Shown piece after piece: positions 1-45,551 of a stretch of DNA of 45,551 bases. This DNA comes from a virus. The first letter of the stretch is position 1; the number at the start of each line of letters is the position of its first letter. The position numbers and the translations under genes are program-made. The stretch lies in the IMG/VR virus record IMGVR_UViG_3300022924_000021, positions 1 through 45,551 of that record; one strand, given 5' to 3'. The notes below the pieces were generated by a model that searched no databases, was not told where the DNA came from, and saw only the letters and a list, made by a program, of their open reading frames with translations.

Positions 1-383
1 ACCCTCCCCATATAAATATATCCCCCAACATATACATAAATGTAAACGGACATAGTATTTATCACCCTGTCCCCGTAAACCCTGCATATGAAAATGTGTG
101 TCCACCCCCATGCCATGTACTAGACATACATGCAATAATATTAAATAATATAAAAATAATAAAATAATAATATAATACAATGTATATGCCATATGTCAAG
201 GTATATAATAATAAACATATAATATAATATAATAACTATATGTCAATACCTATATGATAGCCCTATACCCCACATATAAGACCATATATAATCTTTATTA
301 CAAGACTATGCATAGGGGTATTACTCTAGTATACTAGTATTAGTGATACGGACGGTATTACATAAGATATAGGGGGCTATACA
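1..383. other. AT-rich noncoding left end, possible origin region
   Basis: No convincing gene is seen here. The stretch at about 120-240 is almost pure A and T. The first 120 bases carry several short C runs on the plus strand. A perfect 12-base palindrome, CTAGTATACTAG, lies at 326-337 and could be an operator. If the window ends are joined, this region is part of the leader of the rightward promoter at 45287. An AT-rich stretch next to the GGTACTC copies fits a replication origin, but that is inference only. Confidence 0.4.
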
Positions 384-500
384 ATGACACAAGCAGATTA
401 CAGATACCAACAAGCACAAGACTTATGGCACTATAACGGTATAATAAAAGACGGTTATAGCCTTATAGAAGGTGTTATAGTACCTGACAACGAACTATAG
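384..500 (+). CDS. small hypothetical protein (38 aa)
   Basis: A short ATG ORF with an AGGGGG ribosome-binding sequence about eight bases upstream, ending in TAG at 500. The product starts MTQADYRYQQAQDLW, is tyrosine- and glutamine-rich, and has no domain I recognise. It is the first gene of the rightward arm, ahead of the terminator at 752-786. If the window ends join, it would be transcribed from the promoter at 45287. The ribosome-binding sequence favours a real gene, but its length makes this uncertain. Confidence 0.45.
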   Translation: MTQADYRYQQAQDLWHYNGIIKDGYSLIEGVIVPDNEL

Positions 501-557
501 AGGGTACTCGTTGCGCTTATATACATACCACCACATAAAACACACATAAACACAAGA

Positions 558-725
558 ATGGACACTATGAACACATACACATCACGCTATCAATACAGGA
601 CACAAGCACCAAAAAAGAACTATAAAAAAGTTATTCAATATATCACTATAGGGGTTATTATCATAGCTATTAGCCTTATAGTCAATACTGATACTTACCA
701 AGCTCTTATAGTTGCATTGTCTTAG
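558..725 (+). CDS. small single-pass membrane protein (55 aa)
   Basis: The ORF starts at ATG 558, with a second in-frame ATG at 567, and ends in TAG at 725. The N-terminal half is polar and basic with a PKKNYKK stretch. It is followed by one hydrophobic segment of about 17 residues (residues 28-43, rich in isoleucine) and a short tail, as expected of a small inner-membrane peptide with a positive-inside N-terminus. No good ribosome-binding site is seen. It is the last gene before the terminator at 752-786. Confidence 0.45.
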   Translation: MDTMNTYTSRYQYRTQAPKKNYKKVIQYITIGVIIIAISLIVNTDTYQALIVALS

Positions 726-751
726 TATATAGTATATAGCTTTATTGCCAT

Positions 752-786
752 AAAAGGGACGGATATCACATCTGCGCCCTTTTTTG
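752..786 (+). terminator. rho-independent terminator
   Basis: GGG pairs with CCC, and an inner CGGAT/ATCTG stem closes an ATCAC loop. The element is flanked by an A-tract on the left and TTTTTT on the right. It ends the first small plus-strand transcription unit. Confidence 0.65.
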
Positions 787-1103
787 ATTGTCTGTCAATA
801 ATCTGTTATGATATGTTTTATATTACCCTATATAGTAGACATATAATCAAGTATATGGTTATTGCAGAAAAGATAGTATGATATCAACCCGCCCGACTGT
901 CAATAGCTAACAGTATAAAAGCATATTAGACCATCAAAAATCTTAAAAAACAAGACTATGCAATAGTAAAATGGCATGCTATTATAGAGACAGTCAATAA
1001 GACGGACACCTTAACAATCAAAACATAGAACGCAAGCAATACACGCTTTAGTTATTATATAGAGTAGTTACAATTAAAACACTCACAATAATTAAAAAAG
1101 GTA

Positions 1104-1132
1104 TTGACAAGCGAACTAAGTTTTGATATACT
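1104..1132 (+). promoter_or_regulatory. sigma70-type promoter for the 1139-1653 RNA
   Basis: TTGACA at 1104-1109, a 17-bp spacer, and TATACT at 1127-1132. The inverted repeat GTCAA-GAGA-TTGAC at 1140-1153 falls at the expected transcription start and could be an operator. No ORF longer than about 15 codons follows before the terminator at 1615. Confidence 0.75.
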
Positions 1133-1138
1133 TAAGAC

Positions 1139-1653
1139 AGTCAAGAGATTGACGAACGGTAAAAAAGACAAGATTGAATAAAGACTTTACCCTAAGGGGT
1201 ACGCAATAAGCGCATAGCCTTACTATATATCTTACATAATCATCAGTTATAACAAGACTTTACTCGGTACGTAAATTGACCTTACGGGGTGGTACTCATT
1301 CAGTCGGACTTATAGCTATCGTTAGTAGTAGTTACGCCTCAAAAGGTACGCTATCCACGGACAATCTGGAGAGAATATTATTCAGTGTGTCTAAGGTACT
1401 CGTAAGCCATGCTTATGATTACTAAAGACGACCTAACACAGAATAATCACTAGAACGTACGCTTAGATAACTTTTGACACACGGACACTAAGAAATAGGT
1501 ACTCTTAGACGAATACGATTATTAGATGTACTTTAACATATAGGCTTGGTTCAATACCAGATAATACTCTTGCTTAGGCATGGCATAGGCAAGGGGTCTC
1601 ATAACGGATATATCAGGGGTGTTAGTCATAACACACTTCTAGCACCCCTTTTA
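1139..1653 (+). ncRNA. candidate structured noncoding RNA (~510 nt)
   Basis: This stretch has its own near-consensus promoter just upstream and a strong terminator at its end, and no ATG, GTG or TTG ORF above about 15 codons. Local hairpins are plentiful: TACCC-TAAG-GGGTA followed by CGC-AATAA-GCG near 1190-1215, CGTAA-ATTGACC-TTACG near 1270-1286, TAAGC-CAT-GCTTA near 1402-1414, and CTAAGA/TCTTAG near 1488-1507. A long-range GTGTGTC/GACACAC helix (about 1384 with 1475) encloses a 90-nt domain. Three GGTACTC copies lie inside. A TTGG-TTCAATA-CCAG stem-loop near 1550 resembles a tRNA T-arm. I do not recognise the family. It could be a regulatory RNA, or a long leader with an attenuator for the operon starting at 1732. 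Confidence 0.6.
1615..1653 (+). terminator. rho-independent terminator of the long RNA
   Basis: An 11-bp stem (AGGGGTGTTAG at 1615-1625 with CTAGCACCCCT at 1639-1649, one G-U pair) is followed by TTTTA. It separates the noncoding transcript from the small-gene operon, unless antitermination occurs. Confidence 0.8.
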
Positions 1654-1731
1654 TTCCAAGTTAGCTATAGATTGTACTCGTAGCACCAAGGGGTGGGATG
1701 GGTACTGATATAACTAAACAAGGGGATAAAT

Positions 1732-1815
1732 ATGTCAGAACACATGCAAAACGTACTCACACGACTATATGGTGAGAACTGGTGGGATTCTACAGACCAA
1801 AACGAAAGGGTCTAG
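1732..1815 (+). CDS. very small hypothetical protein (27 aa)
   Basis: The ATG follows an AAGGGG ribosome-binding sequence and the ORF stops at TAG 1815. The peptide (MSEHMQNVLTRLYGENWW...) is amphipathic with a WW pair. It is the first reading frame after the 1615-1653 terminator and sits 12 bases before the next gene. No family is recognised. Support is the ribosome-binding site and position only. Confidence 0.45.
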   Translation: MSEHMQNVLTRLYGENWWDSTDQNERV

Positions 1816-1827
1816 AGGGTATTCACA

Positions 1828-2046
1828 GTGAAAGCAATCAATTTTAAGCAATTAGAGGTAGAAGGTATGCATTGTATAGAAATCAAAGCGAGTAGTTTCA
1901 AGAGTTTTAAGGCACTCATCAACCGTAATGGGGGAGAGGTCTCAGTAGTCAGTAGGTATCAGGACAGTGGTATGCGACTGTTAGATGTAGAGGTGTCAAA
2001 GGATACTAAAGCTATCGACCGAGTAGAAAGGGCATTTTGTGTATAA
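1828..2046 (+). CDS. hypothetical early protein (72 aa)
   Basis: The ORF uses GTG at 1828 as its start and overlaps the next gene by eight bases, which supports translational coupling. The product is a small mixed alpha/beta protein with alternating charged and hydrophobic strands and no known motif. It belongs to the run of small early genes that phages often use to redirect the host. The function is unknown. Confidence 0.6.
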   Translation: MKAINFKQLEVEGMHCIEIKASSFKSFKALINRNGGEVSVVSRYQDSGMRLLDVEVSKDTKAIDRVERAFCV

Positions 2047-2251
2047 GAAAGTCATAGGGGTACTCTTGGTACTCGTACTTATGGTGGGATGTTTTATCGC
2101 AGGGCAAGAATATCAAAGGGCTAATGTTTTACAGACACTATATGGGGAGTATTTTCACATACAGATGTACGAAGACGGTAGCTATACTGGCGAAGACTTC
2201 GGTGGTAAACCAGTATCAGGTTGTATAGAGGGAGCATTGTGCAATGACTAA
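2039..2251 (+). CDS. small membrane-anchored or lipoprotein-like protein (70 aa)
   Basis: A GTG start at 2039 overlaps the previous stop. Residues 2-4 are YKK, followed by a hydrophobic stretch of about 17 residues ending in LMVGC, so it could be either a lipoprotein signal (Cys about residue 18, imperfect lipobox) or a plain N-terminal anchor. The remaining 50 residues would lie outside the membrane and hold two further cysteines (CIEGALC). An exposed phage lipoprotein could take part in superinfection exclusion, but nothing here proves that. Confidence 0.6.
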   Translation: MYKKVIGVLLVLVLMVGCFIAGQEYQRANVLQTLYGEYFHIQMYEDGSYTGEDFGGKPVSGCIEGALCND

Positions 2252-2396
2252 GATTTTTGTAATGACAAGGCGTAGTGGGTACTCGCACCAGATACCAGTA
2301 TGGAATCTAGGTGGGTTTATAGAGACACATCGCAAGAGAAGTAAAGGGTGGTTAGGCCGTGAGATATTGCGCCTAGTCATCAGTGGTAAGAACTGA
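2244..2396 (+). CDS. small basic hypothetical protein (50 aa)
   Basis: ATG 2244 lies inside the end of the preceding gene (8-base overlap) and the ORF stops at TGA 2394-2396. The product is strongly basic, with RR, HRKRSK and GREILR stretches, so nucleic-acid binding is possible. No domain is recognised. The terminal TGA is one of several showing that TGA is a stop codon in this genome. Confidence 0.5.
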   Translation: MTKIFVMTRRSGYSHQIPVWNLGGFIETHRKRSKGWLGREILRLVISGKN

Positions 2397-2416
2397 GAGA
2401 CTTATCAAGCTCATCT

Positions 2417-2472
2417 TTATAAGGTGGGCGTAGCCTATAGACCCCCTGCTATAGGTTACGCTTACCTCATAA
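2417..2472 (+). promoter_or_regulatory. 24-bp intergenic hairpin without T-tract
   Basis: The arms 2417-2440 and 2449-2472 pair over 24 positions with one mismatch and a few G-U pairs, around the loop ACCCCCTG. No run of T follows on either strand, so it is not an ordinary terminator. Its place between two small early genes fits an RNase III processing site or an mRNA-stabilising element of the kind known in T7 early transcripts. A protein-binding DNA inverted repeat is also possible. Confidence 0.6.
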
Positions 2473-2509
2473 GGGGTAATAATATCAATGTCATAGAAAG
2501 GATAATTCA

Positions 2510-2665
2510 ATGGCTAAGAACAAAATCACAGTAGACGTAGTATCAAAGACTAGTGAGAGCAAGATGACTTTCGAGAGTACTCGACAGTTGTTCGGTTGGC
2601 TAGTTCGTAACCCTAAAGCAACAGTTGGTGCTGATGGCAAGGGTAACTGGTTCATTAAAGTCTAG
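2510..2665 (+). CDS. small hypothetical protein (51 aa)
   Basis: ATG 2510 follows AAAGGA at a suitable distance. The protein starts MAKNKITVDVVSKTSESK and ends with a glycine-rich GADGKGNWFIKV segment that looks like a beta-hairpin. Its N-terminal pattern resembles small phage proteins of unknown function. It lies just after the long hairpin, so transcript processing would place it at the head of a message. Confidence 0.55.
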   Translation: MAKNKITVDVVSKTSESKMTFESTRQLFGWLVRNPKATVGADGKGNWFIKV

Positions 2666-2667
2666 CA

Positions 2668-2838
2668 ATGAGTGCTTATAGTACGGTAGAGGTAACACCA
2701 GAGTTCGCTCGGACGTTTTTAATCGGTAAGATTATGACCGCTACTAATGAGCAACTCGGTGATATGATGGATGTTTATGGTGATGACGGTGAGCCATTTT
2801 TCCTAAACAACTTCATGGTTACAGATAAGGGGGAGTAA
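2668..2838 (+). CDS. small acidic hypothetical protein (56 aa)
   Basis: The start lies two bases after the previous stop, so the two are probably co-translated. The product is acidic with a GDDGEP turn and no cysteines. No family is recognised. It ends eleven bases before the tRNA-Tyr-like sequence. Confidence 0.5.
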   Translation: MSAYSTVEVTPEFARTFLIGKIMTATNEQLGDMMDVYGDDGEPFFLNNFMVTDKGE

Positions 2839-2848
2839 TCCCCCACAT

Positions 2849-2934
2849 GCTTTGGTAATCTGTTAAAGAGGCAGGTCAGACTGTAAATCTGATACCATTC
2901 GGTTCGCTAGGGGCAGTACCTAGACAAAGCACCA
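2849..2934 (+). tRNA. tRNA-Tyr-like (anticodon GTA) with aberrant T-arm
   Basis: The acceptor GCTTTG pairs with CAAAGC and is followed by ACCA. The D-arm (CTG/CAG) has GG in its loop. The anticodon arm TCAGA-CTGTAAA-TCTGA is textbook and reads GTA (Tyr). A long variable arm (ACC-ATTC-GGT) fits a class II tRNA-Tyr. However, acceptor pair 7-66 is a G-A mismatch, and the T-stem CTAGG/CCTAG closes GGCAGTA instead of the usual TTCRANN loop. It may be a degenerate tRNA or a tRNA mimic. Confidence 0.55.
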
Positions 2935-3130
2935 AGTTTGCATAGCCTCAGTAATGTGGGGTGAAGGCACTATCGAAGTGTCGCAACCAGCTGTCGTAAG
3001 GCTGGTGTTATCTATGAGTCCCTAATCGCTAAGGGTGTACATTAGGCGTTGGAGCGTAATGGGTGTTCGACACGCCCACTGATGTATGGCGCTTGCTCAT
3101 GGGTAACACTGGTCTTATGACCGATAATAT
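2935..3130 (+). ncRNA. structured noncoding stretch with tRNA-like T-arm
   Basis: No gene fits these 195 bases, but stem-loops are dense: GCACT/AGTGT, ACCAGC-TGTCGTAAG-GCTGGT near 2986-3006, CCTAAT/ATTAGG near 3020-3045, and GGGTG-TTCGACA-CGCCC at 3061-3077. The last is a canonical tRNA T-arm with a TTCRANN loop. A complete cloverleaf could not be built because no anticodon arm fits. It may be a degenerate tRNA cluster or a distinct RNA co-transcribed with the tRNA-Tyr-like element. Confidence 0.4.
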
Positions 3131-3159
3131 CAAAAAGTAACCTGTCGTAAAGGAGAAAT

Positions 3160-3255
3160 ATGGTAGAGATAAGTCTACAAGAGTGGCAAAAACTACCTCA
3201 AGATAGTAAAAAAGTACTAGTAGAAGACGGTAAATGTAAGTTCTATAGGTTATAA
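3160..3255 (+). CDS. very small hypothetical protein (31 aa)
   Basis: AAAGGAG at 3149-3155 lies five bases before the ATG, which is strong start evidence for such a short ORF. The peptide is charged (MVEISLQEWQKLPQDSKKVL...). Its stop is directly followed by the ATG of the next gene. Immediately upstream another TGTCGT occurs in a CCT-GTCGTAA-AGG mini-hairpin that would include part of the ribosome-binding site. Confidence 0.5.
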   Translation: MVEISLQEWQKLPQDSKKVLVEDGKCKFYRL

Positions 3256-3330
3256 ATGAATAATACTATAACTATTATAGTGGTAATCATCATAATAGGA
3301 GTATATTTGTTAGGCTTAAAGAGGGAGTAG
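3256..3330 (+). CDS. membrane micro-peptide (24 aa)
   Basis: Starts immediately after the previous TAA and is almost entirely one transmembrane segment (MNNTITIIVVIIIIGVYLLG) followed by a charged LKRE tail. Tight packing between two genes supports it. Function is unknown; size and topology resemble micro-proteins that tune membrane complexes. Confidence 0.45.
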   Translation: MNNTITIIVVIIIIGVYLLGLKRE

Positions 3331-3331
3331 C

Positions 3332-3508
3332 ATGGTTTTACAGATAATAGCGCAAGATTATCGCACAATCAGTAGGAATGTTAGCCCTAAGAACATACAT
3401 ACTTACGTAGAGGGGTTTCTAATGCTTAGAAGCTACAATAAATGGGGTAAGTTATACATATTAAAGGGTAACGAAAGGAAACTCATAAGAGAGTTCGGTA
3501 AAAAATAA
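3332..3508 (+). CDS. small basic hypothetical protein (58 aa)
   Basis: ATG 3332 lies one base after the previous stop and the ORF's TAA overlaps the next ATG (TAATG). GAGGGAG upstream of the start serves as ribosome-binding site. The protein is basic, with a C-terminal KGNERKLIREFGKK segment that could bind nucleic acid. No domain recognised. Confidence 0.5.
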   Translation: MVLQIIAQDYRTISRNVSPKNIHTYVEGFLMLRSYNKWGKLYILKGNERKLIREFGKK

Positions 3509-3660
3509 TGATTGAATATAAAGACGTAGAGGCTTGGTTGGGTTCAGACCATGTGGAAACTACAGAACTGTTAGGGCTTATCGCTGATATAGCTAACGGT
3601 TTGTACACACCTGAACAACTGGCTAAAGAGATAAAGGAGTATAAAGAACATAATGAGTAG
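3508..3660 (+). CDS. small acidic hypothetical protein (50 aa)
   Basis: Coupled to the previous gene by a TAATG overlap, and overlapping the next gene by eight bases. The product is acidic and predicted helical (ETTELLGLIADIANGLYTPE...). No family is recognised. Both overlaps make it a convincing operon member. Confidence 0.55.
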   Translation: MIEYKDVEAWLGSDHVETTELLGLIADIANGLYTPEQLAKEIKEYKEHNE

Positions 3661-4069
3661 GTTTGTAAAAGTAAAGTTTCTTAGTACTAAAGATAGTCAA
3701 ACATCAATGGGCTATTTTTATAAAGAAGAACTAAGTAGAGCATTAAAGAAGTGGGACACTGTTTTAGTACCTACACGTTATGGTTTAACATTGGCAGTCG
3801 TTGTATCGACTTACAAGAATGAAGACCAAGTAAAAGAAGCTTATCAGAGCTATGGTACATTTGGCTTACATGACATCAAGTCTGTATCTGAAAAGATTAA
3901 GTCTAAAGTAGTAGACCAACAGCTTACTAAAGAAAAAGCTGGTGATATTAAAAAGAAGCTTGAAACTAAGATGAAAGAAGTGGATGAAGTTCAAAAGTAC
4001 AAGATGTACGCAGAGCTTGACCCCTCAATCGCAGAGTTGTTAGCGGAATTGGAAGAATTGCGTGCCTAA
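3653..4069 (+). CDS. hypothetical protein (138 aa) with beta N-domain and charged helical tail
   Basis: AAGGAG upstream and an 8-base overlap with the preceding gene support the start. Residues 1-55 look like a small beta-barrel (RFVKVKFL..., DTVLVPTRYGLTLAVVV). Residues 85-138 are lysine/glutamate-rich helices, possibly a coiled coil. The gene is directly upstream of, and overlaps, the cyclotransferase-like gene, so it may belong to the same pathway. No family assignment is possible by eye. Confidence 0.65.
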   Translation: MSRFVKVKFLSTKDSQTSMGYFYKEELSRALKKWDTVLVPTRYGLTLAVVVSTYKNEDQVKEAYQSYGTFGLHDIKSVSEKIKSKVVDQQLTKEKAGDIKKKLETKMKEVDEVQKYKMYAELDPSIAELLAELEELRA

Positions 4070-4382
4070 GATTTTCGCATACGGTACTCTGAACCTTCAC
4101 GAGGTACAAGACTGGTTGTGGAACGAGGAGAAACAGGGTCGAGTTAAACAGTTGAATGATTATAGACTAAACACATATCCTAGTGGTATATATTACATCA
4201 CTAAAGAGTTTGGTGAAACGGTTGCTGGTAAAGTATACGACATCACAGATGAGCAACTCAAGCGTACTGACGCTTATGAGGGTAACGCTTACGAACGTGA
4301 AATGGTTACTATAGACGGCGAAATAGTTAATGTTTACATACAAAGGAGTATTAAGGAAGATGAGCTTAAAAACAACGCTTAA
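4062..4382 (+). CDS. gamma-glutamylcyclotransferase-like (AIG2/GGCT family) protein
   Basis: A 106-residue protein with the family's signature FAYGTLN at its N-terminus (residues 5-11). A later DAYEGNAYER segment supplies the expected catalytic glutamate near residue 73. AIG2/GGCT enzymes release 5-oxoproline from gamma-glutamyl amines or handle related isopeptides. The start is GTG at 4062, overlapping the previous gene. The next gene encodes a predicted amide-bond ligase and the one after a class II amidotransferase, so a role in making or editing gamma-glutamyl-type amide bonds is likely. The substrate is unknown. Confidence 0.8.
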   Translation: MPKIFAYGTLNLHEVQDWLWNEEKQGRVKQLNDYRLNTYPSGIYYITKEFGETVAGKVYDITDEQLKRTDAYEGNAYEREMVTIDGEIVNVYIQRSIKEDELKNNA

Positions 4383-5682
4383 GGAAATTGAGTCAGCGGG
4401 TTTTAGTTACATTAAGGTTGAGCTTGAGGCACAACTGCGCCGACCATACGACAGTGATGAGGGTGAATACCAGACTTGTTCAGACTGTGATGGAGACGGT
4501 AGTCATGAGTGTAGCGATTGTGAGGGTAGTGGATACATTGAAGTAGAACTTACTCGACCAGACGGTAGTACATCAGATATGACAGAAGAAGTTACTTGTG
4601 ATGAGTGTAGCGGTGCAGGTAATCATGAGTGTTCAGAGTGTGAAGGTGGTGGTGAAGTATACCGTGAATCAGACGGTGATGACTTCGGTTCAGTAGAATA
4701 CTGCCAACGATACATCGAAGACCAACTTAGCCCAGAAGCGAAAGCGGCTATCATCTACGGTCGTTTCTACAATGACGGTTCAGTAGACAGCGAGTATACA
4801 TTCACAATTCACTCTAAGGACGCTAAGTTCTTACCTGAGATTATCGACAGCTTCAATAAGTTAGCAGAAGCAGTTGGTAATGGTATGGACGTAGACGGAG
4901 CAGGTATGCACGTTGCAGTTCTACCGACAGAGAGTAATGGTGTTTACCCAGTACGAAACTTCGCACTTGATGACACTAAGCTAACTAACTTCCGTACAGA
5001 GGTAACTAAGTTACTTCCAGCATTGTTCATCGCAGCTACTAGTGGTAACTTCACTAGGGCATTGAACTACCGACACCCTAAGATTGACTTTGACAAGTAC
5101 TCTGCAATTCACATTGTAGACGGACGTTGTTTAGAATATCGCTTGTTTGAGACTTGTTACCAACGACCAGAGGCTATCTTCGAGTACCTAGAGACGATTG
5201 CTCGTACACTAGAATACTACAAAGACCCTACTAAAAAGGTTGAATCAATCGGTAAAGAGTTCGTATTCTACGACCGAGAAGGTATCAAGGGCTTCACATC
5301 AACACCAGACCAAGTTCGTATCATTAAGAAACAGCTTAAAATGGTGGTTGGTAAGGGCGTAACGCTTAAGTCATTCATGAAAACTCGTGAGATTGACTTA
5401 TCAGTACAGACTCGAAACAAAGAGTTTGGTAAAAAGCTTGCTCGTGCTAAAGCGTTGTACATTGACGCTAAACGAGATTACGAATACCGTGTTTCACAAC
5501 CGCTATCACAATACGAACAAGAACGATGGCGTGAACACCGAAACTATGGCTACTTTGAAGGACGAGACACTCGTGAAGAACAGATTGCTTACATTCGTGG
5601 CATATCTAAAGTAGGTACAGAAGAAGAATTCGTAAACAGAAACGTACTAAGTATGCGACTAGCCGCCTCGGTTAGTTGTTAA
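4360..5682 (+). CDS. zinc-finger amidoligase-like (COOH-NH2 ligase) protein
   Basis: A 440-residue protein. ATG 4360 is chosen over 4330 because AAAGGAG lies 11 bases upstream. Residues 40-94 hold four CxxC pairs in DnaJ-type CxxCxGxG form (Cys 40/43, 51/54, 80/83, 91/94). Residues about 130-290 carry motifs I associate with glutamine-synthetase-fold amidoligases: a DGSV...E stretch (139-145), GAGMHV (180-185), KYSAIHI and CLEYRLFE (257-264). The zinc module appears inserted after the first strand (IKVELEAQ). Such enzymes join a carboxyl to an amine with ATP. The neighbours would supply ammonia and edit the product. The target, a metabolite, a host protein or the cell surface, is unknown. The C-terminal 130 residues are basic and helical. 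Confidence 0.68.
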   Translation: MSLKTTLKEIESAGFSYIKVELEAQLRRPYDSDEGEYQTCSDCDGDGSHECSDCEGSGYIEVELTRPDGSTSDMTEEVTCDECSGAGNHECSECEGGGEVYRESDGDDFGSVEYCQRYIEDQLSPEAKAAIIYGRFYNDGSVDSEYTFTIHSKDAKFLPEIIDSFNKLAEAVGNGMDVDGAGMHVAVLPTESNGVYPVRNFALDDTKLTNFRTEVTKLLPALFIAATSGNFTRALNYRHPKIDFDKYSAIHIVDGRCLEYRLFETCYQRPEAIFEYLETIARTLEYYKDPTKKVESIGKEFVFYDREGIKGFTSTPDQVRIIKKQLKMVVGKGVTLKSFMKTREIDLSVQTRNKEFGKKLARAKALYIDAKRDYEYRVSQPLSQYEQERWREHRNYGYFEGRDTREEQIAYIRGISKVGTEEEFVNRNVLSMRLAASVSC

Positions 5683-5686
5683 TAAG

Positions 5687-5703
5687 AAAGGAGCAAGATT
5701 ATT
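5687..5703 (+). promoter_or_regulatory. ribosome binding site deciding an ATT start
   Basis: AAAGGAG at 5687-5693 is seven bases from ATT 5701. The frame upstream of ATT contains TAA at 5683 and no ATG, GTG or TTG. Initiation must therefore occur at ATT 5701, or less likely at ATT 5698. Confidence 0.8.
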
Positions 5704-6981
5704 TGCGGAATTGTATACAGTAAAAGTTTCAATAACAAAGACGTAACTAAGACTGTTCTTAAACGGTTTGAAGCACAACGTAGTCGTGGTACTACATCTT
5801 TCGGCTTCTACCTACCAGAGAACAACCAGCTTACACACAATGTTAAAGAAACACGAATTAAGAACTTGCTAAAGCGTTCTAAGGGGAGTAACCATGAGGT
5901 TCTATTCCATCACCGCTTCAGTACAAGTACGGCAGACGTACCAAACGCTTGCCACCCATTCAGTACTAAAGACCACTTTAAGAACAACTATGTAGGTGTT
6001 CACAATGGGGTACTAAGTAATGAGAACGTGCTAGAGAAAGAACATCTTGCACTCGGTATCAACTATGTATCTAAACAAAAGGACGGACGGTTTAACGACA
6101 GTGAAGCCCTAGTTTACGATATTGCACGAGTATTAGAGGGTCAAGTTGAAGAATTGACAGCACAAGGTTCTATCGCTTTCATTATGATTAAACGTAATAA
6201 AGACGGTAAACCAACGACACTATTCTTCGGTCGTAACAGTGGCAACCCACTGAAAATGAAGAAGACAAAACACTCACTTACACTGAGTAGCCAAGGTGAG
6301 GGTAAAGATATTGACATTAACCAGCTATATAGTTTTGACTATGACACTGGAGAATTGACAAAACGATACCTCTATATTCCCTACTACAGGAGTTCTGGTC
6401 AAAACTGGAACTCAGGAAGCGAATACTATGGCTACACAGGTAATAATTACGGGGCTTCTACTGGCTTCCACCGTCCTGCTTGGGATAATGAGGAAGACGA
6501 AGAAGAACGGTTTTTAGAGCAGCAAGAGCTAATCGAGGAGTTTGAAGACTACAACGGTTACGGTACATGGGTTGGTGAAGACGCTATGGCTATCATCAAC
6601 AAGGGCAACTTTGCTCCTCGTGAGGGTAATGACGCTGCGATTGAACACTCTATCATGCTTGAAGCTAAGGGTGATTATTCAGAAGCGGCTATGATGTGTA
6701 TAGCAGAAGCCTCAGAAGCAGAAGTAGAAGAAAGTCGTATTAATAGGGTTATCTACGAAGTTGTTAGCAACGAAGCGTATGATGACCTCTGTGAATACTG
6801 GTATCAGCTTAATGCTTACAAGTTACTTATGGCTAAGATGGCAGAGAAGTTTGAAAAAGCTTCACTCATTCTAGTAAACCAACAACCATTGATTGATAAC
6901 AATGATGGTATTGTTGTGAGTAACGAAGAACGTAGCCTGTTGCCTGTGAACGTAATGGCTCACAACCCTAAAGCAGTTTAA
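5701..6981 (+). CDS. class II (Ntn-type) glutamine amidotransferase, ATT start
   Basis: A 426-residue protein read from ATT: MCGIVYS places the catalytic Cys at position 2. Other GATase II motifs follow in order: QRSRGTTSFGFY (26-37), HHRFST (70-75), CHPF, VGVHNG (98-103), NDSEA (132-136) and GSIAF. The domain hydrolyses glutamine and passes ammonia to a partner. There is no fused synthase domain, only an acidic region (about 205-240) and a helical C-terminus, so the acceptor enzyme is probably the adjacent amidoligase-like protein. The preceding gene is in the same frame, but two TAA codons separate them. The AUU codon suggests IF3-sensitive, low-level translation. Confidence 0.85.
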   Translation: MCGIVYSKSFNNKDVTKTVLKRFEAQRSRGTTSFGFYLPENNQLTHNVKETRIKNLLKRSKGSNHEVLFHHRFSTSTADVPNACHPFSTKDHFKNNYVGVHNGVLSNENVLEKEHLALGINYVSKQKDGRFNDSEALVYDIARVLEGQVEELTAQGSIAFIMIKRNKDGKPTTLFFGRNSGNPLKMKKTKHSLTLSSQGEGKDIDINQLYSFDYDTGELTKRYLYIPYYRSSGQNWNSGSEYYGYTGNNYGASTGFHRPAWDNEEDEEERFLEQQELIEEFEDYNGYGTWVGEDAMAIINKGNFAPREGNDAAIEHSIMLEAKGDYSEAAMMCIAEASEAEVEESRINRVIYEVVSNEAYDDLCEYWYQLNAYKLLMAKMAEKFEKASLILVNQQPLIDNNDGIVVSNEERSLLPVNVMAHNPKAV

Positions 6982-6995
6982 TATAAAGGAGTAAT

Positions 6996-7451
6996 ATGCA
7001 AGACAGTGAAATGCACTCGATTCTATTCAGGTCAGTCATAGCTCGGTTGAACACTCTTACTGGTGAGGACGGTATGAATATCGGTGATAGTGGTGAAAAC
7101 CCTATCGCTGAGTTCTATATCGCTTATCAGCAACGACCAACAGAGCGTTTCGCACACAACTACGAGAGAGATAAGTTCTTACATCACCGAGACAAGTATT
7201 CGATGATGAACAAAGATGGTTCTGCTTTCATCGTAGCTGAGGTCAAGCAGGGGGATTATGTTACAATCTATAGTAAACCTATCAAGCTAGCGTTTGGTAG
7301 AGACGGGAACCGTGCAGTGGAGATGTTAGAACGTCTTATGCACAAGTTCTACGACAAGGTTACTGTAGAGGAAATCTCACCTATTCGTTTGGTTGATTAT
7401 AGTCAATCAGGCAATAGTGCAAGAGATGTACGAGTACGAAATGACCTCTAG
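6996..7451 (+). CDS. hypothetical protein in amidoligase cassette (151 aa)
   Basis: AAAGGAG eight bases before the ATG and a 14-base gap from the amidotransferase gene place it in the same operon. The protein has a helical N-terminus and a central beta segment (SAFIVAEVKQGDYVTIYSKP), with no motif I recognise. It overlaps the following gene, so the two probably act together. It may be a substrate or accessory protein of the ligase system; this is a context argument only. Confidence 0.7.
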   Translation: MQDSEMHSILFRSVIARLNTLTGEDGMNIGDSGENPIAEFYIAYQQRPTERFAHNYERDKFLHHRDKYSMMNKDGSAFIVAEVKQGDYVTIYSKPIKLAFGRDGNRAVEMLERLMHKFYDKVTVEEISPIRLVDYSQSGNSARDVRVRNDL

Positions 7452-8721
7452 TAATTACAAAAAGGGTTACTCTGCCCTTCGTAAGATAATCAATGATGAT
7501 GAACTAGAGTTTTCAAGGCAGTTTGCCAAGTTCACATTCTGTATGACGGAGCGTTGGAGTGCCAGAAGTGAATTAAAAGGTATCTACAATAGTAAAACAA
7601 ACAATGTGGTGGCTTTTGTAAACAAAAAGGGTAATGTATTCTTTAGAAAGAACTCTATTTATGCTAATCACATACTAGAATCTAAGAATAAAGTTATTTT
7701 ACATAAAGATTTAAGGTCATTACGTCATAAAGTGCCTAGTAACATTAAAGTTAGCTCAAAATGGCACAATATGGCTGAATTAGCGGTTGAAAGACTAGTT
7801 AAAAACGATGATAAGCCTAACCGAGTGTTCTTGTTTAGCTTTATAGCAGACGATAGGCTCGACGACCGCTTCATTATTAGACAGATTAAAGCTTTATTAA
7901 AGGCTATGCCTCATAGTAATACACTTTATGCACTAGAAAACAGTAGCCTTATTGTAGAAGAAGACGTTTCACAGCATAAGTATAAAGCTTATATTGAGAT
8001 TCAAGATTATTCAGAAGCTATTGCAGAAAAAGAGCGCATTGACCGTATCAAAAATGAGATTGCAGAGACATTTATTGGTCATATCCAAGAGATATCACAA
8101 CAATCTATCACTACTGGTACAACAATGAACCCTATGCAGTTTACGTTTACAGAGAGTAACGGTACAGAAGTTACAGGACGTATTGCACTTAACAGGCTTG
8201 ACATGATGTATCCTCGTGAAATGCCAGTTCGTGATTGGATTAATGCTGAACATATTGTAAGATATATCACATTCCAAGAACGTATGGGTTCACTTGAAGA
8301 ACGTGGTATTGATGAGATAGCTATTCGTGAAGAAAATGAACGACGACAAGCAGAACGCAACGCTGTTGCAGAAGCAGAAGCTCGAATGTACGAAGAAATG
8401 GCTCGAATCCACCCAGGTTCAGTGAATATCATGCCTCGTATGAGCTACAATCAAGTTCGTTACATGAGTCGTGAACAAGTAGAAAGTTCTGCTGTATTCG
8501 GTGCTGATGTTGCAGAAAACCCATTCGGTACAGGTGTTATATGGCACAACGGTATAGATGTAGCACAATCTAACGATGTAGTAGCACCACCAATGCCTCG
8601 TATGAGTATCTTTGAGGACGAATATCCTGATACTGCTGATGAAGCAGATGACATCTTGCGAGAACTACTCCAAGATACAGACACAACAGTAGAAGGTAAT
8701 GCACCTATGTCTAGTGCATAG
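7426..8721 (+). CDS. hypothetical protein in amidoligase cassette (431 aa)
   Basis: The frame is open from TTG 7393. ATG 7426 and ATG 7441 are the likeliest starts, both overlapping the previous gene. Residues 1-190 are basic and mixed alpha/beta. Residues about 270-330 form a long charged helix (EENERRQAERNAVAEAEA). The C-terminal 100 residues are acidic and low-complexity with two MPRMS repeats. There are no catalytic motifs I know. As the last gene of the cassette and before a structured RNA, it could be the target protein or a scaffold for it. Confidence 0.7.
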   Translation: MYEYEMTSSNYKKGYSALRKIINDDELEFSRQFAKFTFCMTERWSARSELKGIYNSKTNNVVAFVNKKGNVFFRKNSIYANHILESKNKVILHKDLRSLRHKVPSNIKVSSKWHNMAELAVERLVKNDDKPNRVFLFSFIADDRLDDRFIIRQIKALLKAMPHSNTLYALENSSLIVEEDVSQHKYKAYIEIQDYSEAIAEKERIDRIKNEIAETFIGHIQEISQQSITTGTTMNPMQFTFTESNGTEVTGRIALNRLDMMYPREMPVRDWINAEHIVRYITFQERMGSLEERGIDEIAIREENERRQAERNAVAEAEARMYEEMARIHPGSVNIMPRMSYNQVRYMSREQVESSAVFGADVAENPFGTGVIWHNGIDVAQSNDVVAPPMPRMSIFEDEYPDTADEADDILRELLQDTDTTVEGNAPMSSA

Positions 8722-8744
8722 GTAGGTTACAAGACTTAGCACAT

Positions 8745-8859
8745 GGGAGTGGCGGAGTGGCATATTTAGCAGTCCTGTCGTTGGACAAGTGGTCTGTCGT
8801 TGACTACGCAGTATATGGTGTGCAACTTGGAGAGTATGCGAAATTAGTAGCTGCTCTCC
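8745..8859 (+). ncRNA. candidate multi-hairpin RNA with repeated TGTCGTT loops
   Basis: The 209-base gap holds no gene. GGGAGTGGC (8745-8753) pairs with GCTGCTCTCC (8850-8859), one bulge, closing the whole element. Inside are two hairpins with identical loops: GTCC-TGTCGTT-GGAC (8772-8786) and GTGGTC-TGTCGTT-GACTAC (8789-8807). The 5' part resembles a tRNA A-box (TGGCGGAGTGG) but no cloverleaf forms. A similar TGTCGTAA loop occurs near 2992. No family is recognised. Confidence 0.45.
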
Positions 8860-8860
8860 T

Positions 8861-8898
8861 TGTCAAGTCTTGACATTAAACAAAAATTATGATACACT
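8861..8898 (+). promoter_or_regulatory. promoter with palindromic operator over the -35
   Basis: TTGACA (8870-8875), a 17-bp spacer and TACACT (8893-8898) drive the gene at 8931. The -35 is one arm of the perfect inverted repeat TGTCAAG-T-CTTGACA (8861-8875), a likely binding site for a dimeric regulator. Confidence 0.7.
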
Positions 8899-8930
8899 GA
8901 TTTAGTAAGTAAAGAACGGAAGGAGTGTAT

Positions 8931-9167
8931 ATGAAGTACGATACCCCAAGCGGTAGCGTCTTGTTTGAGTCTCTCTGGAGAACTCGATACGAGAATGAAG
9001 TTCCAGTTACTGAAATGGATGATGAACATATCCTAAACACAATCGACTATCTAGCGTCATTAGTAGACCCTAGACGAGATGAGTTTATCTTACCGTTCAA
9101 TACCCTGAACAGGACGGAACACAATATAGAGGTGCTTAAGCGTGAGCTTATCCGCCGAACCACATAA
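8931..9167 (+). CDS. hypothetical protein (78 aa)
   Basis: GGAAGGAG ends six bases before ATG 8931, which is preferred over an in-frame GTG at 8925. The product is acidic with a helical C-terminus (HNIEVLKRELIRR). It is the first gene behind the operator-bearing promoter at 8870, so it is probably expressed under regulation. No known domain. Confidence 0.65.
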   Translation: MKYDTPSGSVLFESLWRTRYENEVPVTEMDDEHILNTIDYLASLVDPRRDEFILPFNTLNRTEHNIEVLKRELIRRTT

Positions 9168-9192
9168 CTATACAGAAGAAAATAGGAAGGTT

Positions 9193-9597
9193 ATGGCTAA
9201 GTTTCAAGAGGAGAGTGCAAAGTCCATCAGAGCCTTACAGGTTCTAGGCTTTTCATTTCCACCAGATATGCGTAAGACACAAGAACAGATATTGCAGTTA
9301 CCAGTAGAACATATGTTACTCTTTCGTAGAGTATACAAGGAACAGTTTGAGTCCTTTAGCCGTATGTTTGAAGGATTGCATAAAAGAATTGTTCTTTACG
9401 AATGTCATATCTGTGAAAGAGAAGAATGGGCATATGACGACCTTCCTCTTGAGTGGGGTTGGCATGACGGTCAGGTACGTTGGTATCTGATGTGTGATGA
9501 ATGTCAGTTCAGATATACAGAAAGATTTAATAAAGTTCCTGTTGTTGTAAGAAACATAGAGGAACTAGTAGGAGAAAACAATGAACGAAAAACTTAA
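9193..9597 (+). CDS. zinc-binding hypothetical protein (134 aa)
   Basis: ATG 9193 has an AGGA five bases upstream. The frame is also open from GTG 9142, which would add 17 residues. CHIC (about residue 91) and CDEC (about residue 123) form one CxxC...CxxC zinc site about 30 residues apart, with aromatic residues between. The N-terminal half is helical. The end overlaps the next gene by 17 bases. This is probably a small DNA- or protein-binding zinc protein of unknown role. Confidence 0.65.
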   Translation: MAKFQEESAKSIRALQVLGFSFPPDMRKTQEQILQLPVEHMLLFRRVYKEQFESFSRMFEGLHKRIVLYECHICEREEWAYDDLPLEWGWHDGQVRWYLMCDECQFRYTERFNKVPVVVRNIEELVGENNERKT

Positions 9598-9772
9598 AGA
9601 AGTATTAGATACAGTAAAAGATAAAGCACCAGAACTTGTTAAAGACAACAAAGGTGCATTGATTGGTGCAGTTATTGGTCTGTTCCTTACAGATAACAAG
9701 CAAGCACAATCTGGTCTGATTGGCGCTATCGCTGGTTCACTACTGGTTGATAAAAAGAAAGACCAAGAATAA
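9581..9772 (+). CDS. glycine-zipper membrane protein (63 aa)
   Basis: AGGAGA precedes ATG 9581. After a charged helix, residues 25-55 contain GALIGAVIGLF and SGLIGAIAGSLL, two glycine-zipper segments like those that associate with or insert into membranes. The C-terminus is DKKKDQE. It overlaps the next membrane-protein gene by one base. It could form a small membrane complex with the two following proteins. Confidence 0.65.
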   Translation: MNEKLKEVLDTVKDKAPELVKDNKGALIGAVIGLFLTDNKQAQSGLIGAIAGSLLVDKKKDQE

Positions 9773-10158
9773 TGTCGAATGCCAAGTCTAAATCATCAGA
9801 TACAACTAGCGGAATTGTACCAGAGTCAGTTAAGGGAGCAATCGAGGCTATCGCAAAGGGCATTGGAGTTGCAGCGACAGAACTATGGACAATCTTCGTA
9901 CGCCAATACGTCGTCCGAGGACTATCGGAACTCTTTACAGCGGTTATCTTCTATGGGCTTACAGCATTCCTCGCTCAGTACATTGGTTTCTACGCCCTCA
10001 TCCCGTTCATCGTTGGAGTCGCATTTACGTATGGAGCCATTGCGTATCTCGGAAACCCGAAGTACTACGCCCTTGCAGATATTACGAAGCGTATTCAACA
10101 GTTCAAGGACGGAGATGATAAAGTCGTTCCTCGGTCTAAGTCATACAGTAGCTGGTAG
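9772..10158 (+). CDS. membrane protein (128 aa, about two transmembrane segments)
   Basis: Starts in a TAATG overlap with the previous gene. Residues 1-50 are polar to amphipathic. Residues about 55-95 hold two closely spaced hydrophobic segments (LFTAVIFYGLTAFLA, FYALIPFIVGVAFTYGAIAYL). The tail is basic. Base composition is more GC-rich and codon use differs from neighbours (many GTC, CGG, TTC codons), hinting at a different origin. A holin-like or host-membrane role is possible, but the lysis cassette is elsewhere. Confidence 0.65.
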   Translation: MSNAKSKSSDTTSGIVPESVKGAIEAIAKGIGVAATELWTIFVRQYVVRGLSELFTAVIFYGLTAFLAQYIGFYALIPFIVGVAFTYGAIAYLGNPKYYALADITKRIQQFKDGDDKVVPRSKSYSSW

Positions 10159-10159
10159 T

Positions 10160-10363
10160 ATGGTAGGATTACCTTACTTTATCCAAGCTATTGTTACTAT
10201 GATTAGAGCAGGTTGGAGCAAAATACCTAAGAACTTTTTCCAGTACGCAGTACCAGTATTCTTTGTAGTACTAATTGCATTTCTGGGAATTAGATGGGTA
10301 GCTTCGTTACCAGATTGTGCTACAGTTCCTGAAAACACATCTTGCACAAGTAGCCCAAAGTAG
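10160..10363 (+). CDS. small membrane protein (67 aa)
   Basis: The longer open frame from 9779 overlaps the previous gene out of frame. The coding signal begins at ATG 10160, one base after the previous stop. Residues 28-48 form one transmembrane segment (YAVPVFFVVLIAFLGIRWV). Two cysteines lie in the outer tail (PDCATVPENTSC), which could form a disulfide. No family recognised. The promoter for the next operon lies within its 3' end. Confidence 0.6.
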   Translation: MVGLPYFIQAIVTMIRAGWSKIPKNFFQYAVPVFFVVLIAFLGIRWVASLPDCATVPENTSCTSSPK

Positions 10364-10370
10364 CTATAAT
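10342..10370 (+). promoter_or_regulatory. promoter for the 10399 operon
   Basis: TTGCAC (10342-10347), 17-bp spacer, perfect TATAAT (10365-10370). Transcription would start about 10377, 22 bases ahead of ATG 10399. Confidence 0.7.
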
Positions 10371-10398
10371 AGTATAAAGATTAAACGAGAGAAGACTT

Positions 10399-10698
10399 AT
10401 GCCAAAGATTGATGGAAGAAAATATGAAGTCGAGTTAGATGACGGCAGGGTGGTCAGTAGGCAATATGCCCACTATCTCATTAACAAAGATAAATACGAT
10501 GACCGTAGACGAGATACTCGTTATAACACGGAAGAAAAGATAGAGAAACACAAGAATTACCAGAAAGACTGGTTAGAACGGTTTGAAGCCGAACACGGAA
10601 TCCCATACTGGAAATGGAGAAGGGAGCAAAAACGTGACCATAAAAAATCCAACATTAGTAAGGTTGATTTCCAAGATATTGAACCTGAAACCCTATAA
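10399..10698 (+). CDS. basic hypothetical protein (99 aa)
   Basis: First gene behind the 10342 promoter. The protein is very rich in Arg, Lys, Asp and Tyr, with a central RRRDTRY and a C-terminal WKWRREQKRDHKKS stretch, so nucleic-acid binding is plausible. No known domain. Its end overlaps the next gene by 65 bases. Confidence 0.6.
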   Translation: MPKIDGRKYEVELDDGRVVSRQYAHYLINKDKYDDRRRDTRYNTEEKIEKHKNYQKDWLERFEAEHGIPYWKWRREQKRDHKKSNISKVDFQDIEPETL

Positions 10699-10858
10699 AG
10701 TAGAGTTCAGCTATGTCAAAGAAATATACGACCCAGAGTTAACTAAGTTAGCATTTCTAAATAATGCGAGAAGGGAGTTTGATGAACAAGTCTGGCTATT
10801 CAGAGAATCCCTCAACAAGGAAATCCAACAAGAATCCAATCCAAGCGGGTCAGTTTGA
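10634..10858 (+). CDS. hypothetical protein (74 aa), GTG start
   Basis: AAGGGAG seven bases before GTG 10634 decides the start, although the frame is open from 10583. The product has a basic N-terminus and a helical middle (DPELTKLAFLNNARREFDEQVW). It ends in TGA. It overlaps genes on both sides, typical of compact early operons. The function is unknown. Confidence 0.55.
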   Translation: MTIKNPTLVRLISKILNLKPYKVEFSYVKEIYDPELTKLAFLNNARREFDEQVWLFRESLNKEIQQESNPSGSV

Positions 10859-11102
10859 CCTATTCGGTGGGGTTAGTGGGCTTACAAAGCTCATTGACCC
10901 TGCTCCAGAAGTAATAGAGCGTAACGGTGTAAGAGTCGTAGGAATTGTTATACCTCAAGACAAGATGGTTATTCCTGGCTACATACCAGAAGCACTCAAG
11001 CAAGCTAGAGCATTAGTACCAGAGGTTCAAACCTCAGGGAAACCGCCTTGGATGTCCGCTAAATGGCAAACACAACGAAGAAAAAGAAAGGCTACGATAT
11101 GA
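10782..11102 (+). CDS. hypothetical protein with clamp-binding-like QFDLF motif (106 aa)
   Basis: ATG 10782 follows AGAAGGGAG. Residues about 23-28 read GQFDLFG, close to the bacterial sliding-clamp-binding consensus QL(S/D)LF. A beta segment (VRVVGIVIPQDKMVIPGYIPEAL) and a basic C-terminus (WQTQRRKRKA) follow. Because the phage has no polymerase of its own, a protein that docks on the host beta-clamp would be a reasonable way to recruit or block the host replisome. That is an inference from a five-residue motif. Confidence 0.6.
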   Translation: MNKSGYSENPSTRKSNKNPIQAGQFDLFGGVSGLTKLIDPAPEVIERNGVRVVGIVIPQDKMVIPGYIPEALKQARALVPEVQTSGKPPWMSAKWQTQRRKRKATI

Positions 11103-11188
11103 AAACACAATGTTTAGTATGTTCACACTGGCACGTTGATTCGTGTGGTTGCTGTGATGAGAGTGATTACTATGACGAAGAACGATAA
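11099..11188 (+). CDS. cysteine-rich micro-protein (29 aa)
   Basis: Starts in an ATGA overlap with the previous gene. In 29 residues it carries CLVC and CGCC with two histidines between (HWH), enough for one zinc site. The tail is acidic. It overlaps the next zinc-site gene by 17 bases. Small, but the cysteine pattern and couplings support it. Confidence 0.55.
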   Translation: MKTQCLVCSHWHVDSCGCCDESDYYDEER

Positions 11189-11321
11189 AGTTCTTTATCA
11201 CGGTATATGTGATGACTGTGAGGAATCCTCAGACGAGTTATCACCGTGGCGATATGAACCAGAGGTTCTATTATGCCCTAACTGTTATGAAAACAGAGAT
11301 AAGGATGAAGACGATGAGTAA
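11172..11321 (+). CDS. small zinc-ribbon-like protein (49 aa)
   Basis: ATG 11172 is the plausible start; the frame is open from a TTG at 11136. CDDC and CPNC, about 25 residues apart, form a minimal zinc ribbon. The rest is acidic (NRDKDEDDE at the end). It is one of two overlapping cysteine-rich micro-genes, probably adaptor or regulatory proteins. Confidence 0.6.
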   Translation: MTKNDKVLYHGICDDCEESSDELSPWRYEPEVLLCPNCYENRDKDEDDE

Positions 11322-11553
11322 AAGTGATATGTGGCCTGAAATAAAGCCCGAAGATATAAAAATAGTTCGAGACAAAAAGACAAAAGAAGCGTTTATCAAG
11401 TACCTACAACAAGATACTGATGAAAGGTTCTTTCAAGCATTAACCAACTTTACAGGAATCTCATTCCTTGGAGCGGCTGATGACCCTGATGGTAAAAACT
11501 TCAAAGACCTATGGCATGTTGAAGCAGATAAGTCAGGTTTTGCAGACAAGTAA
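11314..11553 (+). CDS. hypothetical protein (79 aa)
   Basis: AAGGA eight bases upstream of ATG 11314 sets the start inside the previous gene's end. The product has a mixed helical fold with DKKTKEAFIKYL and a glycine-rich GISFLGAADDPDGKNF stretch. No domain is recognised. It sits 16 bases ahead of the helicase gene and may be co-expressed with it. Confidence 0.55.
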   Translation: MSKSDMWPEIKPEDIKIVRDKKTKEAFIKYLQQDTDERFFQALTNFTGISFLGAADDPDGKNFKDLWHVEADKSGFADK

Positions 11554-11569
11554 ACAGTAAAGGAGCGGT

Positions 11570-12802
11570 ATGACACAAGAACAAGCATTAAAGTTTATGC
11601 TATCAGGTAGAAATGCCCTCCTTACAGGTCCAGCAGGAGCAGGTAAGAGTTATCTGTTAGCTAAGTTTATTGATGAAGCTACGAAGAATAACAAAAAGGT
11701 AGCAATTACAGCTACTACAGGACTAGCCGCAGCTCATCTAGGAGGTCAGACTATCCATAGTTGGTCAGGTATAGGAATCAGTACTGAATTAAGTAAAGAT
11801 TATATCTATACTATGTCTAAGCAACGTATTACTAACATTAAGAAGACTCATATATTAATTATTGATGAGATATCTATGTTACATGGTTACAACTTAGACA
11901 TGATTAATCAAGCTATGAAGTTAGTAAGAGGTAATGACAAGCCATTTGGCGGTCTACAAGTTGTCTTATGTGGAGACTTCTTCCAACTACCACCTGTATC
12001 TAAGAGTGGCGAGGGACAGTTTGTAACAGCGTCTAAGGCGTTTGTAGAACTAGACCTAGCTATCTGTTACCTAGAGGAGCAACACAGGGCTGAGGACGCA
12101 GAGCTAACTGATATCCTCAACTCTATGCGTGCTGGAACACTGAAAATGAAGCACCTTAGATGGTTACAAGCTCGTATGGGCAAGAAGCCACGAGGAGCTA
12201 TCACAAAGCTTTATACTCTTAACCGAGATGTAGAGCAAGAGAACGAAGCACAGTTAGCGAAGTTAAGAGGTGATACTCACTACTTCCTTAGGACAAGTAA
12301 GGCAAGAAACAGAATGGAGCTTAACAGGCTACAGGAAAACGTACTTGCACCTGAAATCCTAAAGTTGAAAGTAGGAGCGCTCGTTATGACTGTTAAAAAT
12401 GACCCTATGAGACGCTGGGTGAATGGAAGCATTGGTACGGTAATACGTTTCGGTGTTGGTGGTTTGCCTGTCGTCCAGTTCCAAAGTGGAGGGGTTCATG
12501 GTATCGCTCCCGAAGAATGGGAACATACTAGTGGAGGGGCGAGTTTGTCGCAAATTCCTCTCCGTCTAGCATACGCTATCACAGTTCATAAGAGTCAGGG
12601 TATGACGCTTGACAGTGCAGAAATAGATTTAAGTAAAGCATTTGTAGGAGGCATGGGTTATGTAGCGTTATCACGAGTTCGCTCGTTGCACACTCTGTAT
12701 TTACTTGGGATTAATCGTCGGACGTTTCAAGTAAGTGCAGAGGCACAGAGAATAGATAAAAAGTTCCGAGAAAAGACTCAGGAGCTATTGACAAATAGTT
12801 AG
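11570..12802 (+). CDS. Pif1/RecD-type superfamily 1 DNA helicase
   Basis: 410 residues, preceded by AAAGGAG. Motif I GPAGAGKS (20-27), motif Ia ITATTGLAAAHLGGQTIHSW, motif II IIDEISM (about 98), motif III GGLQVVLCGDFFQLPP, an EEQHRAED segment, and the C-terminal AYAITVHKSQGMTLD plus GYVALSRVRS motifs V/VI are all in order. These define Pif1-like SF1B helicases, which unwind DNA 5' to 3' and help recombination, replication restart and G-quadruplex removal. It leads the recombination block with a RecB-like nuclease and an SSB-like protein. A promoter for the next gene overlaps its 3' end. Confidence 0.92.
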   Translation: MTQEQALKFMLSGRNALLTGPAGAGKSYLLAKFIDEATKNNKKVAITATTGLAAAHLGGQTIHSWSGIGISTELSKDYIYTMSKQRITNIKKTHILIIDEISMLHGYNLDMINQAMKLVRGNDKPFGGLQVVLCGDFFQLPPVSKSGEGQFVTASKAFVELDLAICYLEEQHRAEDAELTDILNSMRAGTLKMKHLRWLQARMGKKPRGAITKLYTLNRDVEQENEAQLAKLRGDTHYFLRTSKARNRMELNRLQENVLAPEILKLKVGALVMTVKNDPMRRWVNGSIGTVIRFGVGGLPVVQFQSGGVHGIAPEEWEHTSGGASLSQIPLRLAYAITVHKSQGMTLDSAEIDLSKAFVGGMGYVALSRVRSLHTLYLLGINRRTFQVSAEAQRIDKKFREKTQELLTNS

Positions 12803-12816
12803 TCGTGTGCTACAAT
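12788..12816 (+). promoter_or_regulatory. promoter for the nuclease/SSB operon
   Basis: TTGACA (12788-12793), 17-bp spacer ending GTGTGC, TACAAT (12811-12816). The extended -10 TGC matches several other promoters here. The 5' leader to ATG 12887 is about 65 bases and includes AAAGGA. Confidence 0.8.
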
Positions 12817-12886
12817 GGTAACATAGTCAGAGATGACGGTGGTACATTAACAATTTGGCAATATTATCCTTAAGAAAGGAAATATA

Positions 12887-13822
12887 ATGAGTGAATTAGT
12901 AACAGTAAAACTTACTGGTGTAATTCCAACAGCACAGTACGCCAACCTCCAACCAGAGATTGAGGCTCAGGGAAAAAGTTATGAAGAAGCCCAAGAGTTA
13001 GCTCTATCTCGTATGACGGAGATTTGGAACCGTGTTTGTGAACCAGGAAAAGAACTTAAGGTTGCCCAACCCGTAGGAAACAACTTGCCGACTGAGACGA
13101 TTAGTTATGATAGATTGGTCTCTAAGCTAACAGGCGTTGAAGTCCTATTTGATAAGGTTGCCCATAAGTATCTGTCACCTGATGGAAAAGACTACCTTAG
13201 CGGTAGCGTATTCGCCAGTCGTTACAAAAATAAGTTTGATGGGGACGCAATCAGTGCTAGCTTTGCTAAGAAGCACGATGTACCTCAGAAAGACATCCAA
13301 GATATGTGGTCGCTTAACGGCGATACCTCATCATCATTGGGGACAGCAGTCCATAATGCGCTTGAGCTTTATGGCAAGTACCTACAACTGTCCCTCAAAA
13401 CTAAGGGTACTAATGAGTCCGCTCTCACTAAAAACGGGATTCTCCAACCTATTGTGGAAGCTTTCTACAAGGGACGAGAGGATGAAAAAGCTGGTTACGA
13501 GGTGTTCGTAGCCGATGAAGAACACGGTTTATGTGGCTTCATTGATAGATTACTAATCGTGGACGAGAAGAAGAAAATCTGTCGAGTTCAGGATTATAAA
13601 ACTAACCACACCATTAACAAAGCGGAAACCATTAAAGCTCCGTTTAAGGGACAAGTTCCAAACACTACATTAGGCTCATATTGGTTGCAGTTAAGCTTCT
13701 ACGCTTACATCTTGCAACTCCACGGCTGGACAGTAGAGGGACTAGACATCTTTAATTGGGAAGACAATGAGTGGAAGCTTTACATGAATGATGTCATTGA
13801 CATTAGTTCAGAAATAAAATAG
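12887..13822 (+). CDS. PD-(D/E)XK (RecB-type) nuclease
   Basis: A 311-residue protein whose C-terminal two thirds carry the RecB-family nuclease pattern: SLGTAVHNALEL (His, about 147), GFIDRLLIVDE (catalytic Asp, about 220), VQDYKTN (DxK core, about 235) and LQLSFYAYIL (QxxxY, about 265). The first 90 residues form a separate helical domain. Such phage exonucleases pair with SSB or annealing proteins for recombination and end-processing, and this gene is directly followed by the SSB-like gene. It may also degrade host DNA. Confidence 0.85.
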   Translation: MSELVTVKLTGVIPTAQYANLQPEIEAQGKSYEEAQELALSRMTEIWNRVCEPGKELKVAQPVGNNLPTETISYDRLVSKLTGVEVLFDKVAHKYLSPDGKDYLSGSVFASRYKNKFDGDAISASFAKKHDVPQKDIQDMWSLNGDTSSSLGTAVHNALELYGKYLQLSLKTKGTNESALTKNGILQPIVEAFYKGREDEKAGYEVFVADEEHGLCGFIDRLLIVDEKKKICRVQDYKTNHTINKAETIKAPFKGQVPNTTLGSYWLQLSFYAYILQLHGWTVEGLDIFNWEDNEWKLYMNDVIDISSEIK

Positions 13823-13837
13823 GAAGGAGAAATAATA

Positions 13838-14245
13838 GTGGATAAAGACTATAAGATTATCTCTGTAGACCCACGGGCTGCCTATGATACACAGTACGGA
13901 ACAATGCAACCTTACGCTCTTAAGCTTGAGGGTGTAGATGGCTTTGTACAGTTGTCTCAGAAGCCAGAGACAGACGCTCCTTATGTAGGTCAGACCTTAC
14001 ACGGTCATACCTTCGAGCAAAATGGTCCACATGGTCCGTTTCTCAAGTTCAAGAAAGTAAACCCCGAATATGCAGGCAATGATGGAGCTTCCAAACCTCA
14101 ATCATCTGCTGACAGTGGGCGTGTCCTAGAACTCCTAGAGGCTATTGCGGTCGCAGTCGATGCTGACGTTAGCCCTAAGAAGGATACTATACTTGAAGAT
14201 ATTGATGACGGTCAACCAATCGACCTCAGCGAAATACCATTCTAA
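13838..14245 (+). CDS. single-stranded DNA-binding-like protein with IPF tail
   Basis: 135 residues from GTG 13838, with AGGAGA upstream. Residues 1-85 are beta-rich (YALKLEGVDGFVQLSQKP, GQTLHGHTFEQ) as in a compact OB-fold. A linker follows, then an acidic C-terminus EDIDDGQPIDLSEIPF. The final acidic-IPF tail is the hallmark by which bacterial SSBs recruit partner proteins. Position between the nuclease and other replication genes agrees. I cannot confirm the OB-fold by eye. Confidence 0.7.
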   Translation: MDKDYKIISVDPRAAYDTQYGTMQPYALKLEGVDGFVQLSQKPETDAPYVGQTLHGHTFEQNGPHGPFLKFKKVNPEYAGNDGASKPQSSADSGRVLELLEAIAVAVDADVSPKKDTILEDIDDGQPIDLSEIPF

Positions 14246-14259
14246 GAAAGTAGGAGTAG

Positions 14260-14685
14260 ATGAACCAGAATCAAATCATAGAAGCCCTTGAAGCTGAAAT
14301 TCAAAAACTAAACGAACACGCTATAGACGAGTTTTCTGGTGATACCCTTACAAGAATCGGTGTACGCCTTGCAGCTTATAAAGCAGGACTCGGTACTTAC
14401 GTTGCCAACGCTAAGGCAGAGTCTCTTAGAGCTGACAAGGCATTCGCAGAAGCAAAAGCCAATGGATACCTCAAACTGAGGAATGACGGTAAAACGCAAG
14501 GAGACGCTGAACAGCTCCGAGTACTAGAAGCGTCGGCTGAGTACGATGTGCTCATTACCGCTAAACAAGCAGAGGATAAGCTCGTAGGGCTTTCGTACAA
14601 CATCTCTGACTTGATTGACGCAGTAAAGAGTCGAGTCATTCATCAACAGATGGAGTTAAAGGAATCAACCTCCTTTAATGGGTAA
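14260..14685 (+). CDS. helical protein of the recombination block (141 aa)
   Basis: Predicted to be nearly all alpha-helical (EALEAEIQKLNEHAIDEF, AKAESLRADKAFAEAKANG, LSYNISDLIDAVKSRV), like small helical proteins often encoded next to phage SSB or annealase genes. There are no cysteines and no catalytic motif. The stop overlaps the next start by eight bases. The function is unknown. Confidence 0.65.
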   Translation: MNQNQIIEALEAEIQKLNEHAIDEFSGDTLTRIGVRLAAYKAGLGTYVANAKAESLRADKAFAEAKANGYLKLRNDGKTQGDAEQLRVLEASAEYDVLITAKQAEDKLVGLSYNISDLIDAVKSRVIHQQMELKESTSFNG

Positions 14686-14911
14686 CGCCACCAAAGGCTT
14701 TGCCTCAAACTCAGAAGCTCAACAAAAGTATGTATCTGCTAAAGGTGGACGAAGTAAAGTCCCCAAAGGTCTGAAAAAGATGACCCAGGAGAAGGCACGA
14801 GAAATACAAAGGTTGGGTGGTTTGAGACGACAACAACAACTAAAGGAGAATAAGAATGTCAAAGATTCTATACCCAGTGGGAACGCAAGTGACCCTACGG
14901 AAGTTTCCTGA
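14678..14911 (+). CDS. KGG-repeat-like small basic protein (77 aa)
   Basis: The KGFASNSEAQQKYVSAKGG segment and a later KMTQEKAREIQRLGG repeat resemble the KGG motif of stress-induced bacterial proteins (GsiB/Con-10 type) and some phage DNA-binding proteins. The protein is Lys/Arg/Gln-rich and likely disordered. It overlaps genes on both sides. The similarity is by motif only. Confidence 0.55.
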   Translation: MGNATKGFASNSEAQQKYVSAKGGRSKVPKGLKKMTQEKAREIQRLGGLRRQQQLKENKNVKDSIPSGNASDPTEVS

Positions 14912-15332
14912 AGCTGGTACATTTGAAGTTGTAGAATACATTAAGGGCGAGAAATACCCTTACCGTGTAGAAAACGATTCAGGTGACGAAGGTTTCAATG
15001 GAAAGACGAAGTTCTCAGTGAAAGGTCTGAAACGGTATAACCCGACACAGGCTAAAGCTACGCAGACTGGTTCTGACGTTGCCTCACCGAAAGTTCGTAC
15101 AGCAACAGAAGTTGCACAGAGTATCGCCACTCCCCAAAAGGAAACATACTCACGAGAAGAAGTAGACGTGCTTATGGCTACGCAATACCAAGACTTGTTA
15201 GAGCTTATCGCTTCTGTTGATTCAGTAGCAGTAGACGCTTTCAACAAGGCAAAGCGCATTGCAAAGGTCGTAGATACTAATTTCTGTATCGTAGGCAAAC
15301 AGTTCAAAACACTAAACCACGATGACGACTAG
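14856..15332 (+). CDS. hypothetical protein with SH3-like N-domain (158 aa)
   Basis: AAAGGAG precedes the ATG. Residues 1-60 alternate short strands (YPVGTQVTLRKFPEAGTFEVVEYIKG) as in a small SH3/KOW-type barrel. A threonine/alanine-rich linker and a helical C-terminus follow. A role in nucleic-acid or protein binding is possible; there is no catalytic motif. Confidence 0.6.
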   Translation: MSKILYPVGTQVTLRKFPEAGTFEVVEYIKGEKYPYRVENDSGDEGFNGKTKFSVKGLKRYNPTQAKATQTGSDVASPKVRTATEVAQSIATPQKETYSREEVDVLMATQYQDLLELIASVDSVAVDAFNKAKRIAKVVDTNFCIVGKQFKTLNHDDD

Positions 15333-15357
15333 TCATCAGAAAAGGAATATATTTAAT

Positions 15358-15558
15358 ATGACAACTATCCGAGAAAAAATCCGTTACGCAACACTAGCTA
15401 AAGACGAACGAATCCTTCGTGAATCAGGAGTTCTTAGTGACTCAGGTAACTTGACCGATGTAGGTCGCCGTGTCCTTGCAGACGTTCTCTTTGACAACAA
15501 GGAAACTCGTGCTGCGATTGTGAAGCTTGTAGAAGCAACACTCCCAAAAGAGAAATAG
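15358..15558 (+). CDS. small hypothetical protein (66 aa)
   Basis: ATG 15358 with AAAAGGA about eleven bases upstream is preferred over the 15322 start, which lies inside the previous gene. The protein is charged and helical (REKIRYATLAKDERILRESG...), with a DVGRRVLADVLFD middle like small winged-helix segments. It is followed in a 4-base ATAG overlap by the next frame. Confidence 0.55.
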   Translation: MTTIREKIRYATLAKDERILRESGVLSDSGNLTDVGRRVLADVLFDNKETRAAIVKLVEATLPKEK

Positions 15559-15674
15559 TCCGATACGAGTACATCCAGCTTTGGCAACGTGTAACACTAA
15601 TCTTTAGTTGTTTACTTGTCCTAGCAGGTATTGTATCATTGATTCTATGGGTAAACGTACTAACGAATGGCTAA
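15555..15674 (+). CDS. possible single-pass membrane peptide with ATA start (39 aa)
   Basis: The frame opens at ATA 15555, overlapping the preceding TAG as ATAG, the same geometry as common ATGA stop-start overlaps. There is no ATG, GTG or TTG before the transmembrane part. The translation has an aromatic N-terminus (VRYEYIQLWQR), then a clear transmembrane helix of about 22 residues (residues 13-34), and a short tail overlapping the HNH start. Such a good membrane segment is unlikely by chance, but the ribosome-binding site is weak, so this stays tentative. Confidence 0.4.
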   Translation: MVRYEYIQLWQRVTLIFSCLLVLAGIVSLILWVNVLTNG

Positions 15675-15928
15675 AAGTGCGTCGGGAGTGGGTTCGAGAG
15701 AATCCGCCCGACCACCAAGGTTATTACCTGTGTGGAATCTGTGGACTACCAGTTCACTTCTCTGATATGGAAGTTGACCATGTAGTAGGTAGGCTGGGGA
15801 GGAACCTTGTCGATAAAGAAAACCTCCAGCCAACACACATGTTATGCAACCGTAGAAAGGGAAGCAAAAAGCTAAAGCCAAAGGTGTCGTTAACTGAGTA
15901 CGCTTTACGCCGAACGCTAGACTTGTAG
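15647..15928 (+). CDS. HNH endonuclease (93 aa)
   Basis: Starts at ATG 15647. CGIC (about 31) and CNRRKG (about 74) bracket the metal/zinc site. MEVDHVVGR gives the D-H pair of the HNH motif and ENLQPTHMLCN the following N...H. Free-standing HNH proteins in phages act as homing enzymes or in packaging. Here it lies in the recombination block, away from the terminase genes, which favours a DNA-processing or homing role. Confidence 0.85.
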   Translation: MGKRTNEWLKVRREWVRENPPDHQGYYLCGICGLPVHFSDMEVDHVVGRLGRNLVDKENLQPTHMLCNRRKGSKKLKPKVSLTEYALRRTLDL

Positions 15929-15938
15929 AGATTGGGTC

Positions 15939-16055
15939 GTGAAACCTGCACCAATGCCGTCATTAGGCAAGAAGAAACTACAGTGGGACTTCTCAGGTGT
16001 AGTGGGTAGAGAACCTGGTTCAATCTCAAGCGTGATTATGAGACACCACGAATAA
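15939..16055 (+). CDS. small basic hypothetical protein (38 aa)
   Basis: GTG start at 15939, ten bases after the HNH gene, and stop at 16055. Basic with PSLGKKKLQWDFSG. No strong ribosome-binding site is seen, so it could be spurious. It fills the gap with an ORF of sensible composition. Confidence 0.35.
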   Translation: MKPAPMPSLGKKKLQWDFSGVVGREPGSISSVIMRHHE

Positions 16056-16071
16056 AGATAAGGAGAACATT

Positions 16072-16149
16072 ATGTCAAAGATTAAACAACTTGTACCTGA
16101 AAATGTAAATCAGTTCGATGAATTAGATTATGACGCAGAGGCAATATAA
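16072..16149 (+). CDS. very small acidic protein (25 aa)
   Basis: AAGGAGA lies seven bases before ATG 16072, a strong site for such a short gene. The peptide has a basic start and an acidic end (FDELDYDAEAI). Its last 20 bases overlap the next gene, so it may serve mainly to couple translation into the nuclease gene. Confidence 0.45.
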   Translation: MSKIKQLVPENVNQFDELDYDAEAI

Positions 16150-16504
16150 CGGTCCAACTACGAAAAAAGGTTGGTACACGAGTGGGGACAGAAAGTATTA
16201 CTTAAAGTCCTCATGGGAACTTAGCTACGCACAATATCTTGACTCAGAGCTGTTAAATGGTAAAATAGTTGAGTGGGAGTATGAACCCGATACGTTTTGG
16301 TTCGATAGAATCAAGCGGGGAGTTCGCTCTTACACCCCAGACTTCAAGGTTAAATACCTAGATGGAAAGGTTCAGTATCATGAAGTTAAGGGTTATCTCG
16401 ACAGCAAATCGAAGACGAAATTAAACCGCATGAGGATTTATCATCCTGAAATAGAGATGATACTCATAGATAGAGCGGTAATGAAATCGTTACGACTACT
16501 GTAG
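16130..16504 (+). CDS. PD-(D/E)XK endonuclease, TnsA-N/resolvase-like (124 aa)
   Basis: SSWELSYAQYLD (Glu, about 27-38), SYTPDFKVKY (Asp of PD, about 66) and VQYHEVKGY (ExK, about 80) give the full PD-(D/E)XK catalytic set in a compact single domain, as in TnsA N-domains and phage Holliday-junction-type nucleases. It would nick or cleave DNA, with a likely role in branched-DNA resolution before packaging. Translation is probably coupled to the overlapping 25-residue gene. It is distinct from the RecB-like gene at 12887. Confidence 0.8.
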   Translation: MTQRQYNGPTTKKGWYTSGDRKYYLKSSWELSYAQYLDSELLNGKIVEWEYEPDTFWFDRIKRGVRSYTPDFKVKYLDGKVQYHEVKGYLDSKSKTKLNRMRIYHPEIEMILIDRAVMKSLRLL

Positions 16505-16562
16505 AGTTCTTAAATTAAAGGGAGAATTTCAAGTTAGGGAGACACCATATCCTTAGCGAATT

Positions 16563-17306
16563 ATGAGTGACTTACTCACAACATTAACTGTGACAGCAGT
16601 TGCACCGTTTCTCTGGGCTAACCCAGGGACACAACCACTATATACACCTCCACAGGTGAGCGTAGTGGCGAAACAAGAAGCCAAAGCACCTAAGAAGGAA
16701 GAAAAAGTCGAGGTCAAACAGGAAACTGTAGTACCCGAAACTCCAAAGGTAGTTACCTATGTAGTGCAAGAAGGCGACAATCTGTCTGTTATAGCAGAGA
16801 AGTTCCAGATTAATTGGGTTCGTATCTGGCAAAAGAATGAACAGTTGCAAAACCAAGACCAATTAAATGTCGGTGATACTATCACAATCCCTAATACGGA
16901 TGAGGCATTAGCTGATAGGGGCTTAATAGCTCCTGTAAGCGCTCCTACCACACAAACTGGCAATGTATCCAACTCCACCCAAACAGGCTCATACAGAGGC
17001 TCTGGTGGCTCTAACGGTTATACATATGGCTGGTGTACATGGTGGGCGAAAGAGAAACGTCCTGATATCGGTGGATATTGGGGTGACGCAGGTTACAGTT
17101 GGATATCCTCAGCACAAGCTGCTGGGTTCTCAACTGGTTCTGTTCCTAGAGCAGGAGCCATAGGCGTTACAGCAGGACACGTTGTATATGTTGAATCCGT
17201 GAATGGAAACACCATTACTTTATCTGAAATGGGTTGGGGCTATCGAGCCAATACCACACCTAATTACAGAACGTCAAGTGCCTCGGCTTTCACATACATC
17301 TATTAG
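16563..17306 (+). CDS. LysM-CHAP peptidoglycan hydrolase (247 aa)
   Basis: Residues 5-20 are a short hydrophobic stretch that may act as a signal or anchor. A Lys/Glu/Pro-rich linker follows. Residues about 63-110 form a LysM domain (YVVQEGDNLSVIAEKFQIN... VGDTITIP). Residues about 150-247 form a CHAP domain with GWCTWW (catalytic Cys) and TAGHVVYVE (catalytic His). It lies in the plus-strand arm, 1 kb from the convergence point and apart from the minus-strand lysis cassette. ATG 16563 has no good ribosome-binding site, and TAG lies nine bases upstream in frame. It may be a secreted secondary lysin or a virion wall-opening enzyme. Confidence 0.88.
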   Translation: MSDLLTTLTVTAVAPFLWANPGTQPLYTPPQVSVVAKQEAKAPKKEEKVEVKQETVVPETPKVVTYVVQEGDNLSVIAEKFQINWVRIWQKNEQLQNQDQLNVGDTITIPNTDEALADRGLIAPVSAPTTQTGNVSNSTQTGSYRGSGGSNGYTYGWCTWWAKEKRPDIGGYWGDAGYSWISSAQAAGFSTGSVPRAGAIGVTAGHVVYVESVNGNTITLSEMGWGYRANTTPNYRTSSASAFTYIY

Positions 17307-17326
17307 CACAGTTGTATACACGTTAT

Positions 17327-17500
17327 GGGTTGCCTACTCACCTTAAGCAGTAGGGCAAGGTGGCGAGTACCCTAAAGGTATAAGCTGCCAACATATGTTC
17401 ACACCACGGCTGGTTGCGACAGCAAGTTGCCTACATACCGACTAGTACTTGGAGTTTGTAGGTAGAATCAACGAGTGGAGAAGCGAGACTCCGCAGGTGT
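17327..17500 (+). ncRNA. candidate structured RNA upstream of tRNA-Trp
   Basis: The CHAP-to-17809 gap (502 bases) has no ORF but is full of hairpins. TTGCCTAC occurs twice (17330 and 17427) and each copy can pair with AGTAGGGCAA (17349-17358) or with TGTAGGTA (17457-17464), giving alternative folds. Others: GGTGGC...TACC-CTAAA-GGTA...GCTGCC (17359-17389), GTGGAG/CTCCGC (17475-17494) and the palindrome AGGTGTACACCT (17495-17506). It may be a precursor or leader to the tRNA, or an independent RNA. Confidence 0.4.
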
Positions 17501-17564
17501 ACACCTAATCATTCATTTGAACAGTTTTTGCCTGGTTTCTGTACAAAAAACTTGAGCACCCTGT

Positions 17565-17638
17565 ACGGGATTGGTCTAATGGTAAGACAAGAGATTCCAA
17601 ACCTCTTAACGGCAGTTCGATTCTGTCATCCTGTGCCA
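17565..17638 (+). tRNA. tRNA-Trp (anticodon CCA)
   Basis: Complete cloverleaf: acceptor ACGGGAT/ATCCTGT, D-arm GTCT/AGAC with GG in the loop, anticodon loop TTCCAAA, T-arm GGCAG-TTCGATT-CTGTC, discriminator G and encoded CCA. A1-U72 and G73 are the usual tRNA-Trp identity elements. There is a mismatch at the base of the anticodon stem (31-39). It reads UGG, so it gives no sign of UGA recoding. Confidence 0.9.
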
Positions 17639-17639
17639 T

Positions 17640-17716
17640 ATTCCTAGTCATAAGCTTTCTTTCATCCTTTCAAAGTTTGTGGCTGGGAATATCATCATAA
17701 CTTCGGTTGTGGTGAT
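17640..17716 (+). ncRNA. tandem hairpins 3' of tRNA-Trp
   Basis: A 10-bp stem (17640-17649 with 17681-17690) is followed by an 11-bp stem closed by a TTCG tetraloop (17691-17701, loop 17702-17705, 17706-17716). Both rely on some G-U pairs, which points to function as RNA rather than DNA. They precede the terminator at 17759. They may protect or process the tRNA transcript. Confidence 0.45.
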
Positions 17717-17758
17717 AGTACCTTAAACCCCCTTATACCCCCTATTCTAAAAAAGAAG

Positions 17759-17785
17759 CCCCTTGCCTAGTGTGAGGGGTTTTCT
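17759..17785 (+). terminator. rho-independent terminator after the tRNA-Trp unit
   Basis: CCCCTT pairs with GAGGGG around GCCTAGTGT and is followed by TTTTCTTT. It separates the tRNA transcript from the gene at 17809. Confidence 0.75.
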
Positions 17786-17808
17786 TTACTTTGCACGGAA
17801 GGAGAATC

Positions 17809-18201
17809 ATGACAAAGCTATACCATAGAGAGTTAGGTTTCCCGATAACCTTTAAATATCCATCTACAAAAGTAGAACTTAGTTGGAGTAAACATGCCCA
17901 TCGCCAAGCAGAGGTAGATAGGTATGGTTATATATCTAAGATGGAGACACTTCATACAGACGACTATATACCCATTGAGATAGAATACGACTTAGATACC
18001 TCTAAGCCTGTTAAAATGCTACTCAGGAGTAAGTTCGAGGTGAATAATTGTAACATTGTAATTGCTGTAATGCCCTCTACACGAGGAGCCACGAAAGCTT
18101 TTGTGAAGACAGTTTGGTACAACAGGGTAGATGATACCCACAAAACACTTGACGCAAGTAAGTACGAAGTACCTGCCTTCAAATTGAAGCTTGACAAATA
18201 G
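17809..18201 (+). CDS. hypothetical protein (130 aa)
   Basis: AAGGAG seven bases before ATG 17809. A mixed beta-rich protein; KVELSWSKHAHRQAEVDRYG near residue 20 faintly resembles the strand-helix start of DUF4258/BrnT-like folds, but catalytic residues cannot be identified. It is the last plus-strand gene. It follows a terminator closely and no promoter is evident, so it may need readthrough. A consensus promoter for the next RNA lies in its last codons. Confidence 0.65.
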   Translation: MTKLYHRELGFPITFKYPSTKVELSWSKHAHRQAEVDRYGYISKMETLHTDDYIPIEIEYDLDTSKPVKMLLRSKFEVNNCNIVIAVMPSTRGATKAFVKTVWYNRVDDTHKTLDASKYEVPAFKLKLDK

Positions 18202-18219
18202 TACAAAGTGTGCTATAAT
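18191..18219 (+). promoter_or_regulatory. perfect consensus promoter for the 18226 RNA
   Basis: TTGACA (18191-18196), 17-bp spacer ending GTGTGC, TATAAT (18214-18219). It is the best promoter in the window, yet no plus-strand gene follows. Confidence 0.85.
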
Positions 18220-18225
18220 ACCTAG

Positions 18226-18348
18226 TATAGTATGCAAATACTAAGTACATTGTTCTTACAAACACACCGTTCGTCTTAGGCTAGGATTCTATACCCCTAG
18301 CCAAAAACAAGAATAGCCCCTAGATTTCTCTAAGGGCTTTTTCTTTTC
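18226..18348 (+). ncRNA. candidate small RNA at the convergence point (~120 nt)
   Basis: Starts from a perfect promoter and ends at a terminator, with no ORF between. A 7-bp perfect stem GGCTAGG/CCTAGCC (18279-18285 with 18296-18302) precedes the terminator hairpin, and AGTATxxxAxATACT-like pairing is possible at the 5' end (18224-18241). This is a classic sRNA architecture. It runs toward the minus-strand lysis genes and could also block converging transcription. Confidence 0.65.
18315..18345. terminator. terminator shared by the converging arms
   Basis: AGCCCCTAGA/TCTAAGGGCT (one mismatch) around TTTC, followed on the plus strand by TTTTTCTTTT. On the minus strand the loop reads GAAA and a weaker T-rich stretch follows, so it may also stop the lysis operon transcript. 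Confidence 0.75.
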
Positions 18349-18358
18349 TTGATTTTAT

Positions 18359-18526
18359 CTACAATAGTCCAAGACGGGCTACGAAGACGACTAGTGCTAC
18401 TAAGCCACCAGCAATCCATGCATACTTGTTGTTAGGTGTCTTGTCGAAAATCATTCCTACAAGGGCTACAACTAGACCTGCAACGAGAGCGATGAGAGCG
18501 GCTAAAAGGATTACTCCTAGTGTCAT
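18359..18526 (-). CDS. holin-like membrane protein (55 aa, two transmembrane segments)
   Basis: AGGAGG six bases before the ATG gives strong support. Residues 3-25 and 36-54 are two transmembrane helices joined by FDKTPNNKYAW, ending in RLGLL. Size, topology and position at the end of the lysis cassette, behind another membrane protein and the endolysin, fit a class II holin or antiholin. Holins oligomerise in the inner membrane and release or activate the lysin. Confidence 0.7.
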   Translation of the reverse strand: MTLGVILLAALIALVAGLVVALVGMIFDKTPNNKYAWIAGGLVALVVFVARLGLL

Positions 18527-18547
18527 TATTGCCTCCTATTTAGTTTT

Positions 18548-18754
18548 TTAGAATGGGACAAGTCCCTTAGCGGCAACTTCTTCGTTGTCGTGGATACCCT
18601 TGTCTAAAGCACGGAGGATGTAAAGGATTGGAACACCGTATGCACCTGCGAGTTCTGGACTCTGAGTAAACAATAGAATCAATGCACCTGGAAGTGAGAA
18701 GATGAGCAGTCGCCCAAGTTCTTTTATTCCGTCAACGAGTGTTTTCTTATTCAT
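18548..18754 (-). CDS. holin-like membrane protein (68 aa)
   Basis: Sits ten bases after the endolysin gene. One clear transmembrane helix (residues about 16-30, LLIFSLPGALILLF) and a second weaker hydrophobic stretch (residues 38-50) flank a short loop. The charged C-terminus is KGIHDNEEVAAKG. Together with the 55-residue protein it makes a two-component holin/antiholin pair plausible. Which is which cannot be told. Confidence 0.65.
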   Translation of the reverse strand: MNKKTLVDGIKELGRLLIFSLPGALILLFTQSPELAGAYGVPILYILRALDKGIHDNEEVAAKGLVPF

Positions 18755-18764
18755 GATTGTCTCC

Positions 18765-20042
18765 TTATGGTTTAAAGTTTTTAAATAGGTTACTTAGGAA
18801 TTGTACCACAGCTGCTACTATCTTTTCAAGTACACTTACACGTTGTTCGAGGTCAGTATCAGGGTTCTTGATTTCTGTATCACTTAGATATAGGGTTTCG
18901 ATAACCTCTTTCTGCCCTTCAAGTACGAGTAGGTCTTTACCAACAAGTTCAGTAGCGTGTGTGATACGAACCTTAGTGTTGATAGGAAGACGGCGAGTAA
19001 CTGTACCATCTACAATGTTGAGCACAGGTGTCTCTGAACGTGTCCAGAAGTCCTTGTCTTCAATGTCGATTAGGTTCTTCAACCATTCTGGCTTTTCCTC
19101 TACTGGAACAACTACTGGAACACCGAGGTCGCTGGCTTTGATACCGTTAGCGATGTTACCATTAGCAGAGTAGTTAGAGATGAGGTACTTCACACCACCA
19201 AGAGTCGTTTCCTTAGCGATGTCGATTTGTGTACCCTTAGGGATAGTTACGTCATTAACTGGTTGTAGTGTAAGTAGGTTAATTACTTTAGTACCGCTAG
19301 CTGGTAGAACGCTTAACTTAACATCAGTGATGTCTTTAAGGTTACGAATCCACTCAGGCTTAGCTGCTTCAGCGGCTTCTGCTGCCTTACGAGCTTCAAG
19401 GTCTTTACGTTCTTGTGAAGCCATGAGAGCGCCACGAACTTCCTCGTTACTCATACCGTTAGTAGTGAATGTGTGTAGTCCACCTTCGTCAACTTCACGT
19501 TCGAGAATATCTCGGTATGCTTGTTTAACTTGGTCAGCACTTGCTGTTACCTTAGCTGGTTGAGGGTTGTTAATTTCCCTTGCACGGTTAGCAATACGGT
19601 TAAGGTCATAGTTACCAGGACATGCTGTAGCTTGCCATGATTTGTGAGGTCGGAGAGGAATCTCTCGTCCGTAGTAACGCCATGTTTCTGCTACATCTTG
19701 TGCAACAGCTTCATAGTCTTCATCACGACAACGTGGGTCACACTCAAAGCCTAAGCTTGTTGCGTTACCCTGTGCATTACCTGCGTGCCAAGCTGCGTTG
19801 TTATAGTCAACCATAACTGCAACACGGCTACCTGTACCTGTAATGACATCGTGTGCTGATACCTGTGAGCGTGTCTGGCTAAACCATGAAATAACACCTT
19901 CATAGGTTGGGTTTGTGTTTGGGTCTCCCCACCAGTGAATAGTAATCCAGTCGATAGAGCGTGGATAACCATACGCAGCTCTAACATTGGCGTTAGCTGT
20001 GTAGTTAGGTGAGTTTTTGCTGTAATCTACGTTATTTGCCAT
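18765..20042 (-). CDS. endolysin: N-acetylmuramoyl-L-alanine amidase with DUF4214-like and repeat domains
   Basis: 425 residues. Residues 1-155 are an Amidase_2 domain: ITIHWWG (zinc His), AWHAGN, LGFECDPRC, and HKSWQATACPG with the second His and Cys ligands. It cleaves the MurNAc-L-Ala bond. Residues about 166-215 (QAYRDILEREVDEGGLHTF...) look like a DUF4214 module. Two repeats starting KPEWIRNLKDI and KPEWLKNLIDI (about 75 residues each) are probably wall-binding SH3-like domains. The last 30 residues form an amphipathic helix. AAGGAG precedes the start. A promoter lies at 20064-20092. Confidence 0.9.
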   Translation of the reverse strand: MANNVDYSKNSPNYTANANVRAAYGYPRSIDWITIHWWGDPNTNPTYEGVISWFSQTRSQVSAHDVITGTGSRVAVMVDYNNAAWHAGNAQGNATSLGFECDPRCRDEDYEAVAQDVAETWRYYGREIPLRPHKSWQATACPGNYDLNRIANRAREINNPQPAKVTASADQVKQAYRDILEREVDEGGLHTFTTNGMSNEEVRGALMASQERKDLEARKAAEAAEAAKPEWIRNLKDITDVKLSVLPASGTKVINLLTLQPVNDVTIPKGTQIDIAKETTLGGVKYLISNYSANGNIANGIKASDLGVPVVVPVEEKPEWLKNLIDIEDKDFWTRSETPVLNIVDGTVTRRLPINTKVRITHATELVGKDLLVLEGQKEVIETLYLSDTEIKNPDTDLEQRVSVLEKIVAAVVQFLSNLFKNFKP

Positions 20043-20063
20043 TTAAGCTCCTTCTTTATTACT

Positions 20064-20092
20064 AGTATACAATTATTTGTTTTTTGCGTCAA
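20064..20092 (-). promoter_or_regulatory. minus-strand promoter for the lysis genes
   Basis: On the minus strand TTGACG, 17-bp spacer, TATACT, about 22 bases before the endolysin start. It overlaps the 3' end of the upstream gene, allowing separate expression of the lysin and holins. Confidence 0.65.
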
Positions 20093-20459
20093 GGTTTTCT
20101 TGCTTTACAATCTTGTATTCTTCACGCATTTCGTCTAACTTTGCACGGAGTTCTGCGTTCTCTACACGAGATTCATTAAGTTCATCTTTGGTAGCTTCAA
20201 GAGCATTTTCAAGGTGTCCTACATGTTCTTTTGTGAGCCTGAGTTCTTCTTCGATGGTCTTAATGTAGCGTTGTTTGCGGTCATCTTCTACGTCTTTTTG
20301 TTTAATAAGGCGTTCATAACCATCAAACATCTGTTCCATTCGGTCTTTAGGTTGCTTCTCAGCTTTCTTTGCTTGTACCTTTTTAGAGGCGACGTTAACA
20401 ATATAAGCTACTCCAAGAGCACCTATCATGGATATGAGTGAGATAATTACTTCATTCAT
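20073..20459 (-). CDS. membrane-anchored coiled-coil protein, spanin- or virion-like (128 aa)
   Basis: N-terminal transmembrane helix (residues 4-24) followed by about 100 residues of charged heptad-like helix (QRYIKTIEEELRLTKEHVGHLENALEATK...). This shape recalls i-spanins (Rz) and other lysis-accessory proteins, and it is directly upstream of the endolysin. A Gram-positive host would not need a spanin, so another envelope role is possible. Confidence 0.65.
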   Translation of the reverse strand: MNEVIISLISMIGALGVAYIVNVASKKVQAKKAEKQPKDRMEQMFDGYERLIKQKDVEDDRKQRYIKTIEEELRLTKEHVGHLENALEATKDELNESRVENAELRAKLDEMREEYKIVKQENLDAKNK

Positions 20460-20921
20460 CTATCTGTCCTTTTTCCTTTGATTGTAGGAAGCTGTAGAAG
20501 GAGGCATGAACCAGATGTATGCTCCTATCTGTAGTAACGCAATGGTTATCCAGAGTATATTAAGAAACAGTGTACCTGGGCTGATGAAAGTCCTAATAGT
20601 TAATGCTATCATCCATGCCGCCTTTACAGAAACACCGAGAAACAGTGTGCTACGGGATAGCTTCCAATTATTTATGCGTAGTGAATAAAGTTTAAGTAAA
20701 CCAATGAGAATAAATATTACACCCCAAAAGTCAAATGTGAATAACTCATTTACAATTAGTAGAGAAGCTGCGAAACGTGTCTCGTCAATACCGAATATAA
20801 AGGTAGCACCCAATACGATATTGAACCAACCCATAACGAGGACATCCCAATATGCTAATGGAGAAACGTCCCTTAGCTTAGGGCGTGCTTCTCGGATTTC
20901 GTGTTTGATGTCTTTACTCAT
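20460..20921 (-). CDS. multi-pass membrane protein (153 aa)
   Basis: Four hydrophobic segments are visible (about residues 28-45, 50-80, 90-110 and 115-138), with charged ends (KHEIREARPKLRD at the start, NQRKKDR at the end). Its start overlaps the ejection-protein gene by eight bases. It could be a holin-like or DNA-entry membrane protein. No family recognised. Confidence 0.65.
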   Translation of the reverse strand: MSKDIKHEIREARPKLRDVSPLAYWDVLVMGWFNIVLGATFIFGIDETRFAASLLIVNELFTFDFWGVIFILIGLLKLYSLRINNWKLSRSTLFLGVSVKAAWMIALTIRTFISPGTLFLNILWITIALLQIGAYIWFMPPSTASYNQRKKDR

Positions 20922-23900
20922 CTTCTTTACTTCTCGTTTTCTCGCTACGTTTAGTTAATGTAATATATACGTTGCTCTTAAGTTGGTCTTCCAATTCCTC
21001 ATCGAGGTCTGGATACTTCTTAAAGAAATCAACGAGCCTTTGGTCAACCTTTGAGTTGTACTCCTCAGCTTTACGCCTTGCGGCTTCAGGGCGACCTTCT
21101 TGGAATAACTTAGTTACTTCCTTGTTAGCGTCTGTCCTACCTGTTATCTTATCAGTTTGTTTAAAGAATTCATAGTACTGGTCTTGTAATCCAGCTGGAG
21201 CATTCTTAACTGCTTCTGAGTCTGATTCACTCAATGCACCGCCTCCTGGTTTACCCATGTTGTCAATGTACTCACGACCTTCTGGTGTAGCATACTGACC
21301 AAAGATACCACGTTGTAAGTCGTTCTCTGGGTTAGTCTTGAATCGCATGCCACCTTTCTCTGTCTCAGAGTAGCCTTGTTCGCTAGCTTTCATTCCTTCG
21401 AGTGAACGCTTACCTTGTGAGTAACCTGGGATTAAGAAGCTTGGTAGAAGTTCTGTGAAGAACTCTGCTTGACGTTCTGTACGAGTGATGTTATCACCTG
21501 ATTCAGAATACTTGTCGCCTGACTGTGATGTAAATGCACCCATGACACCAGTCTTGTATTCGCTACCGAAGATAAACTGTAGAGCTGGAGAGCTGTATGT
21601 TTGTGCGTTGAATGGGTTAGGTACAACTTCATCTTGTCCAGTGATGTTACCAATGACTTGTCCTACAGCGTAGATTGAACCTACTGTGAATACTCCCTTA
21701 GAGATATCATCAATGTCCTTCATGAAGTCTGCACGAGTAATTGGTTCACCCTTGACACCGTGGGCAATGATATCACCTGCGCCCTTGAGTGACTTAGCAC
21801 CAATCTCTGCACTTCGTACAACCATACCAGGAACGAATGTAACCATCGAACCAAGTGTTTTCGCTACTTGAGACTTAAAAGCGTGTGGGGCTTCAAGCTT
21901 AGAGAAGTTTTGGTTTACTTCGTTAACTCGTTCGTAGATGTATCGTTCAGAAGCAATCTCATCAAGACCCATACGGTCTGCTTTAAGTTTAGCACCGTAG
22001 TAGGTAGACATACGTAGGAATCGGTCAGCACCTGTAATACCAGCGTATGCGAACTTGTTACCCATGTTAGTGTATTTGTTCAGTGTTTGTTCAGGAAGGA
22101 TGTGTGATGAGCCTTCAAAGACACCCATACGAGCCATGTGCTTGAACTCTTTAGTTTCAGTACCAGTAAGTGTATTCTTTGCAAGCTTACCTGTAAGTGT
22201 CATACCTTTAAATAGTCCGTATACAGAACCGTCTAGATTTAGTGAGCCTGGAAGCAATGCTACCTGTGACAGGGTGTTAACTGCTGACGTAGCAGAGAAG
22301 CCGATGTGTGACAGTGACATAGCACTTCGGAAGCCACGTAATGACTTAGTACCTAAGTTGTTTGTCAGGTTAGAACCAGGAAGGTCTTTAGTGAAGCTGT
22401 TGAACCAGTCATCCAAGTTGCGGTCTACATCTGCTTTAGTGCCACGCATTTTGTCAATCTCAGTTTGGAAGAACTTTTGAGCACCTTTCTCAGGTGTCAA
22501 CTCTTTAGCATTTGCAAAGGCTTGCATTGTAGGTTCAAGGTTTACTTTAGTGTTAGCTGCGTTCATGTATGAATCAGTAGCTTTCCAGAAGTCTTCCTTG
22601 TATCCCTCAGCGCCTTCACGTTTCTTAAGGAAGCGGTTAGAGTAGTTACCATTCTCCTTAATAAAGTCTTCGTATTTAGCTACGTTGTCTTTACCAACCA
22701 TCTCTTTAATCTGGTCATGGAGTTTGTTCAAGTGTGTCTCTTTACGCTTTAGGTCTCCGCCTTCAAGTGTACCTGAGTCGATAGCTTGTTGAGCTTTCTT
22801 TAAACGTCCTTGAATCTCAAGTAGTTTAGGTTGTTTGCTTACATCTACGAATAGGTGAGGTATGTAGTAGTCTTGGTCAAGCAGGTCTTCAGGAAGTCCC
22901 ATTTGTTTACCGAGGTCTTTGCGGGCGGTCTGCCAGTCTTCTACTACCTTACGTCCACCAGGAGTAAGTCGTTTGAAAGCTGCTTCATCACCGTTAGCGG
23001 CTTGGAATAAGTCTTTACTCTTATTACCTTTAGCAACTTTGCCCCATTCCTGTACAGTCTCCTTAATGTTATAAGCCTGTTTGTTGTAAGCAAGGATAGC
23101 GTCACTACGTTGGTCAGCTAGCTTTTCGAATCCAGCAGAGCGTAACCAGTTAGCAGGTTGTGTCCAGATACGTCCAAGTTTAGCACCAGCACCGATTTCA
23201 GTGTTAGCTACTTGTTCAAGTGCGTCATCAAGAACAGCTGCGGTTTGACCCTCAGTTTTAGGAATCTCTGGGTTACTAGTCTTCAACTCAGTTGCCTCAA
23301 ACTTAGCACGTTCAGCATTCAGTTCTTGGTAGCGAGTAAACTGTTTAGATTTAGAAGCTCCGTCTGCAATGAGAGGGTGAGTACCATCTTGCATGTACAT
23401 GAGTTCTTCGTCAACATCCTTAAGTGATTTGTTGTCGTTCTCGTATCGTTTACCAGCGTCTTCGTATCGCTTCTCAAGTTTAGCTTTCTTCTCCTCTAGG
23501 AATGCTTTGTGTTCTGCAATCTTAGCTTCGTTAGGTGTCTGAGCAATCTTATCTGCTTCTGCACGAGCTACTTCTGCTTGTTTAGTTGCAACATTATCAA
23601 TAGCTTCTTGAGCGTCCATCTTCTGTGTTTGTACGGTCTTCTCAGCTTCATCGAGCATTTGCACTTCTACAGCACCTTCTGGGTCTTTCTGTAAGAGTTC
23701 ATCTATTCGACCTTGCTGTGCTTTAGCGAAGTCATCGTATCGTTTGTTCACTTCGGCAGAGAGGTCTTCAAATGCGTCAGGAGCAAAGCCACTGTCAGGG
23801 TCATCAGCCATTTGCTTGAGGTTTTCAAGGTCAGCTGTACGTTTAGCTTCAATGTCATCAAGTTTGTTCTTAATGTCATCTACCTTACGGGCGAGTGGAT

Positions 23901-25266
23901 TCTTAAGTCGTAGGTCATTGTAGTAAGCAATCTGTGCGTCTGCGTCAGCAACTGCCTTAGAAGCTTCTGGCATACCAGGAACTTTCTGTACATCAGCCAT
24001 CATTTCTTCGTACTTAGCGTCAGCGGCTTCCTTATTAAGGAGACCATTGTTTGCTTGATATTCAGGTGTATCAACCTCAGACATACGTCGGTCGATATCT
24101 GTAATACGAGTCTTGATGTTAGTGTTACTAGCTGTAGCACCGTCTGATAGAACGTCAAACTTCTTAGTGTTGTGAGCTTCTTCGAGTATAGAGTCTACTT
24201 CTTTTTGGAAGTTCTTACCACTCATGTCAGCACCCTTAAGGGCATTCAACTTATCAGCGAATGTCTTAGGAAGTTCAGCGGAGTCTACTTGCTCAAGAGC
24301 TGTAGCAAGTTGCTTAGAGTTCTTTGCACTACGCATAGTACGTGTAAGTGTAGATAGACCGCTACCAGTTAAACCAATAGCTACATCTACTGCTGTATTA
24401 GCTGCGATGTTCTCTGGTGTAAGTTGTGTAGGGTCTTTCACTGCGCCAACTGCTGTAGCTGCGGCTCCACCTGCTACGTTAGCTGCTACGTTTGCACCAG
24501 TACGAGCTGCGGCACTACCATTTGAGGCTTTAGATACCCAACCAATACCACGGAATACTTTTTCAGCACCAGCACCTGGGATAAGTGTGGTCATGATATC
24601 AGCTGCTATACGTTGGCTATCACCTGCAATCTTACCAGCTTTAGAATAAGAACCATTCATGTTCTCAGCCATCTCAGCCATTTTTTCTTCGTCAGTCTTT
24701 TCCTTTACACCGTTGAAACCTACTTTAGTAGATTCAAGTGCTGTAAGACCAGTGACTTTATCCTTAAGACCAGCTGTGTCCATGAAATCAGCAGTACGTT
24801 TTGCAGTTTCGTCTTGATTAAATCCTGAACCAACAAAGTTTACTGCGTTAGCGGCACTTTCAACAGCACCTCCCATGAAGGCTTTGTTAGATTCGTCTAC
24901 GAAATTTCCTACGTTCTTGATGTTACGAGCAACACCTTCACCGAATGATTCAGTGTATTTAACTTGCTTGTCATCTTTGATGATGTAAGCGTCAAGTTTC
25001 TTGGCTAGTTCGTGGTCTTTATTTTTGTCATCTTTAAGGATACTGTCCCATATTTCACGGGATTTTTTAAATGTATCTTTATTCTTAACACTATCATTGT
25101 AACCAGCAATGATTTTCTTTTCTTCATCAGTAAGGTCTTCGTATGCTGGGCGCTCATCTTCTTCCTGTGAGCCTCCATATTCTTCATATACAGACTTACC
25201 ACTGGAAGCACCCCAAAGGTTTGACCCGCTATCTTTTTTGCTTGCGGTTTCCCATAATCCAGCCAT
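20914..25266 (-). CDS. giant internal virion/ejection protein (1,450 aa)
   Basis: The largest gene of the window, in the place where T7-like and P22-like phages encode internal core or ejection proteins. The N-terminal 150 residues are charged. Residues about 230-300 include alanine/glycine-rich membrane-like stretches (AAARTGANVAANVAGGAAATAVG). Residues about 330-640 are long coiled coils. The remainder is mixed helical with a glycine-rich segment and a charged tail. No transglycosylase motif is obvious. Such proteins leave the capsid and build a channel across the cell envelope for DNA entry. Confidence 0.75.
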   Translation of the reverse strand: MAGLWETASKKDSGSNLWGASSGKSVYEEYGGSQEEDERPAYEDLTDEEKKIIAGYNDSVKNKDTFKKSREIWDSILKDDKNKDHELAKKLDAYIIKDDKQVKYTESFGEGVARNIKNVGNFVDESNKAFMGGAVESAANAVNFVGSGFNQDETAKRTADFMDTAGLKDKVTGLTALESTKVGFNGVKEKTDEEKMAEMAENMNGSYSKAGKIAGDSQRIAADIMTTLIPGAGAEKVFRGIGWVSKASNGSAAARTGANVAANVAGGAAATAVGAVKDPTQLTPENIAANTAVDVAIGLTGSGLSTLTRTMRSAKNSKQLATALEQVDSAELPKTFADKLNALKGADMSGKNFQKEVDSILEEAHNTKKFDVLSDGATASNTNIKTRITDIDRRMSEVDTPEYQANNGLLNKEAADAKYEEMMADVQKVPGMPEASKAVADADAQIAYYNDLRLKNPLARKVDDIKNKLDDIEAKRTADLENLKQMADDPDSGFAPDAFEDLSAEVNKRYDDFAKAQQGRIDELLQKDPEGAVEVQMLDEAEKTVQTQKMDAQEAIDNVATKQAEVARAEADKIAQTPNEAKIAEHKAFLEEKKAKLEKRYEDAGKRYENDNKSLKDVDEELMYMQDGTHPLIADGASKSKQFTRYQELNAERAKFEATELKTSNPEIPKTEGQTAAVLDDALEQVANTEIGAGAKLGRIWTQPANWLRSAGFEKLADQRSDAILAYNKQAYNIKETVQEWGKVAKGNKSKDLFQAANGDEAAFKRLTPGGRKVVEDWQTARKDLGKQMGLPEDLLDQDYYIPHLFVDVSKQPKLLEIQGRLKKAQQAIDSGTLEGGDLKRKETHLNKLHDQIKEMVGKDNVAKYEDFIKENGNYSNRFLKKREGAEGYKEDFWKATDSYMNAANTKVNLEPTMQAFANAKELTPEKGAQKFFQTEIDKMRGTKADVDRNLDDWFNSFTKDLPGSNLTNNLGTKSLRGFRSAMSLSHIGFSATSAVNTLSQVALLPGSLNLDGSVYGLFKGMTLTGKLAKNTLTGTETKEFKHMARMGVFEGSSHILPEQTLNKYTNMGNKFAYAGITGADRFLRMSTYYGAKLKADRMGLDEIASERYIYERVNEVNQNFSKLEAPHAFKSQVAKTLGSMVTFVPGMVVRSAEIGAKSLKGAGDIIAHGVKGEPITRADFMKDIDDISKGVFTVGSIYAVGQVIGNITGQDEVVPNPFNAQTYSSPALQFIFGSEYKTGVMGAFTSQSGDKYSESGDNITRTERQAEFFTELLPSFLIPGYSQGKRSLEGMKASEQGYSETEKGGMRFKTNPENDLQRGIFGQYATPEGREYIDNMGKPGGGALSESDSEAVKNAPAGLQDQYYEFFKQTDKITGRTDANKEVTKLFQEGRPEAARRKAEEYNSKVDQRLVDFFKKYPDLDEELEDQLKSNVYITLTKRSEKTRSKEDE

Positions 25267-26012
25267 TAGAATCCTCCACCCTTGTAGAAGGCTCCTGTGT
25301 TCTTGACTAGGTAATTGTAAGCTGCTACTGGGTTCTTACCTACATTGTCCATGTAGTATTGAGCTGCCTTACGGTCGCTTGCTGAACCAGCTGAGAGCAG
25401 TGAGACTAGGTTCGAAATACCACCACCTTGAGACTTAACAGCAGTTGCGAGGTCAACTCCACCAGTTGTGTTGTAACCACCAGCGCCATTCTTAGCCCAT
25501 GTGTATGTGACAGGTGTGGCTGCGGCTTGACGAGCGTTATCAGCTGCCAACTTAGAGCGTTCAAGAGCTTGCTGTGCTGAGAACTTCTGTCGTTCCCATT
25601 CCATTTGACGTTGTTCAGATAGATATGCTTCTAATGATTTTTGTTGTGATTGACGAGTATCCATAGCACGGAGTCTTCGGTCTTGGTTAATCTTAGCCAA
25701 TGCGTCATCAAGTGCAAGGTTTTGTTCGTTTTCTTGTGTTGCAAGACTAGTGAGTCCTGGAAGATATTTTGTGGATAGATAGTTAGCTTGTTCATCTGCT
25801 GTGATACCACCAAAAGAAATACCACGACCTGTCATCTGGTTATTAATTTGGTTGAATCCTTGGACTTTTTCTGCGCCTAGTGCTTGACGTTGTGCCTCAA
25901 ACATTGTTGGGATTTGCGCCCTACGCTGTCCGATGACATCAATGCTACCTTGATAAGCTGGGTTCAAGTCAGAGATAATCTGCTCTACTGATTGTACTAC
26001 TGGTTCTGCCAT
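25266..26012 (-). CDS. virion protein, probable ejection/internal protein (248 aa)
   Basis: Helical and glutamine-rich (residues 60-160, LGAEKVQGFNQINNQ..., QRQMEWERQKFSAQQALERSK) with a glycine/serine-rich C-terminus. It is immediately upstream of, and shares one base with, the ejection protein gene. Phage ejection proteins commonly come as a small-large pair, so it is likely a partner. AAGGAACC precedes the start and a promoter lies at 26034-26063. Confidence 0.65.
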   Translation of the reverse strand: MAEPVVQSVEQIISDLNPAYQGSIDVIGQRRAQIPTMFEAQRQALGAEKVQGFNQINNQMTGRGISFGGITADEQANYLSTKYLPGLTSLATQENEQNLALDDALAKINQDRRLRAMDTRQSQQKSLEAYLSEQRQMEWERQKFSAQQALERSKLAADNARQAAATPVTYTWAKNGAGGYNTTGGVDLATAVKSQGGGISNLVSLLSAGSASDRKAAQYYMDNVGKNPVAAYNYLVKNTGAFYKGGGF

Positions 26013-26033
26013 TTAGGTTCCTTTTATTTTATT

Positions 26034-26063
26034 CTCTTAGCATACTATAACATATAGTTGCAA
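26034..26063 (-). promoter_or_regulatory. minus-strand promoter for the ejection-protein genes
   Basis: TTGCAA, 18-bp spacer ending TATGC, TAAGAG on the minus strand. It shares the 14-mer ATAGTATGCTAAGA with the promoter at 45245-45273. Confidence 0.5.
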
Positions 26064-26077
26064 TTATGTTAATACCT

Positions 26078-27082
26078 TTAAGCACTATTATTGTTCTGAT
26101 ACATAAATATACGGTATGTGAACGTCTGAGAAGTGTAACTTGCAGAGAATCCATTGTAATTTGTTACCGTTAATACTGGTCGTATCTGGTTTCCACTAGA
26201 TTCTACACTAGTTACAGCTACCATATTAGTACCAATTTGAAACTCTGAATAGTGTTGCTGAGACCTAGTAGGTTGTCCACTCCACTTAACTACTGTGTCA
26301 TATGCAATTTTAGACCCTGGAATAGGAATCCAACTGCCATATACAGTCCTAGTAGTGTTTGCTCCTACTGTAGCTGCGTCTGTGATTGTTACATCAGAGC
26401 TACTTGGAATAGCGAATGAATACTTATCGGAGTTGAATATATAATTACTCGTTTGAACTGTCGGGACTAACTGTATTTTATAAAATATTTTAGTTCCAGC
26501 AGGTAATACCCCTGGATAAGTAGTCATAAAACCTTTTACTTTGTTATTTGCATAGTCATACGTAGGTGAGAAATCACCATTGTTAGATTGACCACCAATA
26601 ATGTTTGCACTTTGACCATCAATTTGCCAAGTACCACGAAGGATATACTTACCTGTCAAGCCAGAAGGGATTTCAACTTGAAAAGAGTTGACACCTCCTG
26701 GTGCTTCAAAGAAACCATCAAGGCTTTTCGTTGTTTGTTCGAGATTACCCTCAGAGATAAAGTTAAACACCTTATTCTTAGGATAGATTCTCCAGTGTAA
26801 GTTACCTGTAAACTTTGCGCCTACGGATTGAGCACCTTTAAATACCTTTAACTCGTTACCCTCTGTGAAGTTGATAATCGTGTCAGAGATAAATCGTTCA
26901 CCAATAGATGAACTACCAGGATATTCAAGCCATACGCTATAGAAGTCCCCATCATTATATTTGTCAGACATAGTAAATGTCGCAGGTATATCCACATTGA
27001 CATATTCCTTGACACCAGAATAGTACCCTACTGGATACCAGAAGTCTGAGTGAAATATAAAATTGTCTGGGTTAAGAGCCAT
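26078..27082 (-). CDS. beta-rich tail or fibre protein (334 aa)
   Basis: Predominantly beta throughout, with tyrosine/asparagine/serine-rich strands such as TFTMSDKYNDGDFYSVWLEY and VVKWSGQPTRSQQHYSEF. No collagen or peptidase motif. It follows two small tail genes, so a distal tail or receptor-contact protein is likely. The C-terminus (TFTYRIFMYQNNNSA) is a typical beta-strand end of fibre proteins. There are no cysteines. The exact role is unknown. Confidence 0.55.
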   Translation of the reverse strand: MALNPDNFIFHSDFWYPVGYYSGVKEYVNVDIPATFTMSDKYNDGDFYSVWLEYPGSSSIGERFISDTIINFTEGNELKVFKGAQSVGAKFTGNLHWRIYPKNKVFNFISEGNLEQTTKSLDGFFEAPGGVNSFQVEIPSGLTGKYILRGTWQIDGQSANIIGGQSNNGDFSPTYDYANNKVKGFMTTYPGVLPAGTKIFYKIQLVPTVQTSNYIFNSDKYSFAIPSSSDVTITDAATVGANTTRTVYGSWIPIPGSKIAYDTVVKWSGQPTRSQQHYSEFQIGTNMVAVTSVESSGNQIRPVLTVTNYNGFSASYTSQTFTYRIFMYQNNNSA

Positions 27083-27300
27083 TAAGCCTCCAGTTCGGTG
27101 ATAACATTCTTCGTAGGGACTGTAATAGCCACTACATAGTTTCCTTTTGGAGCACGCCCGATGAGAACTCGGTCTACACCTGATTCATCTCGGACGACTC
27201 GTGTTCGGTTTTCTGATTCTAGTTGGTCTGCGAGACTATTAATAACCGTAGCTAAATCAGCCACAGTCATTCCTGGCGTTGCTCGCATAACTGAAATCAT
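27082..27300 (-). CDS. small tail-region protein (72 aa)
   Basis: Helical N-terminus (TVADLATVINSLADQLESE) and a short beta C-terminus (YVVAITVPTKN). It shares one base with the next gene. Small proteins of this type accompany fibre genes as chaperones or connectors. No known domain. Confidence 0.55.
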   Translation of the reverse strand: MISVMRATPGMTVADLATVINSLADQLESENRTRVVRDESGVDRVLIGRAPKGNYVVAITVPTKNVITELEA

Positions 27301-27301
27301 A

Positions 27302-27808
27302 CTAAATGATTACCTCTACGATAAACTTCCACCAAATCTTGGCAGTACCTTCAATGTGAGCAGAGAAGTCAATGTTACCGTTACCGTTGATAGTTGTCTG
27401 GTCTCCCTTGTAGAAGAAGTCCCAGCTAGTAGCACCCCACATAAGGACACGAGTAACAGTCGTATTTTCTACGGTTGCTGTTACACCTACTGGCGGTTCG
27501 ATAGAGAACAGTGTAGCGTCACCACCAACTTGATAGTTAGCTCCTGGTTGCTGTACTACTTTACGGAAGGTTTTAAATCCACCGTAGTCTACAACTGCCC
27601 ATCCACGTTCGTCAATGCTTCGGTCGATGTCTAGCTTGTCGCTAGTAATAGCACCAGCTGCAATCTTTTCTCTTGTAATTGAACCATTCTTAATGTTGTC
27701 GGAGTCAATGTTTCCGTTTACAACTTCAGTGATTGCTGAAAACCTACTGTTCCACAGATTAGGTGAGGCAGCGTCTCCTGGTTCAATAGGGTTGATGTTT
27801 ATAATCAT
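27302..27808 (-). CDS. tail-fibre-like protein (168 aa)
   Basis: The N-terminus contains the tandem SDNIKNGSITREKIAAGAIT segment (residues 36-55), a repeat type seen in phage tail fibres and capsid decorations. The C-terminal 100 residues are a beta-sandwich-like region (GVTATVENTTVTRVLMWG..., GTAKIWWKFIVEVII). Probably a structural tail protein near the nozzle. It lies nine bases from the nozzle gene's stop. Confidence 0.65.
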   Translation of the reverse strand: MIININPIEPGDAASPNLWNSRFSAITEVVNGNIDSDNIKNGSITREKIAAGAITSDKLDIDRSIDERGWAVVDYGGFKTFRKVVQQPGANYQVGGDATLFSIEPPVGVTATVENTTVTRVLMWGATSWDFFYKGDQTTINGNGNIDFSAHIEGTAKIWWKFIVEVII

Positions 27809-27817
27809 TCTATTCTC

Positions 27818-30229
27818 CTATAGTTTCTTTGCTTTATATGTGAACTGCACTCCCATGAATGCAACCTGGTTGTTTACAGCGTCCCTACGTACTTGGAACT
27901 GCATGTAGCGAGAGTATCCTGAGATAGCTGTCTTCTTCGGTTTGAAGGCGGTAGCACCTGTAATGATAGTACCGTCATCAATGAAGAACTCACCAATCTT
28001 TGCTCCACCTACGTTGAGTTGCTGTTTCTTTTCTCTAGGCGCACCCTCGAAGTCTTTATCACTTCCGAAGGTTATTGGGAATGATTTGCCCACTGCCTGT
28101 ACTAGCGGGAAGTATCGTTTAAACTTCTTACGCTGTCCTGGCAACCCTCTTGAATCATACTTTAGTCTGTAGTCAAAGTCAATCGGAGCACCGAGAGAGT
28201 TGAAGTCAGTTTCTGCAAAGTATAGTGTTGCTGTCTGTGAACTGAACTCTACAAGTTCCATCTCGTCATCTGCGTCTGAGTAAAAGATAGCTCGTGATAC
28301 GTATGTATCTGTATCCATCATCCATTCAGAATAGTCATTACTAAAGATAGCTGCAATGTCTTGTTCAGTTGCGAACTCGGAAGCCATGTACGCTCGTAGC
28401 TGGCTGTTCCAGAGAGCTAGAGTAATTTCATGCTTCAATGGACAGTTGTCAAACAACGGTTGAATCAGTCCTGACATCTTGTCATCTTTTGCACCATTGA
28501 ATCGGTAAATACCGTCATGTGATACAAAGTAGATGTAGTTAGGGTCTGACGTAACGCCTCTACGTGATAATGCACCTTCGCTACCAGTTGATTCTCGTAG
28601 GAAATAACTACCACGGTCTGAACCACTTAGAACATATTTCATGTCTTGTGTCAAGATTACGAGGTTGTCTTGGAATGGAATCAATGCTGTGATTGGTGAA
28701 CCATTCTTAGGACGAGGCACGTAAATGAATGAAACTGAGAGCCATTGGTAGTACCATTGCTGTCGAGCTGGTTTGTCGCTAGGGTTTCCTGGGTTCTCTG
28801 AGAATACCATCTTGTTCTTGTCTGCCATTGAGACACCAAACATACGGTCTTTGTGGAAACAAATCTCTTTAAGAATAGGAAGTTCTGTATCAATAATGTA
28901 TTCAATACCTGTGTTCTGAATAGTAACATCATCAATGAATACGTTATCGCTAGACGCACGAATTTCAAGTGTCGTTACGTCAATACCTGTAGTATAGTAG
29001 AACTCTTTTTTAGTCCATGCTGTTGTAACAGGGTTTGTTGTACCCGTAATTGCTGTCGCACCACCGTTCACAGTGATGTATGTATTACCTGTAGCTGTTG
29101 AACCTTTAATGTAGTACGATACTTTGTAACGCCTGTTAGACTCAAGTGCTACTGTAAGAGCCGCTCCACGGATACCGCTAGCTGCTGTTACCTGTAATGA
29201 AGCAGGGGTTGAATTAAAGTCCGATGTAACACGGGCGATACTTGAACCACTCGGAGCTGCCCAGCCTGTAGTATTAGTTGTAAAACTAGGGTTAGACACC
29301 ATGTTAATAGCGTCTGTCTCATTAGTTCCATCCCAAGCTGTAAGTTGGTCATATCCATTTACCCAGAATACTTTACCATCACCATTGGTGAACGAATAGT
29401 CTGTAGCGCTTGCGTTTAATCCAGTTAACAGAGGTGAGAGAATCTTGTTTGTCTCATCAACTACATACATTGTAGTACCATAAGCGGCAACAGTACGGTT
29501 CAAACCATCTTCACGGTTGAATCGGTATGCTCCTAATGCTTTAGCTGTAGGTGAAGTATAAACTCGGTGTAGGATACCATATGTCTGAATAGAGGCTCCT
29601 AAAATACCTGAGTTACCTGCGTAAGACTTAGTACCTGCTGTGCTAGTCTTAAGCTTAGCTTCACCAGTACCGTCATCTTGGAGATATATTACCATCCAAT
29701 ATTTCGTACCATTTGTCAATAGTGGTGAATTAATGAATCGAGCAGTCACCCATGCGAAACCAGAACCCATATCTGAGATAGAGGAACGAGTCAATCGCTT
29801 TGAAGGCATGTTGCTGTCATCGCTATAAATGTCTATACGTAATGCAGAGTTGGATGTACCAACCGCTGGCTGTAGGTCAATACGTGTTAATCGCCCATTA
29901 GAAGCCGCTGTGAACGGCTGTAGCTGAATATTTGAGTATACACCCACATTAACGTCTGAAGCGCCCGTAGCGGACGTATTAGACACGTTGAGGGCTTCTG
30001 ACAATGGCGTAGTATATTGTCCTGAGCCTTTTCGTGTAGAAACTGCTACTTCACGACCAGCTTCTGTCTGTGCATAAAGTCGAAAGTCATGTGCCTCAGG
30101 AGTACGTCCTGGTTGCATGTCATCAACAGGAGATACCATATCTAGTCCCGCTAGCTTAGTGATTACATCACCAGATAGACGATTACCAGAAACCTTAGGA
30201 ATCTGTACCTTGCTAAATCGACTAGCCAT
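27818..30229 (-). CDS. tail nozzle / beta-propeller tube protein with inserted lectin-like modules (803 aa)
   Basis: N-terminal LSGDVITKLAGLDMVSPVDDM and the later YIYFVSHDGIYRFNGAKDD and KVFWVNGYDQLTAWDG blades match podoviral stopper/nozzle proteins (T7 gp12 or P22 gp10 class). Two insertions look like carbohydrate-binding jelly rolls: residues about 95-200 (LQPFTAASNGRLTRIDL...KYWMVIYL) and about 310-430, whose SNPSFTTNTTGW start is typical of CBM4/9-like modules. It would form the tail tube end and might add glycan contacts. It is encoded just downstream of the adaptor gene. Confidence 0.75.
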   Translation of the reverse strand: MASRFSKVQIPKVSGNRLSGDVITKLAGLDMVSPVDDMQPGRTPEAHDFRLYAQTEAGREVAVSTRKGSGQYTTPLSEALNVSNTSATGASDVNVGVYSNIQLQPFTAASNGRLTRIDLQPAVGTSNSALRIDIYSDDSNMPSKRLTRSSISDMGSGFAWVTARFINSPLLTNGTKYWMVIYLQDDGTGEAKLKTSTAGTKSYAGNSGILGASIQTYGILHRVYTSPTAKALGAYRFNREDGLNRTVAAYGTTMYVVDETNKILSPLLTGLNASATDYSFTNGDGKVFWVNGYDQLTAWDGTNETDAINMVSNPSFTTNTTGWAAPSGSSIARVTSDFNSTPASLQVTAASGIRGAALTVALESNRRYKVSYYIKGSTATGNTYITVNGGATAITGTTNPVTTAWTKKEFYYTTGIDVTTLEIRASSDNVFIDDVTIQNTGIEYIIDTELPILKEICFHKDRMFGVSMADKNKMVFSENPGNPSDKPARQQWYYQWLSVSFIYVPRPKNGSPITALIPFQDNLVILTQDMKYVLSGSDRGSYFLRESTGSEGALSRRGVTSDPNYIYFVSHDGIYRFNGAKDDKMSGLIQPLFDNCPLKHEITLALWNSQLRAYMASEFATEQDIAAIFSNDYSEWMMDTDTYVSRAIFYSDADDEMELVEFSSQTATLYFAETDFNSLGAPIDFDYRLKYDSRGLPGQRKKFKRYFPLVQAVGKSFPITFGSDKDFEGAPREKKQQLNVGGAKIGEFFIDDGTIITGATAFKPKKTAISGYSRYMQFQVRRDAVNNQVAFMGVQFTYKAKKL

Positions 30230-30231
30230 AA

Positions 30232-30879
30232 TTACCTACCTACTTGACGGTTTTTCATCCTAATTGGACCTCCGCCTACTCTGAAACCATAACGGTTTGC
30301 CATTTGCTCTAGCTTCTGTCGGAACTCACTCTTTGTAAGTAAACCTTCGTCAGCGTCACCTTCTCGGTATTGAACACGATAGAAAGCACCTAGCAATAGG
30401 GCTTCTTCAAATTCTTCTGGCACTTCTGGAACATCACTGTCCTGTACGAGTGTCTTAGGAACTTTGTTGTAATAAATTGTCATTGTGTAGTCGCCATCAA
30501 TCGGTCGAGATGTTACCATCTTGTTTCCGAAGATTGTCCAGTACATAACTGAACCAGCCTCATTTGTAGATGGGCTTGCGTATTGACCATTAAATGTTTG
30601 GAAATCCATAAACTTATCTTTAATGTTTACAGACTTTCCGTCTAAGTCAGTAATTATCAATGACTGTAAGTGTGATACATCATCAGGGAATTGAAACATA
30701 TATGCGCCTTGCGGGAGAGCACCTGTAAAGATTTTCTCGGTGAAGGGCAGTTCAAATTCGCTAAAGATATCTCGCTGTGCGTCATTAATAAAGTTATCTA
30801 AAACTTGTGTATCGAAATCCTCATCGTCTAGCTTGTCAACGAGAATCCTGTTTCTTAATCCTGCTAATGTGTAACTCAT
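30232..30879 (-). CDS. head-tail adaptor / tail tubular protein A-like (215 aa)
   Basis: A helical N-terminus (LRNRILVDKLDDEDFDTQVLDNFINDAQ), a beta core and a helical C-terminus (EEFEEALLLGAFYRVQYREGDAD) follow the pattern of gp11/gp4-type adaptor proteins that sit between portal and nozzle. It lies two bases from the nozzle gene, the usual order in podoviruses. AATAAAGACATG precedes the start with little ribosome-binding sequence. Confidence 0.75.
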   Translation of the reverse strand: MSYTLAGLRNRILVDKLDDEDFDTQVLDNFINDAQRDIFSEFELPFTEKIFTGALPQGAYMFQFPDDVSHLQSLIITDLDGKSVNIKDKFMDFQTFNGQYASPSTNEAGSVMYWTIFGNKMVTSRPIDGDYTMTIYYNKVPKTLVQDSDVPEVPEEFEEALLLGAFYRVQYREGDADEGLLTKSEFRQKLEQMANRYGFRVGGGPIRMKNRQVGR

Positions 30880-30888
30880 GTCTTTATT

Positions 30889-32580
30889 CTACCTGTAAAT
30901 TCCTTCTTCGTCAACATCTGTTGAGGAGTATTCTTTAAATTGTGTTGACGTTGGAATATATAATCCTTCTCCTATTGTACCACCTTCTTCGAATTCTCCA
31001 AAGGTCTTATTAGAAGGTATATAGATTACGCCAAATTCAACGTCCATATCAGTCCAGTTGATAATCTTGAGTATGTTATCAGATTTGAGCCTGTGTGAAG
31101 CGTTTTGGATATCCAGTATTTGTTCTTGCGATAAGTGTGTCAGTGATGACGTAAGTGCGTGAACCGTATCATCTGGTTTGTTAAGCAGTGTAAACTGTAT
31201 GATATCTATGTTTGTAGATGTCAAAGCATGAACTGCATTGTTCACTACGAGTGTAGCTGCTTGTACTAATAGAGGTGATGTAGCAAAGTGGTCATGTAAA
31301 GCATTGGCTACTGCAAGAATATGCGTAACACTCATGCTGATATTATCACTTGTTAATGCATGAACAGCGTTATCGACCGCTAGCGTCTTTGCTTCTACCA
31401 TCGTTGGTGAAGTAGATGTGATTGCGTGTACAGCACTATCAATTACTAAGGTCTGTGCTTGACTCAATGTGATGTTGTCTGATGTCAATGCGTGGACTGC
31501 GCTGTTAGGTATAACTGCAAACCCAGTAACAACTGCTATATTATCAGATGTTAGTGCATGTGTAGCGGAACTTACAGCTAGTATATAGCTTTCTGCCAAG
31601 ACAGGAGATGTAGAAGTTAGCGCATGGACTGCACTATCTATTGCAATAGTGTGAGCTTGTGTAAGCGTAGGTGATGTGGCTGCGTGAGCATGTGATGTAT
31701 TGTCAACTACTAGTACATGATTTTGTGTAAGTACTGGAGATGTGCTAGTAAGTGCATGACTTGTGTCTGCTATTACAAGAACTGTGTTCGTAAGGGAGGG
31801 GACTAATACCTCACCTGCTGGACGACCGTAGCCTGTAACAGAACCAATGCCACCACCCCAGCCTACCAATGGAGTAGAAGATGGGACAGCATTGTTTACT
31901 GTGTCGATTAGATACTGATTGTATTCTGCTTTGCTAGAAGGAGCTGTATCTCCATCAGTAGCCGCTGAGAACTCTTTAACGTATAGGTAGCTATCTGCCT
32001 GATAAGTACCAACACCAGAGTAAGGACTTGCGATTGTAGGAGGAGTAGCTGTACTTGTAAACGTCCAAGAACCAGGCTCTGCACCGCTAGCTGCCCATAT
32101 CTTCACAGACCTAACATTACCCTGTACCCTTGTGCGTACGTAATAATCTGTACTCATAGACCATGCGAATGCAGCATATTGCACTACACCCGTAGAGTCT
32201 TCGTTAAGTACAATACTCTTTACACTTGATACTGGAGTAAAGTTGGTTGAGTAACCAATCGTTCCCGCTTCTGTTGTACCGCCATAACGCGTGTATGAAG
32301 CACCGAAACGTCCAGTAGAGCCATCAGCACCAGATTTGAATATCCAAAACTTAACTAATGTCTCTACGTCATTCTTGCCGTCAAGAGCATTAAAGGCTAA
32401 TACACGACTGCCGTTTGTGCCAGCCGCTTGTATTCTAAGGAACTTCCCGTCTGCGTCACCACCATCAATAATACGGTAATCTGATGTACCGTTACTGATT
32501 TTAGGTGTCCAAGCAGTTTGCCCAGAGGTTGTTACATCACCGACTGGCTGCTCATCGAAATCGGTGAAGTATTTAGCCAT
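30889..32580 (-). CDS. lectin-domain protein with eleven 22-residue repeats (563 aa)
   Basis: Residues 1-205 look like a concanavalin/LamG-type beta-sandwich (FTDFDEQPVGDVTTSG..., TLVKFWIFKSGADG). Residues about 262-505 hold roughly eleven repeats of 22 residues with the core VHALTS followed by DNI or TSP. The last 55 residues are acidic. Neighbouring fibre-like genes suggest a fibre or receptor-binding shaft. The repeated VHA histidine could line a metal-binding fibre, as known in some phage fibres, but that is a guess. Confidence 0.65.
   Translation of the reverse strand: MAKYFTDFDEQPVGDVTTSGQTAWTPKISNGTSDYRIIDGGDADGKFLRIQAAGTNGSRVLAFNALDGKNDVETLVKFWIFKSGADGSTGRFGASYTRYGGTTEAGTIGYSTNFTPVSSVKSIVLNEDSTGVVQYAAFAWSMSTDYYVRTRVQGNVRSVKIWAASGAEPGSWTFTSTATPPTIASPYSGVGTYQADSYLYVKEFSAATDGDTAPSSKAEYNQYLIDTVNNAVPSSTPLVGWGGGIGSVTGYGRPAGEVLVPSLTNTVLVIADTSHALTSTSPVLTQNHVLVVDNTSHAHAATSPTLTQAHTIAIDSAVHALTSTSPVLAESYILAVSSATHALTSDNIAVVTGFAVIPNSAVHALTSDNITLSQAQTLVIDSAVHAITSTSPTMVEAKTLAVDNAVHALTSDNISMSVTHILAVANALHDHFATSPLLVQAATLVVNNAVHALTSTNIDIIQFTLLNKPDDTVHALTSSLTHLSQEQILDIQNASHRLKSDNILKIINWTDMDVEFGVIYIPSNKTFGEFEEGGTIGEGLYIPTSTQFKEYSSTDVDEEGIYR
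31060..31795 (-). repeat. 66-bp coding repeats in the lectin-domain gene
   Basis: About eleven imperfect 66-bp units encode 22-residue repeats. The near-constant VHALTS core is spelled with varied synonymous codons, which shows that selection acts on the protein rather than recent DNA duplication. The best preserved are units 3, 5, 6, 7 and 9. Confidence 0.75.
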
Positions 32581-32599
32581 TACTGCTCCTTATTTATTG

Positions 32600-32923
32600 T
32601 TAATATCCGAAGACTGTCCAGTTGATTAAACATTGCTGATTGACTGCGCTGTAATAGTGTAAGTCAATTTTTAGGTCAGTCCCGCTGTGGTATGGAGCTT
32701 GCTGTCCCCTTAAAAGATAGTTCCAGTTAAGCTGTGGTCCTCCAGGACTAGCCTGTCCCCATAATACACCATTAGGAAACTTTGTTGAAAGCGTAACAGC
32801 ATAGTCAACATCTCCTGCGGTTAAGTTTATGAGTGTAGTACCAGTTTTGATTTGAAAAGTAGGATACTCTGTTGAAAGAGCTTTTATTAATGATTGCTGT
32901 GAGTTTAATGTCTGCTTAGCCAT
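32600..32923 (-). CDS. tail-region paralog 3 (107 aa)
   Basis: Third member of a tandem paralog set. The shared pattern is a hydrophobic strand, then FPNG, a variable loop, W, then a Y-x-x-G...I-x-H strand and a final aromatic-GY end. Pairwise identity looks low, which suggests old duplication with diversification. Start MAKQTLNS follows AAGGATAT-type sequence poorly. Likely a small beta-sandwich for trimeric decoration or receptor contact. Confidence 0.6.
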   Translation of the reverse strand: MAKQTLNSQQSLIKALSTEYPTFQIKTGTTLINLTAGDVDYAVTLSTKFPNGVLWGQASPGGPQLNWNYLLRGQQAPYHSGTDLKIDLHYYSAVNQQCLINWTVFGY

Positions 32924-32924
32924 A

Positions 32925-33245
32925 TTAATATCCTAAAGCCCACCATTTATAATCAATAGTTTGAGCACCTGATTCAAGGTGAACTGCAAACTCTATGTTA
33001 GTACCACCATTGTAGGGCACGTTAAAGCCTCGTGATTCTTGTGACCAACTAGCATTCGGCCAACCTGCTGATACACTAGAAGCAATGATTCCATTTGGAA
33101 ACTTAGCGACACCAGTATCAATAGTATAGTCACCACCACCACCAAAAGATTGTGACTTAGTCCCAAACTTAAAGTACGGTGCAGCTCTGTAAGCACCTGT
33201 ATCACGGAATTGATATTGATTATTCTTTATTGCTTGCTTTGCCAT
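32925..33245 (-). CDS. tail-region paralog 2 (106 aa)
   Basis: Has the same layout as the flanking genes: glycine-rich turn before DYTIDTGVAKFPNG, then SVSAGWPNASW, PYNGGTNIEFAVHLES and KWWALGY. It begins one base after its upstream neighbour's stop. It is most similar to paralog 1, with which it shares the KWWAxG ending and the DTGV.xFPN core. Confidence 0.6.
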   Translation of the reverse strand: MAKQAIKNNQYQFRDTGAYRAAPYFKFGTKSQSFGGGGDYTIDTGVAKFPNGIIASSVSAGWPNASWSQESRGFNVPYNGGTNIEFAVHLESGAQTIDYKWWALGY

Positions 33246-33246
33246 A

Positions 33247-33573
33247 TTAATTACCTACTGCCCACCACTTTGCGTCCTTAGTAAGTCCTGTCCCTGCTCG
33301 GATGTGAATACTTAGACGTATGTTGGCATTTCCAGTGTTTTGATATACTTCTCCTTTGCGCCACGTTTGGTCCCATGTAACAGATGTCCAACCAGGAGTC
33401 ATGCCCCAAGCTAGAAGGTTATTGGGAAACCTTGGTACACCTGTATCAACATCATAGTCGTTATCACCTGAGGCTCCGAAGCTGTTAGAACCCTGTATCC
33501 AATAACAGTCCTTATACATCACTCCGTTTACCATCAGAGACATTTGCTGTGGTTTTACCTTAGTGTTTGCCAT
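33247..33573 (-). CDS. tail-region paralog 1 (108 aa)
   Basis: First of three tandem paralogs of similar size. Core DYDVDTGVPRFPNN, then GWTSVTWDQTW, YQNTGNANIRLSIHI and KWWAVGN. Ribosome-binding sequence GGAGGCGTAGACC precedes the start. The three proteins probably occupy equivalent sites on the virion, or give alternative receptor specificities. Confidence 0.6.
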   Translation of the reverse strand: MANTKVKPQQMSLMVNGVMYKDCYWIQGSNSFGASGDNDYDVDTGVPRFPNNLLAWGMTPGWTSVTWDQTWRKGEVYQNTGNANIRLSIHIRAGTGLTKDAKWWAVGN

Positions 33574-33576
33574 GGT

Positions 33577-34557
33577 CTACGCCTCCGCTAAGAATGAGAT
33601 AGCACTAACGCTTGCCCACTCGTTGTTAGGAACAGCACTGTTCAAAACTACAGTACCATTTGCTAATACGTCTATTTGAGATACACCAGCTGGAATTGCT
33701 CCTAAAAATCGTTGCGTATCTACTGGTCGGTATCCAACTGGTAGAGTAAATATTAATCCGCCTGCTGTGCTCGTACCACCAGAAGTGTTTCTGATAAGAC
33801 CCTTGATTCTAACTGTACCGTCAGATGTTTTGAGGTATCTTGCGCCACCCCAACCAGAACCATAGTCTCCCCAGCCTGAACCATAAGTAGGAGTAATCCA
33901 TGTTAGGTCAGTCTGCAAGGCAGTTGCTGGAACTTTAGCACTAGCGTTTAGAGGTAGCAAAGTGTTTGCTGTTGGTGTTGCATTAGCGTGATAGTTGTCA
34001 AGCGTATCTGCATTACCTGTACCTGTTACTGCTGTCTGGTATCGGACATCAATAATATCTCCTGTGATAGGAGCTTCATCCATTGTGAATGTACCGCTTG
34101 AAGGTGTAGTTTCTACAAAGTGAGTTGTACCTTTTTGCCTAAGACCGTTGACGTAAACTTCGAGAGTTCCACCTACGTAGGCTTGTGAGGTTGTAAATAC
34201 TTTGTTAGTACCGTTAACTGTTCCTGTTGGAACTTCTTGTGGCACGAAGCTACTAGCTCCTGCTAGGATGTCTTCTGCGTATACACCATTACCAACTACC
34301 CAACCTGCACTCATTGTGCGGGCAGTAGAACTCTTTTGAGCACGGACAATAGTGAGAGTATCAGTAGACCTTGCGGTTACTTGAATAATCTCGCTGTTGC
34401 CCATTGTGCTGAGTTGTCCTGGTGGAGTACAAGTAAGGAAGAATGGAGTTGCTGGCATGATTGCGCCATAACCAGATTCTAGTACTAATGTTGTACCCGA
34501 TGTACCAGAAGGTGGCGTAAGGATAATCCCGTTCGCCAAGTTTTTGATATTCGCCAT
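33577..34557 (-). CDS. tail-fibre or head-fibre-like protein (326 aa)
   Basis: The N-terminal domain (IKNLANGIILTPPSGTSGTTLVL ... IVRAQKSSTARTMSAGW) is a common module of phage structural proteins. A middle segment (VPTGTVNGTNKVFTTSQAYVGGTLEVYVNGLRQ) is typical of fibre beta-modules. Residues 200-230 carry two YGSGWGDYGSGWGG repeats, and the C-terminus is beta. It precedes the paralog cluster and shares its MAN start and AAAGGAATAACAG leader type. Confidence 0.7.
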   Translation of the reverse strand: MANIKNLANGIILTPPSGTSGTTLVLESGYGAIMPATPFFLTCTPPGQLSTMGNSEIIQVTARSTDTLTIVRAQKSSTARTMSAGWVVGNGVYAEDILAGASSFVPQEVPTGTVNGTNKVFTTSQAYVGGTLEVYVNGLRQKGTTHFVETTPSSGTFTMDEAPITGDIIDVRYQTAVTGTGNADTLDNYHANATPTANTLLPLNASAKVPATALQTDLTWITPTYGSGWGDYGSGWGGARYLKTSDGTVRIKGLIRNTSGGTSTAGGLIFTLPVGYRPVDTQRFLGAIPAGVSQIDVLANGTVVLNSAVPNNEWASVSAISFLAEA

Positions 34558-34574
34558 TCTGTTATTCCTTTATA

Positions 34575-34934
34575 TTAAGCTGGGTCTGGTATTGTGATTG
34601 TCCATGCAGGAATTGTAACTGTGTTTCCTGATGTCAATGTCTGAGCTGTAACAGTTGTAACGTAAAGCAATGTAGTTCCGTCAATAAGACAAACGTGAGT
34701 TGCTGAGCCAGTCGCTGTGACTGATACGTTAGATTGCTGAGCTACAGTAGTTTTTCGACCGTTTGGCGTTCCAGTTGATTTTGTAAATGCGCTGGAAAGC
34801 GTAGCTGTTGCAAGCGCTGCTGAAATAGCTGCGGCTCGGTTAGCTGGTTGTGAGGTCGTTACTAGTAATTGAGTTGATGTCCCGACTTTGTCGAGTAATG
34901 CGTCAAGTACTGTAATGTCTGCAAATTTAGCCAT
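34575..34934 (-). CDS. small structural protein (119 aa)
   Basis: Thr/Ala/Val-rich beta protein with segments TSQLLVTTSQPANRAAAIS and SVTATGSATHVCLIDGTTLLYVTTVT. It matches the style of short head or tail structural proteins between major capsid and fibre genes. AGAGGAGAAG precedes the start. It overlaps the upstream 26-residue ORF by eight bases. Confidence 0.65.
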   Translation of the reverse strand: MAKFADITVLDALLDKVGTSTQLLVTTSQPANRAAAISAALATATLSSAFTKSTGTPNGRKTTVAQQSNVSVTATGSATHVCLIDGTTLLYVTTVTAQTLTSGNTVTIPAWTITIPDPA

Positions 34935-35007
34935 TTATTTCTTCTCCTCTTAATTCTATTACACTGTCCTGCACTTCGAGAACAATGTTTACTGGTGTTT
35001 CACTCAT
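34927..35007 (-). CDS. very small acidic peptide (26 aa)
   Basis: Starts in a TAATG overlap with the preceding gene and ends eight bases into the next one. The peptide begins MSETPVNIVLEVQDSVIEL and is acidic. The overlaps on both ends argue for translation, perhaps as a coupling peptide. It has no ribosome-binding site of its own. Confidence 0.45.
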   Translation of the reverse strand: MSETPVNIVLEVQDSVIELRGEEING

Positions 35008-35771
35008 TAGATATATGTCCCATGAACTTGTACACCTGCGACTGCGACTGCTGTGTCTGTAGCAAGTGGACCTGCTGTAATAGCCATAGCGATACCTGTA
35101 GCAAATCGTTTACCCAAAGCTCCGAAAGAAAGTTCGTTTGCGCTAGGTGTTGCAGTAGCTGATGTAGCTGGAGCTACAATCGTAAGAACTGGAACATCTG
35201 TACCAACTGTAGGCGCTGAAGCTTTATTATAAAACTTAACGTATGCTGGTGTTGCTGTCGGATTACTTACAGTAACTTCGAACAAGTTACCAGCTGTAGC
35301 CTTTTGGCTCGAAGCGTTAGTAGTAGCTGCTGATGTAACAGCGATTGCTGTACCAGTTGCTAATGTACCCTGGTTGGCTGTTACTGTACCAGAAACTGTT
35401 GATGTAGATGAGTTCCCTGTTGGGTTCAAGTTACCAGTTGTTACTGTAGTAGTTTCTAATACTGCCGTACCACTTGTGTAAGCAGTTGAGATTAGTCGTA
35501 CATATTGGAAAGACGAAACATCAATAGCATAAAGACCAGCACTCGTGATGTTACCGCTTGCGAGATAAGCACCTGAGATAAGGTTTAAGATTGATGTGCT
35601 TCCTGTGACGTTACGCCATACTGAACCATTTATTGACGTTTGCACTTGTAAAGTTGCTACGAAAGTACCTGAAACATCAACAGTCAGAGTACGATATTCT
35701 GACACGTTGAATGCGGGGGTCGGTGTTGCGTTAGCAGCAATATTTGTGACTCTTTGTTGTGTGTTAGCCAA
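35007..35771 (-). CDS. head decoration or fibre-like beta protein (254 aa), TTG start
   Basis: The open frame continues upstream to 35840, but AGGAG at 35783-35779 lies eight bases before TTG 35771, and starting there gives (M)ANTQQRVTNIAANAT, matching the MAN/MAK starts of neighbours. Beta-rich throughout, with repeats of Ser/Thr/Val (VDVSGTFVATLQVQTSINGSVW). The N-terminal half looks like an Ig-like sandwich. It follows the coat gene and a terminator. Confidence 0.65.
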   Translation of the reverse strand: MANTQQRVTNIAANATPTPAFNVSEYRTLTVDVSGTFVATLQVQTSINGSVWRNVTGSTSILNLISGAYLASGNITSAGLYAIDVSSFQYVRLISTAYTSGTAVLETTTVTTGNLNPTGNSSTSTVSGTVTANQGTLATGTAIAVTSAATTNASSQKATAGNLFEVTVSNPTATPAYVKFYNKASAPTVGTDVPVLTIVAPATSATATPSANELSFGALGKRFATGIAMAITAGPLATDTAVAVAGVQVHGTYI

Positions 35772-35823
35772 GTTAATTTCTCCTGTTATTAATAATGCTA
35801 AAGTAACTATACCATATAATAAA

Positions 35824-35845
35824 GACCCCTGCAATAGCAAGGGTC
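35824..35845 (-). terminator. terminator downstream of the coat gene
   Basis: GACCC plus TGC pairs with GCA plus GGGTC around AATA, followed on the minus strand by TTTATTAT. Partial termination here would give high coat expression relative to the genes downstream. Confidence 0.7.
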
Positions 35846-35868
35846 AATATTATTATCCGTTTACAGTA

Positions 35869-36726
35869 CTAGACTGTTCGTGGGATAACTACGATGTGGT
35901 CTGGACGAATAACCTTACCACCGAACAATGTTGAACCAGCAACAATCCAGCTCTTAGAGAGGATACGTCGGTCAGTTTCAACTTCAGGGTCAATCTGCAC
36001 AGCCGCTGTAAGAGCGTCACGGTGAAGAAGGATGAATCCCCAGTTGGCGTTAGAGTTAATCTTAGGAACCTGGTTAGTTACGTATACAGGTGTATCGTAG
36101 ATAACACCAGCGTAACCAGCACCAGCGATTGAGTTACCTGCACCTTGGCGTTCTGCCCAAGACATATCTTGGTCAAGACGGAGGTCAGCTTTACCGAAAC
36201 CGTTGATGATAAGAGAGCGACCTTCTGTAGGTACGTTCAATGCGTCAAGCTTTGCGTGAGCAGCTACGAGAGTTGCTTTGTTCAAAGCTGATACAGCGGT
36301 AAGAGTGTTACCTGCTGCCACACCAGCTAATGCGATACCGATAAGGTATTTGTCAATAGCGTCTGCAAGTGCGAATCCGATTTTCTCAGTGTATGGACGG
36401 CGAAGGTCGTATGTAGACTGCTTCATAAGCATGTCTTGAACTTCAGCTGGTACACCCTTGTACTGGTCAATGACCAAGAGTTGTTCGGTTGGTACAAGTG
36501 GAGTGACTGTCATCTCAGTACCAGGAACGATGTCCTGTGCTACCATGTCAGGTAGTGAGATAATGTGAACAGTGTCACCGTGGTTTTTAATCTGCCCCTC
36601 ATAGTCGTGGTTAACTAATTGTTCCATAACCAGACGGTTACGTCGGTTTTCTAGGATTTCTTTAGCCCAGACTTCGTCAATTACGACAGGTGAGTTGGCA
36701 GGAGTGTTCATTGGAAAAGTTGCCAT
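35869..36726 (-). CDS. major capsid protein (HK97-fold, P22-coat-like)
   Basis: A 285-residue protein with the coat-protein signature VIDEVWAKEILENRRNRLVMEQLVNHDYEG at the start. A long helical spine (YTEKIGFALADAIDKYLIGIALAGVAAG) follows, then a C-terminal IYDTPVYVTNQVP and HRDALTAAVQ. This order is that of P22-like/HK97-fold coat proteins. AAGGAG precedes the start. The gene lies directly after the scaffold gene and before the terminator, the expected head-gene arrangement. It forms the icosahedral shell. Confidence 0.85.
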   Translation of the reverse strand: MATFPMNTPANSPVVIDEVWAKEILENRRNRLVMEQLVNHDYEGQIKNHGDTVHIISLPDMVAQDIVPGTEMTVTPLVPTEQLLVIDQYKGVPAEVQDMLMKQSTYDLRRPYTEKIGFALADAIDKYLIGIALAGVAAGNTLTAVSALNKATLVAAHAKLDALNVPTEGRSLIINGFGKADLRLDQDMSWAERQGAGNSIAGAGYAGVIYDTPVYVTNQVPKINSNANWGFILLHRDALTAAVQIDPEVETDRRILSKSWIVAGSTLFGGKVIRPDHIVVIPRTV

Positions 36727-36753
36727 GTGATGGACTCCTTAGTGGAAAATACT

Positions 36754-37560
36754 TTAATATACTTTCCCGCCACCATTCATAAACTTGTCAAGCTTCGCTC
36801 GGTGTTCAGCATTAGTTGGGTCGTATTCTGCTTTAATCCAGTCTACTGTGACCTCATCTTTTACTGGCGTGTCAGACGTTGAAGCGTGTGCGCCATCTGC
36901 TGAGCCTGATTGTAACTTGTTCAGTCGTTCTCTTTCTTCCTTGCGTCCCTTTTCGGCTAACACTTCTGGGTCAAAAGCCCCAGCGTTATGCTTAGCTTCT
37001 CGAACTAAACGTGGCATATTACCAGCTAATCGTATCATAGCGTCGTCACCATAGTTCTTTTGTTCCTCTTGGAGGAGAGCTATTGCTTCGGCTTCATATG
37101 CACGGTCATCTGGGTTTTCTGTCCAGTATTGTCGAACTGAGTCAATCATATCTCGCTTCCGCATTTGGAAGTCAAAATAATCTCTATCTGGCAAGTCTGA
37201 GTCGATTTTTACTTCGTTCAGTTGCTTTTCGACAGCACCTCTGTTTTGTGTTTCGAGTTGCTTGCGGGTCTCTCTTACTTGCTTTTGAGCAATGCCTAGT
37301 GCCTTAATTTCACCTTCTGACAAATTGTCTGGGTCAAATCCTTGGCTTTTGGCGAACCGCTTGAGGTCTGCGTCAACCTGTTCTTGGCTCTCCTCTCCAT
37401 TGGTTGGTGAGTCATTCGAGCCTGGTTCCGTAGTTTCCTCGGACGCAGTATCTTCAACTGAGTCAACCGCTGGTTCTGTTGTTGTGTCTGCTGGTAGGTC
37501 GCTTGGCGAGCCAACAGATGTATCAACTACTTCTTCAGTAGGGGTTGTAGTTTCCGTCAT
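36754..37560 (-). CDS. scaffolding protein (268 aa)
   Basis: Acidic, serine/threonine-rich N-terminal 70 residues (ETTTPTEEVVDTSVGSPSD...), a helical centre with coiled-coil character (ALGIAQKQVRETRKQLETQ) and a basic C-terminus. This is typical for phage scaffolds that bind the coat protein through a C-terminal helix. CAGGAG precedes the ATG. A strong promoter lies 60 bases upstream, so scaffold and coat are transcribed together. Confidence 0.78.
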   Translation of the reverse strand: MTETTTPTEEVVDTSVGSPSDLPADTTTEPAVDSVEDTASEETTEPGSNDSPTNGEESQEQVDADLKRFAKSQGFDPDNLSEGEIKALGIAQKQVRETRKQLETQNRGAVEKQLNEVKIDSDLPDRDYFDFQMRKRDMIDSVRQYWTENPDDRAYEAEAIALLQEEQKNYGDDAMIRLAGNMPRLVREAKHNAGAFDPEVLAEKGRKEERERLNKLQSGSADGAHASTSDTPVKDEVTVDWIKAEYDPTNAEHRAKLDKFMNGGGKVY

Positions 37561-37622
37561 GGATACTCCTGATTGTTTTGATTAGTTTTGGGTGACTACG
37601 TTTTAACAGTAGTACGCTTATA

Positions 37623-37651
37623 GTTATAACACTATTGTTTAGTGCTGTCAA
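37623..37651 (-). promoter_or_regulatory. minus-strand promoter for scaffold and coat genes
   Basis: TTGACA, 17-bp spacer, TATAAC on the minus strand, in the gap between the 96-residue gene and the scaffold gene. Confidence 0.75.
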
Positions 37652-37666
37652 CACTTTTCTGAAAGA

Positions 37667-37957
37667 TTATTCTTGCGAACTTTCAATTCGTAGCTGTGGA
37701 TATTGAATTGCATATTTAATACCCATCTTACGTTGGTTGATTAGAGCTGCTCGTTCACTATCAATAGCTTGCTTGGTTTGTACACCAGGAATTGCTGTAG
37801 GACGAGACTCTGTCATATTATCAACATTGTCTTGGATAAGAGCGATGGTTTCATCCATGCTCAATATCCAGTCCTTGTAAGCGTCTGTGCGTGAGAATGC
37901 TACCCACTGCGCTATGATTTGTTCCTGTAAATGTGCGTTTGCGTTATCTTTTGACAT
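37667..37957 (-). CDS. small head-region protein (96 aa)
   Basis: AAAGGAG precedes the ATG. Helical with an N-terminal EQIIAQWVAFSRTDAYKDW segment. Between portal and scaffold many phages encode a small protein for head completion or scaffold function. No family recognised. Confidence 0.6.
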   Translation of the reverse strand: MSKDNANAHLQEQIIAQWVAFSRTDAYKDWILSMDETIALIQDNVDNMTESRPTAIPGVQTKQAIDSERAALINQRKMGIKYAIQYPQLRIESSQE

Positions 37958-37969
37958 AAGTCTCCTTTA

Positions 37970-39757
37970 TTACATACTTACTGGTAGAGGACCTGATGGA
38001 ACTCCGCCTGGGTTTTGAATATTACCTTGTCCTGCTTCTGGTGGAGCCATTGGAGGAGCTGGGTTTTCTTGAGGTTGAACAACTAATTTCTTCAACTTGT
38101 CAGCGTTCATATCGAGCATAGCCTCAAGGTAGAGCTTTGTAAACTCGAACTGGTTAACGTAAGGTGATTGTGCAAACATCTGGTGGATGAGAGCATATTT
38201 CTGACCTTCTTCGGCACGAACTGCTTTGGTAGTAGATTCGAGTTGAACTTTAGGTTCGTATTGACCAGAGTATTCCTCAGGGTCAAAGTCTCGCCACTTC
38301 ATACCATCATCAGCACCAATGACTTTCACAGCCATAGTTTGGTCAACGAAGATTTGTACCATCTTAAAGATAATACGTCCAAGTTGTGCGTAACCTTCAT
38401 CTTCAAGGTTAGTAAGCTTAGTAGAGAAGCGTTGTGAAGCTTGGTTCATCTGTGCTTGAATCTCTGTAGCTGTAACACGACCCTTGTCTTGAGACACACC
38501 TTGGATAACTTCGTCAGCTGCTGTAGCTCGGCGCATTTCCTCTTTGATACGGAACATCTCATTGTCAGCGTCAGCACCAATAGATTGTTTCTCGATAGCT
38601 GTTAATGCTCCTTGTGGTAGAGGGAACACTGCACCTGGGAATGATTCAATCTGTTCTGCTAGGTGCTTGTATTGTGGGTCAATTTGCCACATGTTATTCA
38701 TCACATAAGTCAGGTTGTCTGTCTTCTGGCTAGAAATGTCGTTAAGTCGTTCTTGGCGTGGAAGGATAACTTCAACATCACCCTTAGCGTAGAATAAACT
38801 AGTATCAACATAATTTCGCAGAATTGCAAATGGTAGGAATCCCTTAATTTCTGGGAACTCTACATCTGTAGTCATTGGAGCCATGTCAACAATACGAGTA
38901 ACTTTCTTTGTTTTCTTCTCTCGCTTGTATGGGTTCTCACCATCGTAGATAAGTGTCTCACGGTTAGCAATAACAATCTTTTTCTTACGTGTGTAATAAA
39001 CGATTACTTCAATCTGTCCCTTTTTATCAGGAAGTGTGCTACCAAGCAGCTTCTCTTTAACAGTCTTATCTGTTGGGTCATCTTCATTAAGTTCACCAAT
39101 GTCATCTAAGTTATTGTAAAGAAGTTTCATGTCGCCAGTTTCAGGGTCAACAATTTTACGGTTCTTTAGTTCCTCAACAGTGGTCAAGAAACGATAGCCA
39201 GCATACTTAGGATAGCCAGGAGTTCCTGGGCGGTTCATGTGAGTAGCAGTAGGGTCAACGAAGAAGTCACGCAGAGGGATGTTCGTCATGTGAGGCATAT
39301 CGCCTTCCCATGAAACCATCATAATACCATTTCCATATACAAGCATATCTTGTACCCAGTCTTGGACTTTCTCTGTCATGTTATTTTGGTCCCAATAGAA
39401 ATCTACTAGGTCGTTGATTACTTCTGTCTCTTGGTTCTGTTCTTCCCTAATTGGGATGAAGTTAAACTTAGGCTTACCACCAGCGATGTTAGCCTTAATC
39501 GACTCCACAATAGTAAAGGTTTCAGGAATAAAATCATCTGCAACACCATCATAGCCTCGTTTTGTCCTTATGTTATTATACGCAGACCAACAGTCGTCCC
39601 AGATATTCTGTTTAAACTTCTTGATATAGTCTCGTGCATTTTTAAAGTCTTTATTTACAAGCCCAACTAACTCAGCCTCGTACTTCTCGACAGTATCATC
39701 CCTTTTTTCTTGTTTGTCAGCCTCGGTTAGTGCTGGTGCAATTTTATCTTCATTCAT
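37970..39757 (-). CDS. portal protein (595 aa)
   Basis: Podoviral portal layout: N-terminal helices (AELVGLVNKDFKNARDYIKKFK), a WDQNNMTEKVQDWVQDMLVYGNG wing segment, PLRDFFVDPTATHMNRPG, a long helix-turn-helix crown and a Pro/Gly-rich disordered C-terminus (about 565-595). It forms the dodecameric ring through which DNA is packaged. The gene follows TerL directly. Confidence 0.85.
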   Translation of the reverse strand: MNEDKIAPALTEADKQEKRDDTVEKYEAELVGLVNKDFKNARDYIKKFKQNIWDDCWSAYNNIRTKRGYDGVADDFIPETFTIVESIKANIAGGKPKFNFIPIREEQNQETEVINDLVDFYWDQNNMTEKVQDWVQDMLVYGNGIMMVSWEGDMPHMTNIPLRDFFVDPTATHMNRPGTPGYPKYAGYRFLTTVEELKNRKIVDPETGDMKLLYNNLDDIGELNEDDPTDKTVKEKLLGSTLPDKKGQIEVIVYYTRKKKIVIANRETLIYDGENPYKREKKTKKVTRIVDMAPMTTDVEFPEIKGFLPFAILRNYVDTSLFYAKGDVEVILPRQERLNDISSQKTDNLTYVMNNMWQIDPQYKHLAEQIESFPGAVFPLPQGALTAIEKQSIGADADNEMFRIKEEMRRATAADEVIQGVSQDKGRVTATEIQAQMNQASQRFSTKLTNLEDEGYAQLGRIIFKMVQIFVDQTMAVKVIGADDGMKWRDFDPEEYSGQYEPKVQLESTTKAVRAEEGQKYALIHQMFAQSPYVNQFEFTKLYLEAMLDMNADKLKKLVVQPQENPAPPMAPPEAGQGNIQNPGGVPSGPLPVSM

Positions 39758-39761
39758 ACGC

Positions 39762-41465
39762 TTATTTTATCACCTTATGCTTCTTTACGCCAGTAGGCTT
39801 TATAACTTTTAATTCCTTCTTATTATTAGCAGACCAGTCCCATAATTGCAAGGCTATCGCTTTTGCCATGACTGTATCATCGTGTGTACCCGCTTCCGCA
39901 TTCGTGCGACCCTTTTCGTCACGGACGTATGAGAACGCTTCTTCGATGAATACGATGTCAGGGTCTTTGACCAATCCTTCTCGGATAGCTTCTGCAAGAT
40001 AGTCGATTGCAAGTGGTTTAGTAATGGTTGTAGTTTTCCAACCAAACTTTGTTGTAGATGTTTCAAATACTTCATCAAGTCCCTTTTCTCTCTTATATAG
40101 ATTACTGTAAAATAGGTCACGTAATCGTTGGACGACTGCTAGACCGTGGTTGTTAATTTCAGGTCCGATTAATGCGTAATTGTAGAATCGTCCCAGCTTG
40201 TCCAGTACGTGGGCAAATTCATCTGGGTCTAATCGGTCAGTTCTTAATCGAGCAACTGTTTTCATATCACTCACACGGATTACATCTGCTACAGAGAAGT
40301 CTCCGCCTTCGATACCTTCTGCTACGTCAGCACCGATGACATACTCTCCTGCTATATCAGGCATATCCCATATCTTTAGTTTAGCATGATTGTCTTCAAC
40401 AACATAGGGTTCACGAGAATCACTATCATGAATTGAGTAAGTTGGAGCGTCTTCTACAAGCTTCTCCATGTGAGCAAGTGCCTTCACGTTGAATACTGTA
40501 GAACCACTAGCGATGAATGCTTCGTGTGGTGTAGAAGGATACTCCTGATACAGAAGCTCTGGACTTGCAACGAACTCTCGTTCTTTGTGCCTACGGAATC
40601 GAATCTTATCATCAATCTTATCTTCTGGCACGATATAAACTTCGTTACCAATAGTAATACCTTCACGCATGAGGTCTACAACATCTTGTTCATCAATCGT
40701 ATATTCCTCAATCTTATCGCCAGGAAATTCGTATTCCTCTTGAATCCACCAAGGAAAGAAAAAGGTCTCAAATACTGAATCACCTTTTACGGATTTATCC
40801 CACATCTTTGCGAAGAAATTACCTCGTCCGTTAGCTGTACTCTCAAGGAAAATCATAGTGTTCTTCCTGTAAGGAACAGTCTGCATTAACGAACCGACCA
40901 AGTCTTCACCGTTGTCCCAGAACGCAACCTCCGAGCCATGGACAAGTTGAATCGTGTCCGAGCGTCCCGCACCCGTGTTCTTTGCTGTCGCAGTTTTAAT
41001 AACAGAATTAAGACCGACCTCGTTACCATCTTGGTCTTGAAGTCCAAAAGTAAGGTCAGACCGAGTGTCATATTTACGATTAGGCTTAAATAAAGCATTG
41101 CTGTTGTCATAGTACCTCTTAAACATATTATACAAGTTACGTGAAGCTGGGTCTTCGTGTGCGATGATAGCCGCAGTCACGTTCTTGTGTGTGGTTGTAT
41201 ACCAGTAGATAAGTGCCTCAATAGCTGTAGACAATCCCATCTGTCGTGCCTTCAATACGATGATACGTATAGGCATGCCATTTTCAAGTAGATAGACTAC
41301 TCGTTCAATCAAAGCTCGCTGTGCAATGTTCGGTTCAAACTTTACAATCTCAGCGTCTTTGCTTTTGATGTATAGATTTCCTTTGGCATAACGATAGAAG
41401 TCCTTGCTAATTTCAAGGATTCTTTTATTCTGCTCATCAGTTAACTTTACATCTGAATTATCCAT
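39762..41465 (-). CDS. terminase large subunit (TerL)
   Basis: 567 residues. The N-terminal ATPase has a phosphate-loop variant VLKARQMGLST (about 70-80) and FLESTANG (coupling motif). The C-terminal RNase H-like nuclease starts VIGADVAEGIEGGDFSVADVI (about 365, first catalytic Asp) and continues with GPEINNHG. This motor cuts concatemers and pumps DNA into the head. GAGGAG precedes the start, which overlaps the RHH gene by eight bases. Confidence 0.9.
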   Translation of the reverse strand: MDNSDVKLTDEQNKRILEISKDFYRYAKGNLYIKSKDAEIVKFEPNIAQRALIERVVYLLENGMPIRIIVLKARQMGLSTAIEALIYWYTTTHKNVTAAIIAHEDPASRNLYNMFKRYYDNSNALFKPNRKYDTRSDLTFGLQDQDGNEVGLNSVIKTATAKNTGAGRSDTIQLVHGSEVAFWDNGEDLVGSLMQTVPYRKNTMIFLESTANGRGNFFAKMWDKSVKGDSVFETFFFPWWIQEEYEFPGDKIEEYTIDEQDVVDLMREGITIGNEVYIVPEDKIDDKIRFRRHKEREFVASPELLYQEYPSTPHEAFIASGSTVFNVKALAHMEKLVEDAPTYSIHDSDSREPYVVEDNHAKLKIWDMPDIAGEYVIGADVAEGIEGGDFSVADVIRVSDMKTVARLRTDRLDPDEFAHVLDKLGRFYNYALIGPEINNHGLAVVQRLRDLFYSNLYKREKGLDEVFETSTTKFGWKTTTITKPLAIDYLAEAIREGLVKDPDIVFIEEAFSYVRDEKGRTNAEAGTHDDTVMAKAIALQLWDWSANNKKELKVIKPTGVKKHKVIK

Positions 41466-41664
41466 TCAACTCCTCGACTATATCCATTTGGCGTAGCTTT
41501 TTAATCTTAGCTTCAAAGTCAGTGGACTTGTCTACGACATCGCCCTCTAGTCTTAGTTCTCTTAGTTTTTTATTTATGAACTCCGACTTGTCTTCGAGCT
41601 GGTCGTAAAACTCTAAGTTCTCGTCTGAAACATATATCATTTTTTGGTTCTTGCGTGTGCTCAT
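41458..41664 (-). CDS. ribbon-helix-helix regulator-like protein (68 aa)
   Basis: MIYVSDENLEFYDQL followed by KSEFINKKLRELRLEG is the strand-helix-helix pattern of Arc/CopG/MetJ repressors. It dimerises and inserts a beta-ribbon into the DNA groove. It sits at the start of the terminase operon. The -10 box ends six bases before its ATG and there is no ribosome-binding site, so its message is probably leaderless. Autoregulation is plausible. Confidence 0.65.
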   Translation of the reverse strand: MSTRKNQKMIYVSDENLEFYDQLEDKSEFINKKLRELRLEGDVVDKSTDFEAKIKKLRQMDIVEELNG

Positions 41665-41670
41665 GAGATT

Positions 41671-41698
41671 ATTATAACATGTATATATATAAAGTCAA
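41671..41698 (-). promoter_or_regulatory. minus-strand promoter giving a leaderless RHH message
   Basis: TTGACT, 16-bp spacer, TATAAT on the minus strand. TATAAT ends at 41671 and ATG begins at 41664, so the transcription start should fall on or next to the start codon. Confidence 0.7.
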
Positions 41699-41700
41699 CA

Positions 41701-41730
41701 TAAAAAAGAAGCCCCCATTACAGAGGCTTC
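41701..41730 (-). terminator. terminator of the 41870 RNA
   Basis: GAAGCC/GGCTTC stem, then TTTTTT on the minus strand, just upstream of the RHH promoter. Confidence 0.75.
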
Positions 41731-41870
41731 CCAGTTATAATTCGGGGGAAATTCTTATGAAGGAACTTCCGCTTCCGTTTGCGGCTATGCGTATGCATAT
41801 CCGACTACCTGTATGATTCTATCTCTCGGTATCTTCGGCAGGATACTGTCAATGAGGGTTAGTAGAGTGC
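41701..41870 (-). ncRNA. candidate small RNA upstream of the terminase operon (~170 nt)
   Basis: Transcribed on the minus strand from the promoter at 41877-41905 to the terminator at 41701-41730. Internal stem-loops include GTATC...GATAC (about 41828-41846) and CCGC/GCGG (about 41769-41784). There is no recognisable gene, apart from a 26-codon ATG frame (41718-41798) encoding a very basic peptide without a ribosome-binding site. A regulatory RNA is more likely than a message, but the peptide cannot be excluded. Confidence 0.55.
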
Positions 41871-41876
41871 TTCTTT

Positions 41877-41905
41877 AATATAGCACACTATGAATCAAAA
41901 GTCAA
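41877..41905 (-). promoter_or_regulatory. minus-strand promoter of the 41870 RNA
   Basis: TTGACT, 17-bp spacer ending GTGTGC, TATATT on the minus strand. It has the same extended -10 as the promoters at 12788 and 18191. Confidence 0.75.
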
Positions 41906-41912
41906 GAGGTTC

Positions 41913-42194
41913 TTAGAAGAACTTTGCACCTGTAGAAGTTTCGTCATCGCGCTTGCGACCCTTAGCTTCTTGGTCTTCTTCGACTTTGCTAGCGATGTTT
42001 TTGTGGCCTTTGTAGCCGTTAACTTCTTTAGCTTTTTCCTCTGACACTTCACCTAAGTTCTCTTGAACTGGTACTGGACTTTCGAATTGCAGTCCGTCAA
42101 CACTTTCAGTGTCTTTGGTACGTGCGTCGTAGTCGTTCTCGAACTTTGGAAGTTCTTGTTCTGGAGCTGTGTTCTTAGTTTGTTCTTTAGCCAT
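41913..42194 (-). CDS. acidic hypothetical protein (93 aa)
   Basis: The start MAKEQTK at 42194 is chosen because AAGGAGG lies seven bases upstream; the frame is open further to 42236 inside the next gene. Highly charged and likely disordered (ENDYDARTKDTESVDG, RKRDDETSTG). No domain. It could be a small head or packaging accessory protein. Confidence 0.6.
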   Translation of the reverse strand: MAKEQTKNTAPEQELPKFENDYDARTKDTESVDGLQFESPVPVQENLGEVSEEKAKEVNGYKGHKNIASKVEEDQEAKGRKRDDETSTGAKFF

Positions 42195-42195
42195 G

Positions 42196-42483
42196 TTAAG
42201 CCTCCTTGGTTTTAATGGTATTAACGAGGGCTTCACGAGCCTTCACCTTGTATTGTAGCACAGCTTTATTTTTACCGCTAGTACTAAGATTTGTTTGTTT
42301 AACTGTTTTCTTAAACTTGTTTATACCCAAATCGTTTGGCTTGTTATAAGGAGGAAAGTCCTCTTTAATATTCTGCCATCCGAATTTCATCTGACCGAAT
42401 CTCTTTGCCATACGCCTTCGTAGTCGCCTACTCTGCGAGTTCTCAAAGAAATATCTGCGCCTTGCTTCTTCTAAACCTTCCAT
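42196..42483 (-). CDS. basic hypothetical protein (95 aa)
   Basis: GGAGG five bases before the ATG. Very basic, with SQSRRLRRRMAKRF and KAREALVNTIKTKEA; such proteins bind DNA or RNA. It lies between the terminase small subunit region and TerL. No family recognised. Confidence 0.6.
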   Translation of the reverse strand: MEGLEEARRRYFFENSQSRRLRRRMAKRFGQMKFGWQNIKEDFPPYNKPNDLGINKFKKTVKQTNLSTSGKNKAVLQYKVKAREALVNTIKTKEA

Positions 42484-42753
42484 CTAATCCTCCGTTACTT
42501 GTGGGTCTAATGATATTGCTATCATATGAATCCAGTTATCTATACGTGGGTCTTCAAATAGCACAAAGTATTCATCGAACTTGTCTTCATACTTACCTGC
42601 AATTATAAACCCTTTACCGTATGTTTCTTCTATTTCGGGGCTTGGTAATTGGATAGACCATTGAATATGTGGATACATACTCTGTGCCTTTTTACCAATC
42701 TTATTTATCCGTTTAGATGTCGAATTCCCGAAGTGCTTCATCAATGTTGGCAT
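42484..42753 (-). CDS. hypothetical protein (89 aa)
   Basis: The frame extends to TTG 42774 and overlaps the TerS gene. ATG 42753 or ATG 42741 are plausible starts. Mixed composition with a basic N-terminus and an acidic C-terminus (GKYEDKFDEYFVLFEDPRID). Possibly a packaging accessory protein. No domain. Confidence 0.5.
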   Translation of the reverse strand: MPTLMKHFGNSTSKRINKIGKKAQSMYPHIQWSIQLPSPEIEETYGKGFIIAGKYEDKFDEYFVLFEDPRIDNWIHMIAISLDPQVTED

Positions 42754-43144
42754 GTAGGATTTGTTTCCTCTCAATGAATATACCCTGAGATTTACCGAGT
42801 AACTCTAGCGCTCTCAGGCGTACCTCATCTTTTTTAGTGGTATCAAGAGCGAACTGTTGCAATCCCTGAACAATATGTTCTGGGTGCATTGAGACGATAT
42901 TTCTTGCCTCTTGAATCCATTGTCTATTAACGCTAGGTTGCGCTATGATACGTGCATAGCTTTCTGAATACCCAGCTTCCATGGCAGACTCGTAAGGGTT
43001 AGCGAACGTAGGGCTTTTTGGGTCCATGTAGCGTACGAGAAATTCCTCTTGCTGAGGTGTTCCTGTCCACTGGTTAGGTTGCTTAACCTTCGATGACCTC
43101 TCCCTGAGTCCGTACTTCTTTCCCTTCCTCTTGTCCTGTGCCAT
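42713..43144 (-). CDS. terminase small subunit-like protein (143 aa)
   Basis: The GTPQQEEFLVRYMDPKSPTFANPYESAMEAGYSESYA region is the helix-turn-helix DNA-recognition domain of many TerS proteins, followed by a helical oligomerisation segment (VRLRALELLGKSQGIFIE). The N-terminus is basic. It recognises the packaging site and hands DNA to TerL. Several small genes lie between it and TerL, a slight departure from the usual adjacent pair. Confidence 0.8.
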   Translation of the reverse strand: MAQDKRKGKKYGLRERSSKVKQPNQWTGTPQQEEFLVRYMDPKSPTFANPYESAMEAGYSESYARIIAQPSVNRQWIQEARNIVSMHPEHIVQGLQQFALDTTKKDEVRLRALELLGKSQGIFIERKQILHANIDEALREFDI

Positions 43145-43310
43145 TTTCTTTCTCCTGTTTTTCTAGTGCTTTCTTTGCTATTTTCAGCAGGTCTTTCAGA
43201 GATGTTTCTCCGATTCGAGTAGCAAATCCGTATCCCTTGTAAGAGATGACAAATAAGTCCTCAGCTGCTGGTTCTGCTACTAGTGTAACATCTTGTTTCT
43301 TTTTTGTCAT
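43083..43310 (-). CDS. hypothetical protein (75 aa)
   Basis: AGGAG precedes the ATG. Beta-like N-terminus (VTLVAEPAAEDLFVISYKGYGFATRIGET) and a charged helical tail (KKALEKQEKENGTGQEEGKE). The 3' end overlaps TerS by 62 bases, so the two are probably co-translated. Confidence 0.55.
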   Translation of the reverse strand: MTKKKQDVTLVAEPAAEDLFVISYKGYGFATRIGETSLKDLLKIAKKALEKQEKENGTGQEEGKEVRTQGEVIEG

Positions 43311-43319
43311 GTATTTCTC

Positions 43320-43481
43320 CTATTGACATCCCTCACACATAGTAAGGTCTGCTGGGTCAAGGGGAGCTGCCCCTGGGTTTGCTTGTCGTGCGACTGCTTG
43401 GGCATTTGCCATAGCCATGTCAATAGCTGCGAGTTTTTCCTCTAGGCTCATGTTGTCGTCAATAATTGTGTTTGCATTCAT
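43320..43481 (-). CDS. small helical protein with C-terminal CxxC (53 aa)
   Basis: AAGGAGG eight bases before the ATG strongly supports it. Residues 10-34 are a helix (MSLEEKLAAIDMAMANAQAVARQ) and the end reads MCEGCQ. The single CxxC could bind metal in a dimer. It fills the 43311-43499 gap. Confidence 0.6.
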   Translation of the reverse strand: MNANTIIDDNMSLEEKLAAIDMAMANAQAVARQANPGAAPLDPADLTMCEGCQ

Positions 43482-43499
43482 AGGGGCTTCCCTCCTTGT

Positions 43500-43763
43500 T
43501 TAGATTATATAGAAATTGGTTGCTTCGTTAGTATCCCGATAGTTAATCTCGTCCTGTACGAACTTGATAAACTCTGGGTCTACATCTCCGAATTTGAAAG
43601 CTTGGTACTGGAAATCGTTATTGTCAAACCATAATGGTATTTGAGCTTCCCACGATTCCGCCCACAACTCCTCTGGTAATATTTTACCATCTTCTATTAC
43701 TTTTTCATAGTCCGAAGCTGAATAATCATTACCCTTTACGAGTAGTACTTTTGTGTTCGACAT
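43500..43763 (-). CDS. hypothetical protein (87 aa)
   Basis: GAGGAG precedes the ATG, which lies inside the upstream gene's 3' end. Acidic protein with aromatic-rich middle (LWAESWEAQIPLWFDNND). The style resembles small phage proteins of unknown function. No motif. Confidence 0.55.
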   Translation of the reverse strand: MSNTKVLLVKGNDYSASDYEKVIEDGKILPEELWAESWEAQIPLWFDNNDFQYQAFKFGDVDPEFIKFVQDEINYRDTNEATNFYII

Positions 43764-43962
43764 CTGGTGTCTCCTCTGCTACTTCATCTTCATCGAAATT
43801 AACTGAATCTCGGTGTACGAATTGAACACTACCAAATGGTGTTGATTCAAGCAAGTACATAAATCCTAGCTCAGTTTCATTTAAAATGATAAAGATTGGT
43901 TCTGCTGTTGAGCTGTTAAAGGCTAATCGTTCTCCGATTTTCTTAAACGTCTTTCGTTGCAT
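43729..43962 (-). CDS. hypothetical protein (77 aa)
   Basis: Start MQRKTFKK at 43962 is preferred because GGAG lies eight bases upstream; an upstream in-frame ATG at 43980 has no such site. Beta-like segments (PIFIILNETELGFMYLLES) and an acidic tail. It overlaps genes on both sides. Confidence 0.55.
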   Translation of the reverse strand: MQRKTFKKIGERLAFNSSTAEPIFIILNETELGFMYLLESTPFGSVQFVHRDSVNFDEDEVAEETPDVEHKSTTRKG

Positions 43963-44248
43963 TTTGTGTCTCCAATTCATTTACTACTAATGTTGCGTAC
44001 CCAGCGATGTCTCGCCAGCTATCGTCATAGTTTGTATCCCCATTTACGATACGTCCAATCTTGTGTGCAATCATTGTGAGTGCCTCAAGCTGGTAGGATG
44101 GCACATCATTTAATGTGAGACCATCGCCTCTTAACATGAATCCTTTTGCGACTGCGTTCTGAATCTCCTGCGAGATATCCGCATGGTTCTTAAAATCCCC
44201 ATAGCGTGTACCACGCTCGTCCAGAGTATCTTGAATATTTTTACTCAT
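43943..44248 (-). CDS. DUF6378-like phage protein (101 aa)
   Basis: ERGTRYGDFKNHADISQEIQ, YQLEALTMIAHKIGRIVNG and DSWRDIAGYATL follow the conserved order I associate with the DUF6378 family of phage proteins, which have no assigned activity. The family is common next to nucleotide-metabolism or exonuclease genes. It shares an 8-base overlap with its upstream neighbour. Confidence 0.72.
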   Translation of the reverse strand: MSKNIQDTLDERGTRYGDFKNHADISQEIQNAVAKGFMLRGDGLTLNDVPSYQLEALTMIAHKIGRIVNGDTNYDDSWRDIAGYATLVVNELETQNATKDV

Positions 44249-44441
44249 CTATTCTCCCTTCGGCTGCGTTTACGTCATTTATTAAATGTACAAGTATTTC
44301 CCTATCGGACATTTCCTGTAGCATTTTCCTCTTATACGCTATGCGTTCTAAGAAGCTCATACCTTCAACTAAATCCCTTAGCTCCATTCCTGGTAGTGGC
44401 TCATCCTCACCCTTGGGTCGAAATTTTAAAACTTCTCCCAT
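44241..44441 (-). CDS. small hypothetical protein (66 aa)
   Basis: Coupled to the exonuclease gene by a TAATG overlap and to the DUF6378-like gene by eight bases. Helical C-terminus (RKMLQEMSDREILVHLINDVNAAEGR). No domain. Its coupling suggests a partner of the exonuclease. Confidence 0.6.
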   Translation of the reverse strand: MGEVLKFRPKGEDEPLPGMELRDLVEGMSFLERIAYKRKMLQEMSDREILVHLINDVNAAEGRIDE

Positions 44442-45178
44442 TAGGCGTTGACCAATCTTCCCTCACCCTTAATCGTAGCTTCGTTTGACCAACCGCCACA
44501 ATTATTACATGAGTAACTTTGTACCCTACCTGCTCGGCGGGCATGTGTGCCTTCCTTGCGTAGGTCTGGTGAACCACATTTCGGACATCGTCCGTTAATC
44601 TGGTCGATATCTCCCAAGTTAGGGTGATTCTTAATGTATGGAATCAGCTTCTCATAGAGAGCGTAAAGTAAATCTACGTCCTGATTGTTGTATTCCTTCA
44701 TCAGTTTCCATGCCTTCTTGTCCCCATTCAGACACTTGTGCCATAAATCTGCGTGTGTTACTTCGCTCTTACGCCCGATACCAAATAGGTCACAGAGACC
44801 ATCCAGACTGTTAGAATCAAACTTAGCGACAGACCTAGCAACCCGTAGAGTATCCACTGTTCGATAGGGCTTAGGAGGATGAACACCGTGCCGAAGAAAT
44901 GCACCAGTAGCAACTCGATTGTCAAAACGGTTAGCATTGTGAGCGACAACAATGTCAGCTTCATTAAATAGAGACCATAAGGTATCCACGATTGCAATTT
45001 CTTGTTCTTCATTCTCTGCTCCTCCTTCGTGGTGCGTTTTCTTTTCCCCATACCACCTCCACGACACGCTCATGATGAACGGACGTTTTTCTACTTTGAT
45101 GACCCGTGTGTCCCATAGACCGTAGGTATATCCTAAGGTAGGTGAGACCTCAAGGTCATATATTAAAATTCGAGCCAT
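44441..45178 (-). CDS. DEDDy 3'-5' exonuclease with C-terminal zinc ribbon (245 aa)
   Basis: IYDLEV gives the first acidic pair (Asp8, Glu10), VVAHNANRFDNR the second motif (about 77-88) and YNNQDVDLLY the Y-x3-D motif (about 168), the DEDDy signature of RNase H-fold 3'-5' exonucleases. CPKCGSPDL and CNNCGG near the end form a zinc ribbon with likely nucleic-acid contact. It is the first gene of the leftward arm, with AAGGGAG five bases before the ATG. No polymerase is fused. Confidence 0.85.
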   Translation of the reverse strand: MARILIYDLEVSPTLGYTYGLWDTRVIKVEKRPFIMSVSWRWYGEKKTHHEGGAENEEQEIAIVDTLWSLFNEADIVVAHNANRFDNRVATGAFLRHGVHPPKPYRTVDTLRVARSVAKFDSNSLDGLCDLFGIGRKSEVTHADLWHKCLNGDKKAWKLMKEYNNQDVDLLYALYEKLIPYIKNHPNLGDIDQINGRCPKCGSPDLRKEGTHARRAGRVQSYSCNNCGGWSNEATIKGEGRLVNA

Positions 45179-45196
45179 TTAGCTCCCTTCATCTTA

Positions 45197-45228
45197 CATA
45201 AAAATAGAAGCGGAGCGTACAACTCCAC
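45197..45228 (-). terminator. possible attenuator in the leftward leader
   Basis: On the minus strand GTGGAG/CTCCGC around TTGTACG is followed by a T-rich tract ending in TTTTT. It lies between the promoter at 45245 and the exonuclease start, so it could trim leftward expression. Confidence 0.5.
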
Positions 45229-45244
45229 CGTTCCTATTGCTACT

Positions 45245-45273
45245 ATCTTAGCATACTATCCCCCAAATGTCAA
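45245..45273 (-). promoter_or_regulatory. leftward promoter for the minus-strand arm
   Basis: TTGACA, 17-bp spacer ending TATGC, TAAGAT on the minus strand. Its -35 lies 13 bases from the -35 of the divergent rightward promoter. Confidence 0.7.
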
Positions 45274-45286
45274 TAGCATATTGGTA

Positions 45287-45315
45287 TTGACTTTGAGTCC
45301 AAAGTGTGATACAAT
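45287..45315 (+). promoter_or_regulatory. rightward promoter pointing off the right end
   Basis: TTGACT (45287-45292), 17-bp spacer ending GTGTGA, TACAAT (45310-45315). No gene follows before the window end, so it makes sense only if the ends are joined and it drives the small genes at 384 and 558. Confidence 0.75.
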
Positions 45316-45551
45316 TAAACGTAGTTTAATCTTAATAGATATATACGGAGTTCTAGTTTACTAGACTCAATCTCGTTCCAATATTAGGCAGGTAAGTAGA
45401 CTACCGCCTATCTAGTCTCCACTCGCCCAGCTCGTTGCGCTCTATATTATATATATCTTAATATATTTATATATCGAATTTTTTTTATATTATTTTTATC
45501 CCCCTTAGGTACTTAAGCTCCGCCGATTACTGGGTCATTACCCCCCCCATA
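45316..45551. other. noncoding right end with AT-rich and C-rich tracts
   Basis: No gene is seen. The region has small inverted repeats (CTAG-TTTA-CTAG near 45352; AGACTA/TAGTCT near 45392-45416), an AT-rich stretch with an 8-T run (about 45441-45497), a CCCCC run and a final run of eight C. The 11-mer CTCGTTGCGCT at 45431-45441 also occurs at 507-517. The C runs at both ends suggest the assembly broke at a homopolymer in a circular map. Confidence 0.45.

Follow-up and report, generated by a model that had tools for sequence, protein, structure and literature searches.

An uncultured phage, represented by record IMGVR_UViG_3300022924_000021, carries a block of genes for a gamma-glutamyl cyclotransferase-like protein (GGCT), a ligase with a predicted glutamine-synthetase fold and a class II glutamine amidotransferase (GATase), followed by two partner genes. 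The window analysed here is the whole stretch from position 1 to 45,551 of that record (45,551 nucleotides), and coordinates and the (+) strand refer to it. A check of its open reading frames (ORFs) located all five cassette ORFs of 4062-8721, with the following features.

4062-4382, + strand: GGACT/AIG2-type gamma-glutamyl cyclotransferase-like protein, 106 aa, GTG start (Pfam PF06094)
4360-5682, + strand: divergent glutamine-synthetase-fold amidoligase, 440 aa (predicted structure, hhalign)
4420-4428, + strand: ExE motif (E21, E23) of predicted metal-binding strand 1, invariant in 8/8 aligned proteins
4471-4659, + strand: DnaJ/BSD2-type zinc module with four CxxC pairs (Pfam matches)
4774-4794, + strand: DGSVDSE motif (D139, S141, E145), invariant in relatives
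4903-4911, + strand: GMH motif (H184), from the relatives' alignment
5095-5100, + strand: KY motif (K246-Y247, in KYSAI), equivalent to RY/KYSALN of known phage amidoligases
5134-5142, + strand: ExR motif (E259, R261) in LEYRLFETCY, invariant in relatives
5687-5693, + strand: Shine-Dalgarno sequence AAAGGAG of the GATase, 7 nt ahead of ATT
5701-6981, + strand: class II (Ntn) GATase, 426 aa, apparent ATT start (GATase_6 and GlmS models)
6996-7451, + strand: conserved partner protein, 151 aa, motif F..N(Y/W).R(D/S) (homologues; no Pfam match)
7426-8721, + strand: 431-aa protein, no Pfam match above cut-off

The first gene is matched by the GGACT model of Pfam (2.4e-14), its 54.4 bits clearing the cut-off of 22.8. 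Its candidate catalytic residue is Glu73, within DAYEGNAYER, and inspection shows the Glu of DAYEG retained in the GGCT sequences of relatives L077 and L075/L069. GGCT is found in cassette order in the L002-L004, L077 and L075 records. The L078 record yielded no GGCT and none was read near the ligase in L076, so it appears dispensable for the cassette core.

In the GATase, matched by GATase_6 of Pfam (4.9e-5), GlmS models align from residue 1-2 and the catalytic residues are all kept (C1, R71, N101-G102 and D132, numbered from the Cys). Those of the glutamine site (R71, the N101-G102 oxyanion hole and D132) are invariant among relatives, and the C-terminal extension of about 200 aa is variable. 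The original prediction placed the catalytic Cys at position 2, leaving unstated that this depends on the start codon. No ATG, GTG or TTG start achieves that placement; the sole possible start is ATT at 5701-5703 (ATT TGC GGA); in-frame stops lie a short distance 5' of it, and only from this ATT would removal of Met leave an N-terminal catalytic Cys. The claim thus holds with the ATT start, which relatives support, and fails with a standard one. The AAAGGAG-ATT arrangement has an equivalent in L002-L004 and L075, and the apparent AUU start is conserved in three of five lineages; the GATases of L077 and L078 have ATG at the ATT position. Readthrough from the ligase into the GATase was considered and rejected, given the tandem stops (TAA TAA, TAG TAA) in the window clade and the ATG starts in L077 and L078.

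The best start of the ligase (4360-5682) is the ATG at 4360 (MSLKTT...), which is kept in relatives. No Pfam model calls it an amidoligase; PF12224 (Amidoligase_2) gives no match to it at E<=1, and none in four records at E<=10. Comparison by hhalign with a profile of Marvin-type phage amidoligases gave Prob 85.8 and E 5.4e-6, compared with a weak Prob of 10 against the PF12224-core set, and in a ranking of 1042 ORFs plus 1000 shuffles only the 18 true amidoligases come ahead of the ligase. The relationship was resolved only with diverse relatives and the Marvin-type profile: a shallow set of near-identical relatives gave no significant hhalign match to phage amidoligases, and a mixed 11-sequence profile was likewise unsuccessful. 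Structure prediction behaved similarly. An earlier AlphaFold run with 4 near-identical relatives was unusable (pLDDT 43), and an AlphaFold2 model built with diverse relatives, on an alignment of 8, reached pLDDT 82.3. In structure searches this model is nearest to glutamine synthetases (Z 13.9-12.4; Foldseek 2.5e-5), the VIA value of Z 13.9 covering 193 residues at rmsd 3.9, and its viral matches are phage amidoligases. The comparison with solved structures mainly spans residues 1-367 and barely covers the C-terminal helices. The glutamine-synthetase fold that had been proposed from motifs is therefore what structure prediction returned, and on the basis of this model the protein belongs to the glutamine-synthetase-fold superfamily of carboxylate-amine ligases.

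The invariant residues of the ligase alignment (relatives 36-92% identical) are ExE, DGS, E, GMH, KYSA and ExR. ExE (E21/E23), which aligns to GxExE of Amidoligase_2, belongs to the first core strand and ExR (E259/R261) to the last; none of these four residues varies among the 8 aligned proteins, and the ExR region is the top-scoring block in profile comparisons. A complete G-H-x-H motif does not occur in the ligase clade: HxH shows little or no variation in A2 and A4, and its second His is Ala in the window ligase and Thr or Ser in relatives (clade pattern GMH[VI][ATS]). Furthermore, the Asn that follows RY is replaced by His or Tyr throughout the clade. Loss of this second metal-type His and of the Asn would fit a domain that has given up full catalysis and now serves as a binding or regulatory subunit. 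However, the invariance of ExE, DGS, E, H, KY and ExR over such a range of identity is not expected after loss of catalysis, and we regard this explanation as quite unlikely.

A zinc module is inserted within the ligase domain, as the original prediction had it; it follows strand 1, precedes the DGS strand and has four CxxCxGxG-like repeats, with CxxC pairs at C40/43, 51/54, 80/83 and 91/94. It passes the cut-off of BSD2_CRD (3e-7, 31 bits against 27) and falls under that of DnaJ_CXXCXGXG (2.3e-6, 28.2 bits against 32.7). The module is present in L076, L077 (in degenerate form) and L078, and is cleanly absent from L075. Two other leads were dismissed: tblastn matches in 630-kb phages reflect Cys-rich repeats of unrelated proteins, and the PADLOC match PDC-M01B spans the zinc module only. 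The module, an insertion in the ligase domain, probably serves docking. A more elaborate and improbable suggestion is that it presents a folded or nascent host or virion protein for amidation, while an IF3-sensed AUU throttles supply from the GATase.

The arrangement of these genes is conserved. GGCT-ligase-GATase order is kept in three diverged lineages and ligase-GATase in two more. Of the two outcomes that would have contradicted the original prediction, a model lacking the glutamine-synthetase fold and the absence of this order from related phages, neither was observed. The ligase adjoins the GATase in every lineage found, and most lineages also keep the two genes after the GATase. Homologues of the 151-aa protein lie 3' of the GATase in the L002, L003, L075, L077, L076 and L078 records, and the N-terminal domain of the 431-aa protein recurs as the fifth gene in those of L077, L076 and L078. 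These two genes overlap, as noted before. Their suggested role as targets of modification did not find support: they accompany the cassette in relatives, but their C-terminal ends have diverged and no feature points to either as an acceptor. Matches of small proteins to NCBIfam GldJ and L,D-transpeptidase models were dismissed, being far under cut-offs. Ligase-GATase adjacency also occurs in Kovu, Ottawa, LUZ24 (gp18-gp19), LAh_9, Marvin, MEP402, MW202733 and vB_AciJM_313. Since order is kept across relatives whose ligases differ so widely, the cassette is more than a set of chance neighbours. The apparent absence of GGCT from two lineages would suit genes with no common pathway, but conservation in five diverged lineages and recurrence of the trio in the unrelated cultured phage Kovu make that very hard to credit. 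A search for the host by ligase and by terminase among 84,980 species genomes gave no match.

Several known systems resemble the cassette. In Arthrobacter phage Kovu, gp96-gp97-gp98 are GGCT, amidoligase and GATase in the same order and strand as in the window; gp97, which PF12224 recognises as a standard member (3.5e-32), lacks the zinc module, and the neighbouring genes differ. The closest detectable ligase profile is that of the Marvin-type amidoligases (mycobacteriophage Marvin gp105/gp106; MEP402, MW202733, vB_AciJM_313), which likewise have a class II GATase as the next gene. Cys-rich motifs of zinc type occur in several of them, but these are N-terminal to the ligase domain and not DnaJ-type, whereas that of the window lies inside it; Marvin-type ligases also have the complete HxH. 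Marvin gp104 gave no GGCT match. The podovirus cassette known as a peptidoglycan-modification cassette (LUZ24, tf, UFV-P2, LAh_9, PSA-HP1, phiEco32) groups GGCT, amidoligase and GATase within the early/replication half of the genome, and has in addition an ATP-grasp enzyme as well as a second COOH-NH2 ligase. By comparison, a second ligase is found only in relative L075/L069 (a true PF12224 ligase, 24.6 bits, lying inside the cassette), and no ATP-grasp domain occurs among the window proteins scanned, which are part of the ORFs of a possibly incomplete record. Because the trio is annotated in Kovu and larger versions exist in LUZ24/phiEco32-type phages, the window cassette is a divergent version of one already known. 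The three enzyme classes originally proposed are borne out by Pfam, the predicted fold and the conserved catalytic residues, and the novelty was overstated. The new details are the DnaJ-type module inserted in the ligase, the missing second His of HxH and the apparent AUU start of the GATase.

Gene content, conserved order, the predicted fold and conserved catalytic residues are what the analysis shows, and the coupling through ammonia and the parts played by GGCT, the zinc module and the helper proteins are inferred. The best explanation, at a probability of roughly 0.6, is a phage glutamine-dependent amide-forming module, including helper roles and a favoured cell-wall acceptor. Its likeliest mechanism is ATP-driven, glutamine-dependent amidation of a carboxylate. 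The GATase would hydrolyse glutamine at its N-terminal Cys and supply ammonia; the ligase would use metal-ATP to activate a carboxylate and join it to that ammonia, or to an amine, through an amide bond, its zinc module probably serving for docking; the GGCT-like enzyme may clear away or recycle gamma-glutamyl products; and the partner proteins of 151 and 431 residues may be helper or specificity subunits. Another arrangement would have the ligase tag its target with an amino acid or a peptide in place of ammonia, with the GATase a separate gamma-glutamyl amide hydrolase and GGCT an eraser. Both enzymes could cleave gamma-glutamyl bonds and both are listed as degradation genes (PMC5498523), and YbdK, a carboxylate-amine ligase, is among the fold matches, if weakly. 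However, the full glutaminase site of the GATase and its one-to-one pairing with the ligase in all lineages seen, even where GGCT was not found, suggest ammonia supply, and the arrangement seems unlikely.

On the sole precedent of related phage cassettes, the acceptor for amide formation would most likely be a host cell-wall peptide, and its modification would fall early in infection. In MurT-GatD of Staphylococcus aureus, MurT belongs to the Mur ligases and GatD lies outside class II of the GATases, so neither is homologous to its counterpart in the window. Their glutamine-dependent amidation of a cell-wall carboxylate is alike in principle (PMC3267633). Alteration of host cell-wall peptides has been predicted for phage cassettes of this kind since 2009, and the HP1 cassette is expressed immediately upon infection (PMC7082346). 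The window contains nothing that identifies a substrate or ties the cassette to the cell wall, and the same chemistry might act on a protein (host RNA polymerase, a translation factor or a virion protein) or a small metabolite. For example, R2K ATP-grasp peptide ligases of jumbo phages, which have another fold, are proposed modifiers of host proteins (PMC7824862). Published predictions for the related cassettes instead favour peptidoglycan (PMC5498523, PMC11945000) and present them as peptidoglycan-modification modules, whose adjacency of GGCT, amidoligase and GATase is found in the window, leaving a protein or metabolite target possible but the less favoured choice.

Phage cassettes of amidoligase, GATase and GGCT are widespread, and the literature consulted offers only predictions of their substrate. 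The window lineage represents a compact core of ligase, GATase and usually two conserved partners, and supplies natural variants in which the zinc module or GGCT is present or missing, as well as an apparent AUU start. With the cultured relatives Kovu and Marvin alongside, this compact core and its variants make it directly testable what phages amidate and for what reason.

The gene cassette originally predicted at 4062–8721 is real and its main lines were rightly recognised, with all of the open reading frames named in that prediction present in the window (an IMG/VR virus record of class 'linear', 45,551 bases). The relevant features are:

4062–4382: GGACT-type gamma-glutamyl cyclotransferase (GGCT; 2.4e-14)
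4360–5682: amidoligase-like protein (ligase) of 440 residues, with a DnaJ/BSD2-type zinc module (BSD2_CRD 3e-7, above cut-off; DnaJ_CXXCXGXG 2.3e-6, below cut-off)
5701–6981 (+): class II glutamine amidotransferase (GATase; GATase_6 4.9e-5, slightly below cut-off; GlmS models align from residue 1–2)
6996–7451 (+): 151-residue protein
7426–8721 (+): 431-residue protein
16563–17306 (+) and 18765–20042 (−): LysM+CHAP protein and Amidase_2 protein, two lytic-type enzymes
17565–17638: tRNA-Trp(CCA)

The identity of the ligase was the least secure element of the original prediction. Pfam models gave no amidoligase match to the 440-residue protein. An initial search recovered three close relatives only (85–92% identical), and a structure model built with them was unusable (pLDDT 43). 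Phages of the same lineage were located via their terminase, with ligases 36–47% identical to that of the window, and the ligase of a further related phage (L076) was added by scanning. Invariant residues across this family include E21, E23, D139–S141, E145, G182, H184, K246–Y247, E259, and R261, in the same order as the Amidoligase_2 motifs ExE, DxS, E, GxHxH, RY, and ExR; the second His of HxH is replaced by Ala, Thr, or Ser, which, along with the missing Pfam match, places the protein outside Amidoligase_2 (PF12224) as defined. The family profile matched phage amidoligases like that of mycobacteriophage Marvin (Prob 85.8, E 5.4e-6). In an independent test against 1042 ORFs and 1000 shuffles, a Marvin-type profile ranked window-type proteins right below 18 of 18 true amidoligases, at modest E-values (0.0016–0.06). 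With diverse relatives, a new model reached pLDDT 82.3. The glutamine synthetase fold claimed for 4360–5682 survives this structure prediction, because glutamine synthetases come out as the closest solved folds (Foldseek 2.5e-5; VIA Z 13.9, rmsd 3.9 over 193 residues) and, among viral proteins, it matches amidoligases from LAh_9, tf, CW02, and Atu_ph07, as well as the Marvin-type protein of Tesla. We file the ligase as a divergent family of the glutamine synthetase-fold ligase superfamily.

The zinc module (residues 38–100) comes after strand 1 (ExE) and before the helix that precedes the DGS strand. Four CxxC pairs lie at this site in the L076 and L078 ligases, and in L077 the module is degenerate, one Cys having become His. 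It is a removable insertion, since the ligase of L075, from the same lineage, lacks it and has few residues at the site. A role in docking or stability is more likely than one in catalysis. Marvin-type ligases differ in having Cys-rich regions of another kind, N-terminal to the ligase domain. At about 846 aa, the LAh_9 GATase (L017:5769–8309) is very long, and its six CxxC motifs provide a further link between Cys pairs and this enzyme group.

Gene order across the window and its relatives indicates that the cassette core is ligase and GATase with, usually, two partners, and that GGCT is accessory. The order GGCT–ligase–GATase occurs in the window, L002–L004, and L077. One relative (L075/L069) has GGCT, a true PF12224 ligase (L069:3828–4598, 24.6 bits), the zinc-free ligase, and GATase. 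In the L078 record a small gene separates the ligase from the GATase and GGCT was not found, and L076 has ligase–GATase, with no GGCT read near the ligase. Every relative whose sequence extends far enough has a homologue of the 151-residue protein after these genes, and the 431-residue protein is represented next in L076, L077, and the L078 record by homologues of its N-terminal domain. Just after the cassette, noncoding sequence at 8721–8880 (+) is 85–95% conserved in L002 and L003; the fold of 8744–8850 was no better than that of shuffled sequence.

Conserved residues of the GATase are Cys1, Arg71, Asn101–Gly102, and Asp132 (numbering starts at the Cys), and no ATG, GTG, or TTG start in the window can place this Cys at position 2. 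The start region reads AAAGGAG-N7-ATT-TGC in the window and L002–L004, and AGGAG-N7-ATT-TGT in L075, whose GATase is 54% identical over the matched domain. L076 has TGA-CTT-ATT-TGC, allowing only CTT or ATT, and L077 and L078 have ATG-TGY at the same spot. The simplest reading of these sequences is an AUU start (5701–5703, +, in the window), conserved in three of five diverged lineages, with ATG in the other two. E. coli infC starts with AUU and is repressed by IF3 (PMC5472188), and for this reason GATase levels may be held low or be IF3-sensitive.

Elsewhere, 2848–2935 (+) holds an unannotated tRNA-Tyr-like RNA, missed there by both ARAGORN and Rfam, with a cloverleaf fold, GUA anticodon, and CCA after the acceptor stem. 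Counterparts lie at L002:6900–6988, L003:6485–6571, L004:6489–6576, and L078:4302–4395. Across the five sequences, standard pairs fill 100% of 128 pair cells, with compensatory both-side changes in 11 of 26 pairs (0 of 500 shuffles). The T loop, GGCAGUA, is abnormal yet invariant, and the D loop is short. This RNA deserves separate study. Directly 3′, some 190 noncoding bases (2940–3130, +), 80–84% identical in L002 and L003, are possibly a structured RNA.

The window cassette is a variant of an already known phage cassette type, of which Iyer et al. (2009) is, according to citing papers, the founding analysis. Arthrobacter phage Kovu is annotated with GGCT–amidoligase–GATase in the same order, and LUZ24, LAh_9, UFV-P2, and PSA-HP1 have larger cassettes with ATP-grasp and further ligase genes. 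The PSA-HP1 set has been named a peptidoglycan modification cassette, with prevention of superinfection hypothesised (PMC5498523); transcription of this set follows immediately on infection (PMC7082346). No biochemical test of such cassettes was found in the literature searched. The 151- and 431-residue proteins had been proposed as modification targets, an idea for which adjacency is the sole argument. The analysis establishes the gene content and order, the predicted fold, and the conserved catalytic residues. For the mechanism, we infer that glutamine hydrolysis would provide ammonia for an ATP-dependent ligase, which would use it to amidate a carboxylate, and that GGCT would trim gamma-glutamyl products. 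By analogy with the known cassettes, the leading candidate for the substrate is a cell-wall peptide.
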